This document shows positions 1 through 64,000 of a stretch of 64,000 bases of DNA, in pieces. The stretch is from Phaeodactylum tricornutum CCAP 1055/1. Its lineage: Eukaryota; Bacillariophyta; Bacillariophyceae; Surirellales; Neidiaceae. The notes under the pieces are model-generated. The model had not been told where the DNA came from and did not search any database. It saw only the letters and a program-made list of their open reading frames with translations. Each line of letters starts with the position of its first letter. Within the stretch, counting starts at the first letter, position 1. The position numbers and the translations under genes are program-made. Where the stretch lies: assembly GCF_000150955.2 (NCBI RefSeq), contig NC_011671.1, positions 558,001-622,000 on the forward strand. The letters run 5' to 3'.

Positions 1-512
1 TTATCAATGAGCGGTTTAAACTGATTCCAAAAGGCTTCTTCTTTGTCATAGCAAAAGCGGATGACCGAGTTTGGAGAATAATCTTGAACGGCTTGCCTCA
101 GCAATAGTACCTCCTCTGGTTTTATTTGACCTCCTTCACCAGAACGCCCCGCCCCTTCTTCCGTCAAGTAGTAATAGTGAATAAAATAGTCGCAATTGTT
201 GATAGCATTTGGACGAATCACATTCTGAATGATTGACGGTAGCGCAAGAGACTGGAATGCTCTTGGAAGTCCATATAGATTGATGGCACAGGTCTTGGCC
301 GCTGACGATGTCATGTTCACGCTATGAAGCGCTTTTGGACTTACTTGCCATGACTCATGATTTCGTATTCCTTTACCGCCTGTATCAGATTCGGAATCGT
401 CTGCCAATAAGATCATTCGGCGTAGCAGACGACCCTGGAGCAAGGCGCAGATAATTGAACATGCCAACAATAATCCGACAGTGATGTACTTCGTATTGAC
501 AGTAATCAACAT
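1..512 (-). CDS. Type II membrane protein, N-terminal part (truncated by window edge)
   Basis: The reading frame starts at ATG 512 and runs open off the left edge, giving about 170 residues. Residues 8-25 form one hydrophobic segment after a short positively charged start, which suggests a signal anchor with the bulk of the protein in the lumen. Downstream, a block starting with a Cys (CAINLYGLPRAF) is followed by NNCDYFIHYY and a Gly/Glu-rich stretch. I recall this arrangement from an expanded diatom family of Golgi-type membrane proteins that may resemble glycosyltransferases, but this is memory, not a search. No catalytic motif is visible in the part present. The C-terminal part, needed for a functional call, lies outside the window. 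Confidence 0.6.
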   Translation of the reverse strand, partial: MLITVNTKYITVGLLLACSIICALLQGRLLRRMILLADDSESDTGGKGIRNHESWQVSPKALHSVNMTSSAAKTCAINLYGLPRAFQSLALPSIIQNVIRPNAINNCDYFIHYYYLTEEGAGRSGEGGQIKPEEVLLLRQAVQDYSPNSVIRFCYDKEEAFWNQFKPLID

Positions 513-1519
513 CTTTCGGTTTGCCTGTAGAAGAAAGTGATCTCCGGCAAATGCAGGTCAATTCTTCTGCTGTAAAACTAACGATTCTAGTTGTGGATTG
601 AATTTTATAATGTCCTTCCGGTTCGTCTTTGTTATGTTGCGATTGATAAACGTTGCTTGAAACGATGCTTTTCTCTCATTTCCGATTCCTTTCGTTGGAA
701 AACACGGTGAGAAACTGAAAAATACGCACGTGTGTTATATGGGTGTCCGGCTCGACTGGCCGACTTTTTAACTGTAAATGAGCAAATCCAATGGTAGTGG
801 ATCTGGTGATGTGACATAGGTAGTATGTCACATCCTATATAATTTAACCTTGTGTTGCGTATCATCACGTCCTGTATGGAATGTACTGTAAATATGGACG
901 TACGTATCCACTACGGTGAGATTAACAGATAAAAAGGGGCTCTCCTGGAAAATACGTACAAAGAAAACTCTCTGGTACGCGTGAACAGAAAAATTATAGT
1001 CCTATCAAAACGACGAGTAAAACCCTAACAGTAATTACGCATTTTGAACTCGAAATAGTTCTTCACAGATAGTAGTATTATGGTCTTGGGTCCCACTTCC
1101 CTATCAGGCAACTTTTGAACGCGATTTACTGTTAGATACATATGAATTAGAAGAGTAGCAAAAATGGGGTCTGATAGCAAATATTCGATATGTTAATGGA
1201 AGTGCTCTGATCTCCCTGTTGCACAATTGTATCAATCCAATGGCACCAACTCTAGTCCTGCCCTATCGCCTCCACCACGATTTGACTCTAGGTTCATATC
1301 CTACCGTATCAATTTGGCACACAACTGGAAGAAATTCAAGGCCAGTTCAGGAACAAAGTAAAAGACCTTGCTCTTTGTGGAAAAGTGCCCACAACCACCC
1401 ACGGACAAGCAGAAAACCTGCATTTTGCCCAGTTCCCTGTCTATGCCCTTTGATTGATTAGTATGCGAAAGAAAGGCGACACCCACGCCCTATGATCGCA
1501 TCAGACACCTTCTTTGTCT
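513..1519. other. Gene-free interval
   Basis: About 1 kb separates the start of the left-edge gene from the stop of the transporter, both on the minus strand. Only short unrelated ORFs occur (632-868, 1219-1461) with no recognisable composition. It should hold the promoter of the left-edge gene and the 3' UTR of the transporter. I see no RNA gene or repeat. Confidence 0.5.
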
Positions 1520-3349
1520 TTATCGCAACACTCCAATCAGCGTTACGGAAAGAAGTCCGAAGAGCGAACATATCCAAATAAGCTGATCCAAGTGTTTCCA
1601 ATCGTTCTCTCTCGATACATTCAAGGCCAATACCAGCGGACCCATGAGGATGGCTCCAAGCTGGCCACCTAAATCCAAACAGGCTACCAGAGTACCATAA
1701 CGAATTCCGTTTGTGGTTTTGCCATCACCAAAATTTTGCCCCAACTGTGCTTCTGCCATTGTGGTGATTTTGTAGTCTACAGCTGCCACAGTTGCCAGTA
1801 CGACTTCCGGGAGAAAACACCATTCATCCAGAAAGGCCGTCAACCCCTTGATCGCCAGTGTGACACCAAATTTCCAGGTTACCGAGGACATAGCAGGAAT
1901 TGCTGTGACCAACGCAATATTGGACAGCGAGGCCATCGAGGCCAAAATAGTTGTCCCGGTCATAAGCCAAAGCAAAGCTTCGCCTTGACTGTAACCACTC
2001 CAAAGCTTGCCGTATGTCCAAGATGAAAGGGTAACGACCAAATTGTCTATCACAGAGAGAAATTGCAAAAAGGCTGGCATACTCTCAAACAAGACGTACA
2101 TGTACGAACTCAGTAAAAATGAAGCGCTCGGTGCGGCGCTCTTGAGTATGAGAAAGAGACCGGCCGAATGGTACGGCTTCCAAAAGACTGAAGAGAAAGC
2201 GCTGTAACCAAGAAAGGTTAACCCCAATATACACATCATTAGCATACCACCCCACGACATACTGGTTGTACCTTCCACGATAGGCTGCCTCAGTCCAATA
2301 AGTATTATTGTGACTTGCAAAAGAATGACGAGTTTTGTGTTACTCTTCTGAAGCGACCGCTCGGACTCGCAACTTCCTCTCGCTATGCATTCCGTCTGCT
2401 CGTCCAAAGTGAGAGCATGTTCTCCGTTGGAATAGCAGCTGTCGTATGAAGGTTGCCGCAGTATAGCGCCTTTTGTCTCATCTTGTGTCCCCTCCTGATC
2501 GCTGCCATTGTTGTTCAGAACGGCCTGTGGCAAGGGATCCCCGACAATGTCTGTACCGTCCGTTGCAGCCTTGACACCCACGTGGTATATCCAAGCGACT
2601 GCAGCTCCCACAAGATTCGTGGTACCGGTCATCACTAGAAGTATCGTGGCAGTGAATTCGTTCATGGGTGTTGCATTGCGATATTGTTGATGAGTGAATA
2701 TGGCCAATGCTGCAACGGAGGCCACCAAGGATCCGACGTTGCGCGAAGTGGCTGCCTGAGACTGGAAGAGTGCCGCCGTAGTTTCGTACGGTATACACGT
2801 CCCGTCAGTCATCCCTGTTGATCCTGGAAGAGCAGCGGCACTATAGGCTTGATCAATCAAGGTCAATCCGAGTAAAAGTTCCGGCCAAGACGTCGCAACT
2901 CCACGAAAAAAAGCGAATGTGAAACAGAGTAGCACCCCGTCTCGCGGAATCCATGCCGTGATGGCTGTTGCGAATGCCGTTGCTATCAGCAAAACACAGA
3001 TCCAAACGTCACGTCGAGATTCCCCCACGTAAGAGCTCAGGTAGCAGTAGATTGGTTTCAAAGAACAGGGCAAAAATGCGACGGCACCGTAGGTCGGCAG
3101 CAGATGAATAGGCATCGACACGCGTGTGTTGAGCACGTACATGAGTGCTAGCATGGGAAACGCGAGCGTGAATCCGTTCAGTGCAAACAGGAAGCGTAAG
3201 GGCCAAGTCAAGCGAGGATGGCCACAACTGATTTGAGCATTCCTTCGTGAATCCGAACGCGAATCGGAGGAGCGGCTTTCTTGTTCTGCATCAGGAGCTC
3301 CCAAAAGTGGCGTTTCGATATCGCCATGGAGATCCGGTGCCCCTGTCAT
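1520..3349 (-). CDS. BT1/folate-biopterin transporter family (MFS) membrane protein
   Basis: Single-exon ORF of 609 residues. The first true ATG is at 3349; the two codons before it are TTG ACC and are not needed. After a Ser/Arg-rich cytosolic N-terminus (about 45 residues) there are roughly 10-12 hydrophobic segments with a long hydrophilic central loop. The segment PTYGAVAFLPCSLKPIYCYL (about residues 85-105) matches the signature region of BT1-type folate/pteridine transporters of the major facilitator superfamily, known from kinetoplastids, plants and cyanobacteria. Substrate (folate, biopterin or another small molecule) cannot be told from sequence. The gene is head-to-head with RPS6, about 480 bp apart. 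Confidence 0.75.
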   Translation of the reverse strand: MTGAPDLHGDIETPLLGAPDAEQESRSSDSRSDSRRNAQISCGHPRLTWPLRFLFALNGFTLAFPMLALMYVLNTRVSMPIHLLPTYGAVAFLPCSLKPIYCYLSSYVGESRRDVWICVLLIATAFATAITAWIPRDGVLLCFTFAFFRGVATSWPELLLGLTLIDQAYSAAALPGSTGMTDGTCIPYETTAALFQSQAATSRNVGSLVASVAALAIFTHQQYRNATPMNEFTATILLVMTGTTNLVGAAVAWIYHVGVKAATDGTDIVGDPLPQAVLNNNGSDQEGTQDETKGAILRQPSYDSCYSNGEHALTLDEQTECIARGSCESERSLQKSNTKLVILLQVTIILIGLRQPIVEGTTSMSWGGMLMMCILGLTFLGYSAFSSVFWKPYHSAGLFLILKSAAPSASFLLSSYMYVLFESMPAFLQFLSVIDNLVVTLSSWTYGKLWSGYSQGEALLWLMTGTTILASMASLSNIALVTAIPAMSSVTWKFGVTLAIKGLTAFLDEWCFLPEVVLATVAAVDYKITTMAEAQLGQNFGDGKTTNGIRYGTLVACLDLGGQLGAILMGPLVLALNVSRENDWKHLDQLIWICSLFGLLSVTLIGVLR

Positions 3350-3832
3350 GGTCAATTACTGTTAATAAAACAGCCGTTGTAAGTACGCAATGTAGTCATG
3401 TCAACGGAAAAGGCAAACAGAGACACATTTTCCGTCACCACAGACCATGCCACAAACACAGAGTGAAGGAGCTACCCAAAGCACTTGCTGGAATTGTGGT
3501 TGTTACTGTTCACACGACGGAGGAACGTGCTTCGGATCGCAATTTTTGATGTAGATCACGAACAATATTGTGTCGCATGACTTGTTAATAATGGAATATA
3601 GAATGAGGCATTTCATTCGTTGAAATCCTTTGTCGTTTTTTGCTAAATTTACCTGTTACCGCTTTCTACTTTTTTCTTGGCTACCCCCAACACACGTCGT
3701 CCCGAACTACACCGAACCGTGCCCGAGTATCGCGTTGTCGCTGTACATCCCTGCTACGCCCGCTTCTCTCATCAACCGACAGCGAGCGTGATTTCATCGG
3801 CTGTTGTTGACCATACGGAGTAAAAGGCAATC
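3350..3832. promoter_or_regulatory. Divergent promoter region, transporter / RPS6
   Basis: About 480 bp between the start codons of two divergent genes. It must hold both promoters and 5' UTRs. There are pyrimidine-rich stretches near 3640-3780, but I cannot assign a TATA box or a defined factor site. Confidence 0.4.
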
Positions 3833-4860
3833 ATGAAGGTGCGGATAATGTAGTGTTGACTTAAGTAGTTGCGTTCCATGGAAAGACAGGGCTCTTTTTT
3901 TTTGACAAAGACGCGAAGGGGGAAGTGAAACGATAGTCGGCTGCTGCAAGATAATCTCTGGAAGATGAAATTTGCAGAAACGTTCTTGATCAACGGTCTT
4001 TCTCGCTGCTAAATGTGTATAGAGGCTTTGTAGCGCTGTTGTCGACTTGCGTTAGAACCGCAACAATGTTGCTACTGACGAGCAATTGGGCTCACCTTGT
4101 CTTCCTTACTGTTTGCTTCCTCTTCCAGATCAATATCGCATGCCCCAGCACTGGAATGCAAAAGGTCATTGAGATCGACGACGAGCGTCGTCTTCAAAAT
4201 CTCTACGATCGACGTATGGCTCAGGAAATTGACGGCACGATCCTCGGAGACGAGTTCGAGGGCTACATTCTCCGCATTTCTGGAGGCAACGACAAGCAGG
4301 GCTTCCCCATGCGTCAAGGTGTCCTCACCAACACGCGCGTGAGCTTGCTGTGTAAGAAAGGTCACAAGGCCTACCGTCAGCGACGTGCCGGTGAGCGTAA
4401 GCGCAAATCCGTCCGTGGCTGTGTCGTCGGTGCCGATATTGCGGTCCTCAACCTGGTGATTACCCAGATTGGCCCCAACACCGTCCCCGGTTTGACCGAC
4501 GACCAAATCCCCCGTCGTCTCGGACCCAAGCGCGCGAACAACATCCGTAAATTGTTTAACTTGACCAAGGAAGATGACGTTCGCAAGTACGTGATTGCCC
4601 GTACTTTTACCAACAAGAAGGGCGTGACCGTCCGCAAGTCGCCCAAGATCCAGCGTCTGGTGACTCCGTTGACTTTGCAGCGCAAACGCGCCCGCAAGGC
4701 CGAAAAGATGTCGTCGGTGTTGCGAAGCAAGGATGAGGCCGCCGCCTACAAGAAGGTGGTGGCGCAGCGTATGGCCGAAGCTCGGGAAGTGCGCCGTTCG
4801 CTCATTTCCAAGCGTCGGTCTTCCCGAAAGTCAGCGAAGATGGCCGCCGAAACGTCTTAA
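3833..4860 (+). CDS. RPS6: 40S ribosomal protein S6 (two exons)
   Basis: The unspliced ORF starting at 4015 has a non-RPS6 leader. The family begins with Met-Lys-Leu/Ile-Asn-Ile-Ala, and this is restored by a first coding exon of only two codons, ATG AAG at 3833-3838, then an intron 3839-4128 (GTGCGG ... TTCCAG), then exon 2 from 4129 (ATC AAT ATC GCA). The result is 245 residues, against about 249 in human. The S6e core (residues about 1-125) and the basic Arg/Lys-rich C-terminus with RRSS serines, the usual target of S6 kinase, are present. It is a component of the small ribosomal subunit. A branch-point-like CTACTGAC lies about 50 bp before the acceptor. Tail-to-tail with SmD2. Confidence 0.96.
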
Positions 4861-4979
4861 ATAAAAACTATAAGTAGAATACTGCGAAACCAAACTTTAG
4901 CTATCTATTGACAGGCTGTACGCGTCCGTGATCGCAGTTCGATGGACTCGCATACCCTTACTGGTAGCAACTTTTGCAT

Positions 4980-5444
4980 TTATTGAGTACTTGGTTGTGT
5001 CGTTTGCGGTGGTTGTGCCAATGCGGCTGGATTGGAGACGACCAAAATGACGGAGTCCCCCCGCAAGAACATCTTGGAAACGTACCGATCTTTGTTGACG
5101 GCGGTCCCCCGCGTTCGCCCCTTTCCTCCCTTGGATACTTCCGTCCACATTTCTTTCACGTCTTCCAATAAACTAAAAGTGAAAGAAAATTCAGTGTGAG
5201 GAACGCGTTGGAATACTTATTTTCGATGTTTTTTCCCCCTTTTCGCTACTTTTTTCCAAATCACGTACAGATTCATATGTCGATCGTAGGCTTTGACACG
5301 TGCGAGTAGCTTGTGATTGTTCCGCACGTTGATGAGGACCTGCGTATTGCCGCGGACGGCCTGGTACAGTATTGAAAAGGGACCGGATTTCAAATCCGTC
5401 GCGTGTTCCGACGTGGATTCGCCGTTCTCGTGATTGTCCGCCAT
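4980..5444 (-). CDS. SNRPD2: Small nuclear ribonucleoprotein Sm D2 (two exons)
   Basis: Exon 1 runs 5444-5269 and exon 2 runs 5172-4980, with an intron 5173-5268 (GTACGT ... TTTTAG, 96 bp). The joined frame gives 122 residues, against 118 in human SmD2. The Sm1 motif ([28 protein letters not shown]) lies in exon 1, and the conserved VKEMWTEV segment and Sm2 motif ([16 protein letters not shown]) lie in exon 2. Splicing restores [14 protein letters not shown], the exact family pattern. SmD2 pairs with SmD1 in the heptameric ring on U1, U2, U4 and U5 snRNAs. It ends about 120 bp from the RPS6 stop and its promoter faces the CW-domain gene. Confidence 0.95.
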
Positions 5445-5649
5445 GCTGTGCGAACAAGAAAATGTGCAGGCTGTATTATAGTGTGCACACCGAAAAGGTA
5501 GAGAGAGATGGGGGGCGGATGCGAGCGAGGAGAGAGGGAGGAACCGGAGTTTGGTATAACAAATTCGATGAGTGTTGTTGTTGTTGTGGTGGTGGAAGGT
5601 TGGTGGACTTGTCGTGACAACGCTCCGGAAAACCTGGCGGCGGACGTTT

Positions 5650-5668
5650 GGGGGGGGGGGGGGGGGGG
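5650..5668 (+). repeat. Homopolymer G19
   Basis: Nineteen consecutive G residues. Such runs can form G-quadruplexes and are also prone to length error in sequencing, so the exact length is uncertain. Confidence 0.9.
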
Positions 5669-5965
5669 TTGTTGGGTCCTCCTATTGTGTCTGTACATAT
5701 ACCCGTTTATCGGTTCGAGATGGAAAATGAGTACAATAGTAGGCGTCTATACTTCACGCGACCGACACGTTTCCACCTCCACCCAAGGTCCTTGCTTCCG
5801 AACCACTCGTTTTCCAACGCTGATTGGTGGACATGGCGATAGTCCGAATGCCCAATGCCTAAGCATGCGAGCGTTTTAGCCCTTTTCGTGACCAACACGA
5901 ACGACGGATGCGAAGTACGAAACACGGGGAAATCCCGGAGACAGGCGTGCGCGCGTCCGCAGGGT

Positions 5966-5993
5966 TAGGTAGGTAGGTAGGTAGGTAGGTAGG
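5966..5993 (+). repeat. (TAGG)7 microsatellite
   Basis: Seven perfect tandem copies of TAGG in the same divergent promoter as the G19 tract. Confidence 0.95.
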
Positions 5994-6376
5994 GAAACTA
6001 GAGTAGGAACTGTAACTAACAACACTACGTAGGGATAGGAAAGCGAGGCTTTCTCGCTCCACCCGAAACGACCCCACTACCGAAAACACCGAACTGGCCC
6101 TCCCTCCCCCCACCTCTCCCGGTGAAACCAAACGAACCAGCCCCCCGTTCCCACGCGGCTTGCTCAGTCCCCGGGTCTTTCCTCTCGACGCCACACACTA
6201 CACTCTACCACATTCACACAACCACTCCACGACGTATTGATCGTTGTCGCTCCTCATTACTGCCCATTTGTACCGCGAGATTTCACGAACGAACTGTCCG
6301 GTGATTCCCAGAGTGAAACGTCAACGGACGTGCTACGCTCGCCGTATTCGTGTTCCATTCGTTATCCCGTTGCGTC

Positions 6377-7420
6377 ATGAGTTCCTTACGATTAGCCTTG
6401 AAGCAGTCGTTGGAAGAAACGGTGAGCTCCAATGCGATGGCGGTGACCGGCAGTCACGCGGCGGCAACGGGTGGCAGCACGCCTGCTTCCGAACCTCCAA
6501 CCACGACGACGGGGACCGGACCGTGGCAGGATAATGAACGCCGAGGACCGGGGCGACCACGGAAACACGGAAAACGCCGGCGACCAATACAAACATACGA
6601 GCAAGATGACAGACCCAGCAGTAGTGACGAAAACGAATTCTTTTCCGAAGACGAAGAGGAAATTGATCATCGAGCGGCCAATAAAATTCAGGCCCGGTGG
6701 AAAAAAGGAAAAGGCATTCTTCCGAAAAACACGAATCAAGCGCTTACCGACAAAAGACACGAAACAGTACAGGACGGGTCTCGAAAGGAGTCTCTTTCGA
6801 CAAGTTCCGCTGACTCCACAACATCAAAAGTGGCAGTATTGAAGTCCGAGGCAGCCAACACGGCCACACGAATAAAACAGCCGCACTCTTCCGAACCCCA
6901 AACCTCCACCACAGCGAATCCTCATTCAGCTCTGCCACAATCTCACCAACGAGCTCCGCTATCCCAAACGCGCCAAAAACCACACGCTCAAGTGTCGGCC
7001 AACTCGTCTGGCAATGATGCCAAACAAACCGTTCCTGCCCCGGATTCGGCAATGCTCCACTGGTCCCGGGCGCTGCCGTTGAAACGTGCACGCCGCGCCG
7101 TAGCCCCAGGGATGCGGGTGAAGGTCCGCTTCTCCGCTTCCGTACAGCGTGCCGGGGGTGTGATTGTACCCAAACGACGATGGTTCGGTGGACGGGTAAC
7201 CAAAGTCTCCAAGGAAGGATCGAAAGTTCGGATCAAGTACGATGACGGCACGTCGGAAATTACCAAATTCCCCGATAAGGATATTGTCGTGGATGAAGCA
7301 CACAATGGAAGTCATACGGTTCCGGTGGACGAGTTTCTACCCCTGATGCTGGAGGATTTGGAATCGCGTGTTCCCGACGCCGTACTGAGTGAACCAACCG
7401 TGTCGAACAGAGAACCGTAA
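6377..7420 (+). CDS. AT-hook / Tudor-like chromatin protein, upstream part
   Basis: The start chosen is ATG 6377 (MSSLRLALKQ); an earlier in-frame ATG at 6350 would add nine residues. The 347-residue product has an AT-hook (RRGPGRPRKHGKRRR, about residue 55), a short IQ-like basic helix (about residue 105), a long Ser/Thr/Gln-rich linker, and near residues 242-308 a compact Tudor/Agenet-like beta domain (RWFGGRVTKVS, VRIKYDDGTSEI). The frame stops at TAA 7418, but the same frame then stays open for another 873 codons into the CW-domain ORF. The two parts are therefore probably one gene (inference). Together they look like a nuclear reader of DNA and histone marks. Confidence 0.65.
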   Translation: MSSLRLALKQSLEETVSSNAMAVTGSHAAATGGSTPASEPPTTTTGTGPWQDNERRGPGRPRKHGKRRRPIQTYEQDDRPSSSDENEFFSEDEEEIDHRAANKIQARWKKGKGILPKNTNQALTDKRHETVQDGSRKESLSTSSADSTTSKVAVLKSEAANTATRIKQPHSSEPQTSTTANPHSALPQSHQRAPLSQTRQKPHAQVSANSSGNDAKQTVPAPDSAMLHWSRALPLKRARRAVAPGMRVKVRFSASVQRAGGVIVPKRRWFGGRVTKVSKEGSKVRIKYDDGTSEITKFPDKDIVVDEAHNGSHTVPVDEFLPLMLEDLESRVPDAVLSEPTVSNREP

Positions 7421-7573
7421 CAGCGGCCGACCGCGAGCCCGGTACCGAGCAGTACCGGCGCATACAAGGATCCTACAGTACTACAAAAGACAGGAGACGA
7501 AATCATCCCGACGGAATCGCCAATTACTTTGGGAAACGATTTAGAAAAGACGATAACAGGTGCTGTGGAGCCC

Positions 7574-10039
7574 ATGGCATTGGAGGAGACACTTGAATCG
7601 GAGGAAATCTCGGTACCGAGTCGCGCATTGCTACACGATGAGAGACTAGATGTACCACCAAAGCGTAAACGAGGGCGTCCTCCTAAGCATCGAACAACGG
7701 CGGAAGACGAAGAAGATGTGGCCGAGATTGCAAATCCAATGCAGACGGAGACAAATTTATCCGAGCAGTCTACTGTTGGCACAGTCTTGCCGTTCGAAGC
7801 ATTCAGTCGAGCCGGTGTTTCGGACAATGCAAAGCCCATTAGTGAAACCACAGAAAAGCCAAAGTCCTCCCTAACTATTCGTATATCCAACGTCAAGCGT
7901 GAGGGACGGGGACATATGGATAGATGCAGTAGCGCGACTGCTTCAAGAAGCGAGATTGCACAGCAATCGACGGACAATATGGGATCCCCGCCTTCCAAGA
8001 TGCTCGCCCCGCCTGAGGAACGCCCCGTGACTGATCCACCCGCTCCGAAGCGATTGCATATTCACATTTCATCGGTCAAATCTCAGTCTGCGGATAAATC
8101 ACAGTCGATAGAGAAGTCACATGACAAGGACTTGGTCGATTCCACGACAACGTCAGCTGCTTCACCCTCAACGCATGAAGCAATGGAGATCTCCGAATCA
8201 GCCTCCGTCGAAAGTTTGACAGACCGACAATCCTCCAAGCTTAAGCACATACAAGCTTCATCGTCCGCTGAGAAGTCCGAGAGTATGAAATACGCGAACC
8301 AACCAAAAAGTGGTATAGAAGAGACGCAGACTAATGAAGATCCAGGTTCGAACTTTGCAGCCGAGACCGAAAGGCGAAGTCTGCCGCATTTTACCAAAGA
8401 AGAATTGATTTCCACGGAAGATTTGAGTACGGTTGCTCGATCAGGAAGACGAGCCGCACAACAAGCTAACGAGCGCATCGCGTCTAAGCAAGAAAGTAAC
8501 GTCGCTGAGCAAGCTTCCAAAAAGAGGAAAAAAAGGGGTAGCGAACAGTATGGATCGGTCGATGTAGAGGACGACAGTCAATGGGTGCAGTGCGACAAAT
8601 GCGGGAAATGGCGAATCATTCCTTCCGCTGCGGTGGCAACGCTACCAAAACAATGGTACTGCTCGGATAATATTTGGGACGTCAAACGGTCTACGTGCGA
8701 AGCCGTCGAGCAATCGTTAAAACAAGTGGCGAAGGAAAAAGCCAAAGAGAAACGGCGTAAGAAACGGCAAAGACTTATTCTCCAAGCTGCGGCATCTGCC
8801 GAGGGTGGAGAAGCGAAAGGGGCGGATAGTGCAATTGTAGAAGAACCCGTTGGATTTCAGCAAAGCTCCCGCGCTCGAGACGATACCGATGCCGAGGCCA
8901 AGAGCAAACGCTTTTCTCCTTCGATGCAGTCACCCCATTCTGATACTGGTAGCGACACGAACCCAAAAGATAAAAAATCAGGAGGCATGGGAAAGAAGGG
9001 ACAAAACGCATCCGAGGACACCCTCAATGCTCTGGTTGAGAGTGCGGAAATAAAGGGAAAAAGGGGACGGCCTCGTCGGAACGGGTTGAATGTGAAGCCA
9101 AATCAGGTATCCAACGCGACAAACCAGGACGAAGCCGATAATCTAGAGTGGGTGCAATGCGAGAAATGTGACAAGTGGCGAAAGCTTCCACCTCATATTT
9201 CCGCGGACGAATTGCCAGAGGTCTGGTACTGCAACATGAATAAGTGGAACCCAAGTTCGGCGAGCTGTGATGCGCCCGAGGACAAATCAGATGGACAGCA
9301 AGATGTAGGGATGGGCAGCTCTGGTTTCGGAAACAAGTTGTCATATCGCTATCTAATATTTGGACCTACCGGCCGAAATGTAAGGCGGCCCATTTCCGAA
9401 AGGACTCGAGCAGTCGAAAGCATCTTTGCGACACCGTGCGAAGAAGGTGATGTTCCCACAGTGATGTATGCGAACTCTAGCAACTTCGTTTCTCGTACCA
9501 AGGCCGGTTTATTAGGAGAAGATGGCTCTACATCAATGCTTGGGCTCATGAACAACTCTCATTTGTGGGCGGAACTACGTGATGCGGCAGAGTCTTACAA
9601 TGGGTTTGGGAAAGGAATTGGAGCTGGTCAGAAGAGACTTCGTCACTTCAAATCCTACGAAAGTTTTTCAAGCGGTATGAAAGAGTCGATTAAGGATTTG
9701 CTCTTACAAGCTCTGAGTAGCAAGACGCTGACGGGCGACGAGGTCCTCTCGGATGCCATGAACCGGGACTGGGACAAGGTTCCCAAAGGATGGGTAGCCG
9801 TTCGTGACTACTGTTCTATCAACGTTGTCGTAATGGCACTGTGCGATCTAGTGAGAGAGGGTGTGCTGGAAGTTTTGCAGGATATGGGGCCGAAGTGGAC
9901 ACTGAACGAATGGATTCCGCGTTACCGACGGGCAAAGTCATACTCCAATGCTACCGTGACACAGGATCAACCCAAGACTGACGAAGCACCCCGTTGCATC
10001 AAGATCTCGAAACCTTGGAAGCACAGAGGCAGCGACTAG
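7574..10039 (+). CDS. Double CW-type zinc finger protein, downstream part
   Basis: The first ATG in this frame is at 7574, giving 821 residues; the frame is open upstream to the TAA at 7418. An AT-hook-like KRGRPPK lies near residue 35. Two CW-type zinc fingers occur: WVQCDKCGKWR (about residues 335-380) and WVQCEKCDKWRKLP (about 525-570). Each has the WxxCxxCxxW core and two further Cys with the aromatic WYC. CW domains bind the histone H3 tail, usually methylated Lys4. Long Ser/Lys-rich linkers separate them. The C-terminal about 220 residues are more ordered and end in a helical segment that may be a winged helix. No catalytic domain is visible. It is likely a nuclear chromatin reader, and is tail-to-tail with the GAF kinase. 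Confidence 0.75.
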   Translation: MALEETLESEEISVPSRALLHDERLDVPPKRKRGRPPKHRTTAEDEEDVAEIANPMQTETNLSEQSTVGTVLPFEAFSRAGVSDNAKPISETTEKPKSSLTIRISNVKREGRGHMDRCSSATASRSEIAQQSTDNMGSPPSKMLAPPEERPVTDPPAPKRLHIHISSVKSQSADKSQSIEKSHDKDLVDSTTTSAASPSTHEAMEISESASVESLTDRQSSKLKHIQASSSAEKSESMKYANQPKSGIEETQTNEDPGSNFAAETERRSLPHFTKEELISTEDLSTVARSGRRAAQQANERIASKQESNVAEQASKKRKKRGSEQYGSVDVEDDSQWVQCDKCGKWRIIPSAAVATLPKQWYCSDNIWDVKRSTCEAVEQSLKQVAKEKAKEKRRKKRQRLILQAAASAEGGEAKGADSAIVEEPVGFQQSSRARDDTDAEAKSKRFSPSMQSPHSDTGSDTNPKDKKSGGMGKKGQNASEDTLNALVESAEIKGKRGRPRRNGLNVKPNQVSNATNQDEADNLEWVQCEKCDKWRKLPPHISADELPEVWYCNMNKWNPSSASCDAPEDKSDGQQDVGMGSSGFGNKLSYRYLIFGPTGRNVRRPISERTRAVESIFATPCEEGDVPTVMYANSSNFVSRTKAGLLGEDGSTSMLGLMNNSHLWAELRDAAESYNGFGKGIGAGQKRLRHFKSYESFSSGMKESIKDLLLQALSSKTLTGDEVLSDAMNRDWDKVPKGWVAVRDYCSINVVVMALCDLVREGVLEVLQDMGPKWTLNEWIPRYRRAKSYSNATVTQDQPKTDEAPRCIKISKPWKHRGSD

Positions 10040-10197
10040 TACCACAAGCGTTGTATTAATGATGCAGAGCCCTTTGGCTTATGATATTCTGTCTTAACCA
10101 AATATGGTGCATATGCTAGACTTCGTTTAGTATAAAGTTTCTGACGAAACAAGTCGACATCGCTCAACGTACAAGTATTGAGTAGGGTTTGCGTAAT

Positions 10198-12409
10198 CTA
10201 GAACCAAGTGGAATGTCGGTCGATCATCCCGGTAATCTTGGGCAGCAGCTTCTTTTTAGCGCTCGCTGGCCCTCCCTTTTCCTTCGCTAACAAAGCATCT
10301 AAACGCCCGACAATCTCTTTGAATCTTGGACGGTTGTGCATATCGGCGTCCCAACACTCAGATATCAGACTCGTCAATTGGGACGGCCATTTTCGGTTCA
10401 ATGATGGGCGTTCTCCGCCATGTACAACACGCTCATAAAACAATTCGCGGTTCAATCCCTCGAATGGCTTTTTCGTCGCGTTCATTTCCCATAGAATGAT
10501 GCCAAAGGAATAAACATCGGCAGCTGCGTTGTAAGGCAAAGCATCGGCCACCTCTGGTGCCATATACCGGAGTGACCCTGTTTCTCCACTCATGGTGTAG
10601 ATATCGTCAGAGTCTACGGATGCATTCTCGACGATTTTTGCCAAACCAAAGTCGATGATTTTCACGGTTCCATCCAGAGTGAACCCTTAAAACACGAATG
10701 AAAGTGTAAGAAATAAGAATCCATTGGCATATGAAAAGGTTGTGTGCAATGCAGTTTTTACATACCTATATTGTCTGGTTTCAAATCTCGATGTAGCACC
10801 ATGCATCCTGGTATCGCTTCTTGGTGACAATAAGACATGGCATCAGCGATGGACCGTGCAACTCGCAACACGTCGACGTAGCTAAATTGCTTGCGTCGCC
10901 AGAAACGTCTCCTACGATCCCGAATACGCGTATCGTACCCTAGCATCTGTGTCAATGTGCCACCGTCTAAACGTTCTAATACAACAAAGCGTACGCCCTT
11001 GCTCGTCGTCCCTGCACCAATGAGCGCTACAATGTTGGTATGGTACAATCGCGAATGCACCGCAAGTTCACCTTCGATTTCATTTATTGCCAGCACAACG
11101 TCTTGGCATTCTGGTTTCAGCGTTTTGACCACAACTGGTTTACCTTGGAAAACAGCTGTATGAATCCAGCTGTTCCCACCGTCGGTCAAATACTCGACGT
11201 TGTGCAGCTGCCGCCACTGGAGATCCAGCGGTGCACCGGTAATCGAATATCGTTCTACACGCTGATGACGAATGGCAATATCTTCTTTGCGTGGGACGTG
11301 CTCGGACCGACTCATACTCTTGACAATTTTTTCGTTATCGTCCTTCCTGCTGAGTGCTTCACGGTCGATAAGACCATCTTCAGCTAGTGAATTCACTGAC
11401 GCACCGCCAGCTGCAAGCGACATGTGGACGAGAAACTCAACTGCGGTTGGACGAACAACAATTCTAAAATGATTTCAAAAAAGTGAGAGACAGCGGCAGA
11501 GAATGCAAACGTCAAAAACCACTCCCCGCGTTCCTACCTTCGAATGCTGAAAAAGATAATCGTAATATTGGTATTGGATGCTTCATGGCAAACCGGAACG
11601 GCAACGGCCGTGCGCACGTTGGAAATCGAGCACCGCAAGGCTTCGGCTCCGTGAGGGGTATGTGCCGTGACCCATACCACATCATTCGCCTCTTTGGCCC
11701 GCTTGCACAGAGCTGGGCTGAGTCGATGGGTCCGCTCCGCAGACTTGTCTCCATAGTACACATCCACGAGATCGTTGCGGACGGAGTCTTCGAGAGCGGT
11801 TGGTCGCAAATGCGAGTTGGTGAGCTGATGGGTTTTAATTCCGGTCCGTAACCACATTTCCGAAATATCAAATCCCATGACTTCACAAGATGCTGCCAGG
11901 ACCGCTTCCACCGATGCGGATGGTTGGCGAAACAAACGGGTTTCGTACAGCGACTTTTGAGCCGCCAGAATTTGGAGCGCGGCGTTGTGGTCCACCGCGG
12001 CGGCGCCCGACGAGGCTATGGCCGCTCCGCCTTCCGCTTTTCCTTTAGGCAACGGGCCGAGGCCGGGAGCAATACCGGTGTCGTTCGGAGATGACAAAGG
12101 TACGGTGCTTTCATCCATTTGGCCTTGCTGTTGTTGCATGAGTGTCAGTGTGGTAGCGTACGATCCATCCGTGGACCCTAATGTCCAAGGCGTGCTCATA
12201 GGTTGTGCTGTCGGCCGCTGCGGATAGTATTGCTGTGTTTGGAATTCAATCGGATTCCGACTGTTGGAGGACTGTGATCCGGTGCTCCGTATTTCCGTCG
12301 GTATGCCATTTTGTCGAGTCGCCAGACCTCCCTCGGACCCAGAACCGCCATTTTCCCTGAGCGCGTGTAGCGGTGGCTGCTGTTGCTGATGATGTGGCAG
12401 CGAAGCCAT
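10198..12409 (-). CDS. GAF-domain Ser/Thr (TKL-type) protein kinase, three exons
   Basis: Exons 12409-11538, 11463-10766 and 10685-10198. The introns are 74 bp (11464-11537, GTAGGA..TTTTAG) and 80 bp (10686-10765, GTATGT..TTTAAG). The product is 685 residues. The Gln/Pro/Ser-rich N-terminus is followed by a GAF-like domain (about 145-300). The kinase domain (about 378-655) has the VAIK-type Lys (VVVKTLKP), HRDLKPDN (about 513), DFG (about 533) and APE, plus the TKL-like subdomain with DVYSFGIILWEM. The exon 2-3 junction falls between HRDLKPDNIG and FTLDGTVKIIDFG, confirming splicing. The glycine-rich loop is poor (LTDGGNSWIHTAVF). Probable signalling kinase with ligand- or redox-sensing GAF input; the ligand is unknown. 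Confidence 0.88.
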
Positions 12410-13226
12410 GCTTGGTGACGACGGAAAACCTTCCTATTTAAAACTCTTCTTGGAATCGATGCTGGTAAGACAAAGTTATCGTCAAATCGGAACTAGAACC
12501 CAGCGCTCCCACCGCGTCGATTCTTTGTCGTTCGAGAGAGAACGCAAATGAATTTCTTCGGGTGTCTGATCTCCTTCAACGACGAGAAAGGTCCAAGCGA
12601 GCGCAGCACACGCGTCGAGACTGAGAAGTTAACAGTCGCAGCACACTAGAAAGTGAGACGGACAGTTGTTGGAATGTATTGTCTCCACAGCAACGACCAA
12701 CGAACAGTAGAAGACTAATGCAAGGCGTCGTTGCTGTATTGTCGTTGCAGTGTTACTGCTCGCAGTCAAGGGCCATGGATCGAATGTTGGCGTACGGGCG
12801 GTAGCGCCTAGCTAGGATAGGCTCTGAACTTTCATCGTGGTCGACGACAGAAATGTCTCACCCATACCCAATTATGTAGATTTCACTTTGGTAGGAACGG
12901 CGCCTTCCGAAACGATGTTTCCGAAATATGCGATTCCCTAAAATTCCCTCTAGCTAAACTTCAATTATTTTCATTTACATTCTGTATTCCATGCTCTGTC
13001 CACTACCTATTCCCGTCATGTATGTCTGGCCTTGCCACCAATCATACCATCGATGTACTTGAATTACAAGTAGAACGGTCCACACCAAGCAAAAACCGAA
13101 AATGGATCCCTCCACTTTCGGGTGTCGTTCTTCCTTGCCACTGACGGTGAGCACACCAGGAATAATATCCCGATAACGACATTGAGCCTTGTTCTCCGTT
13201 GGAGTGCTGTTCGGAGCAAAAAGACC
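12410..13226. promoter_or_regulatory. Divergent promoter region, GAF kinase / SAP-DLH gene
   Basis: About 800 bp between two divergent start codons. No credible ORF or RNA gene is seen, and no specific regulatory site can be named. Confidence 0.4.
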
Positions 13227-15386
13227 ATGACGGTGAGGCTAAAGAGGACGATTCGGGATCCTCTCGCTTCGCTCTTTTTCTGCTGGAGTCTGTTGTTCTT
13301 CGGTAGGCTCTTTCCATCCACAGAATCCTTTGTGATCGTTCGACCCGCACGACCAACGCGGCTGCGAGTCGCCTTTCAGTCTATACCTTGGAAAAACAGG
13401 AAAAAGACACTGCAGAAATCCTCAGCCAGTCCTTATGAACAAAGGGGCGGCGATGATGACGATGAAGACATTTACACTCCTGCCGAACTCCCCGACGAAT
13501 CATCAGAGCAAATGAGTCGATCGCAATTGGACCTCTTGAACGTCTCTCAATTAAAGCAGCAGTGTCGATTACGTGGAATGAAAGTGTCAGGGCGTAGATC
13601 AGATTTGATAGATCGACTACTCGGGCAGCATCCGTTTGTCGATGCCCAAATCGTCTTGGAAGACGATGATAGTGTTCCGGCTGGTCCAAAGAAAACTAAA
13701 GCCACAGAGTTTGCTCAAGAAAAGGGCAAAGACCTGATTGACGTATCAGCTTACTTGGAAGAAGAGGACATGGGTCAAAGTACCAAGTCTTCGATCAAGA
13801 AACCCGCTAACGGAGTATCCAACAGAGATGACGATACTGACGACATCAACGCCAGTCGCGATCCCGAAGTGTGGGGTTCCGAAGCCCGTATTGTCGATGA
13901 TTACGAAGGCCGCAAGGTAGTGGTAGACAGTCTGACGCAATCCCTTGTCGAGTATAAAGGCTCAAACCAAACCTTTGTACAGGCCTATGTAGTAGCTTCA
14001 CGCGATGCGCTTAAACCATTTCTTGCTGGTGGCGATCGTGCGGGGGGTAGCAACGCTACCAGCCCAAGAACACAAGCGGAACAGCATCTAAGAGAAATAC
14101 AGATAAAGCGAGAACAAGCATCCCGACGCCCAATACGATTTGAAGATGATATAGGATTAGACGAAGGTGATGAAACTGGATTATACGCAAATATCTTGAA
14201 CCGCGAATTTTCCGATTGGGGTGAGTACACACAGACCGGGGCGCAGCTTTCGGCTGCCGAAGTACAGGGCGTACTGTTGCTGTCAGATGTGTATGGAGCC
14301 TTTACAGATGATACCCGAGCTTTGGCAGAGAAGATTGCGTTTGAGTGTCAACCGATTGTTGTTATGGTACCGGATTTGTTTCACGGAAAGCCGTGGGTAG
14401 GAGGGATCGATAGTACGAACGATAGAGGTCAAACATACGAGCAGTGGCGCGCCCAACAAGACGAATTACGGGTGAGTGTAGATATTCGAGCCGCGGCCGC
14501 ATGCTTACGGGAGCGGTACGGCGTTAGCTCTGTAGTTGTTTGGGGTACATGTTATGGTGGAGGTCGTGCACTGGAAATTGCTTCGGGATATTTACCGAGT
14601 GGCAAGATTCATGATATTGATGGAAGATTGGGGCCACCCAACGTGAATCCGGTAGCGGCTATCGTCTGGTATCCCAGTCGATACAATGCCAAACTGTTGT
14701 TTGGAAAAGACCATTTGGGCACAGAGACTGATATCAATGACGAGCAACGTAAAATGGCTGTTATGGGTGTCTTTGCCGGAAAAGACAAGGTACCAGGAGC
14801 AACAAAAAGCGATGCAGAGGATCTGAAACGACTACTGGAGCAAGACTTTCGCGTCAAGGACCACATGGTTAAAGTGTTTCCAGGGCAAGAGCATGGATTT
14901 GCCCATGTTGGCTTGAGCACGCCTGAAGCAACTGATGATTATGAACGGTTCGTCGATGAAGAATTTGGTGGCGCTGGTCGTGTGACATTGGGAAACGGTG
15001 ATGCAGAAGTTGCCTGTCTCCTTTCGACCGCCTTTATGGAGACATATAGTCGCGTATTTCTACCGACTGTAGGTCCGCCAATAAGTCTGGATGAGAAAGA
15101 AGCGAGCTGGGGGCAGTCGGTTGAAATGATTGGTGTGAAAGCTTCAAGTTCAAGAGATATTCGCGAGGAAATCGACGATGCATTAGACAAGTATGTAGAT
15201 GAACCACTTGGCGGCTACCGTATCGATCCAAATGACGAATCTCAGGAAGAAGAATTAAAGAGGGTATTGGTGTCTATGCAAAGCCCGAATCAAAAGGACG
15301 GGCCGTTTGCAATTGAGGAAGACGACAATTTGGAGACTGTCTACGCCAAGCTGAAGGCTTCGGATCCAGGGTTTCAGATTTTCTAA
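13227..15386 (+). CDS. SAP-domain and dienelactone-hydrolase fusion, probably plastid-targeted
   Basis: The start chosen is ATG 13227 (MTVRLKRT), giving 719 residues. An upstream in-frame ATG at 13122 would bury the signal peptide. A hydrophobic stretch (LASLFFCWSLLFFG) is followed by STESFVIVRPARP, resembling the diatom bipartite plastid presequence with cleavage before Phe. A SAP motif lies at about residues 95-132 (LNVSQLKQQCRLRGMKVSG). The alpha/beta-hydrolase domain of the dienelactone hydrolase family lies at about 340-565, with nucleophile Cys442 in GTCYGGG, Asp in FAGKDKVPGA and His in GQEHGFAH. The C-terminus is acidic. Substrate is unknown. SAP domains usually bind nucleic acid, so the pairing is odd. 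It ends 29 bp from the opposing gene's stop. Confidence 0.8.
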   Translation: MTVRLKRTIRDPLASLFFCWSLLFFGRLFPSTESFVIVRPARPTRLRVAFQSIPWKNRKKTLQKSSASPYEQRGGDDDDEDIYTPAELPDESSEQMSRSQLDLLNVSQLKQQCRLRGMKVSGRRSDLIDRLLGQHPFVDAQIVLEDDDSVPAGPKKTKATEFAQEKGKDLIDVSAYLEEEDMGQSTKSSIKKPANGVSNRDDDTDDINASRDPEVWGSEARIVDDYEGRKVVVDSLTQSLVEYKGSNQTFVQAYVVASRDALKPFLAGGDRAGGSNATSPRTQAEQHLREIQIKREQASRRPIRFEDDIGLDEGDETGLYANILNREFSDWGEYTQTGAQLSAAEVQGVLLLSDVYGAFTDDTRALAEKIAFECQPIVVMVPDLFHGKPWVGGIDSTNDRGQTYEQWRAQQDELRVSVDIRAAAACLRERYGVSSVVVWGTCYGGGRALEIASGYLPSGKIHDIDGRLGPPNVNPVAAIVWYPSRYNAKLLFGKDHLGTETDINDEQRKMAVMGVFAGKDKVPGATKSDAEDLKRLLEQDFRVKDHMVKVFPGQEHGFAHVGLSTPEATDDYERFVDEEFGGAGRVTLGNGDAEVACLLSTAFMETYSRVFLPTVGPPISLDEKEASWGQSVEMIGVKASSSRDIREEIDDALDKYVDEPLGGYRIDPNDESQEEELKRVLVSMQSPNQKDGPFAIEEDDNLETVYAKLKASDPGFQIF

Positions 15387-15415
15387 GATGTAACGCCCTA
15401 ATGGATTATATCCGT

Positions 15416-18281
15416 CTACTTACCAGTGAATACCACCAATGCATGAGAAAGCTGAATCATGGCCAGGGGATGGATTTCAGATGCCTGAAATGCACTGGAC
15501 GACGACTTCAGCATGATGTGCTGTCTGACACTAGAATTTTGAAGAAGAATTCTAAAGCTTGTTTCATCATTGGTATTTGAAGATAACTCATTTACCAGTG
15601 CAAGACATTGACACGCGCCAGAGGCACTCAGTGTCGGGACTATTGAAAGTAGGAAAAGAAGGCGTTGGCGCGCATCTCCTTCTCCAACCAGACCATATAC
15701 GGGAGTAGCAAGCGATCTCGCAGAGTGGATTGCTTCGTGGCTGATGATGGTTTCTGCAAGTCTCGCGGCCAATGACCTCGAGGCAACTGATTTGAAAGAC
15801 GTCGACATGGAGTCGCCTTGTGGACGCCAAACAGAATTTTGCGCACGGACGAGGGTTTGGCGAATGGCTGGAGTTGGCGAAACATCATAGCAAATGAATA
15901 TATAGATATGGCGGTATCGATCAACAGCGGTAATCTCAGCCAGCCCAAAGACGATTTTCCGAGCGTTGGATTCTTCTGCAAAGGCAGACACCGGATATAC
16001 CAGCATAGCGCACCGATCGGATAGCTCAATATCAACCTCTCGGCTGTCCACCAAAGGTGAGTCACACAGTTCGATTTTACGGCCTAGTACTTCTTTTTTT
16101 GAGTAAAAATTGGAACTATCGTCAGCGTCACGACTGAGATATACATTTGAGGCAGCCCAACGCCCTGAAAGTAGCTGGCCGACGGCTTCGCCCCAATCTT
16201 CGAAGAAAGACTCAGAACAGAGAATCTTCAACGGTTCCAATCGATGAATTGTGTCACTTTCATTAAAGTAGTCTTTTTCTGGGCCATTCAACACTGAAGA
16301 ATGAGGAACCAGCTGATGCTCCTGGCGCTCATCGACCTGTTGCCTTAAATTCACGAACAGACTATCATCTGTACCCGTTTCTTCGAAGGCATCCGCCATG
16401 TCAACTTTCGCTACTGATGCTGCCAACTGAGGCTGATTTTCAGTCATGCTACTTTTACCCAATTCAAAACTGGTGGAACCAGAATTGGGAAGCAAATGGC
16501 CAGAAAAGTCACGTTGGAGGAGTTTGAGCGCGCTCGAATCATTGGATACATCATGGGGTTTTCGAGACTGCAAGAGAAAGTTCTCTGTGTCGTCACTTTT
16601 AGGACGCGTAGCTCGGACAGGTGTTATGCACCCCTTGGTTACGCTCTTCGCTTTTTCGGTTGAAGTCGAACGCAATCCAGGTAAGCTCTGATCACCGGTC
16701 CGTTGTTTGACATCAATACAGACTTGTGTATATTTATGCCGTGAATGGTTGAATTTCTCCTGATTCTGCAGTGCCTGAATTACAGACGATGCAGCCCCCT
16801 TCCCGCCTGTTTCCGTTGGTTGCCGGAAAGTGCATTCCTGTGGGTGAGCTCGGTTTTTCTGAAAAGCTTGGGGGTCCGCAGCTGACGATGTCAACATACA
16901 GAATGTGGACTGGATAGTGTTTGTTGGGTGGTTTTGCGAAGCTCTAGCCTCCAACGTTTGCTTGGCTCTTGGTGGGTTTATTTTTCCTTCGGCATCCCTC
17001 TTCGGGCTATGAAGCACTGGCTCCTTAATTGGCATTTCGAAAAGCGCTCGGCGCTCACGTTCTTCTTTTCGTTTGCGTTTCTTTTCTCGTTTGACCTGTT
17101 TATCTACCCTTCGTTCTTTCTTTGCGCGCTTTCTTTCGGCGTCCGAGTCTCTCGAACGCTTTCCAGTATCTGATGCGCTTGAGCTCGCTATGGGATTAAG
17201 GCAGAAATCGCTCTCACCGTGGCATGATATTTTCGTTTGAGAATTGAGAATTGTGTTACTTGCTATTGCCCTTGAATTTGGCAAATCGTATTGAAGTGCT
17301 GCCATGGCAAGCTGGATGGCCCACCTTAGGAGTATCGAAGACGAGCGCGTTATTTGCGATCGCGTCAAAATGGCCGTTTCTGTCGCACAAGTGGCGCTGA
17401 TATCTGTGAAATCGGACGAAGACGACCTTCTGTGGGGAAGGAGAGCATTTACGTGTGCAAATGAACTCTGAAGCGGGTTTGATAGTTTGGACCTTTTGGA
17501 TACCGCTTTGGCGTCTTCATTCCCTGACATTCTGTCGAAGAGACGACCTTTTCGCAAACGCTTTTTTTCCAACCTCTGGTTTTCTATTATTCGGCTGAAA
17601 ATTGGTTGAAATGCACCTGACGATACGATGGACACAGGATTGCATGTCAGCATGTTGAGGCACAATATTTGTGGTTCGCGAGAACGTTGACAAATTTTGC
17701 CATTCCAAGGTTCGTTGGCTATACGCAACGTTCCGGCAGTAGCTTGGATGGAAAGTTTGGTGAAAAGGGCCATTTGATGACCTGTAGGAGAGTTTCTCGT
17801 ACGCACTGCTTCTTTTTTGGTTTCTTGTGGCTTAAAGCGTTTTGCTTCCTCTCCATCCTGCTGGTTTTGTAAAGTTCGCTCCGGTAGGGACTACAGAAAA
17901 AGGAGCAATGAGTTGAAAGTTCTGGTGAATCTATGTAGTGCGCCATGCTTTCTGTAATTCACGTACCGTGTAAGTACCTGATTGAGCAGTCAAAGAAGCA
18001 TGAAGACAAACGTCTGCATGTATTCTGCAGTTGTCCCTGCTTTCCGTCTTGCACCACCCTGGCTCGTCCACTACAAAAGATTCGGCATCGGGGTTCTGCA
18101 ACACATCCTTTCCATCCAGCTTTTGAAGATTCCGCATCAACCACGAGCTATGGTCATCGTCATTGTAAGTTGACGGATCTACAGGAAGCACAGTTACGTA
18201 AGTTTTCTTGTGCTCTTCAGCATCCCAAAGACGCAACGAAGCTTCGGTGTCGTAGTCCCAATCCAAAGCCCGGAATTTCAT
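15416..18281 (-). CDS. Large nuclear orphan protein, possible XPF/FAAP24-like C-terminus (two exons)
   Basis: Exon 1 is 18281-17967 and exon 2 is 17890-15416. The intron 17891-17966 (GTACGT..CTGTAG, 76 bp) is phase 0, and joining gives 929 residues. The first true ATG is at 18281. The middle (about 345-390) is a Lys/Arg-rich tract typical of a nuclear localisation signal. The rest is Ser-rich and disordered until about residue 730. The C-terminal 170 residues look folded: hydrophobic strands (MLVYPVSAF, IYIFICYD), a long helix with LAARLAETIISHE, and a helix-hairpin-helix-like segment (LLSIVPTLSASGACQCLAL). The order resembles the inactive nuclease plus HhH of FAAP24/SHOC1-type XPF relatives. 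This is inferred from pattern only. The stop TAG lies inside GGTAAGTAG, which also resembles a splice donor. Confidence 0.6.
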
Positions 18282-18498
18282 AGTTTGAAGTTCCAAAAAG
18301 GAGGATGATTCTTCACGACTAGCAAATTATTCAATTGATACGGTGGGCAATTCTAGCTATTAGTAGATCATTCGCAGCAACAAAGAGGTTGCGGGCTTGT
18401 AGAGGTCTTACACAGTCGAGAAAGACAGATCCTCCCAAAAAGGTGCAGTCGCCGTCCACGGTTTGAAAAGAAAAAGAGGAAAGCAGTATTTGAGTATA

Positions 18499-18506
18499 TG
18501 ACGTCA
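18499..18506. promoter_or_regulatory. CRE-like palindrome TGACGTCA
   Basis: Perfect bZIP/CREB-type palindrome about 220 bp upstream of the start of the nuclear orphan gene. In P. tricornutum, TGACGT/ACGTCA elements control CO2- and light-responsive genes through bZIP factors (established for the carbonic anhydrase promoter). Function here is inferred. Confidence 0.35.
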
Positions 18507-18827
18507 CTACAGTGGTTCCGCTTATGACAAAGAAAGAGTGTATCGCCTATGCTTATTTGTCAGGTCAGACATAACTACAAAATCTGAAGGATACCCACCA
18601 TGTACGCGAAGCAAAGGCCATTCAAAATTTGACAGAGGGTGAGCACTGATTTGATATAAAGTGGTGGAATGCAATTGAAGAGTTCCTTCTTTTCGGAAAA
18701 GTCAGAAGCTATTCCCCCTATCTAAGTCTCCATAAAATCTGACCTTTTAGATATCGCAGTATCGCGAGGCTACCTCATTCGATAGTAAAATGGGTTCAGA
18801 TGGCGACTGGCACACCTAAAAATGCGG

Positions 18828-18835
18828 TGACGTCA
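18828..18835. promoter_or_regulatory. CRE-like palindrome TGACGTCA
   Basis: Second perfect copy, about 550 bp upstream of the same gene and 329 bp from the first copy. Confidence 0.3.
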
Positions 18836-19275
18836 ACAAATGGAATCAACTGTAGACGGGGCTGAAAATTTGTCAGTGTGAAAGTAGGCTTGCGAGCATT
18901 CGCAGTCAAACTTGCTAATTGTAACTATTCTGAGGTAGACCATAAAGGAGTCGGGTCTGTCTGAGTCCTGTATCCGCCGTCACAGCACCTTTTGAGGTTC
19001 GCCAATCTTCGTATTTTTTGAGAGAGCCGAGTGAAATGGTGAGACTAGTTGTCCAAGGAATCTGTCAGCTCTGGGCAAACGTCAGTGGTTGTTCGCTTGT
19101 GTTGGATATTTAGGCATTGTCAAAACTAGTGGTTTTCGTAGGCGATCCACTTCCAAACGGACAATACAAGAAAGAAATACGATATGAATGTTGAAGTCAG
19201 ACTATGTGCAGTCTAATATAGCGGTGGAAAAATGGACCATGGCATTTATATTAGTCACCTCCGATTGCTTCATCG

Positions 19276-19287
19276 TATTCACAGTCA
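19276..19287 (+). repeat. Dispersed 12-mer ATTCACAGTCAA, copy 1
   Basis: Exact match to copies at 25284 and 30768. This copy lies in the gene-poor interval. Confidence 0.5.
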
Positions 19288-20003
19288 AAATGTAAGAGTT
19301 TATTGTAAGACAGATCTTCAAGTTCAGTTTTATAGAGGCATCCGAAGGCAGCCTCATAAAAAACGAGATATGTTCGTCGACGCCTGGAATTCTCACGCAA
19401 TGTTGCTCGGAATCGAAGCGCTTGCGTTGCAGAATAGAGATGCATGTCGGTGTGAAAGACGTGATAGTCGTTTCTAACAGCAGCACGCTCGAAAACTGAA
19501 AAATACTTCATTTATCTCGATTCGATGGTAAGTACTGACACAGCAAAGCTTGGCAAACGAACCAACCTAACGCGCTTCTCTTGACAGCGAGTACAGAATC
19601 GCTATCAGGATGGAAACGCTGAACCCTTGTATGTAGCTCCAATGCCTAATTCCCCTCGAAATATCTGACAAGGAAATTGCGTACATGCGTCTACGGTATA
19701 CTTGACGCACTTCCAGTCAGGAATAATCGTGGAACAGCACTCTACCAAAAGGTCAGCTCATCCGTCGGACCTTCGCAGTGAGATAGCTGCCAACGAGCAA
19801 CGGCTTAACACTGATCATGGCTATTCCTTGTAGATCGAGGTACAATACAACCGAGTGCAGTTCAAAACAATCATCAAAGTGAAAAAGGAGAGTACTTTTT
19901 GACGGAATCTAGAGCATCCTATAAATGTATCGTCTGACAATTAAGTTATAAATAGTTTATTGATTTCTACTGAAGGCTTGCGTTGAGCTTTGTTCCGAGA
20001 CGT

Positions 20004-20486
20004 TTATTGGACAAAAATCAGGGGCTCGCAGGTATCAGGGATGCTGTCATCTGCTTTCAGAAAATTTTCGATTTCGTTTACTTCCTTGATCTTCTCCGAC
20101 AGCGGGATAGCCGTAGAAGATATCTGATGGGCGAGATTACGTCTTCCAGGGCAGAACATCCAGCACAGCCACTGGTTGACTCCGTTGTTGATACAACTGG
20201 CAATGTTGCCTCCGGGGCATTGGTTACCTCGATTCAAATTGCGGGCATCTTGAACTTCGTCAGGTCCACGAAGATGACGCCAGTTGTACTCGTCGGAGAT
20301 GTTGTCGGCGAAGGTTAGAGTCGTTTCGTCGTTGGGCATGCGGGTGTCTGTAATGGTGGCGCTTACGACATTGGGAAGGGCTTTCAAGACGGTTTCGAGA
20401 TCGCATTTGTCTCCATCGATGAGCATAGTGAAGTCCGCACGGGCGAGGGATGCCAGAGCAAAGGTGAAGAGGTAGAATAACTTCAT
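20004..20486 (-). CDS. Small secreted Cys-rich protein
   Basis: ATG 20486 opens a 160-residue ORF. Residues 1-17 are a clear signal peptide (MKLFYLFTFALASLARA). The mature part has six Cys, an even number, consistent with disulphides: one near the N-terminus, four clustered around CPGGNIASC and WLCWMFC, and one near the C-terminus. No known domain is recognised. It is probably secreted or ER-lumenal. The upstream region (20487-21244) is shared with the divergent Fe-S flavoprotein gene. A role in the cell wall, surface or defence is possible but not supported by sequence. Confidence 0.65.
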   Translation of the reverse strand: MKLFYLFTFALASLARADFTMLIDGDKCDLETVLKALPNVVSATITDTRMPNDETTLTFADNISDEYNWRHLRGPDEVQDARNLNRGNQCPGGNIASCINNGVNQWLCWMFCPGRRNLAHQISSTAIPLSEKIKEVNEIENFLKADDSIPDTCEPLIFVQ

Positions 20487-21244
20487 GATCTGATAATTTG
20501 TGCTTGGTAACTGTAAAAATCGTTTGGCTGTGCTAGCGATCCGACAAAGAATTGGAAATTATGAGAAAAGGGTGGTCAGTTTGGAAATCGGATTTTCGAT
20601 TGGAGGTGTTGCCGCGGCTAAAACACATTTCCAGAAATAAAAAAGATTTGATAGTAAACGTGAAAATGGTTGGGTGGTATAGGAGTCGCAAATAGTTAAT
20701 TAAAAGTTGAGTAACTACGACCAGAAGGAAACCGAAGTTAATATGATTTAGTCGTTAGCGACTGAAATCGTGATTATATCTACTGCCCTTCGTGACTCCT
20801 TGATAGAATACAAACCATTGAACATTGACATTGAAACATAAAGTGGTCATTGTGCGCTTAAACTATTGGAAATCTAACTATGCCTCTTGAGAGGCATAAT
20901 GACCAAGGTTATTCAATAGACATTTAGGAAAATGAATCGAAATGCGCCCTTTACTGCCATGAGTGATTGAAATGAAATGTGTCAAGGTACAATTCCCTGT
21001 CAAGTAGAACAACTTGACAATGCCCCAATCAAGATTTATGAGGTACAATGCGATGGCAAGTACGAGATAAGAGTACAGTAGCCTAACATAAGTTTACGAT
21101 CGTGTATGTGTCCAAATGACTGTCTTCCAGTTACGAAAAACGATGCATGTGCTAGAATGCGTGCCCAACTGGTTCCAGGTGTCGGAGATGCAAAAACCTA
21201 AGTATGGTGACAGAAATGATACCGGTAAATGGTTTGTCTTCACC
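20487..21244. promoter_or_regulatory. Divergent promoter region with a nested inverted repeat
   Basis: About 760 bp, AT-rich, between the secreted-protein gene and the HCAR/DVR-family gene. It contains a perfect 9-bp hairpin (20879-20898) enclosed by a second pair of arms (20845-20850 and 20899-20904). Confidence 0.4.
20845..20904. repeat. Nested inverted repeat (hairpin)
   Basis: The inner arms are TATGCCTCT (20879-20887) and AGAGGCATA (20890-20898) around a two-base TG loop. The outer arms are GGTCAT (20845-20850) and ATGACC (20899-20904). It could be a structured RNA, a cruciform or a dimeric factor site; the sequence does not decide between these. Confidence 0.5.
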
Positions 21245-22726
21245 ATGCCTCGAGAATATTATACCGTTCTGGTTACCTTTCTCTGTTCAATTGGCACTAC
21301 CAATGGTTTTGGTCTCGGTGTTGACTTTCAAAAAGAACAGGGCCGGGAGCATCGTCTATTTTTGAAAAGGAAATCGCGCCTGGCCTCTGCGCTGTTTATG
21401 GAGGTTCCGGTAGGAATTCCTATCGATCCCGAAGGTCGGCCATACAAATTTCCGGCCAAAGAACATTGTTCCAAATGTGGCTTATGTGAAACAAGCTACG
21501 TGGCGCGTGTGAAGGAGGCCTGCGCATTCTTGGAACCGGGCATGTCTCGGATCGACACACTCGAGACGAAAGTTCACGGCCGGCGACGAAAGACGACCGA
21601 CGACAAAACAATTGTGCAGGCTGATGAACGACGCTTTGGGGTTCAGTACCAGCCACTTCGACTCGCTCGAGGAATCAGCATGCCGGGTGCACAATGGACA
21701 GGCGTGGTGTCTTCTATTGCTATTTCGATGTTGGAGACCAGACAAGTCGATGCCGTTGCCTGTGTGGCTTCCAATGAAGAAACCTGGAGTAATCCCAATC
21801 CAATACTAGCCCAAACTACCGACGAAGTTCTGAAAGGAAGAGGTGTAAAGCCGTCTCTTGCTCCTAGTCTTAACATTCTGGACGAAGTAAAAAATGATCC
21901 ATCGATAAGGCGACTCCTGTTTTGCGGAGTTGGCTGCTCCGTCCAGGCGCTTCGTTCCATCGAAAATGAGTTGGGTATAGAAATTTTCATATTGGGCACC
22001 AATTGTGTTGATAACAGCCCTTCCCCAGGAGCTGCAGCTGCATTTATCGAGAAGGGGGCGAAGGTCTTTTCAGATTCGGTCCGTGGCTATGAGTTTATGC
22101 AGGATTTTCGTGTTCATGTCAAAACCGAGGAGACCTACTTGACAATACCTTATTTTTGTCTACCTGGCACTATTGCTGAATCGTCTATTGCCAAGTCATG
22201 CCGATCTTGTTTCGACTATACAAATGCTTTGGCGGATGTAGTGGTTGGATACATGGCAGCGCCACTTGATGGAAAGTCGAGAATGGACGAATCTTGGCAG
22301 ACTGTCACAGTCAGGAACGAACGAGGCAATCAGATGGTTGAGACTGCGATTACACAAGGACGTCTAGAAGTTGGAGACATTGTACGAGGATCTGGCGATC
22401 ACCAACAACTTGCAATTGCGACTACGAAATCCGATGCTCTTGTGCAAGCCATGGTGGGTGGCAAAGTTCAAGAGAATGGGATGCCGCTATGGCTAGGGAA
22501 CATAATGGCAACGGTTCTCCGAAAAGTTAGTGCCAAAGGAATCGCATTCGCCCGGTACAGCATTGACTACCACATAGTGAGGAACTATTTTCATGTTCTG
22601 AACGAGTGGGGCGAGCATCGCGCTCGATCCTCAACACCGCAATTCGCTTTGGAAATTGTCGACGAATACCTCGAAATGGATTCTACGCTAAAGGGATATG
22701 CCGCTAAACTTACTTCGAAACATTGA
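21245..22726 (+). CDS. HCAR / ferredoxin-type divinyl reductase family Fe-S flavoprotein, plastid-type presequence
   Basis: The start chosen is ATG 21245, giving 493 residues; an earlier in-frame ATG (21116) adds 43 residues with no targeting logic. The N-terminus (YYTVLVTFLCSIGTTNGFGL) is a signal peptide with a Gly-Phe junction, as in diatom plastid preproteins. The segment HCSKCGLCETSYVARVKEAC carries Fe-S cysteines and matches plant 7-hydroxymethyl chlorophyll a reductase and its cyanobacterial ancestor Slr1923/BciB, a ferredoxin-dependent 8-vinyl reductase, all of the FrhB (F420 hydrogenase beta) family. In a diatom, which lacks chlorophyll b, a divinyl chlorophyllide 8-vinyl reductase role is more plausible than HCAR (inference). 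It uses FAD, Fe-S and ferredoxin in the chloroplast. Confidence 0.85.
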   Translation: MPREYYTVLVTFLCSIGTTNGFGLGVDFQKEQGREHRLFLKRKSRLASALFMEVPVGIPIDPEGRPYKFPAKEHCSKCGLCETSYVARVKEACAFLEPGMSRIDTLETKVHGRRRKTTDDKTIVQADERRFGVQYQPLRLARGISMPGAQWTGVVSSIAISMLETRQVDAVACVASNEETWSNPNPILAQTTDEVLKGRGVKPSLAPSLNILDEVKNDPSIRRLLFCGVGCSVQALRSIENELGIEIFILGTNCVDNSPSPGAAAAFIEKGAKVFSDSVRGYEFMQDFRVHVKTEETYLTIPYFCLPGTIAESSIAKSCRSCFDYTNALADVVVGYMAAPLDGKSRMDESWQTVTVRNERGNQMVETAITQGRLEVGDIVRGSGDHQQLAIATTKSDALVQAMVGGKVQENGMPLWLGNIMATVLRKVSAKGIAFARYSIDYHIVRNYFHVLNEWGEHRARSSTPQFALEIVDEYLEMDSTLKGYAAKLTSKH

Positions 22727-22955
22727 CAGTGAGTTTCCTTATGACCATTCCTCGATACATAGCATTATGAGCTACTGAAATCAATATTTCTTTATATCAA
22801 CGCTTGTTCCTTTCGTACTTATCTCTCGTGCATATGCAGCAAAGGAAGGAGGGATTGGTCGCTGAACTGTAGTACTGAAAAGGAATGTTATCTAATTAGA
22901 GTTGATAGCTCGTACGTTTGATCTGAAGTAGCTATGATGGTGGGGTTGACTGCAC

Positions 22956-22967
22956 ATTCACTGTCAA
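22956..22967 (+). repeat. Dispersed 12-mer variant ATTCACTGTCAA
   Basis: One base different from ATTCACAGTCAA and about 40 bp upstream of the glutaredoxin start. The same variant occurs in the PLK coding region at 48623. Confidence 0.4.
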
Positions 22968-23005
22968 CTAACTAACAGTAACTATAACAATAACATAACA
23001 GTAAG

Positions 23006-23798
23006 ATGCTCTCAGGCAAAATCTTACCCTACCTAACAGTAAAAAAATTTCGAAGGGCTTTGTATGACCACCAGAACATGTCAGTGTCGGAAACGCATCC
23101 AGATTCGCTGCCAGTGATGAAGAGTCACGACAAAGATTGGTCAGCCAACGGGAAACGAAGGCTGGCTTTCTTTTCAATCAATATAACTCGCAATGGACTG
23201 CTTCTAATGTTGGGTTTTAACGCTCTATTCTTCTTCCTCTTGATCGCGACGTCTTGTAGGTCTGTTTGTGTAGTTCTCTTGTTTTTCGATTCCTCGAAAG
23301 CGTGCTAGCTCAACAGTTTCATTTTTCCATTTCTTGCACTGTAGCTCGGAAAATCTCTCAACTGGAGAAGATGCTAAATTGTATGTCCAGCAGCACATCT
23401 CCGGATCTGATGCCATGGTTTTTGCAAAAAGTTATTGCCCCGTGAGTGCATAGATTTTTCTTGGGCGATGGTGTAAGGTTGGCTCTCATATAATTACGTT
23501 TTGCTTTTGATAGTATTGCAAGGCAACCCGATCTCTTTTGATGCAGCTGCAAGAAGAATCCAAGACGTCGTGGACACTGGACATCGTCGATCTTGACTTG
23601 ATGCCGGAAGACGACGGGCCCTTTCTGCAAATGGAATTACTGATAGCTACGAATCAGAAAACTGTACCCAGTATCTTTATTGGCGGAGAGCACGTTGGTG
23701 GAAACTTGGAACTCCAAGCTCTATATAATTCGGGCAATCTCGAGAAAACGTTGGAAGCAGCGGCTCAACAAAGGAGGCATAAGGGTGTAACTTGGTAA
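23006..23798 (+). CDS. Membrane-anchored dithiol glutaredoxin (three exons)
   Basis: Exons 23006-23259, 23345-23441 and 23514-23798. The introns are 85 bp (GTCTGT..CTGTAG) and 72 bp (GTGAGT..GATAG). The product is 211 residues. Splicing joins SYCP and YCKAT at the second junction, rebuilding the CPYC active site across two exons. The glutathione-binding TVPSIFIGG and the GG near the C-terminus (GGEHVGGNLEL) are present. An N-terminal hydrophobic segment (LLLMLGFNALFFFLLIAT, about residues 66-83) gives a type II anchor, so it probably acts at the ER, Golgi or a plastid outer membrane. It reduces protein disulphides or glutathione adducts. ATGs at 23078 and 23117 are alternative starts that keep the anchor. 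Confidence 0.88.
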
Positions 23799-23846
23799 AT
23801 ATTGCTATTTTTATTTGCTACGAATATTCTTACCTTTTTCGAATGC

Positions 23847-24860
23847 TTAAGGATGCCACGTAACAGGAAAGTCATCATCTGGGAGCTGACCTGAATGTGG
23901 GTGATCATTGACGTAGCGTCTCCACAAACTACTTTTTTTCGCGGCACTGGTAAATTTGACCTCTGCAGGCACAAAGTGCAGACCCAATCCTCGCCTTGGG
24001 CGGACGGTACTACTATTGCGTGCTGATCCGTGCCACGTGCGCCCATTGTGAACCGAGAGTCCCCCTGCCAATAGACCTGCCATACTGACAATCTCGTAGT
24101 CTTTAATGCCTTCTAGATCTGCGGCTGATTGTAACAAGGAGTGACCATTTATGTCAAAGAACTGGCTAGCCGACCCGATTCTGCCGTCGCCCCATAAGTG
24201 GCTTCCTTTCACATACTGTAGCGGCCCAATCTCTGCATCCATATCATCGAGGGCCACCCAAACCGTAACAACATCATCGGGATCAAACATAAAGTATGGG
24301 GAATCCCTATGAAAGGTCAACGGCGGTGCATGCGGTGGCTTTGCCCATATTTGGTCTTGTGCCAGGCGGGTGCCTTGCTTCCACCCAGCCAAATCGGCGA
24401 CAAGTTTTCCCAAAGCCGGGCTCACGGCTAGTTGACGAAAGAGATAGTCCGCCTTGTGCACATTGATGACTTGAAGAACTCTGACATTTTCGTAGTTTCC
24501 GCTGAAGCCCAAGGCGCCAACCGTTCCTTTTGGTTTTCCCCTTGTTCCTCCCCGCTCGCCACATTTGCTTTCTTCGACTTGCCGTCCTCTATAGCGGGTT
24601 TTCAAAATCTTTGGAGTCTTATCAGGCTTCGAGCCTCTATCGTACCGTCCGCGAAGTATTTCTTCTAGTCGGTCGTTCAAAGAGTTGATCAAGGAACCGG
24701 GTAACACGCTTGGAAATACAACAAACCCATCCTTCTGGAACAATTCCACAATATGCCGAGGAACTACTGGTAGTGAAGGACCGTCGTCGGGTTCGCCTAT
24801 TCTTGCTCCTGATAAAGCTATAGAGAATGACCAAGGGCCCTCGGTTCTACCTTTCGACAT
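23847..24860 (-). CDS. Phytanoyl-CoA dioxygenase (PhyH) family protein
   Basis: Single exon, 337 residues from ATG 24860. Fe(II)/2-oxoglutarate oxygenase features are seen: the HxD pair His184/Asp186 in FHRDSPYF, a distal His near residue 276 in WHGSARNSS, and the 2-oxoglutarate-binding Arg shortly after (RRGLGLHF). The N-terminal FQKDGFVVFPSVL is the usual PhyH family opening. No targeting signal is evident. Substrate is not predictable, since the family acts on phytanoyl-CoA and many small molecules and natural products. It is tail-to-tail with glutaredoxin, 48 bp apart. Confidence 0.82.
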   Translation of the reverse strand: MSKGRTEGPWSFSIALSGARIGEPDDGPSLPVVPRHIVELFQKDGFVVFPSVLPGSLINSLNDRLEEILRGRYDRGSKPDKTPKILKTRYRGRQVEESKCGERGGTRGKPKGTVGALGFSGNYENVRVLQVINVHKADYLFRQLAVSPALGKLVADLAGWKQGTRLAQDQIWAKPPHAPPLTFHRDSPYFMFDPDDVVTVWVALDDMDAEIGPLQYVKGSHLWGDGRIGSASQFFDINGHSLLQSAADLEGIKDYEIVSMAGLLAGGLSVHNGRTWHGSARNSSTVRPRRGLGLHFVPAEVKFTSAAKKSSLWRRYVNDHPHSGQLPDDDFPVTWHP

Positions 24861-25352
24861 ACTGGAGACGCCCTCGCTTATACACTATGTTACGAAGAGC
24901 AATTCCCAGAGAAGAACGAGAGTCCATAGCATCTCTCTGAATGAGAAATGTCAAGTTTTTGGTGAGTATTGCGTGTGTATTGCGTGAAAGTCTCTCGCTA
25001 TCAGTCAGTGTCCGGTAGGAAAATAGAGCAAAGCATATCTTCTCAAATTTAAAATTTAACATTAGACTTACAGTTAATTGACAGCATACTTCGTGATAGT
25101 CAAAACGAAAGCCACGAAGAAAAGCGTCAGGTTCCTGGCGCATGCGTGTTCTAGGTTATTTTCCTTTTGATGTTGATTGTGGTTCCAATATAAGCAAGTA
25201 AATCGCCCGCGACATCATAGACTCGGTGCGAGGCAAAAAAGAAATTCGATAGGAATTGCAAAGAGGAGCCCGAATCTTCCGTTATTCACAGTCAAACCAA
25301 AGTATTATTCATATCTTTTGTTGTTCCAGCGTTATTTAAACAAAGCATCTAA
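24861..25352. promoter_or_regulatory. Divergent promoter region, PhyH / ankyrin gene
   Basis: About 490 bp between two start codons. A copy of ATTCACAGTCAA lies at 25284, 69 bp before the ankyrin gene start. No other site can be named. Confidence 0.4.
25284..25295 (+). repeat. Dispersed 12-mer ATTCACAGTCAA, copy 2
   Basis: Exact copy, 69 bp upstream of the ankyrin gene start. Confidence 0.5.
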
Positions 25353-26009
25353 ATGGGTGGGGAACATTTGCAATGCTGTTATCGCGAGCAGCTGGCGTAC
25401 TCCTTGTACGCTCGCTTTCGAGAGCCCAAGCTATTCAGAATGGCTGTGGATGGGAATTGGGACACAATTCCAGAGCGGTGCCTCTCTCATCCAAGGGAAG
25501 CCGCCTTTCTTCACAAATATGCTCCTTATGATACAGCATTGCACCGTGTCTTGCGGCCTACTGAGAGTGAATGTTCCTTCCGGGAGGATCTGGACGACGA
25601 CATGAAAATAGAAATTGATGGTATCAAATTCGCTGCGGTCCGGGCGCTTCTATTGGCAAATCCGGAGGCCGCTTCCATCCAGGATGCATTTGGAAGAACG
25701 CCATTACATTTGGCTTGCATAGATTCGGAAGCATGTTGCGTTGCTTCGGCGTCCTTGATTGTGAAGTCAAACCCGCAAGCTTGTTTGATTCTCGACGTGG
25801 AGAAACGCACACCCTTGCACTTTTTGTTGGCCCGAAACGACACGATTTCTCCGGAGTTTTTGGAATTGTTGGTTGCACATGGTGCGAACGCAGTTTATTT
25901 GAAAGATGCTGTCGGTGAAAGCGCAATTGACATCGTAAGACGACGCCATGATAAGATCAAAAACTCAAAACATGTTTTGGACATTTTGAAAAGAGTCGCA
26001 ACGAGCTAA
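25353..26009 (+). CDS. Small ankyrin-repeat protein, paralogue 1
   Basis: 218 residues from ATG 25353. A conserved N-terminal module (LFRMAVDGNWDTIPERC, HPREAAFLHKYAPYDTALHRVLR) precedes about three ankyrin repeats (FGRTPLHLAC, KRTPLHFLLA, GESAIDIVRR). The same architecture, with matching words, recurs in the gene at 39254-40000. This is a diatom-type family that I recall as multi-copy, of unknown function. Ankyrin repeats mediate protein binding. No signal peptide or membrane segment is present, so it is probably cytosolic or nuclear. Confidence 0.75.
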   Translation: MGGEHLQCCYREQLAYSLYARFREPKLFRMAVDGNWDTIPERCLSHPREAAFLHKYAPYDTALHRVLRPTESECSFREDLDDDMKIEIDGIKFAAVRALLLANPEAASIQDAFGRTPLHLACIDSEACCVASASLIVKSNPQACLILDVEKRTPLHFLLARNDTISPEFLELLVAHGANAVYLKDAVGESAIDIVRRRHDKIKNSKHVLDILKRVATS

Positions 26010-26153
26010 TGTGGACATCATGTGTACTGTTGATAGTTGTGTTATCGAAACCCTTGCAGTCACTTTGAATGAAACAATCCTCCACAACTCTTGAATAGAC
26101 ATTTACATACTAAAATTGATCAATGACATGTCCGCTTAGTCGACGACAAAAAC

Positions 26154-26498
26154 TCAAATCAATGGCTCTTGCAGCAAAACATTGGGATCACTGTCAATAT
26201 CCTGAACAACAACCGTCCGCTTATTTCTTACAGATTCCACTGCACCGGATCCCTTTAAAATGTTGGGGAAGAACGCATCAATGGAAACTGCAATATCGCG
26301 GTCGCCATTTTTCACGGTGCACTGTTGGTGAGTACTATCAACCAGAACCCACACTTCGTTCACGTCCGCGTGGGTTTCGAGCGGCCGAGCCAACCGTCTA
26401 TTGCGAGAGTGGATTGCGCAACAGCAAATCAGAACAAACAAAGAGGATAAGATGACGCTCGGCACGACCACTTCGCAGTCAACTTCTTCGAAACGCAT
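26154..26498 (-). CDS. Possible small single-pass membrane protein
   Basis: ATG 26498 opens 114 residues. After ten mostly acidic residues comes a hydrophobic segment (VVVPSVILSSLFVLICCCAI, about 11-30), then a basic stop-transfer motif (HSRNRR) and a soluble tail. This is a coherent membrane topology, but there is no known domain and no supporting context. It is tail-to-tail with the ankyrin gene. It may be spurious. Confidence 0.3.
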   Translation of the reverse strand: MRFEEVDCEVVVPSVILSSLFVLICCCAIHSRNRRLARPLETHADVNEVWVLVDSTHQQCTVKNGDRDIAVSIDAFFPNILKGSGAVESVRNKRTVVVQDIDSDPNVLLQEPLI

Positions 26499-27544
26499 TT
26501 AATTATCAAAAGTTGCCGTCACCACACTAGTGGGTAGGTTGGTGATGGAATCAACTGTCCTCGTTAAAAGTGTTGTTTTGAGGAAGCAATACATATTGTG
26601 AGAACCAGTTACTTTTTCTTGCCGGTTCTAGCTCGTTAACTGTTAGGTGGGGTTGAGGGGTTGTACTACGTAGGACCCCTACATTTTTCTACACGAACTT
26701 TGAAAACCAACGGGGGCCCGATAACTCCAAGCCCAAGTTCTTTCAGAGTTAGTAGAAAAGTTGTGACTGGATAAGTTCCTGGCAAAAATCTTGCTGATTA
26801 TGAGGTTGGCATATTTGCAATTAGGCTTACAATCCATTGTTCCCAATACCACATTAGGAATGTATCGTGGCATTACCAACATGCGCGACATCGCTTCGTA
26901 TCTAGGAAGTCTGACATCGCAAAAGCTTATTTTAGTAATGTTGGGCCGTTCCAGATGTTGTTGTCTTTGTCTTCACCCTGGCTTGTAACAGTGACCTATC
27001 GAAAACAGCAGACATAAGTACCTGGAATTGAAACATTTTGTGCACTCAAAATCAGAATCACTTCTACGCATTTCCCGGAAAACCAAACCGATCACAGAAA
27101 ACGCTTTTGGATTGTCTAACTGTCGCAATCATGCTATTGAATTATTTACATCATGTCTTCGCAAATATTACTACCTTGCTTAAAGAGGCGGTCGACATTG
27201 ATAAAGGGTCTCTGGTGGAGGAAAACACACAAAATAACCTCTTATAAACCGGCGGCCCTCATCCCTAATTGTGACTTGCAATCGTAAAAATGGAGCGCAG
27301 AAACCATGATTTTGTAGGATAAGGGTGAAGGGGGTTTGCGGTGTCGCACAAATGGGCTAGTCGAGGTATGGCCGTCAGGTTAATCAAAGTTTTGTACCAC
27401 GAACTCGGAAATAGGTTTGCTTTTAAAGCTATCACAAGTTTAAACTCGCATCGCAAGAAACTAACAGTTAGAATGGGATTGGAGTATTTACAAGCAGTGA
27501 GCTCTCCCATTCTTATCTATTCAAGTGTCTACCTGATCAGGTAG
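26499..27544. other. Gene-free interval
   Basis: About 1 kb upstream of the possible small gene and downstream of MCM3. ORFs here are short and unconvincing. A local inverted repeat, AGGGGT/ACCCCT, occurs near 26653-26682. Nothing else is recognised. Confidence 0.4.
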
Positions 27545-30123
27545 CTAGTTCAAAGCGTAAATGACCCCTTCCGTCAAGTGTACCCGCCCCTGGGTTTCCA
27601 TCTCGACCAGCGTGGTCTGTAAGGCATCAAGGGTTTCCAAGTCGTTTTTAGCATTGGGCAAAGCCAAACTCGCCGTCAAGGTCTCCACGTCCACCGCTCC
27701 GTCGTGTTCGGACAAGAACTGCCATATTCTCGTGGACAACACGTCGGACTTCGCGGCAGCACTCTCCAACCGAGCACGCTGTGGTGGGGACGGAGTCAGC
27801 TCTGCATCCGACTCGTCCGATACCACCGCCGGTAAGTCACGTTTGAGATTTGGGGGACTGCTCTCCTGTTCGTGATAGAGGGCGAAGCTCAGCAAGTCCA
27901 TTGCAACCACACAATCTTCGTGTTCGACGGTTGCATTCAACCGGGCCTTGGCATGAGCCGTTGCCAGACGAATGACTGTTTCTAATGAACGAGCGGTAAT
28001 GGGGAGGGTTCGGTCGTCTTGACGAGATCGCATTTCAGCGTACTTTTGGGCGATAAATTCACGTGCTGCTTCGGTAAGGACTGGCGATACGCGGGACTTC
28101 GCGTAATGCAGGTACTTGCGCAGAAAATCGTGAGTTAAAGCGTCTTCGTTGGTAGCCGCGTTTCTCCGCCGGCGTTGCCAGATCGACTGCGGTGGTGAGT
28201 GTTCTTGATCGTCGTCCGACTCGTCATCTTCACCATCATCATCTCGGTAGCGGTGTCCACCAATGACGTGAGCGGCAATAAGTCGATCCGTTTCGGGGTC
28301 CATCTGATCGAGGACTACAAAGAGCAAATCGAAACGAGAGAGCAAGGAATCCGGTAACCCAATATTCTCTTGGATTTTGCGTCGCCGGTCATACTGCCCG
28401 TAAACAGGGTTGGCGGCAGCGAGCACAGCGCAGCGAGCATTAAGACTGGCATGGATACCGGCCTTCGCGATCGTCACTGTTTGCTGCTCCATTGCCTCGT
28501 GAATGGCAACACGATCGTTCTCGCCCATTTTGTCGAATTCGTCTACGCACACGAGGCCACGGTCGGCGAGCACCATAGCACCAGCTTCGAGACGACGTTC
28601 ACGAGTGTCCGGATCTGATGTCACGGCAGCCGTCAGACCAACACCAGATGAACCTTTCCCTGTGGTTGAAACGGCCAACGGTGCAATAGTCATTGCGCTT
28701 CGTAGCAGTTGAGATTTAGCTGTCGATGGATCGCCAACCATTAGAATGTTAATATCCCCTCGTAAGTGTGTACCGTTCTCCAAGTTTTTCTCGACCCCTG
28801 CCAAGAGTTGCAATACGAGTGCCTTCTTGATAATATCATGTCCGTGTATTGATGGTGCCACGGACCGTCCCAACACATCCAGAATGTTGGGCTGAGCAGC
28901 CAACTCTTTGATATTCGGAACATCGTTTTCGTGAAAATGCAGTCTGCTTGTGCTTACCCCGATCGTCTGAACGTGGTTGACTAGCACTACAGTCCGGAAA
29001 ACTCCCGAAGAACTCTGTTGACCGTTGGAGGAAACTGCTAATGCCCGGTAAGTTCCGACTACGCGTACCCGATCCCCTGGTTTAATACGATCGACGAGGT
29101 CGTGGTCAAGCACCAGTTCGACCGATCGTGGAAGCTGTCCCATGGGAGCTTTTTCGGGCATTTCCTGCAAAACAATTGTTTGATGGTCTTTGAAGGTCGA
29201 CAGGCCGTATTCCGTTTCGAGCGCGTGCCCTTCTTTATCTTTGGTAGGGTACACAGAAGGTGTAATATGAATGACCCTATCCGGGATTTCCCGACCGGTA
29301 GTGTCGACGGCGTTAAGACCCAAGTGCGGGTCAGTAGCGTCAATGTATTCCCGAGACGAGTGTTGTGTTGTGGTTGGACAATAGTGTACAGATTGTACGA
29401 CTTTGGGTTTTATTGTAGACACTTTGGTAGCGACGCCCTCGACACACACCAACTGTCTTAAAGAAGCTGACGTAAGCTGACGAGGACTCGATGGGGATGC
29501 TCCGACTGGGCCTGTTAGCGCGACACGTATTTGTGTACCTGATAAGAAACGACCCCGCAGTAGTCGGTGAGTGCCAACGGCGATAGAAATGCACTCGGAA
29601 CAACCGCGGCGTCATTCGGCCAAGACTTTTCCACCAATGCGTTCACACGTACCTTCCTTGTCGTAGCCTGGTCGTACCTCGGCACCGACTTCGTGACAGG
29701 CTGCTTCCAAGGCTCGTAAATGGCGCAGAGGATCGAGGCGGAGTCGTTGCGAAAGCCCGGTGTCGTAGGAGCGCAGCGTGGAAAGCGAGAGTTCCACGCG
29801 CGGACAGCCACTGCCAGCGTGGCTGCGCGAGCCGCCGCTCGTTTCGTGACAATCATCAATTGCATTGGTTACCGTGGTGGTTAAGTCGAATCTCTGTAGG
29901 CCAAAGTAGAGCAAAACACAACGAGTTGAGTATTGGCAGGAAAAGGCTTTTGGCGAGGAGGCAGCCTAGCATTTTTTTGAACCGTTGCAGTCCCTCCCCT
30001 GCTTGACGAATGAGGACAGCCTAGGCCTCTCCCTACTTTCTGTTGTGCTGTCCATTCCACACGCACCTCGTTCCGTAAGAATGCCTCGTACCGGTCGCGC
30101 AAGTCCGTCAGTGTTTCTCCCAT
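27545..30123 (-). CDS. MCM3: Replicative helicase subunit MCM3 (three exons)
   Basis: Exons 30123-30037, 29893-29653 and 29538-27545. The introns are 143 bp (29894-30036, GTAGGG..CTACAG) and 114 bp (29539-29652, GTACGT..TATCAG). The product is 773 residues. The N-terminal exon starts MGETLTDLRDRYEAFL. Splicing into exon 3 restores ALTGPVGASPSSPRQLTSASL before VCVEGVATK, the MCM3 N-domain pattern. The AAA+ core has Walker A GDPSTAKSQ (about 378), Walker B VDEFDKM (about 437) and the arginine finger SRFDLLF (about 507). The acidic linker after that and the C-terminal winged helix fit MCM3. It is a subunit of the MCM2-7 DNA helicase. Divergent from RPN10. Confidence 0.95.
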
Positions 30124-30911
30124 GCTGGTGTTGGTAGTACGGCTACTACTGCTACTATAAATATGACGGTGCTTTCCCGTACGTTGACTTTGTGAATTGC
30201 CGTACCCCTTGCCTGCAGGGCACTACTTCTAAGCCTTGCAACGACGAACGTTGTGTAGACGGCACCGCAGTGTTGTTGTGATATGTTCTAAAGACAATGG
30301 AGGAGACCAAAATAGTGCAACAGTGGACGAGCGATCCAAACAAAGTGAGCGACTTTTCCGCTCTGGGAAAGAGACCGACAGCCGAAACCCAGGGGGCACT
30401 TCTGGGACGACGTTTGGCTGTTTGGGGCAAACATGGCCGGCCAACGGAACGCGTGGGACGGTCGGTGTATGATTTGGTTTGAACTACCCTATATAAGTCT
30501 TCGTATATGTTTACATTTGAATATAGTGAGACACGGATGCCCGAATGCTCCGCGCGGTACGATCTTTTCCGGGTTTTCAAGGGGACGTTCGAATTGTCAC
30601 AGGTCGGGATCGTGACTTACTCTACAACGTGACTAGATCTATCTCAGAACCCGGACTTGACCATCTTCGCAGTGCTTCCCCAGCGATCGTTTCTCTCAGG
30701 TCCAGAGGGATCCACGAAGACTGGCCATGGTGGAAGCCGAATAGGAAACATTGAAAAAACGTCTGTTATTCACAGTCAATTGCTAGAAGCAGCTACTATA
30801 CACCAGCCTTTGCTACCATTATTTGCTCTTCCTTTGCAAAAGAGAGATCCGTTCCGGTATTCTAAACGAACGTAGCAGCAAAGGAATATATATTCTTTGT
30901 TCACGATCAAG
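30124..30911. promoter_or_regulatory. Divergent promoter region, MCM3 / RPN10
   Basis: About 790 bp between the start codons of a replication gene and a proteasome gene. ATTCACAGTCAA lies at 30768. ORFs inside (for example 30155-30580) lack coding character. Confidence 0.4.
30768..30779 (+). repeat. Dispersed 12-mer ATTCACAGTCAA, copy 3
   Basis: Exact copy, 144 bp upstream of the RPN10 start. Confidence 0.5.
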
Positions 30912-32099
30912 ATGCCTCTCGAATGTTGCATGATCTTGATGGACTGTTCCGAGTACATGCGGAACGGAGATTACGTGCCGAACCGTCTGGACGCGCAGAA
31001 GGACGCCACCAACTGGCTCGTCGATGTACAGATCAATTCGCACGCGGAAAGTACCGTCGGGATAAGCGCCGGATCGAACTTGCTCATGTCGCCGACGCGG
31101 GATGTTGCCAAAATCCTTTCTTCCATTCATACCTCGACCTTTGCACCCGTCACGGGGGATATTCCGTCCGCCGTTCAGGTTGCTTCGCTTGCGTTGAAAC
31201 ACCGGCAGAACAAGAATGGCTCGCAGCGTATCATCCTCTTCGTTGGAAGTCCCCTGGACCATCTCGACGACAAGTTGCTCCAAAAGGCGGGGAAACAGCT
31301 GAAGAAGAACAATATTGCCATAGACGTCGTGGTTCTTGGACAGGCGGATACAAACACCCCCAAGTGTCAAATCCTCGTAGACGCTGCAAATGGTCGATTG
31401 GAAGATACTGGCGAACGGACGTGCCACGTGGTTACAGTCCCTACTGGAACCCTCCCTTCCGATATCCTCGCGTCGTCTCCCATTGTGACCGGAGGTGGCG
31501 GGGGTGCCTTTGCCGCCGCAGCAGGGAGTGGAGGCGGTCAAGGGAGCAACTTCGACGATTTCGGTGGCATGGATCCCAACATGGACCCCGAACTCGCCAT
31601 GGCCTTGCGAGTTTCGATGGAAGAGGAACGGGCCCGTCAAGAACGGGTTTCGGCGGCAGCCGCTGCCAACGCCGGAGATTCTGCTGGGGCCGATGAAGCC
31701 AACAATGAAACCGCAAACGATCCGCCGCCTATGGACGCAGAAGAAGCTTTATTGCAGCAAGCCCTAGCGATGAGTATGAATGAAAATGAACCCACCAATA
31801 TTATGGAGGATGCCAAACCAGCAGCAGCGGCGGAAGATCAAATGGACGTGGACGATGACGCAGAAATGCAAATAGCCCTACAAATGTCTGCTCAGCAACA
31901 AGACGAAGCGGGTGCTAGTGGAACTGCTGCCGCTACTGGTAGCAATGAGTTTCAGGATCCCGCTTTTGTGCAGGAATTACTCGGTAGTATGCCCGGTGTG
32001 GATCCCAACGACCCCCAAATTCAAGAAGCTCTGCGCAAAGCGGCGGCGGAAAAGCGGAAAGGAGACGAGGATCAAGCCAACCAGAAAGACCAGGAGTAG
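30912..32099 (+). CDS. RPN10: 26S proteasome ubiquitin receptor RPN10 (PSMD4/S5a)
   Basis: The start is ATG 30912 (MPLECCMILMDCSEYMRNGDY), matching the family N-terminus; five upstream in-frame codons are not needed. The product is 395 residues. A VWA domain spans about 1-190, with ALKHRQNKNGSQRIILFVGSP as the family hallmark. Three ubiquitin-interacting motifs follow near residues 225 (ELAMALRVSMEEE), 277 (EEALLQQALAMSMNE) and 316 (EMQIALQMSAQQ). Human S5a has two UIMs, some other eukaryotes three. It sits in the 19S base/lid interface and captures ubiquitinated substrates. The linkers are Gly/Ala-rich. Confidence 0.96.
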   Translation: MPLECCMILMDCSEYMRNGDYVPNRLDAQKDATNWLVDVQINSHAESTVGISAGSNLLMSPTRDVAKILSSIHTSTFAPVTGDIPSAVQVASLALKHRQNKNGSQRIILFVGSPLDHLDDKLLQKAGKQLKKNNIAIDVVVLGQADTNTPKCQILVDAANGRLEDTGERTCHVVTVPTGTLPSDILASSPIVTGGGGGAFAAAAGSGGGQGSNFDDFGGMDPNMDPELAMALRVSMEEERARQERVSAAAAANAGDSAGADEANNETANDPPPMDAEEALLQQALAMSMNENEPTNIMEDAKPAAAAEDQMDVDDDAEMQIALQMSAQQQDEAGASGTAAATGSNEFQDPAFVQELLGSMPGVDPNDPQIQEALRKAAAEKRKGDEDQANQKDQE

Positions 32100-33124
32100 G
32101 CTTCTGCATGTCTCTTGGATGATGATTTTAAAACTAGATACGACGTTGTCAATGAAAGAGATCGTTTTAGAAGTTAATTGTAGATGTAGATGTTGCGCTT
32201 CCAGTGTTAAAGGAGTTGCTCGAATCCTGACTCGAAGCTCCGATGGAGGAATGTTGTCTTACCAGACGTAGGATTCGGCGATCACACGCCAGAAGACCAA
32301 AGAATGGGCGAGCGCATTGTCATAGCAAAAGTAGGCTACCGTCAAATTTAAGACGAACAGATTGCTAAAGCGTAGGAAACTTCGAAAATTGATACAGACT
32401 GGCTTAATTTTCGGTCCAGGGACTACGTCCGTTAAAGCAGTAGCGAGTAGTTTTGCCTATGCTTCCGACTTTCGAATAGCACGGGTCCTTTGTGAACCAA
32501 ACAAAACGTGTGTTCTGGTAACAATGCGCAGGCTTCCTTGACCTAGTTCTAAGTATCGCATCATTCACCGAATTTTTCACTCAACGTCTCGCTATAAGCG
32601 CATGCGATAAGAAGTTTCGTGCGTTTTGCGCGAGGAACCAGCACATGCGTACGATTCCGGCCAAGGATACAAAACGAATGAAGACGGTTTTGTACAGGCG
32701 GTTTGGAAATACATTCTACCCTTGAATTCCTCTTTGATGACCATAGCCAATAGACTTACAGATCATTGATGATTTGCTGACCGCTTCAACAGAGGCTTCA
32801 GCTTCGCCAGTTGGCCGACTGCTACTAGACATCCGACGAAAGGTGGTATAAATCAACCGGACCGTCCCGACACGAGAGAACAAAATCGGCCGAGCTCCTG
32901 CCAGAAATGTTCACGTTGTACTCGGCCATGTAGCAAACGTTCTTTCAGTCTTCGGTTCTTCGTTTGGTCGATAAGATAGACTGCGCACCAGCGTTAGCAG
33001 CTCGGCCTTTTTAGAGCCGCTCGCGTTGTATGATGTAAGCAACTTGTCACAATTCGCTGGACAGTGCCGTTTTAGTCGCTGCCGCTATCAACGTGGCAAT
33101 GTGCTTGATTCCTTTTTCCGCGGG
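32100..33124. other. Gene-free interval between convergent genes, with one copy of a tandem repeat
   Basis: About 1 kb between the RPN10 stop and the stop of the PDZ/ankyrin gene. The left end should be the RPN10 3' UTR. The right end (33074-33124) begins a repeat copy homologous to the last coding part of the neighbouring gene. I see no RNA gene. Confidence 0.45.
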
Positions 33125-33138
33125 TTAGCATACCTTCC
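33074..33138 (-). repeat. Tandem duplication copy A (mostly downstream of the stop codon)
   Basis: This 65-bp segment matches 33167-33232 with a few substitutions and one indel, at a period of 93 bp. On the minus strand it can still be read as a degenerate copy of the neighbouring protein's C-terminal KHIATLIAAAT segment. Confidence 0.85.
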
Positions 33139-36100
33139 GTCGTGGTTCGCTTGGAAGTTTATTTCCAGTCGCTGCCGCTATCAGCGCGGCAATGTGCTCG
33201 ATTCTCTTTTTTCGCGGGTTAGCACACCTTCCTTCGGATACGACGGATGCGCTATCGGGACCTCTTTCCCTTTCTTGATATGCGTCTGTATCGGCTATCT
33301 CACTATTCGACGTCTCGGCGAGACTTTCTATCAATTTGTGTCGAAGATTGTGGGCCAAAAAGACAGGTGATCCAATTACACTCCTTCTCTTTGGATCGGC
33401 TCCGAGATAGAGCAACTCTTCAACCAGAGGTGATTCTTGTATTAAAATGGCGGAATGCAACAGGCTAGCGTTGTCGAAAACAGGAACAGTAAATGTCAGT
33501 TGTGCGTCCCTTTCTTCTGGGCAAAGCCCATCGTTGAAGCGCTTGATCCAATTGATGACATCCTTGAGCCCTATGCACTCCGTTTTCCGTTTCCGTTCGA
33601 GGTAAGTGGCCTCAACTGGTAAACGCCTCGCACGAAATCGTATAGATGCGCTTCCAAACAGATTTCTGTTCGAGAACGCTTTCGAACTCTCCAACCAAGT
33701 TCCATTCCGAGGACACTTGCGCTGAAGATCTTGGATTTTTAACACAGTAGACCCGATACATTTGACCGAGCCGGATGCCTCCCCGTTTTTACAAATGTCG
33801 ACAACAACACTTCTTTTAGAAGCTACGCATTTGTTGTAGTGCATGTGCCTCGGGACAGAAAGCTCCTTGCCAAAAAGAATATCCTTCGAGAGCGGTACTG
33901 GTAGAGACTTTGCCAATTCGGACTGCTGGTTGGAATCGGGGTAGCGAGCTGATAGCCTAACGGAAATGCAATCTTGATTAAATTGAAGCCCGCCGCTGCT
34001 AGACAATTGAACCTCTTCAAGTCCGAGAAAGATTACTTCGTAGCGCGACCACTCTTTGAGAGACTTGGCATTCTCATACACATGAGCGGCCTTCAAGAAA
34101 ATCTTGGTCAAAACATCTTTCAACATCCAATCTCTTTCGGAAGCAGCGTCGGTTATTCCATTCTGCTGTAGTGAGGCAAGTTGCTCTTTCACATAAGATT
34201 TTGCAACTATAAGTGATGCGGTTGATTTTGCTGAACTCAGCAACCCTTCCTCAAGAATCACAATAACGTCCCGAAACGACCCCGACTTTATTGATCGAAG
34301 GAGTAAAGACTGATTGTCGCAAGGTATTGTATGTCCCAGTCCAGCTCCTTTGTCTTTTGGCAACAAGGCCAACCCGCTATGCTTCTCGTAAAATTCGCAG
34401 GGCTTGCTATCGATAGAATAGTGTCGCTCATGTATTGCGTCCATGAATCGGACCCTTCGGTCTCCTGAGCTCCCGGTACTAGTTCGGCAACTATTCGGAG
34501 GGTGCTCAGCCATACACGGCCTTCCATCATCCATCGATTTACGACCAGTCTCTCCACTCCCAATGGAGAGCTGCTTCTGAATTCCGTGAGGATCTCTTTC
34601 GCGACTAACTCTGTTTGAAGTATCGAGAGTCTGTAGAGCACCACCCGCCCAACCATGGCTCACACGCCCTTTCCAATGACCTTTAGCAGTCCATTCCCCA
34701 AAGGCTTGGGACATCGAACCGTTCAGCGGACTAAGGCGGTCCAGAAATGAAAGGCTGATTATGTGATTCTTTCGCTTGGCCATCTCGTAAATCTCAAATA
34801 ATTGTTCAATACCTAATAACCTGTCCTCCCCTGATACGGATCGCACGACTGAACCGGGACGTATCCGACCATCTCTCGACGCTTGACCTCCGGGACATAT
34901 CGAAACAATCAAACAGTATTCAGCTTGCGAAATTCCAGAGGGTAGGGCAATACAATAAAATCCTAGGGGTTGTTGTGCATCAAACAGAACTTCATACGTC
35001 CTTTCCTGTTTGCTCCCTGCTTTGCTCTCTAGTGCCTTGCGAGGTATATGTAAACTTGTCTTTACGCTGGAATCAATGCTCACGTTGGCGCCAGATAAGA
35101 TGTTTGCACTATCATCGGTTGTGTTTGGGCCACCCACAAGTAGGTTTGCGGAAGACGGGAAACTACTCAAGCCGCCACTCAAGTAAGAACTTTTTTGTTG
35201 CTGGTGAAGCCCTCTCCCAGCTGCATTGCTTTCCTTTGCAAGCAACAGAGAGAGCTTGTACAAAGGTTGTCCCTTTTTAGCTGCATTTTTTAATACTGAC
35301 TTGAACTCCGAAATTGTTCGACATTCCAATCCATCCAAAAGGGCAACTGCACAGCCAAATACAGTGACGAGTGGAGCAAGTGCCTTACCAAGCTGACCAT
35401 CCACATTGATTGAAATAAGTAAGGCTCGGGACTCTCGATTATTTACGACGTACCGAGCTGGTCTAAGCTTGGCCCCAATAGGGTGAGAGAACTCCAACAA
35501 AACATCCTTTGGAAGGCCTTCAAGCTTGAGCTTTTGAAAATTTAAGCCATGTATCCTCTCTCCGACCCACTGTACCATAGCAACCTCAAAAGAAGATACC
35601 GTATCGGGGTGGCCCTCAACCAGGACCTTCCAAACATCAGGAGACTTTTTCAAACTGATTACCTTTGCAGCAAACGGGGCCGCCTTTTTCGCAGATTCAA
35701 GCTTGCGACCCTCACGTTGGTTAAACGGACCGACAAGATAGCGCTGAAAATCTTCAACAGAAAACACTAAGTCACCACCACTTTCCAGCCGCTTCGGCAC
35801 CAATTTCGTAGCTCGCACCACTTTGAGGTCCAAAGGTCGTTTCTTTGTTCTACTTTGTTCGGCTGCATCAATTGGTACTGTCAAAGACAAACGTTCCGGA
35901 AAATCCAAGACTTCACAGTCGTCCCCGCAATCTGAGAGCTCCCCAGTTAGATCGATAACTTCTAAGGCAGAGGAAGACTTGTCGTTCGACAGCTCGTCAT
36001 GGCGTCGGTTATTGCCAGGAGCTGCCAAAGAAGAGTCCAAGTTTGAGGATCCGCAGCTTTCTTTTCTGGATATAAATACTTTTTTCTGTACGCCACTTTT

Positions 36101-36757
36101 TACAGCTTGAGCTATTCGATCGACAAGCTTACTCGTACTCGTGTTTTGCTCGGCCACCGAAATATCGCGATCGAGCTTTCCCATCCAGGCTTGCTCCAGC
36201 TCAGAGACGGCAGCATCGTCGGGAGAATTTGGAGGCAATTGCGAGTTGCCGTACTCTTCGGCATCACTTGTATGTGCAGGAAGAGAATTAGTGTTCGTAT
36301 TGCTGGATGCGTTTCGTTCTGCAGCATGGATTCCAACATTTATGTTGGGCGATTGTCGAGCAATCGTGCTTTCTCCAACAGAGTCGACTACGGAACTCTT
36401 TTCCCGCAAACATTCAGTATCTTTGTTCGATCTAAGTGATAGGGAATCGACCGTCGAGCGTTGACTTTGGTCGGGCATTACCGTAGATCGTAAGCTGTCT
36501 GAGTCTACGAGCTCAGGACTTTGTTGTTGAGGATTGTGCGAAGCTTTTCGAGCTTTCGCTGCTGGTTCATTAGGCATCAACAGGATATCGTTTCCTTCTA
36601 CACTAAACAGCGCCTCTGCCTCGAGTAGTGTGCCAAGTTCAGCGCCATGGACAGGATACCGTAGATTCAGCTGATCGGGACACAGCAGAGGACGGATGTG
36701 GTCGATTGGGATAATGGGCAACGGGAATTTCCGCTTTCTACGTGGAGCAGTTTCCAT
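33125..36757 (-). CDS. Large PDZ-like and ankyrin-containing scaffold protein
   Basis: Single-exon ORF of 1210 residues from ATG 36757. The N-terminal third is Ser/Asn-rich and disordered. There are two PDZ-like regions. The first, about 419-490 (FSHPIGAKLRPARY, VFGCAVALLDG), resembles a GLGF-type domain. The second, about 582-690 (QPLGFYCIALPSG, GGQASRDGRIRPGSVVRSVSG), has the hallmark of PDZ ligand-groove and exit loops. Near the C-terminus (about 1085-1160) a single ankyrin-like unit occurs (DNASLLHSAILIQESPLVEELLYLGADPKRR). No enzyme motif is seen. It is probably a cytosolic scaffold. The last about 30 residues lie in a tandem duplication. Confidence 0.72.
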   Translation of the reverse strand: METAPRRKRKFPLPIIPIDHIRPLLCPDQLNLRYPVHGAELGTLLEAEALFSVEGNDILLMPNEPAAKARKASHNPQQQSPELVDSDSLRSTVMPDQSQRSTVDSLSLRSNKDTECLREKSSVVDSVGESTIARQSPNINVGIHAAERNASSNTNTNSLPAHTSDAEEYGNSQLPPNSPDDAAVSELEQAWMGKLDRDISVAEQNTSTSKLVDRIAQAVKSGVQKKVFISRKESCGSSNLDSSLAAPGNNRRHDELSNDKSSSALEVIDLTGELSDCGDDCEVLDFPERLSLTVPIDAAEQSRTKKRPLDLKVVRATKLVPKRLESGGDLVFSVEDFQRYLVGPFNQREGRKLESAKKAAPFAAKVISLKKSPDVWKVLVEGHPDTVSSFEVAMVQWVGERIHGLNFQKLKLEGLPKDVLLEFSHPIGAKLRPARYVVNNRESRALLISINVDGQLGKALAPLVTVFGCAVALLDGLECRTISEFKSVLKNAAKKGQPLYKLSLLLAKESNAAGRGLHQQQKSSYLSGGLSSFPSSANLLVGGPNTTDDSANILSGANVSIDSSVKTSLHIPRKALESKAGSKQERTYEVLFDAQQPLGFYCIALPSGISQAEYCLIVSICPGGQASRDGRIRPGSVVRSVSGEDRLLGIEQLFEIYEMAKRKNHIISLSFLDRLSPLNGSMSQAFGEWTAKGHWKGRVSHGWAGGALQTLDTSNRVSRERDPHGIQKQLSIGSGETGRKSMDDGRPCMAEHPPNSCRTSTGSSGDRRVRFMDAIHERHYSIDSKPCEFYEKHSGLALLPKDKGAGLGHTIPCDNQSLLLRSIKSGSFRDVIVILEEGLLSSAKSTASLIVAKSYVKEQLASLQQNGITDAASERDWMLKDVLTKIFLKAAHVYENAKSLKEWSRYEVIFLGLEEVQLSSSGGLQFNQDCISVRLSARYPDSNQQSELAKSLPVPLSKDILFGKELSVPRHMHYNKCVASKRSVVVDICKNGEASGSVKCIGSTVLKIQDLQRKCPRNGTWLESSKAFSNRNLFGSASIRFRARRLPVEATYLERKRKTECIGLKDVINWIKRFNDGLCPEERDAQLTFTVPVFDNASLLHSAILIQESPLVEELLYLGADPKRRSVIGSPVFLAHNLRHKLIESLAETSNSEIADTDAYQERERGPDSASVVSEGRCANPRKKRIEHIAALIAAATGNKLPSEPRRKVC
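33167..33232 (-). repeat. Tandem duplication copy B (inside the coding end)
   Basis: This copy encodes the IEHIAALIAAAT helix near the C-terminus of the PDZ/ankyrin protein. Confidence 0.85.
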
Positions 36758-37176
36758 TCTAACAAGCCTAGCAGTGTATATGCTATGTCAAATGAAGGCT
36801 TTTGCAATTACCACACGAGCACTATTCATACACAGCAGCAAGCCGGTTAAGGATTTGCGCGTATTTGTGCGCCATCGGCGTGATCAACAGAAGTTTGCAA
36901 AAAATTGCTGGAAAATGAAGCTTGCCACAATTGACGAAAATTGTTGTCCAAAGTCGCTTTCCCAGTTGAATTTCTCCTTTCTTCCGTCAATCAACACACT
37001 CAAAGATGACGTTGTCACCTTTCGTGATATAAGTTATATGAAAGAGGGCAACCCTCTGTTTGGGCGTTGCGACAATAACGCCACTTATAAAACTAGGTAG
37101 CGTGTAAAATGGTTAGAAGCTACGATGTCGAGATAAAATTCTCTTCGTGCTGATATAAATCCAAACACAAGGAATC
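36758..37176. other. Intergenic interval
   Basis: About 420 bp holding the promoter of the PDZ/ankyrin gene and the 3' end of the translin-TRAX gene. Nothing specific is recognised. Confidence 0.4.
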
Positions 37177-38655
37177 TTAGTTCTCTTCGTTCATAGCAGA
37201 GGACTCTTCAACCTCACTGCGAACATTCCGTCCACCCGCGGCCTCGGAAAGGCTCATTTCGTATAGCATACGTTCTATTTTTTCCACGCTGTATCGGAGT
37301 TGATCCATCTTTTTTGGAATGCCTTGGGGAAGGCGACCAATCGCTTGAAGCGCAGTATAAATACTCGTGTTGGTTTCCAAACATAGCTGCACTCCCCTGA
37401 CATCACGCGCTGTTCCACGTTGCACGGCATATCGGCCGACTTCACCCGTCAAATCGCAAAGCCCTCCCAAGTATTCCGCTGGTTCTAAGGCGATATCAAA
37501 GTCTTCGGGTTTGAGGACAGTGCCGCTTGGCTGGTCCGATTCAACATCCCTACCGTAGTCTTTTCCGTAGAGCCAAGCACAAAAGAGCTTGCCTTCCACA
37601 TACTCCTCCAAAACGTTGGCGAACGATCCATTCCGAAGAAGTGGTTCTTCGACAACTATCGGTAGTAGCTCATTGACAATACCGTTGTGACATTCAGTCA
37701 AAAGTTCCAAAGCTTTTTCTTTGTCACCGCGATGGAGTGCAAAGATCGACTGTTTGGCAGCCTTTTGACCATCGCGGCACTTTTTGATCAAGGATTCACG
37801 CAGGTCATCGCGATAGACCATGCGGGATTTAAGCGCTTGCAAACTGTCCAGCGGCAGCAGCATAGTAGAAGCTTTTTCCACCTTTGAACGCTTCGCTGGT
37901 GATGTCCCCTCGACCGCACGGGAACTATCCGTTACCGCCAGCTCGTACAACAAGGTTTCTAGTGCCTTCAGACTGTACTTGGTCCCATCGTATTTACGTC
38001 GGAGTGGCCCATTGCGAAAATCCAGCTGCAGCAGAAAGTCCAAGAGGTCACCGACCAAATCAGCGGCTGCCTGGACGGACGCGACATCGCGAACGGTAGC
38101 CCGACCTAGTCCGTAGCGCTGTAAGTCTTGCGCCAGCCCCATGCATGCTCCCAAGTATTCTTCGTCCGTGAAGGGTGCCGCAGGAGGAAGCAAGTCGGCG
38201 GACTGCAGAAAACGTTGGAAGGCCAAAAACCGGAGGTAGTCCTCCATTTTGAAGGACAAATTCGCATGGCGAGGAGCCCGATCTGACGCATCGAGCTGCT
38301 TCAAAAGCGGATTTTCTAGCAAAGTATCGAGTTTGGTGGTCACGGATGATGTGTCCTCGTTGTATTCCAGCGCCGTTTTGGCTTGTAGGATGGCAACCTG
38401 CATATCTCGAGAAAGCTCAAATGCACGTTGTCGCTGATCTTCAAGGGTTGTGATTTGTGCTTCTAAAGCCGAAAGGTCTAGTGGTTTCGAATCTGAAGAG
38501 CGATAGGCGTATGGAGGACTCGGCATAGTGATGGCAGTTGCCGTGTGAAAGAGTGAGTTGCTTAAGCAAAGAGCAGCAGTTGCAATCGAAGGTAGCTTGC
38601 AATGATGAAGGGATAGAGCTCGGTTACGGGCTGCACGGATGAGAATAGCCTCCAT
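37177..38655 (-). CDS. Translin-TRAX fusion (single-chain C3PO-like RNase)
   Basis: Single exon, 492 residues from ATG 38655; an alternative start is ATG 38526. Two translin-superfamily domains lie in tandem. Domain 1 (about 125-260) carries the translin signature GPLRRKYDGTKYS (about 220) and LETLLYEL, but its helix reads GLAQDLQRYG, without the catalytic acids. Domain 2 (about 315-470) has LEEYVEGKLF (about 351) and CDLTGEVGRYA (about 401), which align with the four acidic catalytic residues of human TRAX (LQEYVEAVSF, ADLTGELMR). In animals and fungi, translin and TRAX are separate chains of the C3PO nuclease, which trims RNA and helps RISC. The first about 43 residues are Arg/Ala/Leu-rich with almost no acids, possibly a mitochondrial presequence. 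Confidence 0.88.
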   Translation of the reverse strand: MEAILIRAARNRALSLHHCKLPSIATAALCLSNSLFHTATAITMPSPPYAYRSSDSKPLDLSALEAQITTLEDQRQRAFELSRDMQVAILQAKTALEYNEDTSSVTTKLDTLLENPLLKQLDASDRAPRHANLSFKMEDYLRFLAFQRFLQSADLLPPAAPFTDEEYLGACMGLAQDLQRYGLGRATVRDVASVQAAADLVGDLLDFLLQLDFRNGPLRRKYDGTKYSLKALETLLYELAVTDSSRAVEGTSPAKRSKVEKASTMLLPLDSLQALKSRMVYRDDLRESLIKKCRDGQKAAKQSIFALHRGDKEKALELLTECHNGIVNELLPIVVEEPLLRNGSFANVLEEYVEGKLFCAWLYGKDYGRDVESDQPSGTVLKPEDFDIALEPAEYLGGLCDLTGEVGRYAVQRGTARDVRGVQLCLETNTSIYTALQAIGRLPQGIPKKMDQLRYSVEKIERMLYEMSLSEAAGGRNVRSEVEESSAMNEEN

Positions 38656-39253
38656 TCAATTTCGCCGAAGCGGGATGGATGAGAACAGGAAATCACGAAA
38701 ACCAAAAAGTGAAGTGACCGATTGACTGTAGAAACCACCGGATATGTCGAAGTATCGGTATGCGAGTAGAGGAAAGTAACGACGTCGGTACAATCAACCC
38801 AAGAGACGTGGACTATGGAAAATATGGTGGTAGATTGGTAAGGAGACTATCGATGGGTCAGTTGGTAGTTGAGAGAAGGAGTTTGGAACCTTGACCACAG
38901 GACTCTCTCCATACACTAACGTGGTTGAAAAGCTCTTACTGACAGTGAGAAATGTTTTTATGTACAACGCTGAGAGGAGTCAAACCTGATTGTATACCGT
39001 TAGACTCGTTAGTCAAGTACCAGATATATTGAAACCTTTTTCATGCCTAAGAACACTCTATCTTGTTCTTTGCCACCCCTTCCTAAATGCAACATTTGGA
39101 GACGTGTCGGAATGAAAAAATCTCAGTTTCATCACGATTGAATGCGCAGAGTCGTGTGCGTTTGGCAACATTCGTTACTTTGTAGAGATTCATTGCTTGC
39201 GTGCATGATCTTTAGCCCAGTATTCCTTTACCGAGGCTTGGACTTTGTCGCTA
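38656..39253. promoter_or_regulatory. Divergent promoter region, translin-TRAX / ankyrin paralogue 2
   Basis: About 600 bp between two divergent starts. A TCACTGTCAG-like word (minus strand) lies near 38940. Nothing else is recognised. Confidence 0.35.
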
Positions 39254-40000
39254 ATGGACATTCATCGGGATTGTATCTTTGGAGGCCTTCTTTATATGAT
39301 TTATCAGAGATGTTGTGTCCCACGTCTTTTTCGGTATGCCGATCAAGGCCATTGGGACAAAATACCTCATCGAGCCTCAATGGCGCCTAGGGAAGCCAAG
39401 TTTGTCCACCGCTACGCACCTGCCGAAACAGCTCTACATCGAGTGGTGCGTTCGCTCCGAGTTGTCTCCTGCCAAGAAGTTACGAACGCCTTCGCCAACG
39501 GCCAAAACAACCAAACGCCACCACAAACAGATTCCAATGAAGATAGTCGTGAACCGGAAACCGCCGAAGAAACAGTAACGGAAAATGAGGAGTTCGGAAA
39601 TTTAATGCTTGCCGCCATTGGCAGCATTTTGAAGGCCTATCCGGCCGCCGCCTCGATACCCAATATGTTTGGACGTACGGCGATGCATCTTGTTTGTATG
39701 GATTTGTCCCCAGCGCGAAAAGAGGCAGCACTGCTCCTACTGGAACACAGTCCCCAGACGGTGAAAGAAATAGACCATTTTGGTCGAACGCCACTGCATT
39801 ACGTTTTGGACCAGCAACAGAACTCAATCACCAGCAACCTTTCGCTGGAACTAGTCAGAAGCATTTTGTTGCACGACCCCAAAGCCTTGCAACAATGCGA
39901 TACCAGCAAGGAGACACCCTATGATCTCCTGCTCAAACAAGACTTATCGGGATGCAGTACAGCTCTGCAGCAACTTTTGGATGAGCATAGGGAAGAGTAA
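39254..40000 (+). CDS. Small ankyrin-repeat protein, paralogue 2
   Basis: The first true ATG is 39254, giving 248 residues; the preceding TTG codon is not a start. It shares with the gene at 25353 the N-terminal module (LFRYADQGHWDKIPHR, PREAKFVHRYAPAETALHRVVR) and about three ankyrin repeats (FGRTAMHLVC, FGRTPLHYVL, CDTSKETPYDLLL). It differs by a Gln/Asn/Glu-rich insert (about 85-115) between module and repeats. Function is unknown; it probably binds proteins. The start of the conserved module at about residue 25 suggests that the true Met could be the one in YMIYQRC. Confidence 0.75.
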   Translation: MDIHRDCIFGGLLYMIYQRCCVPRLFRYADQGHWDKIPHRASMAPREAKFVHRYAPAETALHRVVRSLRVVSCQEVTNAFANGQNNQTPPQTDSNEDSREPETAEETVTENEEFGNLMLAAIGSILKAYPAAASIPNMFGRTAMHLVCMDLSPARKEAALLLLEHSPQTVKEIDHFGRTPLHYVLDQQQNSITSNLSLELVRSILLHDPKALQQCDTSKETPYDLLLKQDLSGCSTALQQLLDEHREE

Positions 40001-40592
40001 GTTATTAGTCCAAGAGTCGCCAGACTATCGTCACCCTGTCCAGAGCGCATTGCTGTTAAAACCTTGGCCTCGTAAACTTGTTGTCCTCTTATTGCCATTT
40101 TACGCGTAAAGGTGTAATTCAAGGTCAGAAACTTTCTGGTTCATCTTACATTAGCCGTTACCCATATGGTACTTGTCCATGGAGGAGGTCGTTTCACACG
40201 TTTGGTAATGAGTCCCGGAAATGCGCGTAAATCACGCAAAATGCCCGAACGCACCGTTCGGGTTTCCGGATAAGATTCGGAGCGCAGGAGTTCGATGGGA
40301 TTCCACGGTCAAATTCGACCACAAGGCGAACGCGAAAGCATTCACCGATTGGAAGGAATGCGAAAGACCACGCCTTTCTTCGAAACCGATAGACGAACGA
40401 GATCGATTCCTTGAGGATGTAAGATTGAGATGGGACAAGAGTAGGTTGTCCCATGATATATCGCTTTCATAAATTTGATTGTTTTATGTCATTCCGTGTC
40501 ATACTGAAATCACATCTGAAAAAGCTTTCGACAGAGATACGTCGACGTACACTAATACACGCAGCCACCAGACAAACCACTTCATCGATACC
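40001..40592. promoter_or_regulatory. KatG upstream region
   Basis: About 590 bp between the ankyrin stop and the KatG start. An 83-codon ORF at 40221-40472 is charged but overlaps another on the opposite strand, and neither is recognised. It probably contains the KatG promoter. Confidence 0.35.
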
Positions 40593-42887
40593 ATGGGCTC
40601 CGATAGCAAATGCCCCTTTGCACCCAAAATGAACAAAGCTGCTTCGGCGAACAGCTATTGGTGGCCTGATAATATCAACCTGAAAATACTAAATCAGCAA
40701 GGGGCCAACAACCCCGACCCTTCCTTTAATTACAAGGAAGCGTTCCGAGAGTTGGACGTTGAGATGGTGAAGCGTGATGTCAACAAGATGCTGACTACCT
40801 CTCAGGACTGGTGGCCTGCTGATTGGGGTCACTATGGGCCTTTTATGATTCGAATGGTACGTACACCAACGCCTTGTAGACTTCGTCGCGGTTTCGATTG
40901 CTGTGCACCTAACGCGTATACTTTCTTGTTTCGCGCACAGGCATGGCACGCGGCAGGAACCTACCGTATTTCCGATGGAAGAGGCGGTGCCAACACCGCT
41001 AACCAACGTTTCGCGCCATTGAATAGCTGGCCGGACAACGCCAACCTTGATAAGGCTCGTCGTCTCATGTGGCCAGTTAAGCAAAAGTATGGCCGAAAGC
41101 TTTCGTGGGGTGATTTAATGATGCTCACGGGTAATCAGGCTTTGGAAATTATGGGCCTAAAAACAATTGGCTTTGCATTTGGTCGTGAAGATATATACTC
41201 CCCCGAGGACGATGTGTACTGGGGTCCGGAAAAGGAGATGCTCAGTAACGATAGGTTCGACGAGAACGGTGATATTAAACGCCCACTTGGAGCCTCCGAA
41301 ATGGGTCTCATTTACGTAAATCCTGAAGGTCATGATAACGAGCCGAATCCAACGAAGTCTGCTCACGATATCCGTCAGACCTTCAGAAATATGGCCATGG
41401 ACGATTACGAAACTGTCGCACTTATTGCTGGTGGACATACATTTGGAAAGACCCATGGCGCCGCTCCAGTATCACACCAAGGACCAGAACCGGAAGGTGC
41501 ATCAATCGAACATCAACAGCTTGGCTATCTGAGCGACTACGGGACCGGTAAAGGAAAAGATACCACCACTAGTGGTCTCGAAGGAGCTTGGACCGAAACC
41601 CCAATCCAATGGGATATGAACTATTTCAAGAATTTGTTCGAGTATGAATGGGAGGTTCATAAAGGCCCGGGGGGTCGCCACCAATGGAGACCGACCGACA
41701 AGTCTACCTTTGAAATGGTACCCGATGCTCACGAGAAGGGTAAAAAGAACCCCCCAATGATGTTCACCACTGACATTTCGTTGAAGATCGATCCAATCTA
41801 CGGGCCGATCTCTCGTCACTTCTACCATCATCCAGATGAATTTTCTGCTGCTTTTGCAAAGGCATGGTACAAGTTATTACACCGTGATATGGGACCAGTC
41901 TCTCGTTGTCTAGGAAGCGATGTTCCGGAACCCCAATTGTGGCAGGATCCGATCCCCTCTCTTGACCATGAGCTGATCGACGACGAAGATGTTGCCAAAC
42001 TTAAAAAGCAAATTCTTGGCTCGACCGGTATCGCCGGCAAGATTTTGGGGTCTAGCGGCCCTTGTGTATCTGAACTAGTGAAGGTTGCCTGGGGTTCTGC
42101 ATGTACATACCGAGGCACGGATCACCGTGGCGGAGCGAATGGTGCTCGTATCCGTTTGGCACCCCAAAACACTTGGAAGGTAAATGACCCGGAAGAGCTC
42201 AAAAGAGTGCTAGAACATCTGGAACAGATTCAACTAGACTTCAATGAGCAACAGAAAGGCAGTAACAAGCGAGTATCACTAGCAGATTTGATTGTTCTAG
42301 GTGGTTGCGCTGCAATTGAGTATGCTGCCAAAAATGCTGGCAATGATATCAATATACCGTTCTCCCCTGGACGCACGGACGCGTCATCGGAGCAGACGGT
42401 TGCAGAATCATTTGACGCTCTGGAACCGAGCGCAGATGGCTTTCGCAACTATTTGAAAGAAGGCCAAAGTGCCAAACCGGAAGAGCTCCTGTTAAATCAT
42501 GCTCACTTGCTTACTTTGACTTCCCCCGAGATGACGGTGCTATTGGGAGGGCTTCGCGTTTTGAAGGCAAACACGGGAAATTCTGAGATGGGTGTATTTA
42601 CAAAAAACCCAGAAACGCTAACGAATGATTTCTTTGTCAATCTTCTGGACATAAACACGACCTGGTCGTCTGTGGAACAAGACAAGAACCTATTCGATGG
42701 TCTGGAATACGGCACAGGGAAACTGAATTGGAAAGCGAGTCGTTTCGATTTGATCTTTGGTTCCAATTCTGAGCTCCGTGCGATTGCAGAGTATTACGGT
42801 AGTGATGATTCAAACGAAGTGTTTTTAAAGGATTTTGTCAAAGCTTGGACAAAGGTGATGGAGCTTGATCGTTTTGATTTGAAATAA
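40593..42887 (+). CDS. katG: Catalase-peroxidase KatG (two exons)
   Basis: The start is ATG 40593 (MGSDSKCPF). Exons 40593-40856 and 40941-42887 give 736 residues, the usual KatG size. The intron 40857-40940 (GTACGT..GCACAG, 84 bp) is a multiple of three and has no stop. Removal restores [13 protein letters not shown], placing the distal Arg87, Trp90 and His91 together. The Tyr of GLIYVNPEG and the Met of FRNMAMDD complete the Met-Tyr-Trp adduct trio. The proximal His lies in [10 protein letters not shown]. The second, degenerate peroxidase half ([19 protein letters not shown]) is present. It removes H2O2 by catalase and peroxidase reactions. No signal peptide is present, so it is probably cytosolic. 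KatG in algae is generally of bacterial origin. Confidence 0.96.
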
Positions 42888-43149
42888 CCGTAAGTATTGA
42901 CAGATCCAAGTTAGAAGTGTTCAATTTTATGATAGTTGATGTAGATAAAATTCCTGGCCATTATTCTGAATAAAGTAGAAGAGTGTTAATGCTATGATTA
43001 AAACGCTTGTGTAATTTACTATTTCCATTACCTTTCCATTCTCTACATCGCCACGCTTTGTAGAACTATCAATAAAATCACGAATTAATTCTGATCAAAA
43101 AATCATATACAATTCAACACTTCGAAAATCTTTGTCGCCATCCCGTATC

Positions 43150-43644
43150 TCATCCCTTGTTAACAACTCCATTGATCTGCGGAACATACTGTTTCGTAGC
43201 ACCCGGAACCTCTGTTGTTTTGGCTACACCGCTCGTAGAGGTATATGGACCCCAACTGCTTTGCACGTGATGCTTTGCCTTGCTTGAGTCCACCTTGAGC
43301 TTGTCTCGAGCAAACTCAATAGCAGCTTTTTCTCTTCTTTGCTCCTTCATGCGGGCGATCTTATTGCGCACAATTTTTCTCCAGTATGACCCGTCTTCAT
43401 TGGGTTGAATAACTGTAATGTTATTTTCTTCGTCAAACATTATTACAGCTTGCTCTCGGGCGTCTTCGTCGGTATCTGCACAATCAGCCCCTTCCATCCC
43501 TATATCATCAAAATTAATTTCGCATTCTTCCAATCCAGAATCAATAACTGCAACCTGTTTGCCAGCAAGTTCATCGGCAGAAACGACCAAACCAAGCGGA
43601 GCTAAAGTAGACTTATCGTATTCCAATAACATGCCATTAGCCAT
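43150..43644 (-). CDS. Uncharacterised acidic protein
   Basis: The first ATG in frame is at 43644 (MANGMLLEY), giving 164 residues. The frame is open for 16 codons upstream, across a good acceptor-like sequence (TTTCTTTGGCAG), so a 5' exon is possible. The N-terminal half is acidic (EECEINFDD, DTDEDAREQ). The second half is helical and charged (WRKIVRNKIARMKEQRREK). No known domain is recognised. It lies on the same strand as the metallophosphoesterase, about 100 bp downstream of its stop. Confidence 0.5.
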   Translation of the reverse strand: MANGMLLEYDKSTLAPLGLVVSADELAGKQVAVIDSGLEECEINFDDIGMEGADCADTDEDAREQAVIMFDEENNITVIQPNEDGSYWRKIVRNKIARMKEQRREKAAIEFARDKLKVDSSKAKHHVQSSWGPYTSTSGVAKTTEVPGATKQYVPQINGVVNKG

Positions 43645-43743
43645 TCCCAAAACGCGACCACAGCTCAGTCGCCACCAACATACACCTGCCAAAGAAACAG
43701 AAGTGTATCGTAGTGAGATATACTGCCTGTTTCATCTCCACCT

Positions 43744-45027
43744 TCAACACACGCACCGTTTCCAAACTGTATACGTACACTCTTCGTCGACTGGGCACTC
43801 TGTCAAAATACATATATCATCCTGATCCGGCCCGCAATTGTATCCCTGATCCCCAACTTGTGGCGTGTAAATTTTAAAATATTCATCTTGTTTAAGAGTC
43901 TGGTCTTCGTGGGCGTAAACACCGACTTCGTGGCTGTCATCACGATAGGTGATCGTGGCGTCCAGTCGAATCGAACCACCCTTTTGGTGGTCGACCGTAC
44001 AAATTTCGAACCCATACTTGTTACCCCGTAAGAGGCGGCTTTGCTGCCGACCATCACGGGACGTACCTTTGCGCATGACAGATGTTTGGACAAATACGCA
44101 GCTACCGCGATTGGGGTAGGGACCTTCAGATGGATCGATGGTCGGAAACGTAATTGAATCTTGATAGTCCTGGCCTAGATGAAAGTGTCCAGAGAACCAG
44201 CCTTTAATGCATCGGTGTTCGCGGACGAGCTCTATAAATTTGCGACACTTGAGTTCATCCGAATGATTAAGCCAACAGCAACCGTTGATCACGTGGTTTT
44301 CTTGCAAGACCCGAAGACCCGAACCGTTTGGCGGTGCATGAGTAAACACAAATACCTTCCAGCCTTCGTCAGCAGGATGGTCGCGAACTAGCTTTTCAAA
44401 CCAGTAGATCTGATTGTCGTCGATAATCACTTCATGAGACGTGTATCGAGCATCTCTGAATATGGTGGAGCAAAGACCTACGAGAAGAGTCTTATCGGCA
44501 ACATTACGGCAAAATTGAGGCGTCTCTTTGCCGTGAGCAGTCAGAAAGAGTTCAAGATTGGCCTTGTCGCTTTTGAACTCATCGATACCCTCTAGATCGT
44601 GATTCCCGCCGATAACTTCATAGGGAACGTCAAAACTTTCAAGATATTCCGCAGCTATTTCGTGACAGACTGTGGTTCCGGCGAAGAGCTCGAAGGGGTT
44701 AGCAGGGTTGTGGTCGCAATTCTTGCTCTCTCCGAGGTCCCCTAGTGACACCAAAGCCACATTGTTCGTTTTCTGTCGTTCCAACGTGATAACCTTCAGC
44801 CACTGGTCACGGCCGACAACATAATCATCCATTTTGCGAGGGTCAATATGAAGATCTCCAAGAATTCCAACTGAGAAGGCTGTGGGATCTTCTCCGTCGG
44901 ACCCAGTCATCTTAGATCGCACCAAGCCATTCTTGAGCTTTAGACCTCCAGGTACAAAGCAAATGACTAGCTGTGGTGTAAATATGGCCAGATATGCCGT
45001 ATAAATCCGTGAAGGAATCGTCGCCAT
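43744..45027 (-). CDS. Calcineurin-like metallophosphoesterase, possibly plastid-targeted
   Basis: The start chosen is ATG 45027 (MATIPSRIYT), giving 427 residues; ATG 45063 adds 12. The N-terminus is a signal-like hydrophobic stretch ending VICFVPGG, resembling the diatom plastid cleavage motif before Phe. All metallophosphatase motifs are present: GDLHIDP (about 56), GDLGE, GGNHDLE (about 140), the HAPP segment, and GHFHLG (about 279). These bind a two-metal centre. The substrate is unknown: phosphoprotein, nucleotide or phospholipid. The C-terminus is Cys-rich. Three TGACGT elements lie upstream. Confidence 0.82.
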   Translation of the reverse strand: MATIPSRIYTAYLAIFTPQLVICFVPGGLKLKNGLVRSKMTGSDGEDPTAFSVGILGDLHIDPRKMDDYVVGRDQWLKVITLERQKTNNVALVSLGDLGESKNCDHNPANPFELFAGTTVCHEIAAEYLESFDVPYEVIGGNHDLEGIDEFKSDKANLELFLTAHGKETPQFCRNVADKTLLVGLCSTIFRDARYTSHEVIIDDNQIYWFEKLVRDHPADEGWKVFVFTHAPPNGSGLRVLQENHVINGCCWLNHSDELKCRKFIELVREHRCIKGWFSGHFHLGQDYQDSITFPTIDPSEGPYPNRGSCVFVQTSVMRKGTSRDGRQQSRLLRGNKYGFEICTVDHQKGGSIRLDATITYRDDSHEVGVYAHEDQTLKQDEYFKIYTPQVGDQGYNCGPDQDDICILTECPVDEECTYTVWKRCVC

Positions 45028-45734
45028 GGTGGTGACACCTGTGGAGAACTGTGGATCCTTCATCTGGATAACCTCACTGCTGTTTTTCGGATCGAGAAAT
45101 GCGAATCCTCTTTGGCAGTCTCATGTCCAAGAACAGTGCCAGAAAACATTGCGTCATCGTAGGACGATCTGGTCCACGCTGCATTCAGGAATAATAAGTG
45201 GGAATTGACCCGAATACGGAAGACATTGTATAAGTTGCTGATTGGTCTTTATATATATTATGCGTGACGTCAGCCTTTCGAATCCTCCGACTTCGTGTTT
45301 TCGTGAATGTCAAAGTCTTACGCGCGACAAATATGTCGGCCAAAAAAGGATTACGATACACTATGTGTCTGACGTGACAGGTGAGTCTAGCTTCGCTTTC
45401 TGAAGCTACAAAACGACTTCAGCATAATAGAGCAAAGAAGGGACGGGCTACCTTTGGCAAATACACACATCCAAAAGCATTTTTTGTTCGTTCCCATTTT
45501 GTTTCGAAATTGGTTGTGAGTGCTTGCGCAAGCGCGGACCAGAAATCACAGCCTTTCTGGATGCTGACTACGTAGTCAACCACTTTTGATCAAAAAAAAG
45601 AGCAAAGACGGGCTTGCGGCTGCGACTCTTCTGAATAACCAAGTCTCAAAGGTGACGGTCCGGTATTAATAAATGACTTGAACGCACGATGAGCGATGAC
45701 GTATGGACCTTCACCACTACCGCGTAGCCTTTTA
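45028..45734. promoter_or_regulatory. Upstream region of metallophosphoesterase with clustered TGACGT elements
   Basis: About 700 bp with no supported gene. TGACGTCA is at 45265-45272, TGACGT at 45370-45375 and TGACGT at 45697-45702. A TATATATATTAT stretch lies at 45250-45261. Confidence 0.4.
45265..45272. promoter_or_regulatory. CRE-like palindrome TGACGTCA
   Basis: Perfect bZIP-type palindrome about 240 bp upstream of the metallophosphoesterase start, next to an AT-rich TATA-like run. Confidence 0.4.
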
Positions 45735-46263
45735 TCATCTCAAAGTACTAGCCGAAGGTAGCTCGTAAATCTTAATCAGATTACCACCCTTGCCGAATCG
45801 AAAGGAGCCATAGGCAACCGACATGGACAATAGCATTAAAATGGCGATCCAGTTGACCAAAACATGTTCTTCAGTGAGTTGGGCACGGATGACTGCCAGA
45901 GCTTGAAACATGTAACAAGCTAGAAGAGCTTCACACACGTGCCGTCGGAATTTGCCATCATCGACCTCGCGGACGTGCCATAGAATCCAACCGCTAGCCA
46001 ATCGCAAACAACCGTACAGCCTTGAAAAAAAAGCAATCCTTTTTGTCAGAAGAAGAGCTTGCTTTGGCAGAGAATTTTTCAAGAACGCTGAGTTATGAAT
46101 GAAGCACGCACCGCAAGGTTTCGTGAACAGAATGGTTGTACTCTTTGAAGAGGCCGAGCAGTAATCCGTGTGGCGCACCCAGAGAGAAAATACCAAAGAC
46201 AACCGATGCAACGGCGTCGATAGCAAAAAGAGTATCAAGACGCTGGCGGATTCCGATCGACAT
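45735..46263 (-). CDS. Small multi-pass membrane protein (two exons)
   Basis: Exon 1 is 46263-46112 and exon 2 is 46020-45735, with an intron 46021-46111 (GTGCGT..TTCAAG, 91 bp). The first true ATG is 46263 (MSIGIRQRLD). The joined product has 145 residues and about four hydrophobic segments: LFAIDAVASVVFGIFSLG, LRLASGWILWHV, ALLACYMFQALAVI and WIAILMLLSMSVAYGSF. The splice joins HETLR to LYGCLRLASG in phase. I do not recognise the family. It may be an organelle or endomembrane protein. Confidence 0.65.
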
Positions 46264-47163
46264 TCGGGTTTCGATGAAATGACTGTACGAAATATGTACA
46301 GTAAACTTATAAGAGATCCTCACAGGCAGTCAGAAAAAGATGCCTTTGTTATAAGTGCGTTTGAATCGGGATCGTCTCAAAGGAGCCGAAGGAGAAGGTC
46401 AGGAAGCCGATATCGAGGCTGAAACTGGTCTGCAGGTCCTCTACGATGTACTTCTGAACGTGTCCATGATTTTTTCTCAGAGTCAGACTGAACATTCTTG
46501 GTTTCCAGTGTCACTCCGATAAATATGTACAAATCATATTGTAGAAGTCAACATTTACCAAACAAGCCAGACAAGGACTCGTGACAACTTGAAACGGTTC
46601 CACCTAGAACGGTACTGACATCTACTTGTTTTTGAATTAGCGATGAAAATAGCCAAATTGCATTTCGTAGGTATACAAACGGTTTCCTAAGTAACCTTCC
46701 TCCAAAACAGGGCCAATCTTTCCCGCATGATCCGTTGTATATTGCTATTTGAAAACATATTGAGTTGATATTTTGCTCTGTCCTTGCAGTACCGATCCGT
46801 TTTGAATCTTAGTATTAACGCCCGGCATTTCGCCATTAGCACGCAAAAAGAAGCACAATCTTGCCAGCTTGATCTTCCTTCGTACTCGGCTTTTCAGTGG
46901 GCCATTTTGTTGTCCTTGCTTCCTCGACCCAGAACATCATCATTTGAAGAGCGAAGTCCATACCAAGCCCTTATAACGCTGAGACGGTCAAGCTGCTGGA
47001 GCCCCTTCGTGATTTTGGAAGGCATTGCTTGCAGATCTCGTCGCTGCGTTTTCAGTTTCCTTTGTTGCTGAGTATCGTCTCTTGCAATCCGATCGTGGCT
47101 TGTTGAGTAGACAGGAGTTGCTCCTTTTCGTCTGTCCTTCATTGAGGTTCTTCTAGTAGTATC
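46264..47163. promoter_or_regulatory. Divergent promoter region, multi-TM protein / Polo-like kinase
   Basis: About 900 bp between two divergent starts, with no supported gene. ORFs at 46168-46422 and 46784-47071 are not credible. Confidence 0.4.
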
Positions 47164-49759
47164 ATGGCAACAGTAGGTTTAGACAGGCTTGGACGCTATC
47201 GTGAGCTACCGCCGGATCCCAATATCCCGCCGAAACACGCGTTAGGATCTCATCATTCACGTTCCAGCGGAACCTCGGCATTTTCTATGAGCTCGGACTA
47301 TTCTGCCCCTCGCTACTCCACCATGGAGAGCTCAGGAAACGAAAACAATCAGAGGATTCCGTTGCAAAACTCTCGTACTTTGCAGAGCACCAACATCATC
47401 AACAATATGGAGAGTAGCGCGAGTGCACAAACGGGAGGTGTCCTGAAAACATCCTTGCCCGTTAAGCCTTCGAACGTACTTAAAAAAAGCGCATCCTCGG
47501 GATCGTCATCAGATACCGACGAGGGCGTTGCTATTGAGGAAAAGCGCAAAAAGGCCAATGGTGATGGCCACACCATTCACCAGTATTTGCGCGGCCGCTT
47601 TCTCGGAAAAGGCGGGTTCGCCAAAGTATACTTGTGCACCGCTCTGGACACATCCAAACAGTACGCGGTCAAGATCGTACCAAAGGCGAATCTAGTCAAA
47701 GCGCGAGCGCGACACAAGGTTTGTTACTGATTCTCAGTGCACATTATCTACTTTTCCCTAGTTTCGACGCTCACTTACTTTCTATCCCTCGCAGTTGCAA
47801 ACCGAAATAAAAATTCACCGCACACTCAAGCATCCCAACATTTGCGAGTACAAACATTTCTTTGAGGACCGCAACAACTGCTACATCCTTTTGGAGCTCT
47901 GTCACAATCAGACTCTAAATGAAATGATCAAACGTCGGAAAAGATTGACCGAACCAGAAGCGGCTCTGTTTATGAATCATCTTCTCGATGCAGTCAAGTA
48001 CATGCACCTGAAGAATGTAATTCACCGAGACTTAAAACTCGGAAACTTGTTTTTGGACCGACATCTGAACGTCAAGGTTGGAGATTTGGGCTTAGCAACG
48101 ATTTTAGAACATCCCGAAGAAAAGCGCAAGACTATCTGCGGAACCCCGAACTACATTGCTCCCGAGATCATTCAGGGAGACAAGGCCACCAGGGGGTATT
48201 CGTTCGAAGTTGACGTATGGTCCATGGGGGTTATCCTGTTTACAATTCTTGTTGGAAAGCCGCCGTATGAAGCGAAGGACGTCAAAGCCACTTACCAACG
48301 CATTTTGGCCAACGAATATTCGTTCCCCAACAATGTAGAACTCTCGTTGGATGCAAAAGACTTAATTCGGAGCATGCTACGCTCCACACCATGCGAACGG
48401 TAAGGTCGTCATTCGTTAGTTCTTGACTGATGCATTGTAAATTTCAATACGTAGAGGCTAATCTTTTCTTTCTACAGTCTGTCCCTTAAGGAGATTGGAA
48501 GTCACCGGTTCTTGTCCATTAGGAACACACCACTAAACATCCCTTCAAACGCCACTCACTCTACACCCAAATGGTACTTGAACGAGTATGGTAGATTCGT
48601 CTCCGACGGAGACGCTGCGGCCATTCACTGTCAAAAACCACGAAAATCAGTACTCCCCCGATTGAGTACTCGGCAGCCGTTCGGACTTCGTGACCAGAAC
48701 CATGGAACGGCCCGTAAGACGAAAAATGAAAAATCCGAGGGAGAACACATTGATATACAACGCCTCGTCAAGAGCACTATATCTCTACCGGCGTCGAAGC
48801 CCATTAAAGGCGGAGGCATGTCTCCTACTTTCAGAATTTTTGACGACTCCAAAAAAGCTACGCCATGTGAGTCCTTGGAAAAACCTACACCAAAAACGAA
48901 CGCAGAGGAAGAACTTATTTCTCGAACTCGCGCCCTGTCAATTCAAACTTCCTCTCGCCTTCAAGATTCGGGCCGATGCAGTCCTGCAAGATCTCTGGCA
49001 TCCTCCACCTACACCGCAATTATCGATTCCGGTACAGAGATTCTGCAGAAACTCGTTGTCCATCTAGAAGCCGTTCTAGAGTTAACTGCCTCACGTCGTG
49101 ATGCGTTTCGACCTACATCCCCTCAATCCGTAGTCGTGTATGCAGGACCTACCAGATGGGTGAGCCGCTATGTTGATTATACAAGCAAGTATGGTCTGGG
49201 CTTTCTTTTGAACGATGGTAGCTCCGGAGTTTACTTTAATGACTCAACCAAGACTGCTCTGGAGGCACAGGGGGAGACATTCTACTATATTGAACGTAGA
49301 AAGGTTGAAGACGCTGCTTCTCGAAAAGTAGAAATTGCTGTTGAAACCCACACGTTGAGTTCGTACCCAGAGCACTTGAAGAAAAAAGTCACTCTTCTGA
49401 AGCATTTCCGCAATTATCTCTTAGACCAGCAGAATAAGGATGAAGAAACAGAGCCCACCCGGCCTCTTTCATGCCTGCCAGTTTCTGACACAGTACACGT
49501 CAAGAAATGGATTCGCACGAAACACGCGATACTGTTCCGTTTGAGTGACCAGACCATCCAGGTAGTCTTCTATGATCAAACAGAAGTACTCTTGACACCT
49601 GATGTACGATATATTACCTATGTGGATAAAAATCATGTCCGTCGAACATACGACTTCACAGACGAACTAGTTGGGTCCCTTGTGGAATTGGAGAAACGTC
49701 TGAAGTACACTAAAGAAGTTTTGTTGCAGCTCATTGGTTCACACTCTGGACGTCGCTAA
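47164..49759 (+). CDS. PLK: Polo-like kinase (three exons)
   Basis: Exons 47164-47718, 47795-48399 and 48478-49759. The introns are 76 bp (GTTTGT..TCGCAG) and 78 bp (GTAAGG..CTACAG). The product is 813 residues. A Ser/Asn-rich N-terminus precedes the kinase domain (about 140-395) with glycine loop LGKGGFAKVY, catalytic HRDLKLGN (about 262), DLGLAT (about 281, the PLK variant of DFG) and activation-loop TICGTPNYIAPE. A linker of about 200 residues follows. Two polo boxes lie at about 605-690 (WVSRYVDYTSKYGLGFLL, FNDST) and 725-805 (VKKWIRTKHAILFRLSD). Polo boxes bind phosphorylated targets and place the kinase at centrosomal/spindle structures and the cytokinesis machinery. This is a PLK1-type mitotic kinase. 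Confidence 0.95.
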
Positions 49760-49827
49760 ACACAAGAGGTGTGAAAGCACCGCTAATAAACAAAAAATTG
49801 AATCGAATCGTATCCTCGTTAGGAGTT

Positions 49828-52035
49828 CTAAAGTTGGCCTCGCTCTGGAAAACTTGGAACTTCTTCAAAGTTATCGAACAAAACATCACGGTGTGCATCA
49901 CGGGCGTTACTGAACTGCACTTTCATCTCCCGCAGCACTGCATCGCCCTTTCCAGCTGCAATCAAATGAACCATCATGTGTTCTAAGGCCAAGTGCTCGG
50001 CTCTAAACTTTGCTCGGATAAGAGGCACGTGCGTTATTTTCTCGTCGCAGAAAGTCAATCCACGCTGGTAGTCCGAACCAAGCCAATTCTTCTTAAAGTC
50101 AACTTCAAATCCTGACTGCATGACTGAGTTGCGAGCGATCTCCATTATATCCGTCATTGACAAATCGAATGTCGCTCGCGCCACAGAGTATTCTTCTAAT
50201 AAAGCGTCATCAGACATATGAAACAAGAGAGGGTCGTCCGTGGAAATGGTCACATTCATGCCACGACGAAAATACTTCGCAAACGGATTGTCCGCAATTT
50301 TTGTAAATAAAAAGTTATTGGACAGCGGCGACATAGCAAGTCCAATCTGATCGAGATAATAGAGGTACTGGAGACTCACTTGCATATCGAGGCCGACGCC
50401 ATGGTTGATGCTTTGGCAAAGCATATAGGTGGACGCTAAATGCATAGGGTCACCCGTCTCTCCCGCATGTGGGCGAAAGGCAATCGAGTTTAATCCACGA
50501 GCTTCGCGAAGATGGTTTAATACTTCGAGGTTTGACCACAAGAAGTAGAGCTGCCACCAATACGATGGATTCTTCTTTGTAGTCCACTCGTGAGGGCGCT
50601 GACAAGAACAATTTTCTTCTAATGCTCCTTCATCGTCAACGGAATCAAAGGCCACAATGTGTTTCAAGAGTTCGGACACTTCCGGATGTTGTTCAGGATG
50701 CAAAGTAGCCTCAAAAAGTGGAACAAACAGATTTTCGATCATTTCTAGAAAAGAACGCTGCGGCTGGCCATCTCGTATCGGTTTTTGACTAAAAATACGC
50801 CAGAGGCGAGGAATTTGAATGTGCCAACGATTGTTGCCGGACGTCATTGGGCCCGGAAAATCCTCGTGCTGCCAGTCTCGCAATACCCACAACGCCAAGT
50901 CATACCATTCATGACGTTCCATACCATAGATTGATAGACGCATTTCACACGCCGAATTGTGGCCCTTGGACTTTTCGTGACGGTCAATCACAATCTTCAG
51001 AAGTTCAGCAAAGTACCGGCCGTTGATGTGATTTGTAGTTTTGAGAAAAATCCTCCTCATGTCAGCCATCCTGAATGGCGAGTACTTTGAGTTGAAATTA
51101 TCAAAGCGTTTATACACGGAGTAATCGGCAAGTACGTCGAATGCGTCTATAGTCAGATGGTCCTTGTCGAGCCCAGCATCTTCAAAAACTTGAACCAGTG
51201 TGCGACCATCTGAACTAACGACAGTGTCTGGCTCCGTTTCAAGCTTGCGTCGGACAAACTCAACGAATTGTTTAGCGCTGGGAGCTGCCGCGGCGTGAAT
51301 ATGATTGTCGATTTTCATGGTTCGGTAAAAGTCAGTCCCCAAAAGATTGCTTTGTTCCTCTCGCTCGATTGTTCCGTTGATTGTTAGATGCATCTTAAAA
51401 CTCGCACTCAACATCTGCAACCTTTGAAAGCAAAAACTTCGCATTGCGCCCTCACTAACCATTTCCACGAGTCTTCCATAATCCTGACTGAAATCTGCGA
51501 TGCTTGGAACAGTCACGAGGTTTTGACCGGGAAGTGTCGGGTGAAATATCTCCACCGTACCATCTTGTCCGATCATGAAATCAAGCTCTGCACTTTTCAG
51601 AAGGTCCTTTTCGGAAACACTCGTACCTTTCCCACCGTGATATTTTTTACGTAAGGTTCGAGCCTCCTGTAGAAGAATACAGGCCTGTTCACTTTCGGCC
51701 GTAATAGACCCCGCTCCGTAAAAAATTAGTGATCGCGTAAACGAAAGCGTTTCACGATGTGGCCAGAGCTCCCCCTGACTCGGCCGCTCGCGGGCAGGAG
51801 GTTCTTGTATGGGTATTTCCCGAAGACCGCCAATATACTCGTCGTCTTCGCCGTTTCCGGTCCTAATTCCTTCATTGTCGGAATCGAATCGGCGCCAGTC
51901 TCCATTGGTTCGGACCACTGAACCTCGGAGCGGAACTTCGCGGAGGTAGTTGATGGGGTCCGGCGGACCTCCCATGCCGGGATAAAAGCCACGACCGCCA
52001 TTCGGCGACCCAGGCGGCTGTCTATCGTTGCTCAT
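49828..52035 (-). CDS. AMPD: AMP deaminase
   Basis: Single exon, 735 residues from ATG 52035. The Pro/Gly-rich N-terminus is followed by the catalytic domain. Metal ligands are DNHIHAAA (about 242-246), FRPHAGETG (about 520) and STDDPLLFH (about 597), the AMP/adenosine deaminase signature. MSDDALLEEYSVA and EIARNSV downstream are specific to AMP deaminase rather than adenosine deaminase. It converts AMP to IMP and ammonia in the cytosol, balancing adenylate pools. Tail-to-tail with Polo-like kinase, about 70 bp apart. Length is close to fungal and plant enzymes minus their long N-terminal extensions. Confidence 0.95.
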   Translation of the reverse strand: MSNDRQPPGSPNGGRGFYPGMGGPPDPINYLREVPLRGSVVRTNGDWRRFDSDNEGIRTGNGEDDEYIGGLREIPIQEPPARERPSQGELWPHRETLSFTRSLIFYGAGSITAESEQACILLQEARTLRKKYHGGKGTSVSEKDLLKSAELDFMIGQDGTVEIFHPTLPGQNLVTVPSIADFSQDYGRLVEMVSEGAMRSFCFQRLQMLSASFKMHLTINGTIEREEQSNLLGTDFYRTMKIDNHIHAAAAPSAKQFVEFVRRKLETEPDTVVSSDGRTLVQVFEDAGLDKDHLTIDAFDVLADYSVYKRFDNFNSKYSPFRMADMRRIFLKTTNHINGRYFAELLKIVIDRHEKSKGHNSACEMRLSIYGMERHEWYDLALWVLRDWQHEDFPGPMTSGNNRWHIQIPRLWRIFSQKPIRDGQPQRSFLEMIENLFVPLFEATLHPEQHPEVSELLKHIVAFDSVDDEGALEENCSCQRPHEWTTKKNPSYWWQLYFLWSNLEVLNHLREARGLNSIAFRPHAGETGDPMHLASTYMLCQSINHGVGLDMQVSLQYLYYLDQIGLAMSPLSNNFLFTKIADNPFAKYFRRGMNVTISTDDPLLFHMSDDALLEEYSVARATFDLSMTDIMEIARNSVMQSGFEVDFKKNWLGSDYQRGLTFCDEKITHVPLIRAKFRAEHLALEHMMVHLIAAGKGDAVLREMKVQFSNARDAHRDVLFDNFEEVPSFPERGQL

Positions 52036-52445
52036 AATGTGACGTTTTCAGTATCCACGAAAATGCTGGGAAGGCGCTGTGGGAGAAAGTGATGCAGGAA
52101 TGGCATCATTTCTACCGAACGAAATCACCAAACCATGTAAAATGATGTGTTGGGTTTTTTCCCCCAGGGACACTTTGGAAGAAAAACGTTTGACAGCAAA
52201 AATTCACTGCTGGCACGAGAAGAAGCATTGTTCGGGCACAATTAGGAATATCTGGAGGTCCTTCCGTATGTAGAAGCTATGAAATATAGTTATTACGTTT
52301 ATCGGCTTCAATCCATTACCATGCCAACGTGAAAGGCGAATAGTTAGCAAAGCGTTATCATTGGTTTAAAACATCCCAAGAAGGTCCATTCCTGTTCCGA
52401 CGAGAATCCTGACTGTGAAAGGTCGTCTCCCCAAATGGTTCGACC
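52036..52445. promoter_or_regulatory. Divergent promoter region, AMP deaminase / methyltransferase
   Basis: About 410 bp between two divergent starts. It includes CTGACTGTGAAA near 52410, a minus-strand relative of the ATTCACAGTCAA word. Confidence 0.35.
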
Positions 52446-53774
52446 ATGACACAAAGACAGCGCACCGATCGCCTGCTTTCTTCAGCGATGACTTCCCACC
52501 ACATCAACAGCAACTTCTCGCTGGCTATCTTGGCCAGTGTGGGCGCTGGTGCAGCGCTCACCATTGCCGGCCAATACTGGCTTGCTCGTCGAAAACCGGA
52601 TGGCGAGACGGATCCTTCCATTGGGCACAGCCTTGTCTGGTCCAGCATCGGCGGGGCTATGAACGCGGCCATGATGTATACTGGCGATCGTCTGAAACTT
52701 TACGAAACTCTTCGAGAAATGTGTGCAAAGCCTGCCTCTTCGGTGACGGCTATTGAGTTGGCCGAAGCCACGGTATGTTTACCAAAGCAACTCACAGTCA
52801 ATATTGTCAGCAAAGAGAGCTTACACTAATACTTCACTTCGCAGGGGCTAAATCAACGATGGTTGCGAGAGTGGCTAGCGCAACAAGCGGCGATGGGTGT
52901 CCTCAAGCTTTTATCTGGAACGGAAAACGACGATGCGGCACTTAGATACCGATTACCGAAAGCAACGGCTGAAGTTCTGGCCGACCCGGATTCTAGAGAA
53001 TACGACATTGCCATGATTCAAGCCGTACCGTCCCTTGTAAATCGCGCCAAAACGATGTTACCGGAAGCCTTCGCAACAGGAATGGGACGGCCTTATGACG
53101 AAGCAGACGTGGCCGAAGCCATTGACCGGAATCATCGGAAGCACGTTCGCGACGTGTTCATCCCGCTCGTCCTAAGGCCCGCTCTCGGGGGAAGTATAGC
53201 GCAGCATTTGGAGGATGGCTGCGATGTGGCGGATCTGGGATGCGGTGCAGGAGTCATGCTCATTTTACTAGCCAAATCATTTCCTAAATCGAGCTTTCAC
53301 GGGTTTGAAGTCTCTCAAGTAGCCTTGGAAAAGGCCGCTTTTCACGTTGCGGCGGCTCGCGTGTCTAATGTCTTTCTGCATAACGCCACCGAGCCTGGCG
53401 AATCTTTGCGCGATCAACCAAGTCAATTTGATCTTGTAGTGGTCTTTGATGTTCTGCACGACTCTCCCTTTCCTGATGATTTGATCCAGCAAGTCAAAAC
53501 TGCTTTGAAGCCCTCTGGTGCCTGGTTGCTGGCGGACATACCGAGCGCTCCCACGACACGAGAAAATCTCGTACAAATGCCCACCGCGTCAACGTATTTT
53601 GCCTTTTCCACCTGCCTTTGTATGAGCTGCTCATTATCCGAGGAAGGCGGCGCTGGTCTGGGTACTTTAGGATTTTCCGTCCCTGTAGCTGAGAAAATGC
53701 TCCGAGAAGGCGGTTTTAAATTCGTCAAGGTCTTGCTAGAGAAAGACAATGCACGGTGGTTCCTTGTGCATTGA
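52446..53774 (+). CDS. Membrane-anchored SAM methyltransferase with Rv2258c-like winged helix (two exons)
   Basis: Exons 52446-52772 and 52845-53774, with an intron of 72 bp (GTATGT..TCGCAG). The product is 418 residues. A hydrophobic segment lies near 26-42 (LAILASVGAGAALTIAG). A winged-helix segment around 95-165 (AIELAEAT/GLNQRWLREWLAQQAAMGVL) spans the splice site and matches the N-terminal module of bacterial Rv2258c-type methyltransferases. The class I Rossmann domain has SAM motif I VADLGCGAGVM (about 235), acidic FHGFEVS, and DLVVVFDVLHD. The substrate is unknown. The domain order suggests bacterial ancestry with an added anchor (inference). Confidence 0.85.
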
Positions 53775-54011
53775 GTGACCCAGTATATGTGCTTCAATAC
53801 AGTGAACAAGACGTAGCAGTACAGCGGTAACACCGGGGGTACATAACGTATCGCTGAAGAAGGCGTTCATGGATGTGGCGTGGACGAAGGACTAATGAAG
53901 AATTGCGCCTTCATATCCAACGAATAACGGAAAGACTATATCTAATTTTACAGTTTTCGGTTGGTCCCTACCTTGCTGTGTCACAGGTATCCAACAGCGG
54001 TTGGAGTTTAA

Positions 54012-54365
54012 TCATCCGAACCCTTTCAGCGCCTCTATTGTGATCGCCTTGATGGAAGGATTTTCTATTTTTTTCTTCTCCTCCACTGAAACGACGCGTT
54101 CGCGATCCGCCATTTTCGTATTGGGACCACCTGGATATCCCGCATGATGCATGAGATACAAGCGCATCGAAATGGTAGCTACCGTCGAGCCGATGACGCC
54201 TACTCCTAGCAAGAGACGTTTTGCCTGAGAGGTTTTGACGTCACGGTATAATGTAACGCAAATATGCGCCACGGGTGCAGCGAGGATGGGGCCAAGATAG
54301 ACCCACTGCCGTTCCCTCACTCGAGCCATGACAATTTCCTGGTCATGACTTTTGCCCGTTGACAT
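54012..54365 (-). CDS. Small two-pass membrane protein
   Basis: The first true ATG is 54365 (MSTGKSHDQE), giving 117 residues. Two hydrophobic segments are seen, WVYLGPILAAPVAHICVTLY and KRLLLGVGVIGSTVATISMRL, followed by a GYPGGP motif and a charged tail. No family is recognised. A TGACGTCA at 54237 lies within the coding sequence, so it is probably chance. The frame is open a little further upstream without an ATG, so a 5' exon is possible. Confidence 0.5.
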   Translation of the reverse strand: MSTGKSHDQEIVMARVRERQWVYLGPILAAPVAHICVTLYRDVKTSQAKRLLLGVGVIGSTVATISMRLYLMHHAGYPGGPNTKMADRERVVSVEEKKKIENPSIKAITIEALKGFG

Positions 54366-54663
54366 TGCTGCAAATACTGTTGAAAGCGCAGAGACGCTAA
54401 AAGTTGATTCATTTGTTTGCACTACAGCTCAATGGCGTGATATGAGCGTGGGATAGGCAAATGATGCTATTCGGTCCTATCTAATGGAAAATGAAATTTT
54501 AAATAGCCTGTTTTCGGACAAACTTCCGTCTCATTGCTTCTCTGATCTGACAGTGACTACTGCCGTCCAACGGAACTAACCTATCATAAAGACTACGGAG
54601 TAACCCACATTGTGAGCAGCCCGGGTAGAAACTCTAAAAGTAGTTTTCCTATTCATTGAGACT

Positions 54664-55413
54664 TTATACGTTACTAGCCTTTTCGATCATAGAGAGAATA
54701 ACTTGCTTCGATGCCGCTGTGGGATCCTTAATATTTTGCTTCAGTAAATCCAGCAAGACCCGATGACTTAGCTCTTCTTCCGAAAATTGAGCAGTCGATG
54801 TTTCGTCGTTCTGAAAGACTTGCTTTTGGGACGCAAGGACGCAGGCATCTACCTTCTGACGAAACTCTGCCGGATACTTGGTTGCTAGTTCACGGGCTTC
54901 CGCGTTTGCCTTCGCGTCTTCGAACGACTTGGCGTAAAAAATCTTTTTCAAAAACGTCAACACCGTAACAAGATAATGGCGTGAAGGATCCCATCTGGGA
55001 TACGCTGACTTGATATCTAGTTCTCCGCTTTCGTAGTGTACGTGAGGATTGTACACGCTGGAGGAAAAGGCGATACGAGGATGTTGATTGTTATCGTTGT
55101 ATTCAGGGGATAGCGTAAGCTCGAACTTAAAAATACCATTAGTGAAGGGCCCGCGTCGCACGAAAATAATACCGTAGAAGTGTCGCAGATCGTGGAGAGC
55201 GGGAATGAGATAGACCCCTCCTGGTGCGTGGGATTTCAAATGCTTGTACTCAATTGTCACTTTGTAATCTCGCAGTGCCTGTTCGCGCTCTTCCTGAAAA
55301 GAATGTTTGGAATGGAAAGTGTAAGATGAATACGGTGCGATGGTCGCTTCTTCCAGTGTCGCTCGTTTCGGCGCCAAACAATCAGAGAGCCAACGGTAGA
55401 TCACGGGGTCCAT
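54664..55413 (-). CDS. AKTIP/FTS-like ubiquitin-conjugating-enzyme variant (UEV)
   Basis: The start taken is ATG 55413 (MDPVIYRWL), giving 249 residues. The UBC fold spans about residues 40-190: YLIPALHDLRHFYGIIFVR, GIFKFELTLSPEYND, PRIAFSSSVYNPHVHYESGELD, then a long helix WDPSRHYLVTVLTFLKKIFY. The position of the catalytic Cys (after the HPxxx strand) holds Gly-Glu-Leu-Asp, so it is an inactive UEV. The motif SGELDIKSAYPRW is typical of AKTIP/Fused toes homologues, which in animals form the FHF complex with Hook proteins and FHIP to link vesicles to dynein. A longer N-terminus via a very short intron is possible (see findings). Confidence 0.78.
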   Translation of the reverse strand: MDPVIYRWLSDCLAPKRATLEEATIAPYSSYTFHSKHSFQEEREQALRDYKVTIEYKHLKSHAPGGVYLIPALHDLRHFYGIIFVRRGPFTNGIFKFELTLSPEYNDNNQHPRIAFSSSVYNPHVHYESGELDIKSAYPRWDPSRHYLVTVLTFLKKIFYAKSFEDAKANAEARELATKYPAEFRQKVDACVLASQKQVFQNDETSTAQFSEEELSHRVLLDLLKQNIKDPTAASKQVILSMIEKASNV

Positions 55414-56094
55414 GGTGCATTGTGTTGTGATATCTTTCTGAAAAAAACACAATCCAACCTACCTCAGATGAAACCGGTGAGACGGGTGATTTGGGAGTTG
55501 TTTCGCTGGACGTTTGCATAGCGAGTAGAAGGTGGACAAAGGACGCAAAAGAAGCAAAGTGACTCCGACCGTCTGGTGAATCTAGCCTTCAGTGTTGGCA
55601 ACGTCCCAAGTGATTTCCGTGGGTTCACCCAGAGCGGAGTGAAAATGCCCGTTTTGGAACGCGCGGCTTTTCCGGCGAAGCGATTTTTGGCCAAAGACGC
55701 TGTGAGAACCAACCCGGATATTAACGAAATATTTGCGGTCGGGCAGGGGGAGGAACAACAAATAATTCCCAACGTATGGTATGACCAGTTGTGGGACGTT
55801 CTCTGGCAGACTTCGACAAGGACTTTGGGAGCTTACTCTTTTGACTTGATTCTTGGTCTTCAAGTAGATCTCTCAGGCTCGAAGGAGTACGATAGAGCCA
55901 TAGGCTTCGTTTACTTATTTGACTGATTGTCGAGCCCTGTTTTGCTACAATTACCGTATCGAGGAAAGGGTTGACGTATTTAGCTATCTTGGTCCCATAG
56001 TCCACGTCATATTGACAAACTCATTTCAGCCCTCTAAATTTCATTTCGTTCGTTTCTCTGCTGAAAGAGATTTTTAAGCAACGTATTTGCGAAG
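55414..56094. promoter_or_regulatory. Divergent promoter region, AKTIP-like / uncharacterised gene
   Basis: About 680 bp. It contains a possible 5' exon of the AKTIP-like gene (55463-55519). ORFs on both strands at 55576-55926 have no recognised features. Confidence 0.4.
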
Positions 56095-57792
56095 ATGCCG
56101 CCGTCCGAAGTATCAGCCGAACAGCGTAATGGAGAAATATGGTCCACTCGAGTCCAGAAAGAGCTTCTTGCTTTGACGACTGATAACGCTAATGCTGAAG
56201 CTACTGAAGAAGTACGGGTCATGCTACCGTCCTTTTGTAAAACGATCTCGCACGCGTTGGATCTTGCAGACGGAATCTGTTTTGTCTCTTTCCAGATAGA
56301 CATCGCGAAAGGTGACAGCGTGGCGTCCATCTCCGTCAAAATGGACGTATCGTTGCCAAGAACGTCTCACGGTAAACCGGATGCCTCTAAACCTACATAT
56401 CCTTTCGTCGCCCCCTTGGCAACACTCCAATCCGGTCAGGCATCATTTCCGAAAGGATCTACTTTAAAAATTGGCAGCCACATTCCTATGGACCTCGATT
56501 GGACTCCAAGTCTCCATCTAACGGATGCCGTTTTGAACGTTGCCCTAAAGATAAAGGAGAGCATTTTGCAAGACGAGCCTTTCCATGTCGCTCTCGATCC
56601 TCCCACATCCGCTGGGCCCGATGTCACTAGTAGTGCGAGACGACTCGCGGCTGGCTTTTCAAAAGCATTTTCGCCACAAACACGGAAATCTTCCAGAAAG
56701 GTGAAATCAAAAGAGAAGCGAACTGCGGCTAAGAAAGACAAGATTCCGGGTGAAGTACGGATGGGTGATGAAATTAACCTGCTTGAGGAACCATGGGTAG
56801 ACGCACACGGAATCTACTCCTGCAAGGCAATTCGACGTCCTTCATTTTTGGAAGATGCCATGGCAGTTGCGCTGGAGAAAGAGGAACAAGAAGCATTTAA
56901 ATCCCCTACTTCTATGTTTCGGTCGTTTACTCAGTCTGCGCGCAGCGTCCTGGAGGAATCCTTCCTCATGATTACAAATACACACATTATTGAAGTCAAG
57001 GCGAGTCGGATTAATATCTCTACCGGTAAAATCACGCTAGCAATCCCTATTGAACTCATGGCAAAACTCAAGTTCCGACGTCAAGAGTCGGTGAGCCTTT
57101 TCTTCAAACCCGCACCTGATGATCCTCTGATTTATATGTGTCCCGATTCTGGTGATGTAGTCCACCAGATCCAATCAGTTCTTAAGCGACACGGAGTCAA
57201 GGGCAAGCACACGAATGCTGCGGCGCACCGAGCAATCAATGAGGCTCTTTCGTTGGTGCAGGACATTCAAACCAAGGAACTTGCGCTGAAGCACGATCCT
57301 ACAGTTGACCGTGTGAACGATATAATGGACTTGTACCGGCAAGCGGCAGAGCGATTCGAAGTGGCGGGTGATATTCGGCACGAAGAAGTAGTGACGCACA
57401 TGCGCAAGTTCTTGGCCCTGCCACTGACGATCAGTATTTTAGATGGTAGTTTCCAACGATTAGATACCGGCACTCCAAAATCACCAGTCGGGAAGATACC
57501 AGAGGGCGAAGTCCTGGAACGAACACCGGCGCAATTGGATGATGACGATTTGGATGTACCAGGCTCAACTGAAAAGGAAAAACAGAGCGACAAGGCTTTT
57601 GAAGAGAACATCGATAATCTATTGAAGGAAGCTCAAGCTGACGTGGAAAATTTCAGGACAGGCATCGAGAGTAGCAATATTGACGATGCTTTATCTGAGG
57701 TCGACGAATCCGGTCTTTCCGATGTAGCGGCTGATCTGGATGCGATGATGAAAGAGGCCGATAAGGAACTGACCGCTTTAATGAATACATAA
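56095..57792 (+). CDS. Uncharacterised protein with PH/GRAM-like middle domain
   Basis: Single exon, 565 residues from ATG 56095. No known family is recognised. The N-terminal 200 residues alternate strands and helices. A basic tract (RKSSRKVKSKEKRTAAKKDK, about 202-221) follows. Residues about 285-370 (ESFLMITNTHIIEVKAS, ITLAIPIELMAKLKFRRQESVSLFF) look like a PH- or GRAM-type beta barrel with the typical strand and closing helix VVHQIQSVLKRHG. The C-terminal 150 residues are acidic and coiled-coil-like. A membrane-lipid or vesicle-associated role is possible but unsupported. Confidence 0.6.
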   Translation: MPPSEVSAEQRNGEIWSTRVQKELLALTTDNANAEATEEVRVMLPSFCKTISHALDLADGICFVSFQIDIAKGDSVASISVKMDVSLPRTSHGKPDASKPTYPFVAPLATLQSGQASFPKGSTLKIGSHIPMDLDWTPSLHLTDAVLNVALKIKESILQDEPFHVALDPPTSAGPDVTSSARRLAAGFSKAFSPQTRKSSRKVKSKEKRTAAKKDKIPGEVRMGDEINLLEEPWVDAHGIYSCKAIRRPSFLEDAMAVALEKEEQEAFKSPTSMFRSFTQSARSVLEESFLMITNTHIIEVKASRINISTGKITLAIPIELMAKLKFRRQESVSLFFKPAPDDPLIYMCPDSGDVVHQIQSVLKRHGVKGKHTNAAAHRAINEALSLVQDIQTKELALKHDPTVDRVNDIMDLYRQAAERFEVAGDIRHEEVVTHMRKFLALPLTISILDGSFQRLDTGTPKSPVGKIPEGEVLERTPAQLDDDDLDVPGSTEKEKQSDKAFEENIDNLLKEAQADVENFRTGIESSNIDDALSEVDESGLSDVAADLDAMMKEADKELTALMNT

Positions 57793-58802
57793 ACCAGCGC
57801 AAGCGATTTTTCATATAGTCAATAAGCTTTTCCAATCGCAGCTACATCCGAATGAATATGTAAGTACGAATGCTGATGTATGAATAGAATGATTCGATTC
57901 GGGGAAAAGTAACACGCTGACAAAAACGGATAGGTTCCCTGCACTGCTGATTCGCGTCGGACCGACGCTGCTTTTCCCACCAACGCTTGGCCTCCGACAG
58001 CGCCTCCGCCTAGGGAGAACATCCATTCTTAGAAAGGGCTCTAACGGCGAAAGCGGGTAAGCTATCTCTTTCGGCCTTTTGAGCAATTCATATCTCTTCA
58101 GCAATTCGCTTTGTCGATTTTTGGTAGCAGCTCTCATTGACCAGCAACCAGGATGAGTTTTGACTCTAGCGAGCTATTGCTCTCACAATGCGTTCTTTGC
58201 TACAGAGGATTTGACAAACTCAATGGAATATGGCAATCGTGCGGATTTTCTTTGCCATGACATTTCCATATATAAGCAGAATAAGCTATGCTTAAAGCGT
58301 CTTTTCTGATTTATTCGAAGTTCCAAATCAGCTTTGTCGGTATTTGTGAAAGCGCTCACTTTCAGTCGTTCAAAATGGGGTTTGCGCGTCGTGTTGCTGT
58401 CAAACATAGCTGTGCAATCCGATTTCCTGGAAATTTTCATTTTTCGAATGTCTATGTATTCCGCACCGGAATAAATATTTCCATGTCATTGGACAAGTCA
58501 TTTCATAGTTGCGGCGAAATACCATGAGCAGTCCGCGACTGAACATCAACAGCCCTTGGATAGAAGCTACACGAGGTCTATCAAAAACTTCGCAAGATCC
58601 TCAAAAAGCGTCCTGATCCAAGTGGGAGCAGCTAACGCCGCCTCTCGTACGAAAGTCACCACTCGGTGTAAGCTGCTCCTCCTCGCTACTGGCAAAGCAA
58701 GGAGTGCTTGATCTTTGGGGGCCTCATTTTCTTTACGCAGCGATGAAAAAATCATCAGCCAGCAAAAATTTCCCGAACTGTTCGTAACTACGCAGAAAAG
58801 GG
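57793..58802. other. Gene-free interval
   Basis: About 1 kb between the uncharacterised gene and the histidine phosphatase, both on the plus strand. Short ORFs are without character on either strand. It presumably holds the phosphatase promoter. No RNA gene or repeat is seen. Confidence 0.45.
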
Positions 58803-59762
58803 ATGCCCGCCACAGAGTGTTGCAAGCCCATCTCCGTTTTTCTCGTCCGCCATGGTGAGCGGGCTGACGAGCTTTTGAAATTGAAAGGCATTCAGGTACC
58901 CCGGGAAGATAAACTCGACCCATTTTTGTCTTCCCGTGGATATGAACAGGCACGAGACTCGCTTTCTATATTGATAGAATGTATGAACAAAGAAGGAACA
59001 GCTAGGAAGATTGGTGTATTTTGCTCACCGATGAGGCGTACTTGTGGATCGGCGCTGATGCTTTCGGCTACCGATATTACGAGCTATCCAGCACTCGAAT
59101 GGGGATTTCGGGGATCGGTCGACGACAACACTATACCAGTCATCGTTCTGAATGGCCTAAGTACATGCGCGACGCAAGTGAAGAAGCAAGGACCGATCAA
59201 TAAGCTTGTGCAGGAAGGAAAAATACCGTGTGCCGACTGTCCCGCTAATGACGGTTCGTTGCAAGGACCTATGGTAATGGCCGCCAGATCAATGCTGAGG
59301 CATCAGCCGGTATACGACTGCTCATATTTGCCTTATGGATGGGTACAGTTTTGTTCCATCGAAGCCAAGACAGGCATTGTTGCTCCCATGGCCCCAAGAA
59401 TGTCGACCGCAAAAATAGATGCCACGATGATTCCGGTAGTGAACGCCACCGCTGAAAACTTAAGACTTCAAGATCTACCAACTGAACAGGATTCCTGGAG
59501 GGACTCTTTAAATTTAGGGATTCAATGGGCAGACGTTGAAGGATGCAATACTGTGATTTTCTTGGCTCATCGAGAGGCGATATTGGGACTTCTTGATATT
59601 TGTGGACAGAGCATGGAGTCATCTCTTGTTTCCACACCGCATTGCTGCATTGGAAGCTTTGTTGCCATTTCAACTGGGGAGGGAAAAGTCCGGTGGCAGG
59701 CGCATTCGGTAGTTGATTACAATTCGTTTGACGTTGGAATGATCCCTGGCGCCGTTGAATAA
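58803..59762 (+). CDS. Histidine phosphatase superfamily (phosphoglycerate-mutase-like) protein
   Basis: Single exon, 319 residues from ATG 58803. The catalytic RHG motif is at residues 15-17 (FLVRHGERAD), and the conserved Arg lies in SPMRRTCGSA. The second catalytic His is in FLAHREAILGL (about 258). The layout resembles UBASH3/STS-type and fungal relatives, rather than true phosphoglycerate mutase. The long insert between the motifs contains CADCPANDG. No targeting signal is evident. The substrate is unknown (phosphoprotein or small phosphate ester). Confidence 0.8.
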   Translation: MPATECCKPISVFLVRHGERADELLKLKGIQVPREDKLDPFLSSRGYEQARDSLSILIECMNKEGTARKIGVFCSPMRRTCGSALMLSATDITSYPALEWGFRGSVDDNTIPVIVLNGLSTCATQVKKQGPINKLVQEGKIPCADCPANDGSLQGPMVMAARSMLRHQPVYDCSYLPYGWVQFCSIEAKTGIVAPMAPRMSTAKIDATMIPVVNATAENLRLQDLPTEQDSWRDSLNLGIQWADVEGCNTVIFLAHREAILGLLDICGQSMESSLVSTPHCCIGSFVAISTGEGKVRWQAHSVVDYNSFDVGMIPGAVE

Positions 59763-59948
59763 CATTTTGGATAGAATAGAATTGGATGTCGGGAAGTGAT
59801 TCTGTAAAGTGCATGATCTATTTTACGAGCGCTTCAAACTTAGACCACGATGTAATTTATATAGATGAGTTTGAATAACAGGCTTCCTGGAGAGTCCATG
59901 TTCGCCAGGGATGCATTAACTGTAAACACTCTAAGCAGAGAGCCGACA

Positions 59949-61597
59949 CTAATCAGAATCTCCGCTTTTAGATTTCTTTTTCTTTTTCTTCTTTTCCGAT
60001 GAAGCTGCTTCCTTTTTCGCCTTTTTCGCTGACCGTTTGAGTTCTTCATCAACTTCAATAGCATCACTGGACTTCCGGCTTTTCTTTTCTTTCTTCGCTT
60101 TTTTCTTCTTGTCCTTCTTCGAGATATCCTCCATCTCAACATTGTCGTCTTCTTCTCCCTTGGCGGCTCTGAGCTCCCGGCTCACTTCCTCCATAACATC
60201 CAAATTGCGTCTTGGTGCTTGGCCCGTCTCGTAGAACTTCAGCCGCTCCTCGACTTGGTCTCGAAGCTTTTCTCCATATAAGCGACTAGGCTCGTCCGAG
60301 AAAGAATCGATCCGTGTAGCGATCGAACATTTATTAGCCAAATAGCGAGATATGCGGCCCTTGTTTTTTGCGTCGGCGCGTCCTATGAAAGTAGAATGAT
60401 AAATTAAGCCGTACTTGGGTGTATTACCCTTGGTTTTGAGGGCCCGGAAGAGAGCCTTCTCAGCTCCGAGAATCTGCACTGTACTCGCAGGAGCCTTGGC
60501 GAGGTTTGTCAGCGAACCAGCCTGTGTGGTAGAAATCAAACAATTGAGCACATGATCGGTAAAAAAGAGACCAAAAATATAATTCAGAATGGACAAACCT
60601 TGCTGATAAGTCTAGCTGCAACAGTGTCTCCAATTAGTGCCGACAAATTCGGCGCGACAATGGACATCTTTTCCGTTAGGTACATGCCCAATTGTTTCCG
60701 GAATTCCGCTAACTTTACCATGCGAGTCGTAAAGTTAACAATGTTGATCATATCGACCGGACTACAGTCCATTCCCATACTCGTACGCGCGGAAGCGATG
60801 ACCTGTTTGGCAAGGTCCTCATCCCCAACAATTTCTATTAGACCTTCCAGCTTTCCATTGCTTTCTGCGGAACTTTCTCCGGAATCAGAAGCGCTGTTTG
60901 TAAAAAGGGAGTTCTTGTCTTGAATGAACGCTGCTGCTCTGGCAAACATAATGTTATCCTTCACAATGTCTTTCAGCTCTGGAAAATGCCAGGAATACCA
61001 TTCACGAATGCGCATCGCAAAGGTGTTGACATCCTTATCCAGCTGATCCAACAAAGCGATCGACTGAATGATCATATTATCGGAACGAGCTGGATTAAAC
61101 TTGATCTTGCTACGCGAATAGGAATGGCCAAGCCCCAACTGGGCTTTTTCAGCTGCGCCGCCTTCGAGACCTTTGACAAAAGTATCCAAATGCGCTCGAC
61201 AGCCTCTGGCAATTTCTCGAATCGTATCATCAGAACGGCATGAAACACCAAGACCCTCAGAAATAGCCGTGGCCAAGGCCGGATCCATGACTCCAAGTGC
61301 GTATGAAGCCGTCTTGCTGGATTTTTTGACCTTAGGGAGGTTCATCTCTAAAAAATTGTGAAGTGTTCCTGTCATGGCGTGTTCCGAAACAGCATTTGCG
61401 TTCTCCAAGGCTTCGGCGGCGCTTTCAAATGGACTGAACGCCTTAAGTTTCACTGCGCGGCTAAAGCGTTGCAAATCGGTGACGGTGTCCATAGAGTCTT
61501 CCAACAAGCCGCCAATCTCTTCAAATGCGACTACCTCGAACAAAGCATATCCTGCTGCACTTTCCAACAGAGTAAAAAGAGATTTTGCGTCCGCCAT
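59949..61597 (-). CDS. NOP56: Nucleolar box C/D snoRNP protein NOP56 (two exons)
   Basis: Exon 1 is 61597-60599 and exon 2 is 60521-59949, with an intron 60522-60598 (GTTTGT..CACAG, 77 bp, phase 0). The product is 523 residues. The N-terminal NOP5NT domain ([14 protein letters not shown]), the coiled-coil, and the NOSIC/Nop domain are clear: [53 protein letters not shown]. Splicing restores [29 protein letters not shown] and [18 protein letters not shown]. The C-terminus is a Lys-rich nucleolar tail. Length and NTD favour NOP56 over NOP58. It scaffolds 2'-O-methylation of rRNA with fibrillarin. Confidence 0.96.
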
Positions 61598-62079
61598 ATT
61601 TCAGCGTTTCTTCGCACCACTATTTTCGGCAACTCCAAATACAATGTAACAGTTTCGACGTTGCTCCTCTGGTTTAATCGCTGTCAATGTGGATGCTCGT
61701 CGCTTCCTCGGATCGTTTGGAGCACAGTCGCAAGAAGCCGCAAAATGATTAGAGCCATTATATTCGATGGTGCTCATGCCCGTAAGGCAATTCTCATATT
61801 GACATTCCTGATTCCAATCACTCGTCTGTCACCTCTCCCCCAATAATACCATGGTTTTGCTGCAGCTTTTACAGTTACAAAAACGTTATACTCTTTATCG
61901 GCGTTGGGTGCGCTTGCTCTTGAAAACGGATGGTTTCTTCACCTTTCATAGTCATACAGAGCCGTATTCTATGACTGTATCGAATATATGACTTTTGATG
62001 GACTTGACGTCCCTCCCTGCTACCATGAATACAATGAGATCTACGTATTGTTGAAATGATTGAAAGGAACTAGAGCACC
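61598..62079. promoter_or_regulatory. Divergent promoter region, NOP56 / prolyl hydroxylase
   Basis: About 480 bp between two divergent starts. Nothing specific is recognised. Confidence 0.4.
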
Positions 62080-63691
62080 ATGCTTTTGTGGATTCACGCA
62101 CTTTTATTGGTCCTTCTTTCTTTGTCAGCTTCTTACAAACAGGTTTTGGTAAGGGGTCAAGCTCTCGACACTAGACCACAAACATGTGCGGAGTGGACAG
62201 GTGCCGAATGCGCTTGGGAACCCAATCTCCAGGCCATGAATGCGGACTTTGGGCGTTTCAATGAGACCTTCTACGCTTATGTTGTTCCTGATGTCGCTAC
62301 CTTTTACAATAAGACACCAGGAAGTCTACAACCGACGATGTCCACATTCAAAGGGATGTTTGGAAAGTTCACAAACCTCTCACCAGACACTATCCGCGTT
62401 TCTTGGATTTCTGGCAAAAAAAATGATGCGCCCGTGTACATTTCCGACGTTTCTCCCTTCGATTCTGCAGGAACCGCAACCTATGTGGGTCACCAGTTTA
62501 TAGTAACGGATCGCAAGTCAAACACTCTATTAACAAAGTGGACGATGGTGCAAGGAAATTCGCTGTACTTCTACGACCCTTTTGATTTTGATATTCGGAA
62601 AGCTCTGAAGGCGCTGACTGCGGAACAGTTACCGTTGTATAATATGCAGCTCCAAAACAAAATGTTCGCGGAGCAGTACAAGACTTTTACGGGAACTGAC
62701 TGGTTGGCTTTGTACAGACAAAAGTTCGCCCCCCGATTTCACATGTGGCGAGCCGATGCGATCGGACAAACGTATACAATCGAAACGAACGAAATACATT
62801 TCGTCGATTTCCCAGATGAGGCCGAGTTAGCCAGGGGAACTTCGATATATGGTCCTCGCCCAGATGAGCGGGACCGAATGCGTCGTCTGCGAGCTCGGGA
62901 TCCGACCATGAATATGACCATGACAGTCTTATCGTGTGTCCCACGTGTGTTTGAAGTCAAGGATTTCTTGTCAGATATGGAAGTAGAGCACCTACTTAAT
63001 ATTGCGTCCAAAAGAAAGCTAAAACGATCAACAATGCATGCAGGTGGATCCTCAGAAGCTACCACCAACGACGACACTCGTACTTCAACAAACGATTGGA
63101 TTCCACGGCACCAGGATCTGATAACAGATACCATATACCGTCGCGCAGCCGATTTGCTTCAAATGGATGAAGCTTTACTACGTTGGCGACGCAAGTCAGA
63201 AATCCCAGAGTTTACCGAATCACATATTAGCATCTCAGAACGACTGCAGCTCGTCAACTATCAAGTCGGCCAGCAATATACGCCACATCATGATTTTACA
63301 ATGCCGGGTTTGGTCAATATGCAGCCTTCGCGATTTGCCACACTTTTGTTCTATCTCAATGACGATATGGATGGCGGGGAAACTGCTTTTCCGCGATGGC
63401 TTCATGCGGATGAAGAAGGCGGATCACTTAAGGTGAAGCCGGAAAAGGGTAAAGCAATTCTTTTCTACAATCTGTTACCAGACGGAAACTACGACGAGAG
63501 AAGTGAACATGCAGCACTCCCAGTGCGTAGAGGGGAAAAATGGCTCACTAATTTGGTACGTGCTTCTCGAGCGCTGGAAGTTGATCCGCTTTCTGGCTCA
63601 CAATAAGGCGGTCTCACATTCTATTCTTGATATAAAGTGGGTATGGGATCCGATAATGGATCATTCCTCGGACGGTGCGTTGGATCTATAA
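62080..63691 (+). CDS. Prolyl 4-hydroxylase alpha-type 2OG-Fe(II) oxygenase (two exons)
   Basis: Exons 62080-63555 and 63638-63691, with an intron of 82 bp (GTACGT..ATAAAG). The product is 509 residues. Without splicing the frame ends in an unrelated tail; splicing restores GEKWLTNL/WVWDPIMD, the family C-terminus. Residues 1-27 are a signal peptide. Fe ligands: His and Asp in TPHHDFT (about 403-405) and the distal His in RSEHAALPV (about 476). The 2-oxoglutarate Lys is in GEKWLTN (about 486). The double-stranded beta-helix hallmark YLNDDMDGGETAFP is present. It hydroxylates peptidyl proline in the ER or Golgi. The N-terminal half includes GHQFIVTDRKSNTLL, an unassigned domain. Confidence 0.92.
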
Positions 63692-63857
63692 TCTGATATA
63701 TAACGATATGGCATGTACTTTCATCTTGCTGGAGGCAATATTTAAAAAGCTTATCTCTGGAGCTTGATTGCATTGAGATGTACAATTTTAAAGTAAAAAT
63801 CGAAGCATGGCGCTCAGGTGTTGACCAGCTTCTGATCAACTCTAAACCTTCCCTCAT

Positions 63858-64000
63858 TTACAAGATATATTTTGAAAGGTCGCTCTTCTTCGTTGATTCT
63901 TCCAATCGCGTCTGTACCAATGCCTTGTCTACCCGGAGAATGGCACCCTTATCTAATTCGGCCGCTTCGAAGCTCAGTTCTTCCATTATGCGCTCCATAA
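63858..64000 (-). CDS. hslU: HslU (ClpY) ATPase, C-terminal end (truncated by window edge)
   Basis: The frame enters from the right edge and ends at TAA 63858, leaving about 47 residues. ERIMEELSFEAAELD, then VDKALVQTRLEE, ending DLSKYIL, matches the C-terminus of bacterial HslU (ERLMEEISYDAS .. DEDLSRFIL). HslU unfolds substrates for the HslV protease, and its C-terminal tail activates HslV. In protists, HslUV is mitochondrial and of bacterial origin. The rest of the gene is outside the window. Confidence 0.85.
   Translation of the reverse strand, partial: MERIMEELSFEAAELDKGAILRVDKALVQTRLEESTKKSDLSKYIL

Follow-up and report, generated by a model that had tools for sequence, protein, structure and literature searches.

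A single open reading frame of Phaeodactylum tricornutum encodes two Translin-family domains in one chain, and the gene probably specifies a single-chain C3PO-type endoribonuclease in which the first domain binds RNA and the second is catalytic. This is a statement about mechanism, not history, and it draws on sequence comparison and structure modelling. The predicted two-domain C3PO-type protein is real and well supported, and the catalytic split between its halves is clear.

The frame lies on the minus strand of the window, by which we mean the whole 64,000-nucleotide stretch of DNA that was analysed (contig NC_011671.1, positions 558,001-622,000). An earlier note had placed one uninterrupted frame for both domains at these coordinates, and the translation bears this out, as the frame opens with ATG, closes with TAA and is free of stops across its 492 codons. 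The Pfam Translin model (PF01997) matches the 492-residue protein at 122.3 bits (E 3.4e-35; cut-off 25.9) in two stretches, as expected from the earlier proposal of two Translin-family domains in one chain. Both domains also clear this cut-off separately in a six-frame search of the genome, where the C-terminal domain scores 82.9 bits (contig positions 595249-595806) and the N-terminal domain 36.6 bits (595933-596352). Because the linker between them is only about 22 codons long and carries no stop, there is no room for an ordinary intergenic spacer. The features of the frame are as follows.

37177..38655, minus strand: two-domain Translin-family open reading frame, 492 amino acids (open reading frame listing, translation, PF01997 in two stretches).
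38527..38655, minus strand: possible leader, residues 1-43 ahead of Met44, which may not be translated (start contexts, composition, hydrophobic moment, codon score).
37921..38481, minus strand: domain 1, about residues 59-245, translin-like with a degenerate catalytic tetrad (PF01997 match; best PDB matches are translins).
38230..38241, minus strand: D139 to R142, the domain 1 counterpart of EYVE (alignment).
38125..38139, minus strand: G173 to D177, the domain 1 counterpart of DLTGE (alignment).
37984..38004, minus strand: LRRKYDG (residues 218-224), counterpart by alignment of the translin basic-3 motif, whose role is taken from an excerpt of PMC3299731.
37855..37920, minus strand: linker spanning about residues 246-267; it contains PAKRSK, a short basic stretch, and the internal methionine Met265.
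37243..37854, minus strand: domain 2, about residues 268-471, TRAX-like and predicted to be catalytic.
37594..37605, minus strand: EYVE (351-354), with E351 and E354 as counterparts of human TRAX 126 and 129.
37441..37455, minus strand: DLTGE (401-405), with D401 and E405 as counterparts of human TRAX D193 and E197.

The residue alignment combined both halves with 27 archaeal homologues, from 28 loci of which one was dropped for a stop, and six eukaryotic chains. Human TRAX positions 126, 129 and 193, which we take to be catalytic acids, together with position 197, correspond to E351, E354, D401 and E405 of the C-terminal half. Domain 2 thereby carries the four-acid active site of TRAX, and its EYVE and DLTGE motifs, singled out earlier, amount to the full tetrad. 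The same positions read E, E, D, E in all 27 archaeal rows. In the N-terminal half they are D139, R142, G173 and D177, and the earlier statement that this domain lacks the catalytic acids therefore holds for two positions, R142 and G173, but not for the other two, which are aspartates. Among the catalytic residues of human TRAX, E197 alone is also present in translin, according to a passage of PMC9246224; D177 is the N-terminal residue at this position. The Trichoderma translin in the alignment likewise has an aspartate at position 197, and another at position 193.

That the tetrad positions matter is also visible in apparently mutated PDB chains. EFIQ in one fly TRAX chain stands against EFIE in the other, and one chain of the Archaeoglobus protein AfTRAX reads AAAVGE for ADAVGE. 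The EFIQ and AAAVGE chains look like depositors' mutants.

LRRKYDG had been offered as a translin signature. We dropped it as a translin-specific mark, because LR[RK]K.D occurs in nine of the 27 archaeal homologues, all with a full tetrad, and two of these nine have DG. The human translin octamer falls to dimers upon an E206A or R153A change (PMC3834833, in part), and the counterparts of R153 and E206 are found in both halves, as R180/E233 and R408/E461. Both domains thus seem suited to a place in a C3PO shell. By this alignment, R153 is kept in all 27 archaeal rows and E206 in none, being replaced by K (24 rows), R (2) or M (1).

The earlier note had called for a comparison of each half with human TSN and TSNAX, and the outcome is mixed. 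Against PDB sequences, the N-terminal half (residues 1-263) reaches E 7.2e-7 to 8.2e-6 with nine translin sequences and just 0.048 with human TRAX, so that translin is the closest of domain 1's solved relatives. The C-terminal half (residues 265-492) matches AfTRAX (4.8e-7 and 6.3e-6), fly TRAX (8.6e-7 and 2.0e-6) and human TRAX (5.1e-6) ahead of the translins (3.4e-5 to 9.7e-4). These matches support a first half that is translin-like and putatively degenerate in catalysis, and a second that is TRAX-like with a complete acidic tetrad. However, each half resembles the other roughly as much as it resembles TSN or TRAX. By blastp, the N-terminal half scores 50.1 bits with the C-terminal half, 45.8 with human translin and 33.5 with human TRAX, and the C-terminal half scores 51.2 bits with the best archaeal row, 47.4 with the N-terminal half, 46.6 with human TRAX and 42.0 with Trichoderma translin. 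Aligned directly, the two halves give E 3e-12 and 24% identity over 234 positions.

Structure prediction, which had been suggested as a check, served one half of the protein. Domain 2 is modelled with the helical fold of a C3PO subunit, and in the VIA-align list all 16 C3PO-family rows align to the C-terminal half (model ranges starting at 261-270). In the structure comparison of domain 2, fly TRAX scores 19.6 and 18.9 and the best translin 20.6. Since the fly TRAX scores are not above those of translins, the modelled domain 2 resembles C3PO subunits in general more clearly than TRAX in particular. The model of the N-terminal half is weak, with a mean pLDDT of 54 when predicted alone and blocks of 38-73 in the full-length model. 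Foldseek places C3PO-family chains at ranks 1-42 for this weak model, but with E values of 0.011 or higher and TM scores of 0.41 or less. With a model this poor, the assignment of a fold to the N-terminal half rests on its sequence.

Separate TSN and TSNAX genes elsewhere in the genome, which the earlier note had named, together with an unexpressed frame here, as counting against its reading, were looked for and gave no match. The profile search covered six frames of 27,450,724 bases in 88 contigs at E <= 0.001, disregarding introns, and could miss a gene split into very short exons or absent from the assembly; its only two PF01997 matches both lie in this frame. A piece of fly translin, searched against the genome at E values up to 10, returned the same two matches and none further. 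A separate full-length TSN or TSNAX gene is thus unlikely, judging from these searches. The archaeal phylum sampled was represented by 294 genomes; a match at E <= 0.001 occurs in 84 of these, and one above the cut-off in 78. No two-domain frame is present among the matches listed for these 84 genomes, of which the best candidates were scored; in three genomes with two pieces per frame, the pieces are parts of one domain. An AfTRAX fragment searched against genome contigs found two Archaeoglobi loci, and neither the 492-residue query nor a mouse translin fragment found a relative in viral contigs. Rfam gave no match in window positions 34000-42000. In the open-access literature, we found no paper that joins translin with Phaeodactylum, none with diatoms that by its title concerns such a protein, and no fused translin/TRAX form by title or abstract, although domain databases may list the architecture.

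In the earlier note, the gene was described as translin and TRAX fused into one polypeptide. Two domain types do share one chain. The maximum-likelihood tree, built from 35 rows and 195 columns, nevertheless pairs the two halves with each other at 89/79. For the origin of the gene, we lean somewhat towards a joining of translin-type and TRAX-type genes, with or without later local homogenisation. The tree carries a long-branch warning and, for the N-terminal half, a composition warning. With both halves included, none of the alternatives is rejected: p-AU is 0.204 for the N-terminal half with translins, 0.165 for the C-terminal half with TRAX and 0.161 for the C-terminal half with archaea. When the C-terminal half is left out, the N-terminal half falls inside the translins at 93/98, and its placement with TRAX is not rejected (p-AU 0.192). 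When the N-terminal half is left out, the C-terminal half is basal to eukaryotic TSN plus TRAX and does not group with TRAX; neither its placement with TSN (p-AU 0.132) nor that with TRAX (0.127) is rejected.

A plausible alternative, to which we give somewhat less than even weight, is that one ancestral TRAX-like catalytic gene was tandemly duplicated within its own frame and that the active site then decayed in the first copy. Such an event would re-make the C3PO-like division of labour independently of the animal translin/TRAX pair. Besides the joined halves of the tree, this reading has in its favour that the best blastp partner of the N-terminal half is the C-terminal half rather than human translin, and that duplication trees lead fusion trees by 8.26 lnL (13 rows, LG+G4). 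In simulations, a lead of this size was reached in none of 60 plus 60 alignments generated under two fusion trees and in 19 of 60 plus 12 of 60 generated under two duplication trees, that is, in 0/120 against 31/120. Duplication trees did win 5/60 and 7/60 of the fusion-simulated alignments (LG+G4). The idea that the halves are joined by long-branch attraction and nothing else was rejected, because none of the 120 fusion-simulated alignments reaches 8.26 under LG+G4, a result whose scope does not extend to model misfit. Duplication is also ahead in all 11 runs over five models, five alignments and one column set, by 1.5 to 8.3.

Several observations weigh on the other side. Under LG+C20+G4 the duplication lead drops to 2.9, and three of the five re-alignments give 1.5-2.8. 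The branches that meet are long, the N-terminal half is a composition outlier, and this half matches human translin 12 bits better than human TRAX. In addition, one 20-column block contributes 8.28 of the total lead of 8.26, the other nine blocks summing to about zero, and its removal leaves a lead of 0.4, 0.4 or -0.3, according to how the cut is made. This block was picked after its support had been seen, and its removal therefore does not cancel the duplication lead. We weighed duplication upward for this reason and because it led in every run. Within the block, both halves read RxTxRDVxxVQ, a motif that the displayed TSN, TRAX and archaeal rows do not show at this position.

At 38071-38163 and 37387-37479 (both on the minus strand), besides RxTxRDVxxVQ, the halves have in common 12 identical bases, GAATACTTGGGA, that encode EYLG.

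The confinement of the sister-half support to one block would also be expected if a fusion of translin and TRAX genes had been followed by the copying, or the convergence, of a short stretch of one half onto the other. The pairwise scores, which make the N-terminal half translin-like and the C-terminal half TRAX-like or archaeal-like, agree with this account, but we consider it unlikely in its own right. A DNA trace of recent conversion is absent: identical codons are used at 15 of the 46 identical residues, compared with 17.0 expected from codon usage, and at 7 of 14 within the 31 residues that include the block. Any homogenisation would thus have to be old. More generally, codon sharing among identical residues is no higher than chance, and the joining or homogenising event would accordingly be old. 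The joining of two genes is the history we somewhat favour. A bolder and less likely proposal is that the diatom re-created a C3PO-like machine out of one internally duplicated TRAX-like RNase, whose first copy lost catalysis and turned into the RNA-binding half, in parallel to and independently of the animal and fungal split.

In the mechanism that we propose, the first domain would be the structural and RNA-binding subunit and the second would cut single-stranded RNA with bound metal. The domains would pair with each other and with those of other chains to form a shell like that of translin and TRAX. Because both domain types are on one chain, their ratio is fixed at 1:1, and the simplest shell would have four chains, eight domains and four active sites. 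In the human complex, TRAX replaces two protomers of the translin octamer and holds the catalytic sites, as described in part of PMC3834833. The same text reports that the human complex degrades the nicked passenger strand and that Neurospora translin/TRAX complexes remove 5' pre-tRNA fragments. Likely substrates of the diatom protein would be of these known C3PO kinds, namely 5' tRNA leaders released by RNase P and nicked passenger strands, and either class is possible. One locus of the genome gives a Piwi-type match, and two loci give RNase III-type matches. For P. tricornutum, PMC4247016 describes predicted genes of Dicer-like and Argonaute-like type as well as silencing triggered by target-gene sequences, and reports no canonical miRNAs.

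We think it quite improbable that the protein is catalytically idle or serves a non-RNase role such as RNA or DNA binding, with its acids kept for structure or metal. Although RNase-independent roles of translin are described (PMC9246224, in part), the four acids are conserved exactly in domain 2 but not in domain 1, and their invariance in the archaeal rows fits catalytic selection. Least probable of all are two products, the full chain plus a separate TRAX-like chain begun at Met265 and hence assemblies that are not 1:1, since this methionine has an A at -3 and sits just ahead of domain 2 but is preceded by five in-frame Met codons (1, 44, 85, 137 and 172), and nothing else supports its use.

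The candidate single-chain enzyme resembles eukaryotic C3PO (human 3pja, Drosophila 3axj) in having two types of Translin-family domain, one with an EYVE/DLTGE-type tetrad and one without, and in having the salt-bridge residues of the oligomer, which it keeps in both halves. It differs in that eukaryotic C3PO is built from two chains, with a 6:2 ratio in humans, and in that the trees assign neither diatom half securely to TSN or to TRAX. The loop ahead of the DLTGE helix is also shorter than in the two TRAX rows aligned. Archaeal TRAX-like C3PO (Archaeoglobus 3zc0/3zc1, Nanoarchaeum 5jr9) is single-domain, whereas the diatom protein has two domains. With the translin homo-octamer (human, mouse, Trichoderma virens 8z7a), domain 1 shares an LRxKYDG-type basic motif and degenerate acids, and the QDL spelling is common to it and the Trichoderma translin. 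Unlike the subunits of that octamer, domain 1 is joined to a catalytic-type domain.

NCBIfam models NF011161, NF011157, NF011160 and NF011158 match the C-terminal TRAX-like domain below their cut-offs (best E 3.6e-17, 62.3 bits). Their name, 'haloacid dehalogenase superfamily protein', looks wrong, given that they match a Translin-family domain, and may mislabel archaeal TRAX-like proteins.

The arginine-rich start of the protein had been proposed as a mitochondrial leader. Residues 1-43 are weakly basic (3 Arg, 1 Lys and 1 Glu; net +3), but in the 18-residue windows that were sampled the hydrophobic moment peaks at only 0.27 and the context of the first ATG is weak, so the case for a mitochondrial signal appears weak. 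An in-frame TGA stands immediately before ATG1, which has T at -3, whereas Met44 has A at -3, and the leader may consequently not be translated. Its synonymous-codon score is 0.003, compared with 0.04-0.06 in the two domains, although this is a weak test in which other long frames of the window score 0.007-0.064. By its pattern, PAKRSK in the linker could equally be a nuclear signal.

Downstream on the same strand is a 1210-residue frame (33125-36757, minus) with no Pfam match at E 0.01. The divergent upstream frame (39245-40000, plus) has weak ankyrin-repeat matches, under cut-offs. The 764-residue frame at 40593-42884 (plus) matches NCBIfam TIGR00198 (cat_per_HPI) at 1005.6 bits (cut-off 770) and Pfam peroxidase in two stretches, and its predicted product is a KatG-type catalase/peroxidase. 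KatG-type enzymes are best known from bacteria. A 395-residue frame (30912-32096, plus) has VWA_2 and a UIM match just below the cut-off, a layout that we take to be that of proteasome subunit Rpn10.

As a natural single-chain C3PO at 1:1, the protein would make the number of catalytic subunits needed by the shell testable with one expressed gene. P. tricornutum can be transformed. In this host with few, divergent RNAi genes, a knock-out could separate a role in tRNA leader removal from a role in RNAi. If internal duplication were true, the same division of labour would have evolved twice.
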